A stretch of DNA of 31,526 nt, from positions 1-31,526 of the IMG/VR virus record IMGVR_UViG_3300042323_000521. One strand, written 5' to 3'. This document shows, in pieces, positions 1 through 31,526 of this stretch. This DNA comes from a virus. The position numbers and the translations under genes are program-made. The notes below the pieces were generated by a model. It was given only the letters and a program-made list of their open reading frames with translations. It did not search any database and had not been told where the DNA came from. Within the stretch, counting starts at the first letter, position 1; every line of letters begins with the position of its first letter.

Positions 1-1
1 A

Positions 2-319
2 ATGTACTCTGATTTTCCGGTCAGCGACATTTCGACCCTCCACAAAATTGGCGGGTCGTTTACTTACGGCACACGTTACAATCTGTTTGCGTTGCTTGCC
101 GTTTGCCCTGAGGATGACGATGATGGCGATAGCGGCGGCTACAACGCTCCCGCTCCTGCCGCAGCGCAGCTTCCAGGCTTGCCTGGTGGCGTGCAATCCT
201 GGCCTGCTCCTGGTCAGCAAGTGCAGGCGCCGCCTCAGAACTGGCTGCCGCAACATTCTCAGCCGCCAATGGCGGCGATGCCAGTTAATCCTGTCCAACC
301 TCTCCCCGTCCTTCAATGA
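2..319 (+). CDS. ERF-family single-strand annealing protein (C-terminal part, cut by window edge)
   Basis: The frame is open at the left edge, so the true start lies outside the window. The visible start contains GGSFTYGTRYNLFALLAV followed by an acidic DDDDGD run, which is the typical C-terminal signature of ERF-type phage recombinases (a Gly-Ser-x-Thr-Tyr-Gly-x-Arg-Tyr stretch, then an Asp-rich patch). Members anneal complementary single strands during phage recombination and genome circularisation. About 60 residues rich in Pro, Gln and Ala follow and look disordered. The stop overlaps the next start as ATGA, so the two are translationally coupled. The PD-(D/E)XK nuclease two genes on is the usual partner of such an annealing protein. 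The core fold is not visible, so RecT or Rad52-like alternatives are excluded only by the motif. Confidence 0.8.
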   Translation: MYSDFPVSDISTLHKIGGSFTYGTRYNLFALLAVCPEDDDDGDSGGYNAPAPAAAQLPGLPGGVQSWPAPGQQVQAPPQNWLPQHSQPPMAAMPVNPVQPLPVLQ

Positions 320-1005
320 CCTTTTCCCAACCCCAGCAACAGGCGCAGTACCGCCCAAACCGAACGGCGCTATGGGTCAATGATCGCAAGAATGCCGCTA
401 ACCAGCCTGACTACAAAGGCAACTTGGAGCTTTCTTATGCTTTAGTCCAGGAGCTGCTGGCTGCATTTAATGCCGGCCAGTACACGCAGGATCGCGGCGG
501 TCAGCCTTGCATTAAGCTGGACATTGCGCTTTACGCGCAACAGGTAACGCCTGGCGATAAAAAGCCGATCCTTTCGGGTCAGCTTTCTACTTTGGGCGAA
601 ACCCAGCACAGCGCTGCTGCACGCCAGCAGGCTGCGCAACAGTACCAGCAGGCGCAGGTACCGCAACAGGTTCAGCCTCAGCCACAGCAGCAGCCTCAGT
701 GGCCCCAGCAGCCACAACCACAGCCCCAGCCCGCTCCTGCTCAGCCACAGCCGGCCCCCGGCCAGCTCTACGGCTCTCAGCCGCAGTACGGGAGCCCGCA
801 GCCGATGCAGCCACAGCAGGCGCCCGATGGCTGGCCTGCCCATGTGCCGGTGCCCGCTGGTTTCGCCGCGCCACAGCAGCCTGTCGCTCCTCCAGCGCCG
901 GTTCAGCCGATGCCTGGCGCGATCCATGGCCAGCCGCCCGCCGGCCCGCCACAGCCGCAGTACGCGCCTACTGGCCTTGCTCCCGTTCTCCCACAAAACT
1001 TCTGA
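316..1005 (+). CDS. Pro/Gln-rich recombination-module protein of unknown function
   Basis: This 229-residue protein starts by ATGA overlap with the annealing-protein gene and its stop overlaps the start of the nuclease gene by one base (TGATG), so it belongs to that operon. Residues 1-90 look folded and carry TALWVNDRKNAANQPDYKG near the N-terminus, a pattern (LW.N.rK....pDYkG) seen in short phage and plasmid proteins of unknown function. Residues from about 95 to the end are dominated by Gln, Pro and Ala and are probably disordered, like the tails of single-stranded-DNA-binding proteins. A role as a DNA-binding helper of the annealing protein is inferred from position only. I do not recognise a characterised family. 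Confidence 0.72.
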   Translation: MTFSQPQQQAQYRPNRTALWVNDRKNAANQPDYKGNLELSYALVQELLAAFNAGQYTQDRGGQPCIKLDIALYAQQVTPGDKKPILSGQLSTLGETQHSAAARQQAAQQYQQAQVPQQVQPQPQQQPQWPQQPQPQPQPAPAQPQPAPGQLYGSQPQYGSPQPMQPQQAPDGWPAHVPVPAGFAAPQQPVAPPAPVQPMPGAIHGQPPAGPPQPQYAPTGLAPVLPQNF

Positions 1006-1895
1006 TGTTTGAACTTCGCTTACTCCCGGCTCAGCCGGGAGTTTTTTTTAGGGAAGAAGACCACAAGTATTTTTATACGGGTGAACCGTATATCGAAGTA
1101 CCGTCGTCTTCGCGCATTATCGCATTGGCCGGCGGCAAGGATTTTGACAAGACGCGATGGCGTCAATCACTGCTGCGCAAAGGGCTTAGCGAATCTGGCG
1201 CTGAGTATTTTATGGAGCGCGTAAGAGATATTCGCGCTGATGTTGGCACAAGGTTTCATGGCATGGCCGGCTTATCGCTTGGCTCTTTTGAGCAGAAAGA
1301 AGTAGCGCCGGAATGCCCTAAAGACGTAGAAGCCGCCGCGATACATAAGCTATGGCTCAAAAGCGTCCTTCCCCGTATCGGGAAGGTCTATGTTATCGAA
1401 GAACCGATGATCCACCCTGGCGGCTGCTATGGCTTGACGCCTGATCTTGTTGCTGAAGTTGACGGCATTGTGACTATGTGCGACTGGAAAAGCAATCAAG
1501 CCGAGCACTACACCGAACGCTATCAGCGACTTTCCGATTACGCTCCAGACGACGAAATCCTGCGTGGCATTTGTGCGCATCTTGCTAATGCTGACTACAA
1601 CGCTGGCAAGGTCAAGGAGGTAACTGCTCGCGTGCGTGATGGCTGGCAAATGCAACAAGGCAGTTACGCTTTCGGCGTTGAAGCAATTCATGGCTTGCGC
1701 GTAGAGCGTGGTATCAATTTTATGCTATCGGTCGATGGTGTCAAGGAGCATACCTGGAACCGGCCTGATCTTGACCAGGGATGGCTCCAGTTCGCTGGCG
1801 GCCTGTTACTGCATCACCAACGATCGGTGATGGCTGGTGGCCATGCTGTCTTCCGATCTGCGCTTAACGCGCTTTTTCCGTTGATGCGTGCCTGA
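1005..1895 (+). CDS. PD-(D/E)XK exonuclease of the phage recombination module
   Basis: This 296-residue protein carries the full nuclease signature: GTRFH with His85, VIEEP with Glu132/133, PDLVAEVD with Asp147, and DWK with Asp160 and Lys162. That is the H...E...D...DxK arrangement of RecB/lambda-exonuclease-like PD-(D/E)XK enzymes. Such enzymes resect double-stranded ends so that an annealing protein, here the ERF protein, can load on the single strand. The ATG at 1005 overlaps the upstream stop by one base and gives the N-terminus MFELRLLPAQPGVFF; the same frame runs open further upstream, but that part only shadows the preceding gene. A terminator-like hairpin lies within codons 6-15. The C-terminal 100 residues match nothing I recognise beyond a possible Q-x3-Y helix (QQGSY). 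Confidence 0.82.
   Translation: MFELRLLPAQPGVFFREEDHKYFYTGEPYIEVPSSSRIIALAGGKDFDKTRWRQSLLRKGLSESGAEYFMERVRDIRADVGTRFHGMAGLSLGSFEQKEVAPECPKDVEAAAIHKLWLKSVLPRIGKVYVIEEPMIHPGGCYGLTPDLVAEVDGIVTMCDWKSNQAEHYTERYQRLSDYAPDDEILRGICAHLANADYNAGKVKEVTARVRDGWQMQQGSYAFGVEAIHGLRVERGINFMLSVDGVKEHTWNRPDLDQGWLQFAGGLLLHHQRSVMAGGHAVFRSALNALFPLMRA
1022..1049 (+). terminator. Intrinsic terminator-like hairpin inside the nuclease reading frame
   Basis: A perfect 9-bp stem ACTCCCGGC / GCCGGGAGT with a TCA loop (1022-1042) ends in a run of eight T (1042-1049). This is a textbook intrinsic terminator on the + strand, but it lies 17 to 44 bases inside the nuclease gene. It may terminate transcripts of the two upstream genes when ribosomes are scarce, or act as an attenuator relieved by translation across it. 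Confidence 0.7.
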
Positions 1896-1909
1896 TTGCG
1901 TGGTATGCT
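1881..1909 (+). promoter_or_regulatory. Promoter of the cyAbrB-like gene
   Basis: TTGATG (1881-1886) and TATGCT (1904-1909) are separated by 17 bases, and the -10 box is preceded by TG (TGGTATGCT), an extended -10. It lies in the last codons of the nuclease gene. The expected transcript start near 1916 sits about 17 bases upstream of the ATG at 1933, which also supports that start over the in-frame codon at 1888. Confidence 0.6.
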
Positions 1910-1932
1910 TTTCAGGTATCGCATTCATCCCA

Positions 1933-2541
1933 ATGCCCACCAAAACCAAAACCGCTGCTCCCGAACCTGTCCTTGAGGAGCCCATCGAAACCCAAGACCC
2001 TGAAGAGGGGCTGGAGGACTTTGGCGATCTGATGGCCGATGGCGCATCTATCACTGAAGCCGCCGAGCCCGCTGAAGCTGCCACTGGGCCCGTCGAGCCT
2101 GTTGCTCGACTTGTTGGCGCTGAACTGCTCGCCTTCCATAACGAGCAAAAGGCAGCCGGTCGCAGTCACACTGAGATTGCTTTCGACGCCGGTTACCAGA
2201 CCGTCACTAAAACCGGGCAGGAGCGAGTGATGGTCGCGCAATTCAACAAAGCGCTTTTGGAGGCGCAGGGAATTGAAACTGGCGGCGGTCCTACTGGTCC
2301 CGGTCGTTCCCATGCCGGCGAAACCAAGGCTCGCGTTAGCGGTCAAGGCATCTTGTTGGTATCGCAACTGGCGACCCGCAAGATTGGCGCCAAAGTGGGC
2401 GAGGTGTTTGATGTCAGCTATCCCGAGGGTGGCTGCATTCTTCTTACGCCTACTGGCGTCGTGGAGCCCGTCAGGCCACGCAAGAGCGAGCCTGTCGAGC
2501 AGCCTGGCACGCCTCTTTTGGACGGGGCTCAGGCCGCCTGA
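1933..2541 (+). CDS. cyAbrB-like transcriptional regulator
   Basis: This 202-residue protein opens with about 55 acidic, probably disordered residues. Residues 62-115 contain HTEIAFDAGYQTVTKTGQER followed by VMVAQFNKALLEAQG, the pattern of cyanobacterial AbrB-like proteins (typically CGYyTvtknGqtRvn..dFy.ALLaAKG). Residues about 135-172 (GQGILLVSQLATRKIGAKVG, then EVFDVSYPEGGCILLTP) match the C-terminal half of that family. Cellular cyAbrB proteins bind DNA and help control nitrogen, carbon and redox genes. In a phage the likely roles are autoregulation, early/late switching or interference with host regulation; none of these can be decided from sequence. The acidic N-terminal extension is longer than I remember for host copies. 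The start at 1933 is chosen because it falls just downstream of a good promoter. A bidirectional terminator follows the gene. Confidence 0.75.
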   Translation: MPTKTKTAAPEPVLEEPIETQDPEEGLEDFGDLMADGASITEAAEPAEAATGPVEPVARLVGAELLAFHNEQKAAGRSHTEIAFDAGYQTVTKTGQERVMVAQFNKALLEAQGIETGGGPTGPGRSHAGETKARVSGQGILLVSQLATRKIGAKVGEVFDVSYPEGGCILLTPTGVVEPVRPRKSEPVEQPGTPLLDGAQAA

Positions 2542-2586
2542 GCTGGCATTGATGGAGGCGCCTGATCAAGGTGCCTCTATCAGCAT

Positions 2587-2622
2587 AAAAAAGAGCGCGT
2601 GTAGCAATACACGCGCTTTTTT
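2587..2622. terminator. Bidirectional intrinsic terminator between convergent blocks
   Basis: A 10-bp perfect stem AGCGCGTGTA / TACACGCGCT with a GCAA loop is flanked by six A on the left (2587-2592) and a run of T on the right (2617-2622). It can therefore terminate transcripts arriving from either side. It sits between the stop of the cyAbrB-like gene (+) and the stop of the endolysin gene (-), exactly where the rightward early and leftward late transcripts converge. Confidence 0.88.
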
Positions 2623-2643
2623 GCTTTGTGCGTTGGTGTGTTT

Positions 2644-3375
2644 TCACACAAGAAAACGATGTACCCACATTCCGCCTTTGGCTGTATCGACAATGCCGGA
2701 ATCGTAGATCCGCTTAGCATTGAGACTGCCGGCACCAGCAACGCAAGTAGCGTAAATTAGCCGATCGCTGTAGAAACCATCGTAAAACTTGCTCGCTTTG
2801 TCGTAGAACCATTTGACTGCATTAAACTCTGACCACGGATCTTTCACGTTTAGGTCATGGCGATTACTTGTAGCCCTAGCCTTTAAGCCATCGAGACAAA
2901 TAACGTGGCCGCTGCCAGTGAACCAGCCGTGAGTAATCAAGAACTCGCCAGCTTTTAGCCATTCGTAAACTTGCGCCAGGCTTGCGTTGCCTTCATATTT
3001 ATACGGTCTCCCGTAAGCGCGAATCACGCTACTCATTACGGCAGGACTACCCGCTTCACCTTGCGCCAACAGGTTGCGCCTGATTTTCATTACGTCTGAA
3101 TCGCCTACTGCCATGCCAATGCAAGTGGCTTGGCATGTATAAGCATCAGGCTGGCTAAGGTTTAGCGCTTTAATTTTTGTTACCCATTCACTATGTTGCG
3201 CTGGCGTGAGCGGTGGCTGTTTGACTGGTACGGCATTGTTCCAAATGCTTCCCAGCCTGCCATCAGTATCCAGACTGCCGGCAGGCAGTGCGCGTTCAAC
3301 TGCATTCCAGAATGCAGCATGATGCGGCAGATCGAAGTTGGTGTGCTCGACAAATGATCGAATGGATCGTGTCAT
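2644..3375 (-). CDS. Putative endolysin, C39-like papain-fold peptidase
   Basis: This 243-residue protein contains QPDAYTCQATCIGM (Gln75, Cys81), GSGHVICLDG (His157) and NVKDPWSEF (Asp179). This is the Gln..Cys...His...Asp order of C39-like papain-fold peptidases, with Gln75 six residues before the nucleophile as the expected oxyanion residue. It directly follows a holin-like gene with an ATGA overlap, so it is most likely the enzyme that cuts cell-wall peptide bonds at lysis. No signal peptide is present, in keeping with holin-dependent release. The C-terminal 60 residues could hold a wall-binding part, but I recognise none. The alternative is a virion-associated or processing peptidase. It is the last gene of the leftward late block. 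Confidence 0.7.
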   Translation of the reverse strand: MTRSIRSFVEHTNFDLPHHAAFWNAVERALPAGSLDTDGRLGSIWNNAVPVKQPPLTPAQHSEWVTKIKALNLSQPDAYTCQATCIGMAVGDSDVMKIRRNLLAQGEAGSPAVMSSVIRAYGRPYKYEGNASLAQVYEWLKAGEFLITHGWFTGSGHVICLDGLKARATSNRHDLNVKDPWSEFNAVKWFYDKASKFYDGFYSDRLIYATCVAGAGSLNAKRIYDSGIVDTAKGGMWVHRFLV

Positions 3376-3689
3376 GGCTGGTTGTCGTCGCGGAGATCGG
3401 GGTTTAGCGTCCAGTAGCCTTCTTTGTATTTATCTGCTTTCTCTTTTTCTTTGCCGGCGGTGCCGACAATGTAGCCTAGCACTACGCCAGCGCTTAGCGG
3501 GCCACCGGCTCCCATGCCTGCGATTGCGAGCCCCTTGTCCCAGCACTGGTCAACTTCTCCGCCGGCAGCTCGACACTCGCTGATGTACTGGCGCCCTGAG
3601 ACAGCGAGCGCAACTAGCACTGCCGCCGCACTGATAAGTCCGATGATTGCTTTTACGTCAGTGTTAATTTTGGAGTTGGCTTGTGTCAT
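3372..3689 (-). CDS. Putative holin (two membrane segments)
   Basis: This 105-residue protein has two hydrophobic segments, about residues 13-31 (AIIGLISAAAVLVALAVSG) and 54-76 (glycine- and alanine-rich, ending in GYIVGTAG), joined by a short polar loop with two Cys. A charged Lys/Glu-rich tail follows (KEKEKADKYKEG). Size, topology and the ATGA overlap with the endolysin gene fit a holin that opens the inner membrane for the lytic enzyme. The sequence does not match a named holin family that I can recall, so the call rests on topology and position. Confidence 0.65.
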   Translation of the reverse strand: MTQANSKINTDVKAIIGLISAAAVLVALAVSGRQYISECRAAGGEVDQCWDKGLAIAGMGAGGPLSAGVVLGYIVGTAGKEKEKADKYKEGYWTLNPDLRDDNQP

Positions 3690-3716
3690 GGCTGGGTCAA
3701 GGGGGATGGTGGCGGG

Positions 3717-4664
3717 TCAGACTGTTGGGGCGGCTGACTTGTAGGGGTGGCCTGCAACCAGCCTGTCCTGTAGATCCCATCCCGCCACCGGGCCGGCGGC
3801 GTAGCCCTCTGCCAGCAGAATAGTGTCCTGGGTAGTGCCAGGCGGCAAAATGCTAAGCATGAATACCTCCCCGACCAGCGGGAATGCATTGCCGCCAGTT
3901 GCCCCTATTTGCAACGGATGCGTAGCGTTTGCCGCAGAGGCGGCATTTGTGAAGGTATTATTTTTGATTTCTGTACCGTTGATGCGGAGTATTGATCTAT
4001 CCGCTGGAAGAAATGCAGCAGGGTTGGATGTATGCACAATTATTACAGGTGTATTTACTGGGTGCGCATTATCCGCTGATGCGTTTTGCGCTGTAGGCTG
4101 GTTGGAAACACCGCGAACAATTTGGGCAAGTGCCGAGTTGTTTTTGTTAGCGCTCAGCCTGTCGTCAAAACCCAGGGCGAAGCCATGGTTTAGTGTTCCA
4201 AAGGCACTGTTCCCTAACAAGCCGTGAAAAGCGTTGGGGTTGCTGTTGGTTCCAGCTCTCCACACGGCAACCACCGTTGAACCGGCTCCGGCTGCTGTGT
4301 GGAGCATATTAAATACTGATGCCAGACCCGCAAAGGTAAGCCATTGCGTGCCGCTAAAAGTAAGGCTCGCTTTACCATTTAGCGCATTCGGTGTGATTGT
4401 TGGCCGACTCCCGGCGGCGCCGTCAAATGCCCGGCCGTTGTTCTTGAAGTCTCGTATCTGAGCTACAGCGCTAGATGCGATCGTGATAGTGCTCGCCTCG
4501 TTCGGCAGCAGCAGCAACTCAGTGGCCGTGTTCGCGAGAGTCCATGGCACGCTATCTGGCCTTTTTCGATACGGGCCAATCACAGGAAACCTCCTTTTGT
4601 TTGGTCGGTTAAACGTAGCAGGCTGCCATGGCGGCGGGAGTCTCCGTCCATTACTCGACACCAT
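3717..4664 (-). CDS. Tail/virion protein with concanavalin-like lectin fold
   Basis: This 315-residue protein starts at ATG 4664, overlapping the upstream gene by 14 bases; a further in-frame ATG at 4703 would deepen the overlap and is less likely. After a Pro/Arg-rich N-terminus, residues about 40-300 read as a beta-sandwich pattern: an RDFKNNGRAFDGA segment, then RPTITPNALNGKASLTFSG, then TVVAVWRA, HGLLGN, LRINGTEI and a late GEVFMLSIL. This resembles LamG/concanavalin-like domains in phage fibres, which bind sugars. Placed between fibre-type genes and the lysis pair, it is probably a receptor-binding or accessory tail protein. The carbohydrate target cannot be predicted. Confidence 0.6.
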   Translation of the reverse strand: MVSSNGRRLPPPWQPATFNRPNKRRFPVIGPYRKRPDSVPWTLANTATELLLLPNEASTITIASSAVAQIRDFKNNGRAFDGAAGSRPTITPNALNGKASLTFSGTQWLTFAGLASVFNMLHTAAGAGSTVVAVWRAGTNSNPNAFHGLLGNSAFGTLNHGFALGFDDRLSANKNNSALAQIVRGVSNQPTAQNASADNAHPVNTPVIIVHTSNPAAFLPADRSILRINGTEIKNNTFTNAASAANATHPLQIGATGGNAFPLVGEVFMLSILPPGTTQDTILLAEGYAAGPVAGWDLQDRLVAGHPYKSAAPTV

Positions 4665-5343
4665 CAACCCAGCCACTTGCGTCCGTTGCCCACATCCTGG
4701 CAAAGTCGATATGGTTGGGCGAAGTAATAACCTGCCCGTTTGCGTCTAGCTCAAGGTCGCCGTTTTCGTCGATCCGCAGTTCATTGATTTCTTGATTTAA
4801 CTCTTCCAGCCTCTCTCTATTGTGCCACAACGCCGCCTGTATTCGGCCCTCTTTTTCAACAATCGCAACAAAAAGCTCTACGCTTCCAATCGCTGGATCC
4901 CCTGCTCCAGGAGAGGCGAGCATTCTCTCTGCGTGGGCTAGCATTTTTTCGTATGTTGGATCTTGTGGATACACCTTTGCTTGCGCTTGATTGAAATACT
5001 GGAGAGCGTTAGCTTTTAGGTCCGCTTTCGGCAGCAGGTGAAGCGTCTGCACTGTTTTGAAAATCCCCTGGGGGTGCCCCGTTGGAGGATTTGGGACAAA
5101 CCGCTCCAGGACTTGCTCGGTTCTGACGTAGAACTTCTGGGCGTCATACTCTACGCCAGCAAATGGCACTATTTCAAAATACTCGTAAGGCTGTTTATGC
5201 ACGAAGCCATCGCCAGCCGGCCACTTTTCTCCTCTTGTGTCGCGCACGACGCCATTAGACTCTGCGGCTACAAACCTTTTGATGCTGTCCCCGGTAAGAT
5301 TGTCGAACTCGACGCCGGTAGTTGGATTGGTGAGGATTTCCAT
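4651..5343 (-). CDS. Uncharacterised tail-region protein with helical C-terminal half
   Basis: This 230-residue protein is placed in the tail-fibre cluster by its position. I recognise no family. Residues 1-100 are mixed beta (EILTNPTTGVEFDNLTGD, then VPFAGVEYD and an FKTVQTLHLLPK strand region). Residues about 105-190 are helical and charged (EKMLAHAERMLASPG, then EKEGRIQAALWHNRERLEEL). The C-terminus is acidic with repeated Asp/Glu (RIDENGDLELDANG). The ATG at 5343 is chosen, two bases after the upstream stop; a TTG at 5349 in the same frame would give a four-base overlap and is a possible alternative. It may be a fibre assembly chaperone or a structural component. Confidence 0.55.
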   Translation of the reverse strand: MEILTNPTTGVEFDNLTGDSIKRFVAAESNGVVRDTRGEKWPAGDGFVHKQPYEYFEIVPFAGVEYDAQKFYVRTEQVLERFVPNPPTGHPQGIFKTVQTLHLLPKADLKANALQYFNQAQAKVYPQDPTYEKMLAHAERMLASPGAGDPAIGSVELFVAIVEKEGRIQAALWHNRERLEELNQEINELRIDENGDLELDANGQVITSPNHIDFARMWATDASGWVDGVE

Positions 5344-5345
5344 GA

Positions 5346-5912
5346 TCAAGGATACTCCAGAATGAAGGTCAAAGTGTGGCCGGACGATCCTGTGCCGTGT
5401 GACGTATAGTCAAAGCCCAGGAAATCTCCAGGAGATCCAGAGATTGTGCCCCCATTGATACTGGCCGTTGCGTTCACAGTATGAACCGCTGGCGCAAGAG
5501 ATACTGTGTTGCCGGCAGTGGCGAGGATGTTCGTCTTGGTGCCGACAGACGTAGTGCCAGCGCCTGTGCGGATATATGGCCGCGCATCGCTTGCGCTTGC
5601 GGTAGCCATTGCAGTAGGCGCGCAGTTCCACCAAACGCCCAGCACAGTAAAGGCTCGATCTAGTCGAACTTCGTCTTTTTGGTTACCAGTCGCAATTCCA
5701 GTTTCGCCTATATTTGAACCTCTTAACTTGACGATCTCGCCTGGCACTAATTTGCCATCCTTGAGCACTAAGCCTCCGCTAACTGTTCCTTCTTCCACGC
5801 TGCCAACTCCTGCTGTGGTGCGAAGCAGGATGCGACTCGTGTTCATTGTCGCCCCAAGCCCCGTAAGGAGCTGCTGGGCAAGCTCGATTGGTGCCAGGAA
5901 CTTTCGTGTCAT
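5346..5912 (-). CDS. Tail fibre or appendage protein with MxRKF N-terminus
   Basis: This 188-residue protein begins MTRKFLAPIELAQQLL, similar to the N-terminus of its upstream neighbour (MARKFFTDIDMQS), which suggests a shared attachment motif. The rest is rich in Thr, Ser, Gly and Ala with alternating hydrophobics (TSVGTKTNILATAGNTVSL, then VNATASINGGTISGSPGD), typical of a trimeric beta-structured fibre. It starts with a one-base overlap (TGATG) with the gene before it. No receptor-binding family can be named; position and composition support a distal tail or fibre role. Confidence 0.6.
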   Translation of the reverse strand: MTRKFLAPIELAQQLLTGLGATMNTSRILLRTTAGVGSVEEGTVSGGLVLKDGKLVPGEIVKLRGSNIGETGIATGNQKDEVRLDRAFTVLGVWWNCAPTAMATASASDARPYIRTGAGTTSVGTKTNILATAGNTVSLAPAVHTVNATASINGGTISGSPGDFLGFDYTSHGTGSSGHTLTFILEYP

Positions 5913-6706
5913 CAGCCGATCACTACAACGCGATAGGCATTGCTTGTAATTACTGAAGCAAATACCAGCGTGATAGCATTAACAGAAGTGCGCTGCACAT
6001 CGACTTCCACATCGTCGTATTCACCGCTATTCGGAAAAACGCGCACGATTACATCGCGGGTATTGAGGTTGTGCGTTACCGTGTAAGTGGCAGCGCTGCC
6101 GTCGCCAATGTTGCCAGATACTTTTTTAATTAGTCCTGAGTAGTTCTTCAGCTTGAGTGCAGTAATAATGCGGCTGTCGTCCGTTCCCGCGTCAGCTTCG
6201 GCTTGCGTCGCAATTTCAGCGATGCCGGCGGTAGTTTCGCTTGCACTTGGCGCACTGGTGCCGAATGGAATCCACGTAATTGCGGTAACGCCAATGGTGC
6301 CATTAACCGCCGTTTGCCTCCAGGTAGTTTGCGCGTTAGTAGTGCCTTCGTCAATACTAACAACCGCCGACTCAAGCTCATCAAAGGTATTGGCATCAAG
6401 CGCCCGCGTCATTGGGGTGGCCGCACCATTCCAAACGTAAATGCCGTTTTCAGTGGCAAGCGTTTGATCTCCCAGCAGCACTCGATCTTGAGACGCAAAC
6501 GTTACGCCATTCAATGCAGCACCAGGAGCCGCTATGTTTACGTTTCCTGTGCTTTTGACACGAACGTTGTCTTTCGTAGCAAGCCCTTCGATTGCTGCAT
6601 TGAGCTGCGAAAGATTGACAGCATCACCAGCAGCCGTGCCGGCAGGAAGATTGACGATCTTCGACACCGACTGCATGTCGATGTCAGTGAAAAACTTGCG
6701 GGCCAT
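5912..6706 (-). CDS. Tail fibre protein
   Basis: This 264-residue protein has a fibre-type middle segment, ETTAGIAEIATQAEADAGTD followed by DSRIITALKLKNY, matching the short phage fibre repeat (gi.elAtqaEa..GtDd.r.itp.kl). Before it lies a NENGIYVW-like stretch (LATENGIYVWNGAATPM) seen in many phage fibres, and the N-terminus has a short NLSQLNAAIEGLA trimer-like helix. The C-terminal domain after residue 190 contains YTVTHNLNTRDVIVRVFPN, a beta-sandwich tip pattern. It probably forms part of the host-recognition apparatus. The N-terminal MARKFF motif is shared with the next gene. Confidence 0.75.
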   Translation of the reverse strand: MARKFFTDIDMQSVSKIVNLPAGTAAGDAVNLSQLNAAIEGLATKDNVRVKSTGNVNIAAPGAALNGVTFASQDRVLLGDQTLATENGIYVWNGAATPMTRALDANTFDELESAVVSIDEGTTNAQTTWRQTAVNGTIGVTAITWIPFGTSAPSASETTAGIAEIATQAEADAGTDDSRIITALKLKNYSGLIKKVSGNIGDGSAATYTVTHNLNTRDVIVRVFPNSGEYDDVEVDVQRTSVNAITLVFASVITSNAYRVVVIG

Positions 6707-6725
6707 GAAAGTCCTCGGTGGTGGG

Positions 6726-7226
6726 TTAGATCAATCGGGCAAGGCCCGCAGTGGCTGGGCTCAAGGCTACCACTGTTTGGTTGACAGTAGGGTGTGACAC
6801 CTCGCCGTCAATCTCCTGGCCGCCGGAATCGAGCAGTTCAACGCTAGGTCGAAAGCCTAGGTTGTGATTGATCGTCCAGGTTCCGGCCGGCACAGGTTGC
6901 TGGTGAACATAAGCGCTGGTGCCGCCACCGCCACCGCCGCCAAAATTAGCAATGTCTTGAATAGTTGCATCTACGGTCGTCATTGTGGCGGCAGTGCCGG
7001 TTCCCGCGCCTACGCCAATCGCCACAAAGATTAGGCCGATCGTATTTGCGGTAGCACCAATTAACGTAAAATCTGTAGTTCCAATGCTGGCGATTTTGTA
7101 CGGCTGACCAAAGACAAATGCTCCAGCCGATACGATTGCGCCCTCCTGATCCATCGGGATGCGCTCAGTGCCGCTAAGCGGCAACGTTGCATTCGGCCGT
7201 CCTGAGATCGTGGTAGATTGTGTCAT
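6726..7226 (-). CDS. Tail fibre tip protein
   Basis: This 166-residue protein has a Gly-rich hinge (GGGGGGG near residue 97) followed by a C-terminal domain with TWTINHNLGFRPSVELLDSG, then HPTVNQTVVALSP and a final GLARLI. The pattern (TWtI.HNLgfrPsV...dsgG.ei.g.v.hpt.Nq......tAGlAr) is common at the ends of phage fibres and probably forms the receptor-facing tip. Residues 40-95 (FVFGQPYKIASIGTTDFTLI, then GATANTIGLIFVA) form a short beta domain also seen in virion proteins. The gene starts with an ATGA overlap with the coiled-coil membrane protein upstream. Confidence 0.75.
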   Translation of the reverse strand: MTQSTTISGRPNATLPLSGTERIPMDQEGAIVSAGAFVFGQPYKIASIGTTDFTLIGATANTIGLIFVAIGVGAGTGTAATMTTVDATIQDIANFGGGGGGGTSAYVHQQPVPAGTWTINHNLGFRPSVELLDSGGQEIDGEVSHPTVNQTVVALSPATAGLARLI

Positions 7227-7681
7227 TTTGCTCTTTCGCTATATTGTGGCGCTGGCGGCTCTGGCTCATAATGAGTGCCACGTTGACCAGCTTGATAGGT
7301 AAGCACCAGTCCCAGTACAGTGGCCAGTGTTCCGGCGATCCATTTTGCCGCATCAACGGCACCGCTCGCTTGCGACTGCCTGGCCAATACGCTGTTGTCA
7401 ACTGCGCTTGTTCGTTCGGCAATTTTCTTTATCTCTTCTGTCAAAACGGTAACCGACTTGTCCATTCTATTAACATGCTCTTTCAATTCTTCTCTGTCCT
7501 GCTTCCGTATTTCTTGATTTGTCGTATGCTCGCTTGACACTACGCCGGCAAGTTGCTGGACGGTCACCTCAAGCCGAACCAGGCCGCTCTCTAACTTGCC
7601 AATTCGCTCCTGCTGTCCGCCGAACACTCGTAAGCCTGACCGTGCCCGCATACCATAGGGCCGATTGCCGGCCGCCGTCAA
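7223..7681 (-). CDS. Coiled-coil protein with one C-terminal membrane segment (XhlA-like topology)
   Basis: This 152-residue protein has a heptad-like helix over about residues 24-95 (RIGKLESGLVRLEVTVQQLA, then REELKEHVNRMDKSVTVLTE) and one hydrophobic segment near 112-131 (AAKWIAGTLATVLGLVLTYQ), ending in a short polar tail. The topology resembles XhlA-type proteins that assist holins in other phages, or a spanin-like or tail-anchored protein; the sequence does not decide. The annotated start is a TTG three bases after the upstream stop; an ATG ten codons later (7651) is an alternative. It lies among fibre genes, 3.5 kb from the holin. Confidence 0.6.
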   Translation of the reverse strand: MTAAGNRPYGMRARSGLRVFGGQQERIGKLESGLVRLEVTVQQLAGVVSSEHTTNQEIRKQDREELKEHVNRMDKSVTVLTEEIKKIAERTSAVDNSVLARQSQASGAVDAAKWIAGTLATVLGLVLTYQAGQRGTHYEPEPPAPQYSERAK

Positions 7682-7684
7682 GGA

Positions 7685-8161
7685 TCAAGCACGCTGCAGG
7701 GCCAGCGCTCCATCACCGCCCCAGAAGGCTTTAGCGATAATCGGTTGCTCGGGATCAGTGCAATCTAGGCTTACATCACCGATAACGATTGTGCCAGCTA
7801 ATTGGATAATGCCTGAAACAGTTGTCCTGAAAACATCGTAGTCAGGAGGCAGCCTGTACGATTGCAGGATAAGTCGAAGTTCAGCCTTCAAGTCATCGTC
7901 TGTGTTGCTATATGCAAAATTAAGCATTTGCCATGCGCTTTGCGCAGTGGCTGTATCGTCGGAGAATTGTAGCTTAAAGCTAAAGTCGCCAGTCCAATCA
8001 GCTAGGCCGCCGGTACGCCTTTCGGCTTCGTCTGCTTGCGTTGTACGAGACAGCATGTCACGCTTCATGCTTGCGGTCCATGAAAATATGTTGGCGACAT
8101 ACTTTATGCCGCCGCCAAGATCAATTTGCGCTGCTCCGTTGGAGCCGACAAGGACGGACAC
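7685..8161 (-). CDS. Tail structural protein, tube-like
   Basis: This 158-residue protein starts with GTG two bases after the previous stop. The N-terminal half (GGGIKYVANIFSWTASMKRD, then WTGDFSFKLQFSDDTATAQSAW) resembles the beta-barrel of tail-tube-type proteins, which commonly combine SW-x-x-x and GDFSFKL strands. The C-terminal half (TTVSGIIQLAGTIVIGDVSL) could complete that barrel. A separate major tail protein lies at 21285-22118, so this is more likely a distal or accessory tail protein. Family membership is inferred from strand pattern only. Confidence 0.55.
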   Translation of the reverse strand: MSVLVGSNGAAQIDLGGGIKYVANIFSWTASMKRDMLSRTTQADEAERRTGGLADWTGDFSFKLQFSDDTATAQSAWQMLNFAYSNTDDDLKAELRLILQSYRLPPDYDVFRTTVSGIIQLAGTIVIGDVSLDCTDPEQPIIAKAFWGGDGALALQRA

Positions 8162-8163
8162 GG

Positions 8164-9207
8164 TTAAATAACCCTCGCAAGGAATATGGGAGTAGCGCCT
8201 GTAATTAGAACGCCGCTATTTGCGAACTGAAGCGTCTCCCATTCGTTGACGGTAGTTTGCACAATAATTTTAGTGCCAAGCGAAATTGGGTTTACATCAG
8301 GAGCGGCAGTGTTGTATTGCACGTAAATACCAAAATCATTTGCCAAGCGTGTTGGGGTCCAAAGATTCCAAGGCAGGTTAGAGCAGATCGGAGTGTAGTC
8401 CGTGGAATATGCCGGGTTGGCGGCGTTCCGCCCAATCGGAAGCGGCGTACCCGATGCTCCGTTACCGCGACCTTCGCTTGGAATGTTGGAATAGGGTCCA
8501 TCATCGGGCGCCATTCCTACGCCATAATAGCAATTCGTGTTAATTCCAGCGCTATGAAAACCGGGACTACTGGTTCCCCGCAATGCCGAGCCAATGCTTA
8601 GGCAGCGCCGCAGATTCTCTTCAACGCTAAAGTTAATTCGACCAACGTGGTTATTGCTGTTAGCGCTAACAGTGGTAAAGCCGCTAATGCAACCTTTACT
8701 TAAGTCAAGCCACGAATGAAGCGCAGTGTTTTTGTGCAAGAAAGAAAACGGCTTTGATCTTGTCGTGGTACCACTAACTGTTTGGCTAAACACAAACCAG
8801 CTTTGCTTTGAGTCGAGCTGAGAGGTAAAGCGATTCAGCACGAGGCCGGAAGTTGTAGAATAGCTAAAAATGTTTGTGCCGCTAAACAGCCAATGGGAAC
8901 TTGCCGGCAAGGTATGCCAGTCAAGATACTGGGCGCCGGTTGGGACATTTCCGCTCCAGCCATTTGTGGCAAGCGCAACACCAATGCCGGCATCGCTAAT
9001 AGTGAAATAGTAAAAACAAGTGCCAAACGTCTTGGTCGAATCATGCTCAATTCTCAGGACGCGGCACAGCCTATCCGTATTTGAAGTGAAGCTATCGTAC
9101 CATTCTGTCATTAAGCCGGCATCAATTAGCGCAGATCGCAAGGCTGTGGCTACTTCGGTTCTTGTGAAGCCTGAGTTTATTGTGTATGTTTGCTTGGTGA
9201 CGGGCAT
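8164..9207 (-). CDS. Uncharacterised distal tail structural protein
   Basis: This 347-residue protein sits within the distal tail cluster. I recognise no family. The N-terminus (FTRTEVATALRSALIDAGLM) is a helical start often seen in tail proteins that join a fibre to the tip. The rest is rich in Ser, Thr, Asn, Trp and aromatic residues with short strands (WLFSGTNIFSYSTTSGLVLN, then QSWFVFSQTVSG), typical of beta-rich phage structural proteins. Eight scattered Cys are unusual for a fibre. It lies 43 bases downstream of the 510-residue protein, with no obvious promoter in that gap. Confidence 0.6.
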   Translation of the reverse strand: MPVTKQTYTINSGFTRTEVATALRSALIDAGLMTEWYDSFTSNTDRLCRVLRIEHDSTKTFGTCFYYFTISDAGIGVALATNGWSGNVPTGAQYLDWHTLPASSHWLFSGTNIFSYSTTSGLVLNRFTSQLDSKQSWFVFSQTVSGTTTRSKPFSFLHKNTALHSWLDLSKGCISGFTTVSANSNNHVGRINFSVEENLRRCLSIGSALRGTSSPGFHSAGINTNCYYGVGMAPDDGPYSNIPSEGRGNGASGTPLPIGRNAANPAYSTDYTPICSNLPWNLWTPTRLANDFGIYVQYNTAAPDVNPISLGTKIIVQTTVNEWETLQFANSGVLITGATPIFLARVI

Positions 9208-9250
9208 GGTCGCGGGCGAAGCGTCAGCATTTGTGGATTGTAGCCTGCAA

Positions 9251-10783
9251 CTAGGCCACGGGGGTCAACCCTGACTCAAGCCCCAGATCGAGCACGGCAT
9301 CAGCGTTTTCCAGGGATGGTAGCGGCAAGGTTGCCAGTGCAATAATCGACATTACGTTGGACGTATTGAGAGGCACGGGGATTAGGCTTATATCTGCCGC
9401 CGCACTGCGAGGACCGTAGACTGATTCAAGCGTCAATTCGTGGATCAGGTTAATTGCAACAGTGAAACGACCATTCTTTACTGATTGCATGACCGGCTCA
9501 CTCTCGATTGCCCACGTTGTACCTATAAGCCTTTTCCTGAAGTCTTCATCGTCCACGCCTCCCGCCACTTCCGCCGGCAAGGAGGCAAGCGGCCAGATAC
9601 CGCAACCAGTGCCTTTCCATGGCAGCAAAAGCGCGAGCGCTTCTGCGTTGGTCATGTTTTTATAGGTTAGTCTCCACTTAGATCCGCTAGGCAGCGAGCC
9701 AAGAATGTCTGGATACGACGCGGACCGAAAGCTAGACGTAATTACAGGGTAGCCAGGTAGGGTAAGCTCCCAGTCGCTTGGAGTGTATGCAGGCAGTGTG
9801 AGCTTTTGCGCTCCGCCCAAAGGAGGCACGGGCGGATTGGCGGGCAGAGGTTTGGCTTCAACTGAAAGTATGGTGATCCTTGAGATTGTCGGCCCTTCCA
9901 GCAGTATCCAATCGGCAGGCATGTAGCCCCCGTATCCGCCGCCAATAGGATCGTTGCCTTCGATTTCGATTGATGCTCTTGTCCAATGCAGAGCGGGCTG
10001 GCTGCCAACTGTAAAATTTTCCGCTACGCCGCCTACCGTTATCGTATGTAAGGGAAACCTACCGGATACCAGGGATAATTCGCGGGTGAATATCTGATCC
10101 TCGTCGCTGCTGGTTATGACCGCTCCGCCAATATACGGCGTTGTCGCAAAGCCCCCACCAAAGATCCTGTACTTAACTATAATCTTTCCGCCTGCTGGCC
10201 AATCCGGCTCTGGTTCGGCAAGTCTTGTTGTTACCGCTGAACCTGGCGGCAAATTGTCTGCGGCATCATTGAAGACTGACGTAAATTCAGCGTTACTGTT
10301 TTTGCTGTACGTGGGAAGACTGGAGCCGTTGACAAGAAAATCATATAAAAATCGAAACCCTGAGTAGAATGCTTGCGCCCTTAGCTTGATTGGCATTTCA
10401 ACAGTGCATCGCCCCGCCTTGACAGCCTTAACCCGTGGAGACGCCGCAAAGTGCCAACTTGAGCCAGGAAACGGCAGCGCAAGCAAGGTCTTCAGCTCTC
10501 CACTGGTGCCGGCCAGAATTTCTTCAGTCAGTGGTATCGACGGCGCCTGGGAAAGCGAGCCATAAATTCCATAATTATCGTCCCAGACTCTGCAAAGCTG
10601 CTCAGCTTGCGCGTAGGTGATATTCTCCCAGGCGAGTTGCATCTTGTCGCCCGACGGCTTATTGCAAAGCCCCCAGTGAGCTGTGCGCCCATTGCGCATC
10701 TTTACGCGTTTTTGCGGCCAGGTTCCCATCGTAAACGTTCTCGCCGTTGGCGCGATTCCTGGCAGTGCGTTAATGATGTTCAC
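9251..10783 (-). CDS. Tail tip protein with a duplicated domain
   Basis: This 510-residue protein starts with GTG overlapping the J-like stop as GTGA. It contains the same domain twice. The first copy (about residues 12-135) includes GDKMQLAWENITYAQAEQLC, a YGIY turn, GSSWHFAASPRVKAVKAG and CTVEMPIKL. The second (about 335-470) includes GSKWRLTYKNMTNAEALALL, CGIW, GTTWAIESEPVMQSVKNG and FTVAINLIHEL. The shared pattern is a beta domain with a central helix followed by W...sep.v..vknGr.tv. Between them lies a Gly/Pro-rich domain (GGGYGGYMPADWILLEGP). It directly follows the J-like gene, so it is probably a distal tail protein or baseplate hub decoration. Confidence 0.65.
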   Translation of the reverse strand: MNIINALPGIAPTARTFTMGTWPQKRVKMRNGRTAHWGLCNKPSGDKMQLAWENITYAQAEQLCRVWDDNYGIYGSLSQAPSIPLTEEILAGTSGELKTLLALPFPGSSWHFAASPRVKAVKAGRCTVEMPIKLRAQAFYSGFRFLYDFLVNGSSLPTYSKNSNAEFTSVFNDAADNLPPGSAVTTRLAEPEPDWPAGGKIIVKYRIFGGGFATTPYIGGAVITSSDEDQIFTRELSLVSGRFPLHTITVGGVAENFTVGSQPALHWTRASIEIEGNDPIGGGYGGYMPADWILLEGPTISRITILSVEAKPLPANPPVPPLGGAQKLTLPAYTPSDWELTLPGYPVITSSFRSASYPDILGSLPSGSKWRLTYKNMTNAEALALLLPWKGTGCGIWPLASLPAEVAGGVDDEDFRKRLIGTTWAIESEPVMQSVKNGRFTVAINLIHELTLESVYGPRSAAADISLIPVPLNTSNVMSIIALATLPLPSLENADAVLDLGLESGLTPVA

Positions 10784-13700
10784 AGCTCAATCACCCAATT
10801 TACGTCAGTCTGATACGTCGTCCAGTTCACGCCAAGCAAGCTGAAGCCATTTGCGTCTGTGGGATGATGGAACGCATCAATAGTGATAACTCCTTCGCCG
10901 TCAATGTTTACTTTTTTTATCTCATAAACACGCGGCTTAAGTGAACTATCTCTTATAGCAAAGAAGCAGTTTACGGGAGACGCTTTGCCGTTGAGTACAA
11001 TAATGTCCTGTTCTTGCGGGTCGCTCTCCATGTCCCAAGCTATCGCTTTATAGTATCCGTCTTCTGATGGCTGAACCCATGGGCGAGTTGAAACAATAGT
11101 CCCGTCATTTTGTATAAAACCCTGGAAAGAAGTAGCATAGCTGATGGCGTCAAAATCCATGATAAAAAAACTGCCAGAGCGGAGCTGAGCCGCTAGTACG
11201 TCTGGCGTTGTCTTAAAACTAATCTGATGATCGTGAATTGTCACGAATCGAATGTAGTAGCAAGCTGCGTCAATCGCTTGCCTGTAATTCGTACACCACT
11301 TTGAAAGGTCGAGCGTTTTGACTGGCGCATTAACGCTAGTGCTCGCCATCCGTACCATTGCCACGCGCTCACGGGCGAACAATGGAGCTTCTGTGCCGGT
11401 TGATTCCTCGCGCCATTTGACTTGCACAATAAACGGCTGCCTTGTCATGTAGTCGATACTATTCAGCCTAAAGGAGCCTTCTTCGATATTGCCGTTGTTG
11501 AACTGAGCTTTAATATCAAGTGGCGCATCGAACTCGATTGCTTTCCTGAGGTAATAAACGCCACCTAGCCGCACCACTTTAAGCAAGTGCGCTAAAGCTG
11601 TTTCTGATGCCCAGTCGAGAATGTTTAGCGGTTCATCTTCTACTGCATCGTAAAAATACTCTCTGTCTTGGCACCATTGCGCTGCTTCCTGGAAGCTGGG
11701 TCTATCAACTTGCGCCAGTTGCGTGCGAGGCAAAGCGCCAATGCCAGGACTTGTCATCAATTCGCGGAACCAGTCTGGGAAGAGGTGGCTTGCTCCCTTG
11801 CTGTCATTGTTTAGCAGCCTTGGCATTTCATAGCCATTGTTACAAAAGCCGCTGAAAGATGCAAGGCTGCTGATTTCCAGCGAAGCCATTATATTCAGTC
11901 CTACCGGGCAAAGCGATTCGTAGGAGGGAACGGCGTCAAGGTCATCATAATAATTGACTTGCGCAATTTCGTGCTCTGGCGCATTGCCGACCGATGATTG
12001 CACATTGTCATACGGGAACGCTTCCGCGAATCTTGCGTAACCGTCAAACATCGAACTGTAATCCCAGTCAGACCAGCCATAGCCAATGTTTTGTGATGGC
12101 TCAAGTTGCGATATTTTGCGATGGCTTTCTTCTGTTGGGTTGATGACGTATCCAGTCGTGGTAACAGTGACCCCTCCCGCCGTAGTGCTCACTTCTCCGC
12201 TACTATTTGTGTCGAGAACCACGATCCTGTTAAAGCTGTCCTTGCGAATTTCCCAGCTTGTTATGGGCACTAGCCTGCGTTCCCACCTTTTGTAAGACGG
12301 AAAATTAGTGCGCAAATAGTTGTAAACCTCTTCTCCTGTTATGCCGGCAATAGCAAACACTTCGGGAAACTGCGTCCAACTGGCTCCGCGACTGTCGCTG
12401 TACTCCAGCACGAATGCGCTATACCTAAGAGTCTTGAGCGTGACTTCGCTGCCGCTGCTAGTGTAGATCGAAACAGACAGTACTCCGTTGGCGTCGTTGC
12501 CGGTCTGATTCCAGCCAGCCTTTGCATTGATGTTTTGTATTGTGGGCGATTCTCTAAAGCCCGTCATTCCGTTTACGGTTATACCAACCCTAGACTTAAT
12601 AAGTATTTCGCTTACCTTGAAGGCTCTTACGGCGCCGACCGATGCTACCGCCATGCGGAAAACCTGTGATGCCATTGAACACGTTTTATACCTTTCTTCG
12701 GTGCCGTTGCCTGCAGCTGATATGTCATCAGCAGGCCAGTGTTCGCCGGGAAGAATTATGTTCCCCGTCTGCGTCAAAAGTGGCGGCGGGTTCAAGAAGC
12801 CCGGCCCGATAAAGTTCGCGGTGCCAGCCTTTACGACCCTGAACACATACGACACAGTATTGCCGTTTCCCGCCGGCTCTTGTTCTGCATCGCTAACAAA
12901 AATCGTTTCATTGGGATCTGCAGAGTTCCTTTCCTCCAGGATGGCCCAGCAAGTTCCGATCCTGTAAAGCTCGTTGGGGATAAGTGCAGAGTCAGCAGCG
13001 TTTTGCAGTGCCGCAACGGAAGACGCTATGCCGCTCATCGACTCTTCAAAGGCGGAAAATTCATCATTGATTCGTGAGTTTGATTGGTCTACTTTAATTA
13101 CTGTGTCAGCATCGGAGCTGCTGTGTAAAACGTAAAGCAAATAATCACCGATGCTAACACTCTGCTCTATAATGCCAAAGTCAGAGCTGACTACGTTCGC
13201 GCCATTGCGTTGACGCAGGCCGCTGCGTGTTGACCAAACAATTTTGCCTTTGTGTAACTCGACAAGCGCAGCCGCATCATCATCGGTCCGCACTTTGTCG
13301 CTGCTGCTAATTCTGGCTGTAATCGTAGGTTGGATTGTTACGGTAGGCCGGCGCATCATCGCGTTTGGGCACCAGCCATAGAGGCCAAATGCTCTGCTGG
13401 TTGATGGCGTTTCAGCCATGCAAAATGCTCGCTTGTACTGATTGCCGCCAATGCTGACCGCAAAAACATCTTGTCCGCCGTAATTGCTAAAGTTTCCAAC
13501 GTCTTTGCCTGCTTGCCTGCCGGCAACTAGGTCGGCGCTGGTTATCCTGCCGCCAGTTGGCGAATAGTAGATACTGTATCTGGCTGAATTGGTGATTGCG
13601 GCGCCAGTGTAAGTGTAAGCGCCAAGCGTATTATTGCCAAGTGCCCAGCCGGCGGGATCCCAGGCATCGGCTGCCATGTTTGCGGAACCAGCCAGGAATA

Positions 13701-14139
13701 TAAGTCTCGCCATTTGCGAGCCTTTCCATGCTAGGATTTGCGACCAAACAAGCGGCATCGCTACGCGCACACCACCTAAACCGTTTTCACGCTTGGCGAT
13801 AACGATTGGCACGAACTGCCCGATTCGTGCTGGTTCCTGGATTGAATCAAACCCAAAACGCGGCGATGACCGCTGGTTGCTTGTAATTGGTGAGCCAGTT
13901 TTTCTGGTGGCAACAATTCTGGATTGCTGCTGACGCGGGAATAGCAGGGACGACAGTAATGTAAGGCCAACGGAAGTTGCCAGGTTCACAAGTACCGGCA
14001 CAAGCGGACCGCATACTGGCCCTTCTGCTGGCTTCTCTATCGACGCCTTAAGCGTAATCGCCTTCCATTGTTGATACACTTCTTCCGAAACGCCAAGGAT
14101 CTCGGCAAGACGCTTTTCGTAGGGAAGAAGTGGGATCAT
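10780..14139 (-). CDS. Tail tip attachment protein, lambda J-like
   Basis: This 1119-residue protein directly follows the K-like gene, with its ATG overlapping that stop as ATGA; an ATG 30 bases upstream would overlap more and is rejected. It occupies the position of the central tail-tip protein in lambda-like phages. The N-terminal part has PLLPYEKRLAEILGVSEEVY, then a hydrophobic stretch (VLVNLATSVGLTLLSSLLFP) near residues 50-68, as in J-type proteins. The body is long and beta-rich with a phage-tail_3-like hub region (MMRRPTVTIQPTITARISSS) and late segments such as VQVKWREESTG. It probably closes the tail end and binds the host receptor. Length close to lambda J (about 1130) supports the call. 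Confidence 0.75.
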   Translation of the reverse strand: MIPLLPYEKRLAEILGVSEEVYQQWKAITLKASIEKPAEGPVCGPLVPVLVNLATSVGLTLLSSLLFPRQQQSRIVATRKTGSPITSNQRSSPRFGFDSIQEPARIGQFVPIVIAKRENGLGGVRVAMPLVWSQILAWKGSQMARLIFLAGSANMAADAWDPAGWALGNNTLGAYTYTGAAITNSARYSIYYSPTGGRITSADLVAGRQAGKDVGNFSNYGGQDVFAVSIGGNQYKRAFCMAETPSTSRAFGLYGWCPNAMMRRPTVTIQPTITARISSSDKVRTDDDAAALVELHKGKIVWSTRSGLRQRNGANVVSSDFGIIEQSVSIGDYLLYVLHSSSDADTVIKVDQSNSRINDEFSAFEESMSGIASSVAALQNAADSALIPNELYRIGTCWAILEERNSADPNETIFVSDAEQEPAGNGNTVSYVFRVVKAGTANFIGPGFLNPPPLLTQTGNIILPGEHWPADDISAAGNGTEERYKTCSMASQVFRMAVASVGAVRAFKVSEILIKSRVGITVNGMTGFRESPTIQNINAKAGWNQTGNDANGVLSVSIYTSSGSEVTLKTLRYSAFVLEYSDSRGASWTQFPEVFAIAGITGEEVYNYLRTNFPSYKRWERRLVPITSWEIRKDSFNRIVVLDTNSSGEVSTTAGGVTVTTTGYVINPTEESHRKISQLEPSQNIGYGWSDWDYSSMFDGYARFAEAFPYDNVQSSVGNAPEHEIAQVNYYDDLDAVPSYESLCPVGLNIMASLEISSLASFSGFCNNGYEMPRLLNNDSKGASHLFPDWFRELMTSPGIGALPRTQLAQVDRPSFQEAAQWCQDREYFYDAVEDEPLNILDWASETALAHLLKVVRLGGVYYLRKAIEFDAPLDIKAQFNNGNIEEGSFRLNSIDYMTRQPFIVQVKWREESTGTEAPLFARERVAMVRMASTSVNAPVKTLDLSKWCTNYRQAIDAACYYIRFVTIHDHQISFKTTPDVLAAQLRSGSFFIMDFDAISYATSFQGFIQNDGTIVSTRPWVQPSEDGYYKAIAWDMESDPQEQDIIVLNGKASPVNCFFAIRDSSLKPRVYEIKKVNIDGEGVITIDAFHHPTDANGFSLLGVNWTTYQTDVNWVIEL

Positions 14140-14519
14140 CGTAGGCGATAAAGATTCATCTTGCTGCAAGCAGCAAGCGGGCCGACGATTAGGCGCCCGT
14201 AGTGGCGCACAGTGATCAGTGTACGTTCATCTGGTAACACGCCAACTCCAAAGCTGTCGTCTCCCCGGTCGAAACGGATCAATGCGCCGGCCTCAGGCTG
14301 CTCGATCGGTTCAGTCAGGCCATGCCAGTCCCGCCGTAGGTCGTCCCAGGCGCCGCCGTGCGCAGCCGCATACCAGCCTTTCATCAGTTCTGCCGGCCAG
14401 GGCAGGCCAAGCTCCTCGCGGGTCGCCTGAGCGGTCCTGAAGCAGCAGGCAGCTCGACCCTGCCGGGGATCCGCGCCAAGTCCCCAGGGCAGGCCGGACC
14501 ATTTGCGCCAAAAAGTCAA
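14136..14519 (-). CDS. Tail assembly protein, NlpC/P60-like (lambda K-like)
   Basis: This 127-residue protein lies between the L-like and J-like genes, the position of lambda K. It carries LGADPRQGRAACCFRTAQAT, the Gly-x-Asp ... Gly ... Cys-Cys motif of NlpC/P60 peptidases, with Cys25 or Cys26 as nucleophile, and then EELGLPWP. In the second motif, SFGVGVLPDERTLITV, the residue where the family usually has the catalytic His (xHVGxVL) is Gly91, so the enzyme may be inactive or use His106. It starts at TTG overlapping the previous stop as TTGA. The protein probably helps the tail tip assemble or cuts peptidoglycan during entry. Confidence 0.68.
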   Translation of the reverse strand: MTFWRKWSGLPWGLGADPRQGRAACCFRTAQATREELGLPWPAELMKGWYAAAHGGAWDDLRRDWHGLTEPIEQPEAGALIRFDRGDDSFGVGVLPDERTLITVRHYGRLIVGPLAACSKMNLYRLR

Positions 14520-15049
14520 AATGTGATTCCCCCGGAAGATGGCAGCGGCCCGACCTGAGCCGCCGTGAGTCTACGGGTTGGCGCGGTGCCGGTGACAAAA
14601 TTAAGGGGATTCGTAAGCCTAAGCGTTACAATCGGGAAATTGTCGTCGTCGTCTTCCTGGTCTGGAATTGCGTCAGTGTAGCCATAGGCATCGCAAACGC
14701 AAATAGTAGAAGACAGAAAGTTTAGCTCGGTCCATGTCGGGTAACTGCCTGCGTTGTCTGGCGGCGTGCCGACAAGCAAGACGGTCGAAATCTTGATAAG
14801 GTTTAGGTCTTCAGACGCTTGCGCTAACTTTGCAGTTGCAATCATGTTGCCAGGCGCGATTAGCTCAAAGTCGCCGCTTTCGTTGCCATCAGTTGAAATA
14901 TCGCCTGCAATGCTGTACGGGCTAAACTGATACTGCAAGCCGTTAAAGGTTCTTGTTTCCCCGATAAAGTAAGGCTGATACCGTTGCGGCACTTGAAATG
15001 AAGCGCCGGAAGGAGTCAGGAACTCAATGTAGTGGGTAGCGTAAAGCAT
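14516..15049 (-). CDS. Minor tail protein, lambda L-like
   Basis: This 177-residue protein starts one base into the tape measure stop (TAATG) and ends overlapping the K-like start, so its position equals that of lambda L. Beta strands recur (ATHYIEFLTPSGASFQVPQR, then YQFSPYSIAGDISTDGNESG), with a FELIAPGN segment reminiscent of L/DUF1833-type minor tail proteins that cap the tape measure end. The C-terminal half contains a Cys pair (STICVCDAYG), which might correspond to the iron-sulfur-type Cys cluster of lambda L in reduced form; with only two Cys this is uncertain. Family assignment is mainly by order. Confidence 0.65.
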   Translation of the reverse strand: MLYATHYIEFLTPSGASFQVPQRYQPYFIGETRTFNGLQYQFSPYSIAGDISTDGNESGDFELIAPGNMIATAKLAQASEDLNLIKISTVLLVGTPPDNAGSYPTWTELNFLSSTICVCDAYGYTDAIPDQEDDDDNFPIVTLRLTNPLNFVTGTAPTRRLTAAQVGPLPSSGGITF

Positions 15050-18000
15050 TAGATGTTCACAAAGTCACGGACTTCTTTATTGTTCCTCATGGAAGCAAGC
15101 GTTCTGGCTTGCGCTTGCTTAAGTAGCAGGGCATTGTTTCTGCGCATTTGCTCCTCTGTAACCATGCGCTCGCCTTGCCGTTCGGTCACAGTGTAATCCA
15201 GCTCCAGCGGATCAGCCTGCCCGCCAGACTGGCCTAATGCAGCGGCTTTTTCCATGTCACTGCGCGGCACTACCCTGCCGGTAACGCCAGGGAAGAAAAA
15301 CTCTGGTTCTTTTTCGCCAACGACATAACCTTTGCCGGCTTGTGCCGTGCCACCGTTAGCAAGAAAGCCGCCGAATGCAATATCGGTTATGTTGCTTGAC
15401 AGTGCGTTGCCGAACAAATTTGGCGCGGCGCCGGAAACCGCCGATCCCAGCGCACCGGACAACGCTGAGCCCCCGCCCAGGGCACTGGAGAAGGCCATTT
15501 GAGCGGCGACTGTCTGTAGCGCCATGCCGAATGCTGCAACCTGGCCAGAGGCCACCATGGAGGCGGCACCCAGCGCTTGCGGACCGGCCGCCTCCGCGCC
15601 GGCACCAAGCATCTTGACGAGTGGCCCTTGCTGGCCGCCAAGCAATCCGCCGAGTTGACGTTGCATTAGATTGCCGAGCTGCTGTTGCGCGGAGTCCGCA
15701 AAGCTGCCAGCGATGCTATTGAGCATGTCGCGGCCTACGTCCTGGATGCTCCTGGCGCCGCTTACAATATCAACCAGGCCATTTGTTAAAGCGCCAGAGA
15801 TTGCATCGGATACACTGACAATATCTTTTTCAAGATTAGCCCAGACGAGTCGTTGATCTTCAAGCCGCTTAGTATTATCGGCCATTTGATTCGCTTTGCC
15901 AACATCGCCGGAAAGTCTCAACTCCTCCTCAAAAGCACGCGCTTCCGCCCCGATGCGGCCAGCACGCAAGCCAGCGCCAACGAGCCGAGTCTCGCGCACA
16001 ATCTCCCCGGACCTTTGGTTAAATGCTTCTTGCCGTGCGACTTCGGCCCTGTCTTCCGCTACCTGGAGCAAGTCTTTTTCGTAGCCAATTCTCTCCCTAA
16101 GCCCCCTTGTTATAGAATCGTACTCTTCTTTCTGTAATTTGCCTTTTTGCAGCAGTTCATTAGCAAAACCCAGGCTTTGCTGCTCAAGCCTATTTAATTC
16201 TTCAGCAGCAAAAGCTGTGCGAGTTCTTTCTACTGCTCTGCTTTGATCGTTGTCACTTAAAGATTTGCCGAGTTCGGCAATTTTAGATTCAAGCGCAAGT
16301 TCCTTGGTGGCATCTTCCAGTCGATCGCGCACTTCCCTGGTGCTCGACAACTGAAGTAGTAGGCGACCATTTTCTACTTGCTCTAATTTGTTGGCAAGTT
16401 GCACGCTCTGCAGTAGCTCGCTGTTCTGCTTGCGCAGCTCTGTTGCGAGCGGCTTAATGTCAGGCATCGCCATCGGCGCTGGCGATGCTGGCAGTTGCGG
16501 CGATGCCGGCAGGGTCGGCGGTGCCAGCGGCGCAGGAGCGTAAGTCGGCAGCCGTTTTTGCGCGATTGCAGGCCCAGCGGTATCCTCAAACCCGCCTTGC
16601 TTGCTAAGCAGCGAAATAAATTGATCGCCAATACCGGGGCGGGCAGAGGATTGCCGCCGGTCAAACATGCTGTCCGTCGTAGCGGGCGCAGACGGCTGCA
16701 ATGCCGGCCCTGTTACGCCGGGGAGCAGCATTGCCGGCCCTGACCTTCTCTGGGAAGAAGTGGCTGGCATTGGTGGCCTGGCACGCCTGCCGCTCATTGC
16801 AGAGCGCAATCTTTCCGTTGGGTCAAGCAGTTCGCCGCCAGCGCCGCGCCTGCGCTTCCACAGCTCATAGTGCAAGTGGCTGTTGTCGCCCCAGTCCGAT
16901 ATGGTTCCAATTTGCTGGCCGGCTTTGACACGCTGACCGGGGGCGATACCAGAGAGCGGCTTAATGTGGCCGTAAACGCCAAGCTGCCCGCTGAGATAGC
17001 GAAGCATGACCGCATCGCCAGCTCTGGGGTTGCCGTCCCTGCTGAATCCTTTGATTATTCCTTCGACAACCGCATCTTCAATGGCATGGATGGTCGTGCC
17101 AACGTCAACGCCAATATCCTGCCCTTGGTGGCCACGGCCAGCGCCAAGTCCCTGATTCCAGTTAGGCGCCCGCCCGCTGCTTTGTGCCCCGAGTGGATTT
17201 GCTAAGCCGGCCATACCGACTGCAGTTGGCCCGGTGCCGCTAAGCACCCTTCCTGCGTCTGCTGGCAATGCCGCCCCCAACGCAGCAGCGGCCTCCATCT
17301 TGATTCGCAGTATTTCCTGCTCGCTACCAATCGCGTACTCATAGCGATCCTTGACGCGGCTGTAGATGTAATCTTCCGCCTTGATGCGATAGTCTTCTAT
17401 TCGCCTTGACGACTCAAATCTGAACTTCTCCTGATCACGCTTGTAGTCCTCTACGGTTCTCGCAATGGAGGCAACTTTGTCCGAGACTTGCAAAATGTAC
17501 TGCTGCAGGCTTCGCTCGTTGGCCGCAATTTGCAGCTTTGCTGTTTTTTCCTTGGCTTGCAATTCGGACTCGCCTTGATCCCTCGCTTGCAAGTATTCCC
17601 TGACTTGAGCGATAAAGTCACCGGCCCTGCCTCCAATGGCGTCAGCTCGCCGGTCAAGACCAAGGCCAAATGAATTGATGGCAAGCTGTGCGCGAGCGCG
17701 TGTATTGTCTGCTTCTAGGGTGGCAGCTTGCTGCCTCATGTCAAAGATTTTGTTTTCTACGTCAAGGCGTAAATCTGACTTTTGTTTTTCAATGTCAACG
17801 CCTTGGCGGCGCATTTGAAAAATCTTATCTTCATTGTCGCGCCGCCAATCTTCTGCATCGCGCACAAGGCTGGCGTATTCCCTGTTTCCGGCCTTGAGTG
17901 TCTGGTTTAACGCTATGGATGCGTCAATATCCGCAAGCACTTCCGATGGCTTACGTGGTCTGGTGGATTTAGGTGCAGCGCCGGACCCTGAACCGCCAGG

Positions 18001-20628
18001 GGATCTGCCGAACAGGTCCGCAATAAGACTAGCGGCCTCGGCAACTACCGGAATCAGTGATACCCCGAGTTGCAATGAAAGCGCCGCCCAGGAATCAGAA
18101 AGCTGCTTTTGGGCTTCGTTTAATTTTTCTATCTGCGCAACTGAGCCAGGGCCAAGCCTGGATTCAACTTCCTTGAGCGCTACCGCTTGTGCATCGTAGC
18201 CACGACCAACTTTTTCTAGCTGAGCAATTTGCACCTTTTGGCTATCGCGCACACGGAAGCCAGCATCCTCCAATCCCTTAATCGAGTCTGACGCGCTGCC
18301 TAGCGCATCGCCAAGGCTCCCTAGTTTGCCAATGGTCGTATCAACGACTTGGCCTATTGCAGTGCCGACGAGGGAAAGGCCGAAACCAAAGTTGCCTCCG
18401 ACTGCGCCGCCAGCAAGGCCGCCAGCAAGACCGCCAGCCGATGCACCAAGGCCCTGGCCAAACAGGGCGGGGAATGCACCACCAATCAGCGCATCACCAA
18501 TCGCACTGCGCAGGTCGCCTTGGAAGAAACCTTTTTGATTACTTTGCTGGCGCTGCTGCTCGCGTTGCGCCTTCTGGATTCTCTGAAACTCTCCAATACC
18601 AATCGGGTTGCCGGGACCGGCAAGAGAAGCGTACTGATTGAACATGCCCTGCCGCCCGCCCTGTCCGCCCATCGGGATTGCGTTGCCCCTCCGAGTCGAG
18701 CCGCCTGCGCCGCCAGGAGTGCCGATCCCTAGGCTTGCCCGCCGCTTCTCCTCGCGTTCCAGCGCCGCGCCAAAGCGCCCCAGCGAGCCGGCGGCCTGCT
18801 CGGCCTCCTTCGCCATTTTCTTTTGCGAAGCCGCTTGTAAATCGTCAAGGCGCGTCGGCTGCCTTTGCCCAGCATTGGCTATTCTGCTTTCCAGCATTTT
18901 ACTGCTTGGAAGAGCACGCGGCATAATGCCCGAGTCAATTCCGCCGCCCATCGGAATAGCGCTCGTGCGCCTAACCGGACCCCCAATACGGGCAGGAGCA
19001 TTAGCGCCAATGCCAAGATCCCTTTGACGTTTTTCTTCTGCTAAAGATTTTTCCCTAAAGCGCTGCCTAGAAGCACGCTCCAGATCAGCGCCAATGTCGC
19101 CCATTTGGGTCAGCGCTTTCTGCCAACTAGCTTTTACGTTTAAGCCTTTAACCTTTTGAGCGCTTTGCAGATCAGCGCCAATGTCGCCCATTTGGGTCAG
19201 CGCTTTCTGCCAACTAGCTTTTACGTTTAAGCCTTTAACCTTTTGAGCGCTTTGCAGATCAGCGCCAATGTCCGCTAACCCCGAAAGGGCACTTTGCCAG
19301 CTAGACCTTACGTTTAGGTCGCGGACGGCAGTGCGCTGCTCTAGTTGTTTTTGCTTGACGCGATTCTGTAATCTTTGATCAAAGTCTTTCCCGGCTTCTT
19401 TGCTGCTTGCCTTGAACAGATCCGCTTCTCGCTTTGCCCGTTCCTTTGATTCACGCAGTCTATCATTAAATGTTCTGTCATTTAGCGATACTTCAGTTGC
19501 GAGTCCTTTGTTAATTGCACCTTTTGCTGCTTTTGCGGCGGTATCAATACGGCCTTGTGCCGTTCTGGCAGTTTTGAGCCCAGCTTTTGCGCCAGCCTCC
19601 ATCCTGTCTATTATTTTTTTGGCTTGGAAGGATGCAAGCCTGAACAGTTCCTGGTCGCCACTTTCCGCCGCGCTTGCGGCGCGATTAACAAGTAGCCGCG
19701 CCCTGCCAACCTCCCTGCGGGGGAAGGCAGGGCGAGTTACGTCAGGGTAAAGAAGCTCGCCAGTCTTGGGATCTCGCGCTGTGCCGCTTGCGGCTTCCAT
19801 TGGGCGCAATCTATCGCCCAGCCTCCTTGCCGCGGACAGTCTCTCTACCCTGCTTCTCGCAAGCCTGTTGGCCTCAAGTTGCGCTTCATTGTATTTACCT
19901 AACGTACTCGACAGTGCGTTTAGCTCGGTAGCTTGCCGCCTTGTAACTTTTGCGCTTGTGTCACCCGTGGCCGAAATGACGCGCTTTAGGACATTATACG
20001 CTTGCGTTATTTCAAATACTTTCCCAATAAGTTCTTTTGCATTGGTGCCCCCGCCGCCGCGCCTAAATGCTTGCAAGCGTCTTTCGTATTGTGCTTCAAA
20101 GCCGCCTAGTCTTAATTGTTGATTGGTTGAGCTAGCGCTTTCGGTGACGCCCCTTAAAGTTCTTTCCCTTTTTCCCGCAACCCTATCCCCGCCCAACACA
20201 AGTGAAGGGAGCGTCCTCTGCTGGAGCCTCCTGCCGCGCCTGGTTATTTCCCGTCTCTCCTGTAGCGCTTGCCCTAGTTCAAGCTGGGCATTTCTTGTTT
20301 CGGCTTCTGCGGTGTCAAGTCTTGCCTTGGCTAACCTTCTGGCATTAACATTTGGTCCCTGCAAGAACCTGCCGCTTTGCGCATTGCGCCTCTGCGCCGT
20401 GCTCCTGATACTTCCTTGCGCGGAAAGCCGTTCTTCCCTTGTATCAACAAGATCACGAAAAGCTGTATTCTTTCTGTTGAGATTTGTTTTTAAGGCATCG
20501 CCAATGCCAGCAATAGCTTGGCGAACACCCTCCGCACGTTCTTCAATACTCCCAAGGCGATCGTCAAGCTGTCTAAGTTGGTCGAGTCCTTGCAGCGTAA
20601 CTTTCAGCCGGCCTTGATAATCAGACAT
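15049..20628 (-). CDS. Tail tape measure protein with M23 peptidase domain
   Basis: This 1859-residue protein is by far the longest in the window and sets tail length. Residues 1-640 are charged and helical with many Arg/Lys/Ala/Gln (coiled coil). About 700-770 is a Gly/Ala-rich hydrophobic stretch (GGLAGGLAGGAVGGNFGFGL), fitting membrane insertion. An M23 peptidase domain at about 1155-1270 keeps all zinc ligands: His1167 and Asp1171 in GHQGQD, and His1253 in HLHYE (with His1251); YGHIKP lies between them. Another helical region follows, then a Gly/Ala-rich C-terminus with the usual FLANGGTAQAGKGYVVGEKE and FFFPG ending. The peptidase probably opens the wall during entry. Two identical 87-bp repeats lie inside (19081-19254). 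A tail of roughly 280 nm would follow from about 0.15 nm per residue, an inference. Confidence 0.93.
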   Translation of the reverse strand: MSDYQGRLKVTLQGLDQLRQLDDRLGSIEERAEGVRQAIAGIGDALKTNLNRKNTAFRDLVDTREERLSAQGSIRSTAQRRNAQSGRFLQGPNVNARRLAKARLDTAEAETRNAQLELGQALQERREITRRGRRLQQRTLPSLVLGGDRVAGKRERTLRGVTESASSTNQQLRLGGFEAQYERRLQAFRRGGGGTNAKELIGKVFEITQAYNVLKRVISATGDTSAKVTRRQATELNALSSTLGKYNEAQLEANRLARSRVERLSAARRLGDRLRPMEAASGTARDPKTGELLYPDVTRPAFPRREVGRARLLVNRAASAAESGDQELFRLASFQAKKIIDRMEAGAKAGLKTARTAQGRIDTAAKAAKGAINKGLATEVSLNDRTFNDRLRESKERAKREADLFKASSKEAGKDFDQRLQNRVKQKQLEQRTAVRDLNVRSSWQSALSGLADIGADLQSAQKVKGLNVKASWQKALTQMGDIGADLQSAQKVKGLNVKASWQKALTQMGDIGADLERASRQRFREKSLAEEKRQRDLGIGANAPARIGGPVRRTSAIPMGGGIDSGIMPRALPSSKMLESRIANAGQRQPTRLDDLQAASQKKMAKEAEQAAGSLGRFGAALEREEKRRASLGIGTPGGAGGSTRRGNAIPMGGQGGRQGMFNQYASLAGPGNPIGIGEFQRIQKAQREQQRQQSNQKGFFQGDLRSAIGDALIGGAFPALFGQGLGASAGGLAGGLAGGAVGGNFGFGLSLVGTAIGQVVDTTIGKLGSLGDALGSASDSIKGLEDAGFRVRDSQKVQIAQLEKVGRGYDAQAVALKEVESRLGPGSVAQIEKLNEAQKQLSDSWAALSLQLGVSLIPVVAEAASLIADLFGRSPGGSGSGAAPKSTRPRKPSEVLADIDASIALNQTLKAGNREYASLVRDAEDWRRDNEDKIFQMRRQGVDIEKQKSDLRLDVENKIFDMRQQAATLEADNTRARAQLAINSFGLGLDRRADAIGGRAGDFIAQVREYLQARDQGESELQAKEKTAKLQIAANERSLQQYILQVSDKVASIARTVEDYKRDQEKFRFESSRRIEDYRIKAEDYIYSRVKDRYEYAIGSEQEILRIKMEAAAALGAALPADAGRVLSGTGPTAVGMAGLANPLGAQSSGRAPNWNQGLGAGRGHQGQDIGVDVGTTIHAIEDAVVEGIIKGFSRDGNPRAGDAVMLRYLSGQLGVYGHIKPLSGIAPGQRVKAGQQIGTISDWGDNSHLHYELWKRRRGAGGELLDPTERLRSAMSGRRARPPMPATSSQRRSGPAMLLPGVTGPALQPSAPATTDSMFDRRQSSARPGIGDQFISLLSKQGGFEDTAGPAIAQKRLPTYAPAPLAPPTLPASPQLPASPAPMAMPDIKPLATELRKQNSELLQSVQLANKLEQVENGRLLLQLSSTREVRDRLEDATKELALESKIAELGKSLSDNDQSRAVERTRTAFAAEELNRLEQQSLGFANELLQKGKLQKEEYDSITRGLRERIGYEKDLLQVAEDRAEVARQEAFNQRSGEIVRETRLVGAGLRAGRIGAEARAFEEELRLSGDVGKANQMADNTKRLEDQRLVWANLEKDIVSVSDAISGALTNGLVDIVSGARSIQDVGRDMLNSIAGSFADSAQQQLGNLMQRQLGGLLGGQQGPLVKMLGAGAEAAGPQALGAASMVASGQVAAFGMALQTVAAQMAFSSALGGGSALSGALGSAVSGAAPNLFGNALSSNITDIAFGGFLANGGTAQAGKGYVVGEKEPEFFFPGVTGRVVPRSDMEKAAALGQSGGQADPLELDYTVTERQGERMVTEEQMRRNNALLLKQAQARTLASMRNNKEVRDFVNI
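19081..19341 (-). repeat. 87-bp (29-residue) tandem repeat in the tape measure gene
   Basis: Copies at 19081-19167 and 19168-19254 are identical over all 87 bases; a third copy at 19255-19341 is clearly diverged but keeps the first 18 bases and the reading frame. The repeated peptide runs from QSAQKVKGLNVKASW to QKALTQMGDIGADL. The length is a multiple of three, so copy number can change without a frameshift, altering tail length by about 29 residues per copy. Confidence 0.95.
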
Positions 20629-20670
20629 TCCCGCCCCGGCACCAGCGACCCCACCTTAGCGCCTCTCGGA

Positions 20671-20889
20671 TCAGCGAACAGGTGGAGCCCCTGGTTTCGG
20701 GATTTGATCGGCCAGGATCTCGAAGTATGCAGCGAGCATAATTATGTCATCCTGAGTTGCATTGTTTTTGAGCTGAGAAGGTGTCATTCCCAGCTCTTTA
20801 CACAATGCAAGCCGAAGCATCAAAGCGGGATCAGTCTTGATCGCCTCCTTGATTGCTTTTGGGATCTTGGCCCGCCAGCACGCCTCCAT
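20671..20889 (-). CDS. Tail assembly chaperone, frameshift extension (T-like part)
   Basis: This 72-residue frame overlaps the end of the chaperone ORF (20831-21190) by 59 bases and lies in its +1 frame. It reads TDPALMLRLALCKELGMTPS and then QDDIIMLAAYFEILADQ, a short helical protein similar to the T part of lambda G-T type chaperones (a Tp.el ... ei..laAyfe pattern). It precedes the tape measure gene. The local ATG at 20889 has no clear ribosome site, so it is more likely expressed as a fusion with the upstream ORF through a +1 frameshift at CCCAAAA (20863-20857), giving about 172 residues. The fusion would load onto the tape measure during assembly and leave before tail completion. Confidence 0.72.
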   Translation of the reverse strand: MEACWRAKIPKAIKEAIKTDPALMLRLALCKELGMTPSQLKNNATQDDIIMLAAYFEILADQIPKPGAPPVR

Positions 20890-21190
20890 TAAAGATCAGC
20901 GCTTCCATCATGGTAGTTAAGTCTGCCTTGGCATACTCATGGCGCATTGTGCCTTTGTCAGCAACCGGATCAAACATTTTTTCGCCATCCTCGTACTCAG
21001 CGCGTAGCATCAGCACGCGCAAGCCGTAGGCATTGGTGCCGTTGTCCCTGGCAACCGCTTCCCTAATCTTTTCGTCTTCCGCTTCAGTAAGCGGCATGAA
21101 GTACATATCAAAAACCGCGCCAGTGCTTAGCGTAATTTCGACTTTGCGGCGCTGGCGTGTCGCCTTAAGCAGTTCCTTGACGTTCTTCAT
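20831..21190 (-). CDS. Tail assembly chaperone (G-like)
   Basis: This 119-residue protein lies between the major tail and tape measure genes, the standard place of the chaperone. It begins with NVKELLKATRQRRKVEITLS and contains FDMYFMPLTEAEDEKIREAV, matching the short alpha/beta tail chaperones of HK97/lambda-like phages (linear charged start, then a PLt.ae...i.ea region). The C-terminus ends in polar QDPKSNQGGDQD, a typical non-functional tail before the stop in a frameshifting chaperone. It starts at ATG after a leftward terminator (21240-21264) that follows the major tail gene. Confidence 0.78.
   Translation of the reverse strand: MKNVKELLKATRQRRKVEITLSTGAVFDMYFMPLTEAEDEKIREAVARDNGTNAYGLRVLMLRAEYEDGEKMFDPVADKGTMRHEYAKADLTTMMEALIFNGGVLAGQDPKSNQGGDQD
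20844..20863 (-). other. Candidate +1 frameshift signal in the tail chaperone
   Basis: Read on the - strand, frame 0 is GAT CCC AAA AGC and the +1 frame continues as CCA AAA GCA. A CCC codon (20863-20861) that can re-pair on CCA allows a +1 slip, known for proline CCC sites. A perfect Shine-Dalgarno-like AAGGAGG lies just downstream (20850-20844). No in-frame -1 heptamer (X XXY YYZ) is present, and the downstream frame is +1 (or -2) relative to frame 0, not -1. A -2 slip near GGAGGCGA is an alternative. Confidence 0.5.
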
Positions 21191-21239
21191 GAGGGTTGTT
21201 CAGTGCAACGACGGAATCATAGCACTGGATCGGCGCATG

Positions 21240-21264
21240 AAAAAAGCGGGACCGAAGCCCCGCC
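21240..21264 (-). terminator. Leftward intrinsic terminator with TTCG loop after the major tail gene
   Basis: On the - strand the sequence GCGGGGC, TTCG loop, GTCCCGC (7 bp, one G-U pair) is followed by seven T. The stem has a G-U pair only when transcribed leftward; on the + strand it becomes an A-C mismatch. It lies 20 bases after the major tail stop and about 50 bases before the chaperone start. Read-through would feed the chaperone and tape measure genes. Confidence 0.85.
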
Positions 21265-21284
21265 GTGTGATCATTTGCAAGCAA

Positions 21285-22118
21285 TCAGAAGCCGGTCAGG
21301 CCCATCAAGTTGCTAGGAGTATCGCTAATTCGATAGTTGACGGAAACTTCAGTTGGGCTATCATCTTGACTGATTGCGCTACTGAAGCCAAGCAGGACAA
21401 CAGGAAAACTGCAAGGCAGCGAAGCCGCATCGTCAACCGTGTTAGGGTTGCCAGTAGTAGCCACGGCATGGAAATACGCATTCAGCACGGCGCCGTGTTG
21501 ATCGTTAAACATCGTGCCCTGAATGAGGCGAGTCGTAAACGCGGCACGATCTTCAGTAAGCCGCAGTGTTAAGGTGCCGCTACCGTCAGCAAAGCCAGCT
21601 TGGAATCTGCGGAATCGAGCAAGTTTAGGACCAAACAGTGAGCCGGGCTTGCAAGGAATAGACGTAACGTCGATTTCGCCCCTGGTAAGCGTCAGATCAA
21701 CAGACGGCACTTCGCACATGGCGTAAGCCGTGGCAAAGCTCATTTCAATGTGGTTCCCATCGCCCGGCGTGTTTGCGCCACCCGAGCCGCCGTTGCCGGT
21801 AAACGCAAGCGCAGCGCCGCCAAGAGTGGCAGAAATAGTGCAAGTGCCAGGAGTGGGACGGGTTTTGATGTAATAAACTGTTCCGTCAGTAATTGCAGCA
21901 TCAAGATTAGCGGTGCCCTTTTCCGTGAAAGTTACAGGGTCGTTGACACGAAAATCGGAATTAGGAGGAATTGAGAGAACGGAAGTCGTGGCAGGACTGA
22001 CGGGAGCGGGGAAATCGGTCTTGTCAAGCAAGCAGGCCAAAGTGCCTGGAGGCTTCATCGTGATCATGCCATCTTGGCCGGTCAGGACCGAAACGGGACC
22101 GCAGTTGGTAACGGGCAT
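21285..22118 (-). CDS. Major tail (tube) protein
   Basis: This 277-residue protein starts MPVTNCGPVSVLTGQDGMIT and is the first large gene after the neck proteins, followed by the chaperone and tape measure genes, which is the fixed place of the tube protein in siphoviruses. Strand-rich text such as VPSVDLTLTRGEIDVTSIPC followed by RFRRFQAGFADGSGTLTLRL and QHGAVLNAYFH fits the beta-barrel tube fold. Residues about 40-115 (PPNSDFRVNDPVTFTEKGTA, then GTCTISATLGG) look like an inserted beta domain displayed on the tube surface, as in some tail proteins with Ig-like insertions. The dedicated terminator after the gene fits a protein needed in large numbers. Confidence 0.82.
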   Translation of the reverse strand: MPVTNCGPVSVLTGQDGMITMKPPGTLACLLDKTDFPAPVSPATTSVLSIPPNSDFRVNDPVTFTEKGTANLDAAITDGTVYYIKTRPTPGTCTISATLGGAALAFTGNGGSGGANTPGDGNHIEMSFATAYAMCEVPSVDLTLTRGEIDVTSIPCKPGSLFGPKLARFRRFQAGFADGSGTLTLRLTEDRAAFTTRLIQGTMFNDQHGAVLNAYFHAVATTGNPNTVDDAASLPCSFPVVLLGFSSAISQDDSPTEVSVNYRISDTPSNLMGLTGF

Positions 22119-22163
22119 CAGAGATTCCGGCCCGTGGCCGGCAATAGGGCTTCAGCGCTCAGT

Positions 22164-22622
22164 CTAGGGCAATCGTGCCCCCGTAGCCAATCGCGGCTTG
22201 TGGCGGGCCACCAGGGGCATCGAGAAGCGAGTAAAATGGTGCGAGCGGTCCTGTAGTTGCGCCTGGGTTGGCCCAGTGACCGGCCCGACGCGAGCGATGA
22301 TCTCCTGTGCTGCCGGCGGGATAGGGCCATTCAATGCTGACAGCGCTTCGATGATTGGCGCCGCAATTTGCATCCCTCGGCCAGGGCCAATGCCTTTACG
22401 GGTAAAGATTTCGCATATAACCGAACCGCGAATGTGCCACTGAGCCTGGGCGCCAATGACAGGCGCCTGTATCAGGCCAAAGTTGACACGCACAAAGCAG
22501 TATTCATCCAATGCTTCAAAGTCTACTGCTGTTTGATTTTCGGCGTAAACCGGCACGGGAGCAGCGTTGTCAATGACAATGCGCTCATAGATGCCGCGAA
22601 TCCGCTGAAGTGGAGCTGCCAT
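22164..22622 (-). CDS. Tail terminator-like protein (DUF4128-type)
   Basis: This 152-residue protein lies between the HK97-gp10-like gene and the major tail gene. The reading IRGIYERIVIDNAAPVPVYA, then FVRVNFGLIQAPVIG and WHIRGSVICEIFTRKGIGPG matches DUF4128-like tail terminators (an R..Y.....d..aP..... N ... W.r.G.v...if...G.G pattern). In lambda the equivalent protein U caps the tail when it has reached length and joins it to the head. Start and stop are ATG (22622) and TAG; eight bases separate it from the gene before it. The assignment rests on pattern and order. Confidence 0.7.
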   Translation of the reverse strand: MAAPLQRIRGIYERIVIDNAAPVPVYAENQTAVDFEALDEYCFVRVNFGLIQAPVIGAQAQWHIRGSVICEIFTRKGIGPGRGMQIAAPIIEALSALNGPIPPAAQEIIARVGPVTGPTQAQLQDRSHHFTRFSMPLVARHKPRLATGARLP

Positions 22623-22630
22623 GGCAAGGT

Positions 22631-23233
22631 TCAGTTAAAACGTGGACGGTTGACGGGAACAAGAAAGCCAGCCTTGGCGCCCTTGTTGAAGGCAGCCGTA
22701 AACGCGCCGCCTTCCATGTAGGTAGTGTACCAGTCCAACGGAGCAGTGGAGCGATTATTGCCGCGCCCCTGGTCAATCTTGCCCCTAATGTTATCTTGCC
22801 GCCTTCCCCTTGCGACAACGTTACCTTGCGGTTCAAAGCCTGGATAGAAAAACTTGCCAGGGATAAGATCCATCGCCTCTTGCGCGTAAGGCGAAGAGTT
22901 GCCAATGAACAACTCGACCCTGCCAGCGCTTATTGGCTTGGCTGCAGTAAACTGGCCTTTAGCATTTCGACCTTGCGCTTTAAGTTGCGGGATATTGAAC
23001 AAGCTGTACTTACCTCCTTCGCCACCTGGCCGGCCTCTTTTGCCGTCCGCAGTTTCAACAAACCAGTTTCCCTTAAATTCTCCGCTCCAGTCTGGACTAG
23101 CAGCAGCCAGATCATTGACAACTTCCTTTGCGGCATTGCGCAAAGCGTTAATTGCAGCGTCTCTAACATCTTCGGCCATTTTTTCAATGCCGAATCCCTT
23201 GCCTTTCTTGACCGGCTTTTTGCGTCGTGCCAT
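22631..23233 (-). CDS. HK97-gp10-like neck/tail completion protein
   Basis: This 200-residue protein starts with a one-base overlap (TAATG) and a Lys/Arg-rich N-terminus (MARRKKPVKKGKGFGIEK). A long helix (RDAAINALRNAAKEVVNDLA) leads to AASPDWSGEFKGNWFVET, the sP..sG.fk.nW pattern of HK97 gp10-like proteins, and ELFIGNSSPYAQEAM also fits. C-terminal EGGAFTAAFNKGAKAGFLVP extends the family core. In other siphoviruses these proteins complete the head-tail neck. At 200 residues it is longer than HK97 gp10. Confidence 0.75.
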   Translation of the reverse strand: MARRKKPVKKGKGFGIEKMAEDVRDAAINALRNAAKEVVNDLAAASPDWSGEFKGNWFVETADGKRGRPGGEGGKYSLFNIPQLKAQGRNAKGQFTAAKPISAGRVELFIGNSSPYAQEAMDLIPGKFFYPGFEPQGNVVARGRRQDNIRGKIDQGRGNNRSTAPLDWYTTYMEGGAFTAAFNKGAKAGFLVPVNRPRFN

Positions 23234-23715
23234 TATTCTGCTCTTGCCGTGATCCTGGAAGCGTACATGGTAAATTTTTCTATTCCGCCTTCTATGCCTT
23301 GCGTGATGAACGGCTTGCCGTCAAGCGTAGCAATCACTTTGCCGTCTAATGAAGTTAGATAAACTGGCCCGACAGGCTTACCGTCACTGCCACTGCCGTA
23401 ACTTGCGACTTCAGTTACCTTCCACTTGCGGCCAAGGTACTCCAGCCGATCGCTGGAAGTAATCGGCCAAGGCACCGTTTTGTGATCAACCCATGCCTCG
23501 ACTTCATGCCCCTGCTGCACGCCATCGCGCTCCGCTTTCTTTGAGCGCATTACAGCGCCAGCAGCGTTAAATCTGGTTTCAATGCTAGGCACGTTTCCCG
23601 CTACTTCGTCATAAGCGCCAAAACTTACCTTGACGTAAACAAGTGACTGGCACCTGTACTTGCCTATCATTTTCTCGGCAAGTGGCCCTGCCCATACGTC
23701 TTGCGGAGCAGCCAT
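23233..23715 (-). CDS. Head closure / head-tail joining protein
   Basis: This 160-residue protein begins directly after the adaptor gene stop. Beta-rich text (YRCQSLVYVKVSFGAYDEVA, then RLEYLGRKWKVTEVASYGSG) with a V..Gr.w.V..v pattern is typical of head closure proteins related to gp16/gpFII types that sit below the portal adaptor. A DGKVIATLDGKPFITQ segment forms a late beta hairpin. Position between the adaptor and the HK97-gp10-like protein agrees. Exact family cannot be settled without structure-based search. Confidence 0.6.
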   Translation of the reverse strand: MAAPQDVWAGPLAEKMIGKYRCQSLVYVKVSFGAYDEVAGNVPSIETRFNAAGAVMRSKKAERDGVQQGHEVEAWVDHKTVPWPITSSDRLEYLGRKWKVTEVASYGSGSDGKPVGPVYLTSLDGKVIATLDGKPFITQGIEGGIEKFTMYASRITARAE

Positions 23716-24273
23716 TTACCCTCGGAACATTGGAATAATGGTCTGATTCTGCCGATCAATCCAGCAACCGATTAAATCAATCAACCATGGATACAAGCGC
23801 AATACAGTTGGCGAATTACTGCCAACGCGCTTGTCCCTTGGAAGCACTTTTGCGACAAGACTGGGATCGAAAAATTCCTGCTCAAATACATCGAACTTTT
23901 CGCGCTTGACGGCTTGGGCTGGAAGTTGATTAGCAGCGCCAAAAACTGCTGTGCTATCACTGAATAGCACAAATGCAAGCTCCGATGCCGCAGCGATATA
24001 GCTTGCGGTCAGCGCTTTACCGCAGCACGTTGCCTCGTCAGTACACCACCGCAAAGTGCGCAACGCATCTTGGGCAGACTTAAGCGCCTGCCCTTTTTGC
24101 GTTGCAGTCAATGCCGCCCAGTCATCCGCCTTGAGCGTGCCGGCCATGTAGGTGTCTACATCAGCTACCACGATCAGCGCAGGAGGCGTGCAGTTGCACG
24201 CTGGCTCGCTGCTGACTGCAGAATACGGATAGGGATTGGCCAGGCGATGCCACGGCCACCAGCGCGTCTGCAT
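23716..24273 (-). CDS. Head-tail adaptor protein (gp6/DnaT-like family)
   Basis: This 185-residue protein carries VVADVDTYMAGTLKADDWAA, then TATQKGQALKSAQDALRTLR, the DnaT-like/gp6-type pattern (vDtY...l....W......... AL..A...ld.l.W) of adaptors that dock below the portal. Three Cys lie at CTDEATCC in the middle, and the C-terminal half contains VKREKFDVFEQEFFDP, typical for the same proteins. The start ATG (24273) lies six bases after the previous stop. The first 25 residues (MQTRWWPWHRLANPYP) are unusual in Trp/Pro; a later start is possible. Confidence 0.65.
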   Translation of the reverse strand: MQTRWWPWHRLANPYPYSAVSSEPACNCTPPALIVVADVDTYMAGTLKADDWAALTATQKGQALKSAQDALRTLRWCTDEATCCGKALTASYIAAASELAFVLFSDSTAVFGAANQLPAQAVKREKFDVFEQEFFDPSLVAKVLPRDKRVGSNSPTVLRLYPWLIDLIGCWIDRQNQTIIPMFRG

Positions 24274-24279
24274 GGCGCC

Positions 24280-24474
24280 TCAGACCGCGACAACGCGCCA
24301 GGCGGTGCCGTTGTACCAGACCTTGGCGCTGGCGCTACCGCCGGCCACAGGCGCGGAGCCCACGGTAGGAGAAGTAAGCCCGGTCAAGACGCGCTCCATG
24401 CCCAGCACGGGCGAAGAGGGCAGGGTGGCGACGGTGAAGGTCTTGCCGAAATTGATCGTATTGAAGGTAGCCAT
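24280..24474 (-). CDS. Small head-region protein
   Basis: This 64-residue protein comes after the capsid gene and its terminator and before the adaptor gene. The end GSASAKVWYNGTAWRVVAV contains a beta hairpin pattern (v.WYNG..W.v), as in phage decoration or fibre tip segments. The beginning reads MATFNTINFGKTFTVATLPS and TSPTVGSAPVAGG in the middle is flexible. It could be a head decoration or assembly protein. I do not recognise a named family; the gene is supported by operon position and spacing. Confidence 0.6.
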   Translation of the reverse strand: MATFNTINFGKTFTVATLPSSPVLGMERVLTGLTSPTVGSAPVAGGSASAKVWYNGTAWRVVAV

Positions 24475-24522
24475 CGAGAGACGATGCGGGGCCAGGCCCC
24501 AGCATAGCCCAGATCGACCATG

Positions 24523-24556
24523 AAAAAGCCCCCAGGACTATCACATCCTGGAGGCT
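24523..24556 (-). terminator. Leftward intrinsic terminator after the capsid gene
   Basis: On the - strand, AGCCTCCAGGA and TCCTGGGGGCT form an 11-bp stem with one T-G pair around an 8-base loop, followed by five T (24527-24523). It lies about 60 bases after the capsid stop. It would raise capsid transcript relative to the genes downstream, which are reached by read-through. The rest of the 24475-24614 gap shows a GGGGCC-type short repeat but no gene. Confidence 0.8.
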
Positions 24557-24614
24557 CGACAGGCAACCAGAGGGAGCCGCCCCCACGGCTCGGGTCAGAT
24601 CATACCATCAAAGG

Positions 24615-25667
24615 TCAGATCGTGCCCCCATAGGGCGAATTGACAACCAGGCGCACAAGCGGAATCAAGCGCGGCTCAGTGTAAGCAAGCGCAAAGTTTG
24701 AGCCAGTCGCAAGCGCAGCGTTTGTCGGGTTGTCAGTGGCAGCGCTCCAGCTCGTACCAGGAACGTGGAAACTGTGGTGGTAATCCACAATAATTCCGTC
24801 CTGCTTGGAAGGTGCATTGCGATCGGTTTCGATCTCAAGCGGAGTTTGATCGCCTTCCAAGATAACGCCTTCACCGCAAAGGTAAGTGACAAATTGCCGC
24901 TGCTGGCCGCTGGTGCCGATGATCGGCAACTGGTCATCTACGACAACATTGAGGTTGTAAGCGTTGCCAATCAGCAAGCGCTTGTTAATGCCCTTGCGGT
25001 CGGCATCGTAAGTAAGGAAACCCAACTCTTCAAGATACGCTTGAACAAGCGAGTGCATGAAGATGGTAGTAACCTGATCCTGCCGCTCGCCCAGTTTGTA
25101 GCGGGCTTCGATGACGTTCTGGGGAGTCAGGTAGTTGGCGATAGTGGCGCCAGTGGTGACAGCTTTGTTGAGGCTGTTGGTAGCATTAAGCGGTCCGCCA
25201 GTGCCAAGCAAGCCTTCCAACTGGGAGATCATCTTGCGCGTCTTGAGCTTGTTAATAGCAGGCTCAAGCATCGAACCAAGCGCGAGCAAGGGATCCTCGC
25301 CGCTTGCAAGCCGACTCAATTTGTCAACGGCGTAAGCGAAGCCACGATGAGTAATAGTGGCGTACTGTGTACCGCTTAGGATCTTCTGGAAAGAAAAGTG
25401 CCCCTCGCCAGACTGCCCCCAGTCGTTGCCGGAAGTCATAATCTCTTCCACCGGATCAATCGGGCGGAAGAATGGCGCTTCAACGCGAACGCCGGTCGTG
25501 TTGACAAGCAGCTCGCTGCTTCTGGCAAGAATGCCAGATCGGACCATCAGAGATTTTTCGTAAATCTCTTGTTGCAAATAAGAAGCAAACTCGCCAGATG
25601 TAGCGAGTCTCGTAAGACTGGTAACGTCACCAGCAAAGGTGCCGCCCAAGTTGCCAAGGTAAGCCAC
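24615..25667 (-). CDS. Major capsid protein
   Basis: This 350-residue protein starts with GTG at 25667, at the position after scaffold. EIYEKSLMVRSGILARSSEL then RVEAPFFRPID match the coat-protein pattern of phages with separate scaffolds (yeks.mvrSGil ... vevPff.pld). IMTSGNDWGQSGEGHFSFQK and TITHRGFAYAVDKLSRLASG continue it (a..r..a..vd.ls....g.dp). HK97-like fold is implied. It assembles around the coiled-coil scaffold gene upstream and the portal. A strong terminator after the gene supports high-level expression. Confidence 0.88.
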   Translation of the reverse strand: MAYLGNLGGTFAGDVTSLTRLATSGEFASYLQQEIYEKSLMVRSGILARSSELLVNTTGVRVEAPFFRPIDPVEEIMTSGNDWGQSGEGHFSFQKILSGTQYATITHRGFAYAVDKLSRLASGEDPLLALGSMLEPAINKLKTRKMISQLEGLLGTGGPLNATNSLNKAVTTGATIANYLTPQNVIEARYKLGERQDQVTTIFMHSLVQAYLEELGFLTYDADRKGINKRLLIGNAYNLNVVVDDQLPIIGTSGQQRQFVTYLCGEGVILEGDQTPLEIETDRNAPSKQDGIIVDYHHSFHVPGTSWSAATDNPTNAALATGSNFALAYTEPRLIPLVRLVVNSPYGGTI

Positions 25668-25744
25668 TGAATAAAAAGCAAGGTTTGTGTTTGGTCAGCA
25701 CGACCGCGCAGCAGCGATGCTTTTGCCAGTGGCTTGGCGCTGCC

Positions 25745-26428
25745 TTACCCCTGGCTGCGAGCAGCAGCGCTCGCTTCGGCCTTCAGCTTAGCAGCCAATT
25801 CACGATCACTTGCCTCCAGGGCAATGCGATCTGTCACCCTGCCGCCGGGAAGGTAAGGGTTGCCGGCGGCGCCGGCAAGCTCGCCCGTGGCTGGCCTGGA
25901 GCCCATGCCGCCACTGCCGCCCTTGGGCTTGAACAGGTAAGCATACTGAGAGTCCTTCCGCAGCGAGCCAGCGAGATCGGCAACGGTCCCCTTTTGACCG
26001 TTGATAATGGCGAAGGTTTTGCCATTATCGTCTACAACACGCGAATGCAGCAAACCCCATACGTGATCAGGCTGGAAAACTTCGGCAGCATTGAAGACAG
26101 CCAGAAAGTCAGCACGCAAACGATCCTGAACGCGCTCCTCCTCCACTTTGGCTTTTGCTGCCTTTTCCTCGTCCCGTTCCTTGCGCAGCGTCTCTTTTTC
26201 GTCTTCAGCTTGCTTTAGTAGCTCCTGGTATCTCTGTTGGTCTTCCAACTCTTTTTTCTTGCGAGCCGCCTCTTGATCTTCCAGCTCCTTGAGTCGATCA
26301 GCTTGCCTTTTCTTTTCGACTAAGATCGTTTCCTTGTTGGCATCTAATGCGTTAAGTCGCTGCTTAAGCTCGTCTACCTCGGCAGCCTTGGCCTGCAGTG
26401 CGGCGATTTCGTCTGACGTTAGCGACAT
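25745..26428 (-). CDS. Scaffolding protein
   Basis: This 227-residue protein has a long charged coiled coil at residues about 5-115 (ELKQRLNALDANKETILVEK, then AARKKKELEDQQRYQELLKQ). A small globular part follows near residues 115-165 (AAEVFQPDHVWGLLHSRVVD), and a Gly/Ala-rich end. It is the gene before the capsid gene, separated from portal only by the antisense gene; that is the place and composition of phage scaffolds that template procapsid assembly. The capsid lies 77 bases downstream with no clear promoter. Confidence 0.85.
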   Translation of the reverse strand: MSLTSDEIAALQAKAAEVDELKQRLNALDANKETILVEKKRQADRLKELEDQEAARKKKELEDQQRYQELLKQAEDEKETLRKERDEEKAAKAKVEEERVQDRLRADFLAVFNAAEVFQPDHVWGLLHSRVVDDNGKTFAIINGQKGTVADLAGSLRKDSQYAYLFKPKGGSGGMGSRPATGELAGAAGNPYLPGGRVTDRIALEASDRELAAKLKAEASAAARSQG

Positions 26429-26447
26429 GATCGGAGCTTGGTGGATG

Positions 26448-26468
26448 CGCTACAGTGTAGCGTGTAGC
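26448..26468. promoter_or_regulatory. Inverted and direct repeats between scaffold and the antisense gene
   Basis: CGCTACA, one G, TGTAGCG (26448-26462) is a perfect 7-bp inverted repeat, and GTGTAGC occurs twice in tandem (26455-26461, 26462-26468). The site lies between the divergent starts of the scaffold gene (-, 26428) and the small + gene (26487). GCTACAGT (26449-26456) recurs before the terminase (28322-28329). A binding site for a dimeric regulator or a TACAGT -10 box is plausible; neither is shown. Confidence 0.5.
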
Positions 26469-26486
26469 CGATCAAAAGCACCAGTC

Positions 26487-26747
26487 ATGCCAACTCCAGA
26501 CCCTAAAGCCACAGCCGCCACACCAGCTAAGCCGCCTGCTGCGCCAGCGCCGCCCGTTGCACCGGACGACGAACTGGTTGAAGCTGAAGCTGCACCCATG
26601 GTTGAAACCGTCAACATCAGCGGCTTGGTCATGGAGAAGACCGTCGCGCTCGATGGCGAATGCGAAACCAGAGTTATTAGGCAGCCAATGATCGCGGCTG
26701 AGCAAATTCGGGCGACCAAAGCCTCTCAACGTGAGCGCGGACACTGA
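26487..26747 (+). CDS. Small antisense-oriented gene of unknown function inside the late block
   Basis: This 86-residue protein is encoded on the + strand, opposite to the surrounding scaffold and portal genes. The start at 26487 (MPTPDPKATAATP) is chosen because it lies after the inverted repeat; the open frame extends further left only over scaffold coding sequence. Residues 1-40 are Ala/Pro/Asp-rich and flexible; residues 42-85 (NISGLVMEKTVALDGECETR, then IRQPMIAAEQIRATKAS) look ordered and charged. A strong rightward terminator begins 20 bases after the stop. It has the arrangement of a moron-like cassette, except that it is antisense. I recognise no family. Confidence 0.65.
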   Translation: MPTPDPKATAATPAKPPAAPAPPVAPDDELVEAEAAPMVETVNISGLVMEKTVALDGECETRVIRQPMIAAEQIRATKASQRERGH

Positions 26748-26766
26748 TCGCAGTGTTAGCACAATA

Positions 26767-26805
26767 GCCCCCAAGTTGCCGCATTGTGCAACTTGGGGGC
26801 CTTTT
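26767..26805 (+). terminator. Rightward intrinsic terminator of the antisense gene
   Basis: GCCCCCAAGTTGC (26767-26779) and GCAACTTGGGGGC (26788-26800) form a perfect 13-bp stem around an 8-base loop, followed by CTTTT. The other side has no T run, so the element works on the + strand. It sits only 8 bases from the portal stop, so it also stops rightward transcripts from running antisense through the portal gene. Confidence 0.85.
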
Positions 26806-26812
26806 AATGTGC

Positions 26813-28270
26813 TTATGCACTAGCAGGCGGGCGCGTGCCGGCCTGATTTGCGTTTTGCATTTCCTGTTGCTTCATCATTGCGTCCTCCTTTGCTTTCTTG
26901 ATTTTCTTGACAGTTTCGCCAAGATCCTTCAGGTCTACGTCTTCCGGTATCCACTCGCCTTGGAACAAAATGCGAAGCAGTAATTCTGTCGTAATCTGTC
27001 CCTTTTCCTCCAGATCACTTAGCACGCTTACATCTTGGCCAAGCAAGCGGTAGAAGTCAAAGTCCCTATCGACTACAACCTTAGGCGGTTCAATGCCTCT
27101 GTATTCTGCGGCCATTCTAAAGGCTTCGTTCAAGCCTGACTCAAGCTCCATCGCGGCAACTGCCAGCACACAATTAGCTTGCTGATGGTCGATGCGTTTT
27201 GCATCAGCACTTTCTGCGACAAATTTTTGGCCCAGCAGCTTAGTAACGCCAAGATGCGAGATTTCGTTTTCCAGGCGATCCAGTAATTCTGATTGCGCTG
27301 TAAAGGAACCCGCGTCACATTCAACCCAGTACGCTTTAGAGCCAATGTTCATTTTAATGGCGTAGTTCTGGCCCGTAACACCTTCCGCGCCATCGTAATC
27401 CTCAAGCACTAGCAAGCCGATGGCAGCAATATGCAGCGAATGCAGTAAGTCGGCCAGCCGCCTGTAATGCGCAATGTTAAGGTGCGCCACATCAGACAGC
27501 GGCGGAGAAGCACACAAATAACCTTCTTTTTCTGTGTATATGTTTACAAGTGGAATGTAGTCAAGCAAAAACTCTCCAACTTCGCCAGCGCTTTCGTTTG
27601 CTTTGATTACTTCGTAGGCTCCTGGTACGATGACGCGAGCGATAGCGACATACTTCTCTCCATACCTGCCATCGTTTTCCTTGCGTTCCTCTTGATAGCG
27701 AAACATATCTAGCTTTGCGCCGGGGCTGTCACTTTCTCGCCGGCTGCCTAAATACTGCCACGGATCAACCGGCACAAAATAGGGACGTAGCGGATCAATT
27801 TCATCCACGCCAGATACTGCAACCCGTCTTTCTGCGTCAACAATTATGGACGACATACCATAAGTCAACGCAACCTCTAATCGTTTTTTAGCAAACTGAT
27901 CCAAGGAAGCGCCGTCACCATCAACATCCTTCCTAAACTTTTCCTCCCAGTATGGGTCGCCACCCTCCAGCCTGATACGCCTGCGAAGCACCATGCCGGC
28001 AGCATTGCTAATCAGCCGTTTAACAAATGGCGCCAAAACAGATAAATTAACGCGAGCCTCCCACGGGTCGTAACTACCATCTGCCGAATTTTCCCTAGGT
28101 TCACGCGGCAAGTAAACTTCAGCGTTTGCGTGTAAATACTCGGTGCCCATAGTGACGGCACGCATGATCTCCCATTTTTGGCGCATCTGCACTACTGTAC
28201 TGTCCATAAAAAATGGACCTTCTTTGTCTACATAATTTGGAAGTGATATTAGTGCCCTTGCAGTGTTCAT
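26813..28270 (-). CDS. Portal protein (DUF4055 family)
   Basis: This 485-residue protein contains YIPLVNIYTEKEGYLCASPP, then LSDVAHLNIAHYRRLADLLH, the central pattern of DUF4055 portal proteins (iPl..iy.......sppL.dvA.lNi.hyr..adl.h.lh). The N-terminal region (WEARVNLSVLAPFVKRLISN, then AAGMVLRR) is also characteristic. C-terminal 60 residues are helical and charged, ending in Ala/Pro, as in portal crowns. Twelve copies form the ring through which the terminase at 28352 packs DNA. It is divergent from that terminase with 81 bases between starts, and it is the first gene of the leftward late block. Confidence 0.88.
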   Translation of the reverse strand: MNTARALISLPNYVDKEGPFFMDSTVVQMRQKWEIMRAVTMGTEYLHANAEVYLPREPRENSADGSYDPWEARVNLSVLAPFVKRLISNAAGMVLRRRIRLEGGDPYWEEKFRKDVDGDGASLDQFAKKRLEVALTYGMSSIIVDAERRVAVSGVDEIDPLRPYFVPVDPWQYLGSRRESDSPGAKLDMFRYQEERKENDGRYGEKYVAIARVIVPGAYEVIKANESAGEVGEFLLDYIPLVNIYTEKEGYLCASPPLSDVAHLNIAHYRRLADLLHSLHIAAIGLLVLEDYDGAEGVTGQNYAIKMNIGSKAYWVECDAGSFTAQSELLDRLENEISHLGVTKLLGQKFVAESADAKRIDHQQANCVLAVAAMELESGLNEAFRMAAEYRGIEPPKVVVDRDFDFYRLLGQDVSVLSDLEEKGQITTELLLRILFQGEWIPEDVDLKDLGETVKKIKKAKEDAMMKQQEMQNANQAGTRPPASA

Positions 28271-28351
28271 CGCGGCAATGCGTTTGCCCCTAGCCTAGCC
28301 TGCCGGCGCCAGAAAGCATGAGCTACAGTCAGCAAGCAAGATCGAGCCGGC
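28271..28351. promoter_or_regulatory. Divergent intergenic region between portal and terminase
   Basis: These 81 bases separate the starts of two diverging genes and so must hold signals for both, unless the portal or terminase is reached from further away. GAGCTACAGT (28320-28329) resembles the site near 26449 and gives a TACAGT -10 box 22 bases before the GTG of the terminase; no good -35 is found. TAGCCTAGCC at 28291 is a short direct repeat (TAGCC twice). Confidence 0.45.
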
Positions 28352-29695
28352 GTGACCGTAGCAACCGCCCCAACAGGATTACGCCGAAGCGGTGATTTCC
28401 TGGCCGGCAGGAATCAACTGTCTTTGCGGCCAATGCAGGGGCAGATTTTCAACGATCGGCGCCGCTTCCGTGTTGTTCTCGCTGGCCGGAGAGGGGGAAA
28501 GACGGTACTTGGTGGCGTTGAACTACTGCGCGGCGCAGCAGAGCGGAAAGGGGTCTACTATTACGTTGCCCCAACTTATCGAATGGCAAAAGATATCGCG
28601 TGGGATACTTACAAGGCTATCATTCCAGAGCGTTGGATAAGAAAGAAAAACGAATCCAATTTGCGCATTGACCTAATTAACGGTTCTGTTATTTATCTCA
28701 AGGGATCGGAAGACCCAGACGCATTGCGCGGGCCGGCATTAACAGGCGTTGTGCTTGACGAGTGCGCGTTTCAGCAAGAATACACATGGCGTTCTGTTAT
28801 TCGCCCTGCACTGTCGGACCGTGGCGGTTGGGCGCTATTCACTACCACGCCATCACCAGAAGGCACTGCCGGATGGTTCTATGAGCTAATTCTATTACTT
28901 AAAGATGCCGACCTTGCCGATCCTGGGCTTGATCGACTCGACCCGCAGCAGTGGACGCTTTATGAGTACACTTCTTTGCAAGGCGGCAACATTCCTATTG
29001 CTGAAATCGAAGAAGCGAAAAAAACACTTGCGCCCGAAGTGTTTGAACGTGAATATGAGGCAAAGATTTTGTCTAACACGGGATTGGTCGTGTCCTGCTT
29101 TTCGATGCTTAACGTCGATTCGACCATTGAAGACGATGAAGAATTGCCGCTTTATGTAGGCATGGACTTTAATAACGATCCGCTAACCGCTATCTGCGCT
29201 AACATTATCAAAGTAAACGGTAGAGCTGTAGAACTGCGCGTGTTTAATGAGCTTAACTTAAAAGGCGCTACAACGTGGGACATGGCTGAAGTGCTAATTG
29301 ATTTATACGGCGAAAATCGTCGCATTGTTGCTTGCCCAGATCCAACCGGCAAACGCAAGCAGACTTCAGGTGTTGGTGTAAGTGATCACCAAATTCTGCG
29401 CAAAGCTGGCATTACTGTGTACGCTCCAGAAGTGCCGTATAATACTGCTGATGGCATTCGCGCAGCCAATGCAGCATTGCGCACTGCTGACGGAGAAGTG
29501 CATACCAAAATCCACCCACGCTGCCGTGAGTTAATAAAGTCATTTCGCACGCTTGGTTACGCTGAAGGCACTAGAATGCCAAACAAAAAACTTGGCGTCG
29601 ATCACGCATTCGATGCGTTCAAGTATTTGTGCTTAGGTAAGTTCAACCTGGCAAAAGGAGAGTCTGGCGTAATCACAAACCACAGAATCTACTGA
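28352..29695 (+). CDS. Terminase large subunit
   Basis: This 447-residue protein starts at GTG. The ATPase part has Walker A AGRRGGKT (residues 44-51) and Walker B GVVLDE (132-137, Asp136, Glu137), with FTTTPSPEG as coupling motif III. The nuclease part has the RNase H-type acidic residues: Asp272 in VGMDFNNDP, Asp330 in ACPDPTGK, and Asp417/Asp421 in GVDHAFDAFKYL. It cuts and pumps the genome into the prohead through the portal. It is transcribed rightward while the portal goes leftward. No small terminase can be recognised beside it; its stop is followed after four bases by the convergent zinc-ribbon stop, with no terminator between. Confidence 0.94.
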   Translation: MTVATAPTGLRRSGDFLAGRNQLSLRPMQGQIFNDRRRFRVVLAGRRGGKTVLGGVELLRGAAERKGVYYYVAPTYRMAKDIAWDTYKAIIPERWIRKKNESNLRIDLINGSVIYLKGSEDPDALRGPALTGVVLDECAFQQEYTWRSVIRPALSDRGGWALFTTTPSPEGTAGWFYELILLLKDADLADPGLDRLDPQQWTLYEYTSLQGGNIPIAEIEEAKKTLAPEVFEREYEAKILSNTGLVVSCFSMLNVDSTIEDDEELPLYVGMDFNNDPLTAICANIIKVNGRAVELRVFNELNLKGATTWDMAEVLIDLYGENRRIVACPDPTGKRKQTSGVGVSDHQILRKAGITVYAPEVPYNTADGIRAANAALRTADGEVHTKIHPRCRELIKSFRTLGYAEGTRMPNKKLGVDHAFDAFKYLCLGKFNLAKGESGVITNHRIY

Positions 29696-29699
29696 TTAT

Positions 29700-29951
29700 C
29701 TATATTTTGTCATTTTCCGTCAATTCTGCCGGCGGCAGTCGAGCAACTGGCCCCCGCCTCGGCCAGGAAAACCCCCAGCCTTCGACTTCTCGCTCAGGCG
29801 GTTGTATCGTGTGCCACAACTTCTTGCAGCATTCACAACGCCTCCGCCTTACGCGGCTGCCGCATACCATGTAGCGCGTTTCGACAACGATTACATCAAG
29901 CGAGCCGCAGTTAAGATCGGGGCATTTGGTTCTATTGTTACGACCACCCAT
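29700..29951 (-). CDS. Zinc-ribbon protein, NrdR-like N-terminal domain only
   Basis: This 83-residue protein carries CPDLNC (Cys10, Cys15), VVETRYMVCGSRVRRRRCEC and CCKKLWHTIQ (Cys39, Cys42). The order CP..C...vvetR....g...RRRReC..C...f.T is the zinc ribbon of NrdR, the repressor of ribonucleotide reductase genes. The ATP-cone domain of NrdR (about 100 residues) is absent; a Pro/Trp-rich end follows (WGFSWPRRGPVARLPP). It overlaps the preceding gene by one base (TAATG), placing it in one operon with dCTP deaminase. It may bind DNA, for example phage or host promoters; this is inferred. Confidence 0.68.
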   Translation of the reverse strand: MGGRNNRTKCPDLNCGSLDVIVVETRYMVCGSRVRRRRCECCKKLWHTIQPPEREVEGWGFSWPRRGPVARLPPAELTENDKI

Positions 29952-30223
29952 TAGCGAACTGTCCCATTGAGGCGATCCTCTACTAGCTTGGCGTAACCGG
30001 CAATGTCGTGCCAGCTATCGGCATAATTTGGGTCGCCGCAAGCAATTCGCCCAATTTTATGGCAGATCATATCCAGCGCCTCCTGCTGATCTGGCTCCAG
30101 TGACTCAGGGGAGCCAAGGTAGCGCCTGATGGTTGCCTTCAGCTCCTGCGTTATCGCAGCATGATGCACGAAGCTGCCATAGCGGCTGCCGCGTTCCTGC
30201 AGCGTCTCTTCAAGATTTGCCAT
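29951..30223 (-). CDS. DUF6378-like phage protein
   Basis: This 90-residue protein starts at ATG 30223, four bases after the deaminase stop. The text ETLQERGSRYGSFVHHAAIT, then ALDMICHKIGRIACGDPNYA and DSWHDIAGYAKLVEDRL matches the DUF6378-type family (RG.RYG.f..hA.itq.lK..... l..dq.eALdMI..KiaRi..GdpnY.DsW.DiaGYa.Lv). Such genes are common in phages and often neighbour nucleotide-metabolism genes, but their function is not established to my knowledge. An ATG at 30292 extends the frame over the deaminase gene and is rejected. Confidence 0.78.
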   Translation of the reverse strand: MANLEETLQERGSRYGSFVHHAAITQELKATIRRYLGSPESLEPDQQEALDMICHKIGRIACGDPNYADSWHDIAGYAKLVEDRLNGTVR

Positions 30224-30227
30224 GACT

Positions 30228-30740
30228 CTATCCCTTTGATGCAGTAACGGTTGCATCACCATTGTACCTGCCGGTGACGGCATAGCAAGCAAGCGGCGTT
30301 GCGTCCATGCGTGAAAACTTCATTTGACCGATCCTTAGTCCTGGCCATAGCTTGATCGGGTGAAGCTGGCGAACATTTTTCAGCTCTAGCGTCAGCTTTG
30401 AGCCGTGCCAGCCTGGATCGCAATGACCAGCAAGAAGATGCTGAAGCGCGCCCCTTGCGCGACTTGACTTAAGCAAAAACTGGCCTGTAATGCTTTTGGG
30501 TAAATTAAAAGTCTCCATCGTTTCTGCTAGCAAAAACTGTCCTGGCACCATCAGGTAGGGCTCCTCTTCTGTGTAACCTTCGATCGACATTGGCACAAGC
30601 TCTGGACTTTGCGCAGATTCAATTAAGATATTGTCTCCCAAGCGTAAGTCTAGCGAGGCCGGGTTAATCAATTCTGGGTCAAATGGAGTTACCATGCCGG
30701 CTTCGCAAAGGGCGCGAATCTGGAAATCAGCAAGAATCAT
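30228..30740 (-). CDS. dcd: dCTP deaminase
   Basis: This 170-residue protein starts MILADFQIRALCEAGMVTPF with the INPASLDLRLGDN motif (residues 25-37) of dCTP deaminase/dUTPase-fold enzymes. KSSRARG (91-97), HCDPGWHG (106-113) and LTLELKN (116-122) follow, including the catalytic Glu119 expected in LE(l/f). WPGLRIGQMKF (132-142) is the conserved substrate-side strand. The enzyme converts dCTP to dUTP on the way to dTTP and would raise thymidylate supply for phage replication. Start 30740 lies about 23 bases downstream of a -10 box (TAGGAT). Bifunctional dCTP deaminase/dUTPase cannot be excluded; no thymidylate synthase is visible. Confidence 0.85.
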   Translation of the reverse strand: MILADFQIRALCEAGMVTPFDPELINPASLDLRLGDNILIESAQSPELVPMSIEGYTEEEPYLMVPGQFLLAETMETFNLPKSITGQFLLKSSRARGALQHLLAGHCDPGWHGSKLTLELKNVRQLHPIKLWPGLRIGQMKFSRMDATPLACYAVTGRYNGDATVTASKG

Positions 30741-30763
30741 TGCGGTTTGTGGTTGCCGGTTGC

Positions 30764-30769
30764 ATCCTA
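30764..30769 (-). promoter_or_regulatory. Extended -10 box upstream of dCTP deaminase
   Basis: On the - strand TGCTAGGAT contains TAGGAT preceded by TGC, an extended -10 box, 23 bases before the ATG. The -35 region is poor. The promoter points left and diverges from the TATGAT site of the small gene at 30806. Confidence 0.45.
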
Positions 30770-30791
30770 GCACATTTGCCGGCAGGGATGA

Positions 30792-30803
30792 GCTATGATT
30801 GAC
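30792..30803 (+). promoter_or_regulatory. -10 element GCTATGATTGAC, first copy
   Basis: TATGAT (30794-30799) is a near-consensus -10 box. The transcript start expected about 7 bases downstream would fall on or next to the ATG at 30806, so the message would be leaderless. The 12-mer occurs again exactly 180 bases downstream (30972-30983). A good -35 box is not seen. Confidence 0.55.
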
Positions 30804-30805
30804 CC

Positions 30806-30967
30806 ATGGAACGCCCACGCGACTACACGATGGTTAAGCACGACGGCCAATCCGGCTGGAAGCTGCCATATCCGTACAAGCTGCTGCCTTCTGGCGGTCG
30901 CGTGGTTGTCGTGGACCCCGAAGGCATTACGCGACTTGTCAGCCGGAAGGCATTGACGCTGCATTGA
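30806..30967 (+). CDS. Small protein of 53 residues, possibly leaderless
   Basis: ATG at 30806 opens MERPRDYTMVKHDGQSGWKL, then PYPYKLLPSGGRVVVVDPEG and ITRLVSRKALTLH before the TGA at 30965-30967. It is divergent from the dCTP deaminase gene and followed by the promoter of the last gene. The text has a strand-turn-strand feel (GWKLPYPYK...GGRVVVVDPEG..RLV), like small phage regulators, but I recognise no family. The start codon falls where the -10 box at 30794 would initiate transcription, supporting expression. Codon use (GGC, CTG, GTC) fits neighbouring genes. Confidence 0.6.
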   Translation: MERPRDYTMVKHDGQSGWKLPYPYKLLPSGGRVVVVDPEGITRLVSRKALTLH

Positions 30968-30979
30968 GCGTGCTATGAT
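30953..30979 (+). promoter_or_regulatory. Promoter of the right-end gene (second GCTATGATTGAC)
   Basis: TTGACG (30953-30958) and TATGAT (30974-30979) are 15 bases apart, with TG one base before the -10 box (TGCTATGAT), an extended -10. The 12-mer GCTATGATTGAC covers 30972-30983. The expected start near 30986 gives a 5' leader of about 20 bases to the ATG at 31007. It overlaps the end of the 53-residue gene. Confidence 0.65.
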
Positions 30980-31006
30980 TGACAGGCAATCAGCCAACGG
31001 CCCGCC

Positions 31007-31526
31007 ATGAACAAAGCCTCAGCAACAAATTCGCCCAAACTGAGCAAAACCGAAAAAATGCTGCTTATAGCAAAGAATTACTGGGATTACACGGCTCAGC
31101 CGATTGTTTTTGTAGCGCCAACAATGGTAATGGCTGCAGATGTTCGGAATCGCTTTTTTAGGCTGATAGAGTCTTGTTATGATGGACCGGAAAACCCTCG
31201 CAGAGTGCGCTGCCTTTCGCTTTGCGAGCACGATGGGCTAAAAAGCCTCACGGGCACGCGAAATACTGCTTTTTTCTTTGATCACACTTGTCTTGAGGGC
31301 AGCGATTCACTTGAGGCCGCAGAAAAACTGGTCAACGCAATTTGGGAAAACAGACTTGGGGAAGCCGTGACCCCTTACCATGCTGGCTTCATTGGGGCGC
31401 TTGCCAAACGTGTACCTTGCCCGTGGGGGAGGGAAGATGGCCGCGAAACGTTTTACCCTGCAGACTATCCTCCAATGAACGACCCTAGCAAGAAAATGGC
31501 CGATTCTCTAGCACGCAAAATTCTAT
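31007..31526 (+). CDS. Unrecognised protein, N-terminal 173 residues (cut by window edge)
   Basis: The frame from ATG 31007 is open to the window end, so at least 173 residues are encoded. It begins MNKASATNSPKLSKTEKMLL, then IAKNYWDYTAQPIVFVAPTM and VMAADVRNRFFRLIESCY. Later text includes EHDGLKSLTGTRNTAFFFDH and AAEKLVNAIWENRLGEAVTP. The core alternates hydrophobic strands (PIVFVAP, NTAFFFD) and helices, suggesting a globular alpha/beta enzyme or regulator, but I see no Walker, HTH or nuclease motif. It has a strong own promoter. Whether it is a replication or early gene depends on what lies beyond the window. Confidence 0.7.
   Translation, partial: MNKASATNSPKLSKTEKMLLIAKNYWDYTAQPIVFVAPTMVMAADVRNRFFRLIESCYDGPENPRRVRCLSLCEHDGLKSLTGTRNTAFFFDHTCLEGSDSLEAAEKLVNAIWENRLGEAVTPYHAGFIGALAKRVPCPWGREDGRETFYPADYPPMNDPSKKMADSLARKIL

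Follow-up and report, generated by a model that had tools for sequence, protein, structure and literature searches.

The window analysed here is a whole virus record of 31,526 bases. Its portal protein was closest to those of the isolated cyanosiphoviruses S-2L, S-H1, MED4-184, P-HS2, MED4-117, and KBS-S-2A, and S-2L gave the best TerL match by E-value among the matches listed (3e-69). The contig was therefore assigned to a cyanophage (cyanosiphovirus), and we infer a cyanobacterial host from these phage relatives. The gene under study, abrB, was described in a first-pass annotation as lying after the recombination genes, and this was the case: an Erf-type annealing gene, an SSB-like or unknown gene, and an exonuclease gene precede it. 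The features of the locus are as follows.

2..319, + strand: Erf-type ssDNA-annealing gene, 3' part, cut by the contig end (phrog_2324, E 1.5e-5; full length in the related contig L002)
1005..1895, + strand: exonuclease gene (phrog_298 exonuclease, E 1.1e-11), the constant upstream neighbour of abrB
1022..1049, + strand: intrinsic-terminator-like hairpin followed by T8, within the exonuclease coding sequence at its 5' end; a putative attenuator ahead of the abrB promoter
1881..1909, + strand: putative promoter TTGATG-N17-TATGCT with an extended -10 (TGG), recognized by conservation; transcription start expected near 1916
1933..2541, + strand: phage cyAbrB-family gene, 202 aa with an ATG start, assigned by PF14250, a profile-profile match and synteny with the exonuclease gene
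1933..2106, + strand: acidic N-terminal extension, predicted disordered (residues 1-58, net -13)
2107..2280, + strand: cyAbrB N-domain (residues 59-116), in which the host Cys position is Ala86
2320..2463, + strand: C-terminal SpoVT-AbrB fold (residues 130-177), from Foldseek and VIA
2464..2538, + strand: disordered C-terminal tail with a [GS]TPLLD motif, from 20 complete phage proteins
2594..2623, both strands: two-way terminator-like hairpin, placed where the early (+) and late (-) gene blocks run into each other

The ATG start of abrB is backed by the motif M[P/A][T/V][K/R], which occurs at the same place in 20 aligned relatives and makes a longer GTG form from 1888 unnecessary. PF14250 ('AbrB-like', the cyAbrB family) matched residues 103-162 with E 2e-5 and 25.1 bits, just above the threshold of 25 (E 1.4e-7 when searched within the contig alone), and at E 0.01 it matched 12 of the 21 phage family members. 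The score is marginal because the phage protein has diverged, and the match was clear when the relatives were used as a profile. With hhalign, the phage-family profile matched the host cyAbrB profile at 98.9% probability and E 1.8e-17 over 116 columns (residues 60-178), which confirmed the earlier assignment to the cyAbrB type. The cyAbrB core spans residues 59-178 and consists of the helical N-domain and the C-terminal SpoVT-AbrB fold. All 80 loci found for the genome relatives were cyanobacterial, and PF14250 was present in one of 14 control genomes, S. elongatus. By these comparisons, the window gene is in line with the confinement of cyAbrB to cyanobacteria and their mobile elements.

IMG/VR was scanned with the neighbouring exonuclease, which yielded 21 other viral contigs with exonucleases 65-98% identical to that of the window. 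The abrB gene lay directly 3' of the exonuclease gene in all 21. Its description as phage-borne also held. A search of IMG/VR with the AbrB family itself recovered the same lineage and one further contig. In the alignment of 21 phage proteins, the start motif, the core and the PLLD tail were conserved, and the N-terminal extension was 50-94 residues long, hypervariable in sequence and acidic in every protein (net -9 to -25). PLL was present in 20/20 complete phage proteins and [GS]TPLLD in 19/20 (PGTPLLD at the end of the window protein), while a PLL[D/E] tail, sought in 137 host proteins, was found in none. The dN/dS in pairs with the window was about 0.5 for the extension and about 0.2 for the core, and by this measure the core is under purifying selection. 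The family has no entry in the collections searched: the 202-aa protein matched nothing by tblastn among 50,697 phage records, gave a weak chance match alone in PHROGs (E 0.12), and fell into no family of NCBIfam. A search of the PDB by sequence returned nothing meaningful. In one pair of relatives (L106 and L109), the abrB cores were nearly identical (dS 0.01) and the extensions far apart (dS 0.37), as if the extension had been swapped by recombination.

The first-pass annotation had also given the gene its own promoter, and comparison of the relatives upheld this. The gap between the exonuclease gene and abrB is 37 nt in the window and 33-44 nt across the relatives. All 15 distinct homologues kept TGnTAnnnT without change, compared with 2 invariant positions among 37 fourfold-degenerate sites of the exonuclease gene, and almost all relatives had a TTG 17 nt before the -10. 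The comparison indicates that the conservation of this promoter motif is not due to chance. A generic promoter scan of the window reported no promoter at abrB, because its threshold was 9/12 matches; the comparison of relatives revealed it. Further upstream, the hairpin with T7-8 within codons 1-16 of the exonuclease gene was kept in all related phages examined (L002, L007, L100-L118), and alternative stems, CTCCCGGCTCAGCCGGGAG or GCCCCCGCAAGGGGGC, preserve the pairing. Synonymous recoding equalled the hairpin and T8 of the window in only 10 of 20,000 trials. This element looks like a coding-region attenuator, and transcription from upstream may be attenuated, which would account for the separate abrB promoter. 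Another extended -10 resembling that of abrB, TGCTATGAT, was found at 30971-30979 before a + strand gene at 31007, and is possibly the promoter of an early + strand operon that runs off the contig.

To describe the protein itself, AlphaFold2 was run over 53 phage and host sequences, and four parts were distinguished in the window protein. The extension (residues 1-58) contains 15 D/E and 2 K/R for a net charge of -13, as the earlier description of an acidic N-terminal extension had it, and was modelled without secondary structure at a pLDDT of about 50-55. Residues 61-113 were modelled with confidence (pLDDT 92-97) as a helical domain that includes a hairpin; its helices span 62-74, 79-85, and 101-111. 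Foldseek and VIA likened this N-domain to the HTH domains of ToxT, GerE, and Lrp at Z 3-4, a similarity that was not counted toward function. Residues 130-175 were modelled as an AbrB-type half-barrel (pLDDT 80-88), and the fourth part, the C-terminal tail, came out disordered. Foldseek related the C-terminal part to SpoVT (prob 0.99), and the model of residues 126-177 resembled SpoVT/AbrB/MazE folds and archaeal relatives, with VIA Z scores of 4.2 for SpoVT and 3.9 for MazE and 5itj. The model thus places an AbrB-type domain in the C-terminal half, as in cyAbrB; a C-terminal AbrB domain is the trait that separates cyAbrB from other AbrB proteins (PMC4284466).

The order of domains, namely a helical N-domain, a Gly-rich linker, and a C-terminal AbrB-type fold, is common to the phage protein and to cyAbrB1 and cyAbrB2 of Synechocystis (Sll0359/Sll0822, PF14250). 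The phage proteins differ from these in the PLLD tail, in Ala for the redox Cys, in the loss of several invariant basic residues, and in forming a separate clade. The host and phage cores were about 27-38% identical. The host extension has a median of 9 residues and a charge of +1, in contrast to the long acidic arm of the phage proteins. The plasmid and chromosomal cyAbrBs of Calothrix also carry a long extension, of about 54 residues, but this is Lys-rich (+5 to +11) and thus opposite in charge to that of the phage.

At the conserved host Cys column, 133 of 135 hosts have Cys, whereas all 20 phage sequences have Ala (Ala86 in the window). When the conserved C34 of cyAbrB2 is glutathionylated, the protein no longer binds DNA, which links it to the redox state (PMC13421787, PMC4284466). 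The column was equated with C34 by its position in typical host sequences, not via the Synechocystis sequence, since it is the sole conserved Cys column and stands at residue 34 in typical hosts. On this alignment, the phage family lacks the Cys of a cyAbrB2-type redox switch. Moreover, most phage proteins carry His where 135/135 hosts have Arg; the RK of the host GRKHIHL is absent from the phage family, and residue 134 is Arg (or Lys) in all phage proteins. A loss of overall positive charge in the core was considered and ruled out, the net charge of the core being 0 to +6 across the phage proteins. The protein may therefore bind DNA, and could do so in the ordinary way of a plain regulator.

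A tree was then built from 83 cores, including 64 host copies; its roughly 115 columns and long branches do not fix the exact root. The phage proteins came together in one clade (100/100), set apart by a long branch from every one of the 64 host copies, and this clade persisted after other viral cyAbrBs were added. The cyAbrB assignment of the first-pass annotation was thus sustained by the profile comparison, while the tree set the protein apart from the cyanobacterial copies rather than among them. In this topology, the phage cyAbrB is homologous to those of the hosts, as a sister or highly diverged group, and represents an old phage family. It is therefore not closely derived from any host gene of today, and recent capture from a host was ruled out. 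An integrated or prophage form was sought among 300 genomes from a picocyanobacterial family and none was seen; 289 of these genomes matched, and the best score of 64 bits was in the range of host-type proteins. Small picocyanobacterial-type genomes (G187, G276, G310, G330, G336, G368, and others) carried 3-7 cyAbrB copies, and most other cyanobacteria carried 2.

The family is not the only cyAbrB carried by cyanophages. With a host-type protein as the query, cyAbrB relatives turned up in at least 269 viral stretches, and among the 80 kept loci of this search, TerL was nearby in 62 and portal in 63. A short cyAbrB family of 105-115 aa was observed in uncultured cyanophages (L214-L279; e.g., L217:5001-5336 and L251:5001-5339) and lay between terL and portal in the loci whose neighbours were inspected. 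A full-length match to the short cyAbrBs was sought in cultured phages and none was found at this similarity. The small contigs in this set could be host fragments, but the TerL and portal neighbours speak against this for most of them. The short proteins are phage-borne in cyanosiphoviruses with related TerL, as here; they differ from the window family in having neither the acidic arm nor the PLLD tail, in retaining the Cys, and in nesting with picocyanobacterial copies. An entry of BFVD, the 'AbrB family transcriptional regulator' of the uncultured phage MedDCM-OCT-S39-C11, was grouped with them.

In larger contigs of about 55-62 kb (L202, L204, L206, and L207), a host-like cyAbrB is followed by a 251-aa gene and then a RecT gene, with a sigma factor further along in L202 and exonuclease VIII in L207. 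These cyAbrBs were about 70% identical to picocyanobacterial copies and lay 1.3-1.8 kb from the RecT gene. Both the terL/portal group and the RecT group clustered with picocyanobacterial copies in trees. Two cultured cyanomyophages carry reduced forms: Prochlorococcus phage P-TIM68 (L280:2501-2659) has an N-domain-only cyAbrB with Thr for the redox Cys, and Synechococcus phage B23 (L281:2411-2839) has a truncated cyAbrB with a replaced C-terminus and Ala for the redox Cys. Carriage of cyAbrB is common among uncultured cyanophages, and cyanophages as a whole seem to have acquired it at least twice. No papers on phage cyAbrB were found in the open-access literature.

In host cells, cyAbrB2 occupies extended AT-rich tracts as well as 80 of 125 insertion elements, which it represses, and cyAbrB1 interacts with cyAbrB2 (PMC11368403). 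We tentatively propose, with somewhat less than even confidence, that abrB encodes a divergent, phage-specific cyAbrB that is expressed early from its own promoter and acts as a redox-blind modulator or counter-silencer of host cyAbrB silencing. The protein would be made early, from the extended -10 promoter closing the recombination operon. Its cyAbrB core would most likely bind DNA and/or host cyAbrB subunits, and the acidic disordered arm, together with the conserved C-terminal tail, would weaken or redirect the cyAbrB1/2 silencing complexes on AT-rich and on foreign DNA. Phage DNA would thereby stay transcribable, the protein serving as a counter-silencer or dominant modulator. During infection, the virus would in this way disturb gene silencing by the host or take its place. 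Because the Cys that is glutathionylated in host cyAbrB2 is replaced by Ala, this action would be independent of the redox state of the cell. The sequence data are also compatible with an earlier suggestion that the protein blocks host cyAbrB through mixed oligomers.

Phages that relieve silencing by the H-NS family exist (PMC8501957). The proposed logic is like that of the H-NS-family counter-silencers LUZ24 gp4 and T4 MotB, in which a phage protein alters a nucleoid-associated silencer of the host (PMC8501957, PMC7827196). These two differ from the present case in that neither is known as a paralogue of cyAbrB, and for the window protein such an action is our inference. We know of no sequence kinship between either of them and the window protein. 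The literature searched contained no report of cyAbrB as a silencer of phage DNA.

The promoter and terminators would also suit a transcription switch that binds phage promoters and sets the change from early to late expression, with no dealings with host cyAbrB. The gene closes the early (+) block, has a promoter of its own, and shares a bidirectional terminator with the late (-) block that runs toward it; its core has the SpoVT-AbrB fold, and the second extended -10 before the gene at 31007 is of the same type. We consider such a switch unlikely, though a serious contender. A repeated operator-like motif was sought in the intergenic regions of the window and nothing convincing was found, and a switch leaves unexplained both the conserved acidic arm and the occurrence of cyAbrBs elsewhere in unrelated cyanophages.

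Because abrB is always found beside the exonuclease and Erf genes, a role as an accessory of recombination or replication also has to be considered, in which the protein would coat or mark phage DNA or work with the exonuclease/Erf pair; the acidic arm would repel non-specific DNA and the PLLD tail would provide a docking site for a partner, as the acidic tail does in SSB. The conserved tail motif and the host-like cyAbrBs close to RecT genes in other cyanophages agree with it, but a third lineage carries cyAbrB between terminase and portal, away from recombination genes, and to our knowledge no cyAbrB acts in recombination. We regard this role as decidedly unlikely.

The first-pass annotation had further suggested that the phage copy may reprogramme host metabolism. 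On this reading it would be a replacement cyAbrB that shifts nitrogen, carbon, or photosynthesis genes. Host cyAbrB regulons do include nitrogen, carbon, and hydrogenase genes (PMC13421787), but no evidence for an effect on nitrogen or carbon genes emerged here. Identity to the host copies is about 35% and many host-invariant residues are missing, so the same site preference is unlikely, and no metabolic genes were seen around abrB. This reading is accordingly quite improbable. The remaining suggestion was that the acidic extension is a DNA mimic. By itself it would then pass for DNA and inhibit a host nuclease or cyAbrB, just as host enzymes are inhibited by the phage DNA mimics Ocr and Gam. 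This reading is favoured by the net charge of -9 to -25 in 21/21 proteins but was weakened to a very slight chance by an arm of 50-94 aa that is variable in sequence and predicted disordered (a low pLDDT that is compatible with folding on binding), since the DNA mimics known to us are folded. Overall, the observation behind the first-pass annotation was confirmed and extended, and its interpretation was supported in part.

If the counter-silencer reading is true, cyAbrB would be a xenogeneic silencer against phage DNA. Among candidates for nucleoid proteins in cyanobacteria, cyAbrB ranks first, and it may silence foreign DNA in the manner of H-NS or Lsr2; a conserved, altered phage paralogue is evidence to be expected if it does. 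The phage cyAbrB would then be a ready tool for finding host genes released from silencing. A broader claim, that these redox-blind, acid-armed cyAbrB paralogues form a dedicated family of cyanophage anti-silencers within a wider, undescribed cyanophage habit of cyAbrB uptake, strikes us as rather doubtful.

Beyond the terminator-like hairpin, the gene after abrB differs between relatives. In the window, a gene at 2644-3375 (-) weakly resembles a C70-type cysteine peptidase, while the corresponding gene of a relative (L007:2216-2797, -) encodes an L,D-transpeptidase (YkuD) domain; the swapped genes perhaps encode alternative lysis enzymes. In addition, a dCTP deaminase-like gene at 29954-30740 (-) adjoins a DUF6378 gene in the window.
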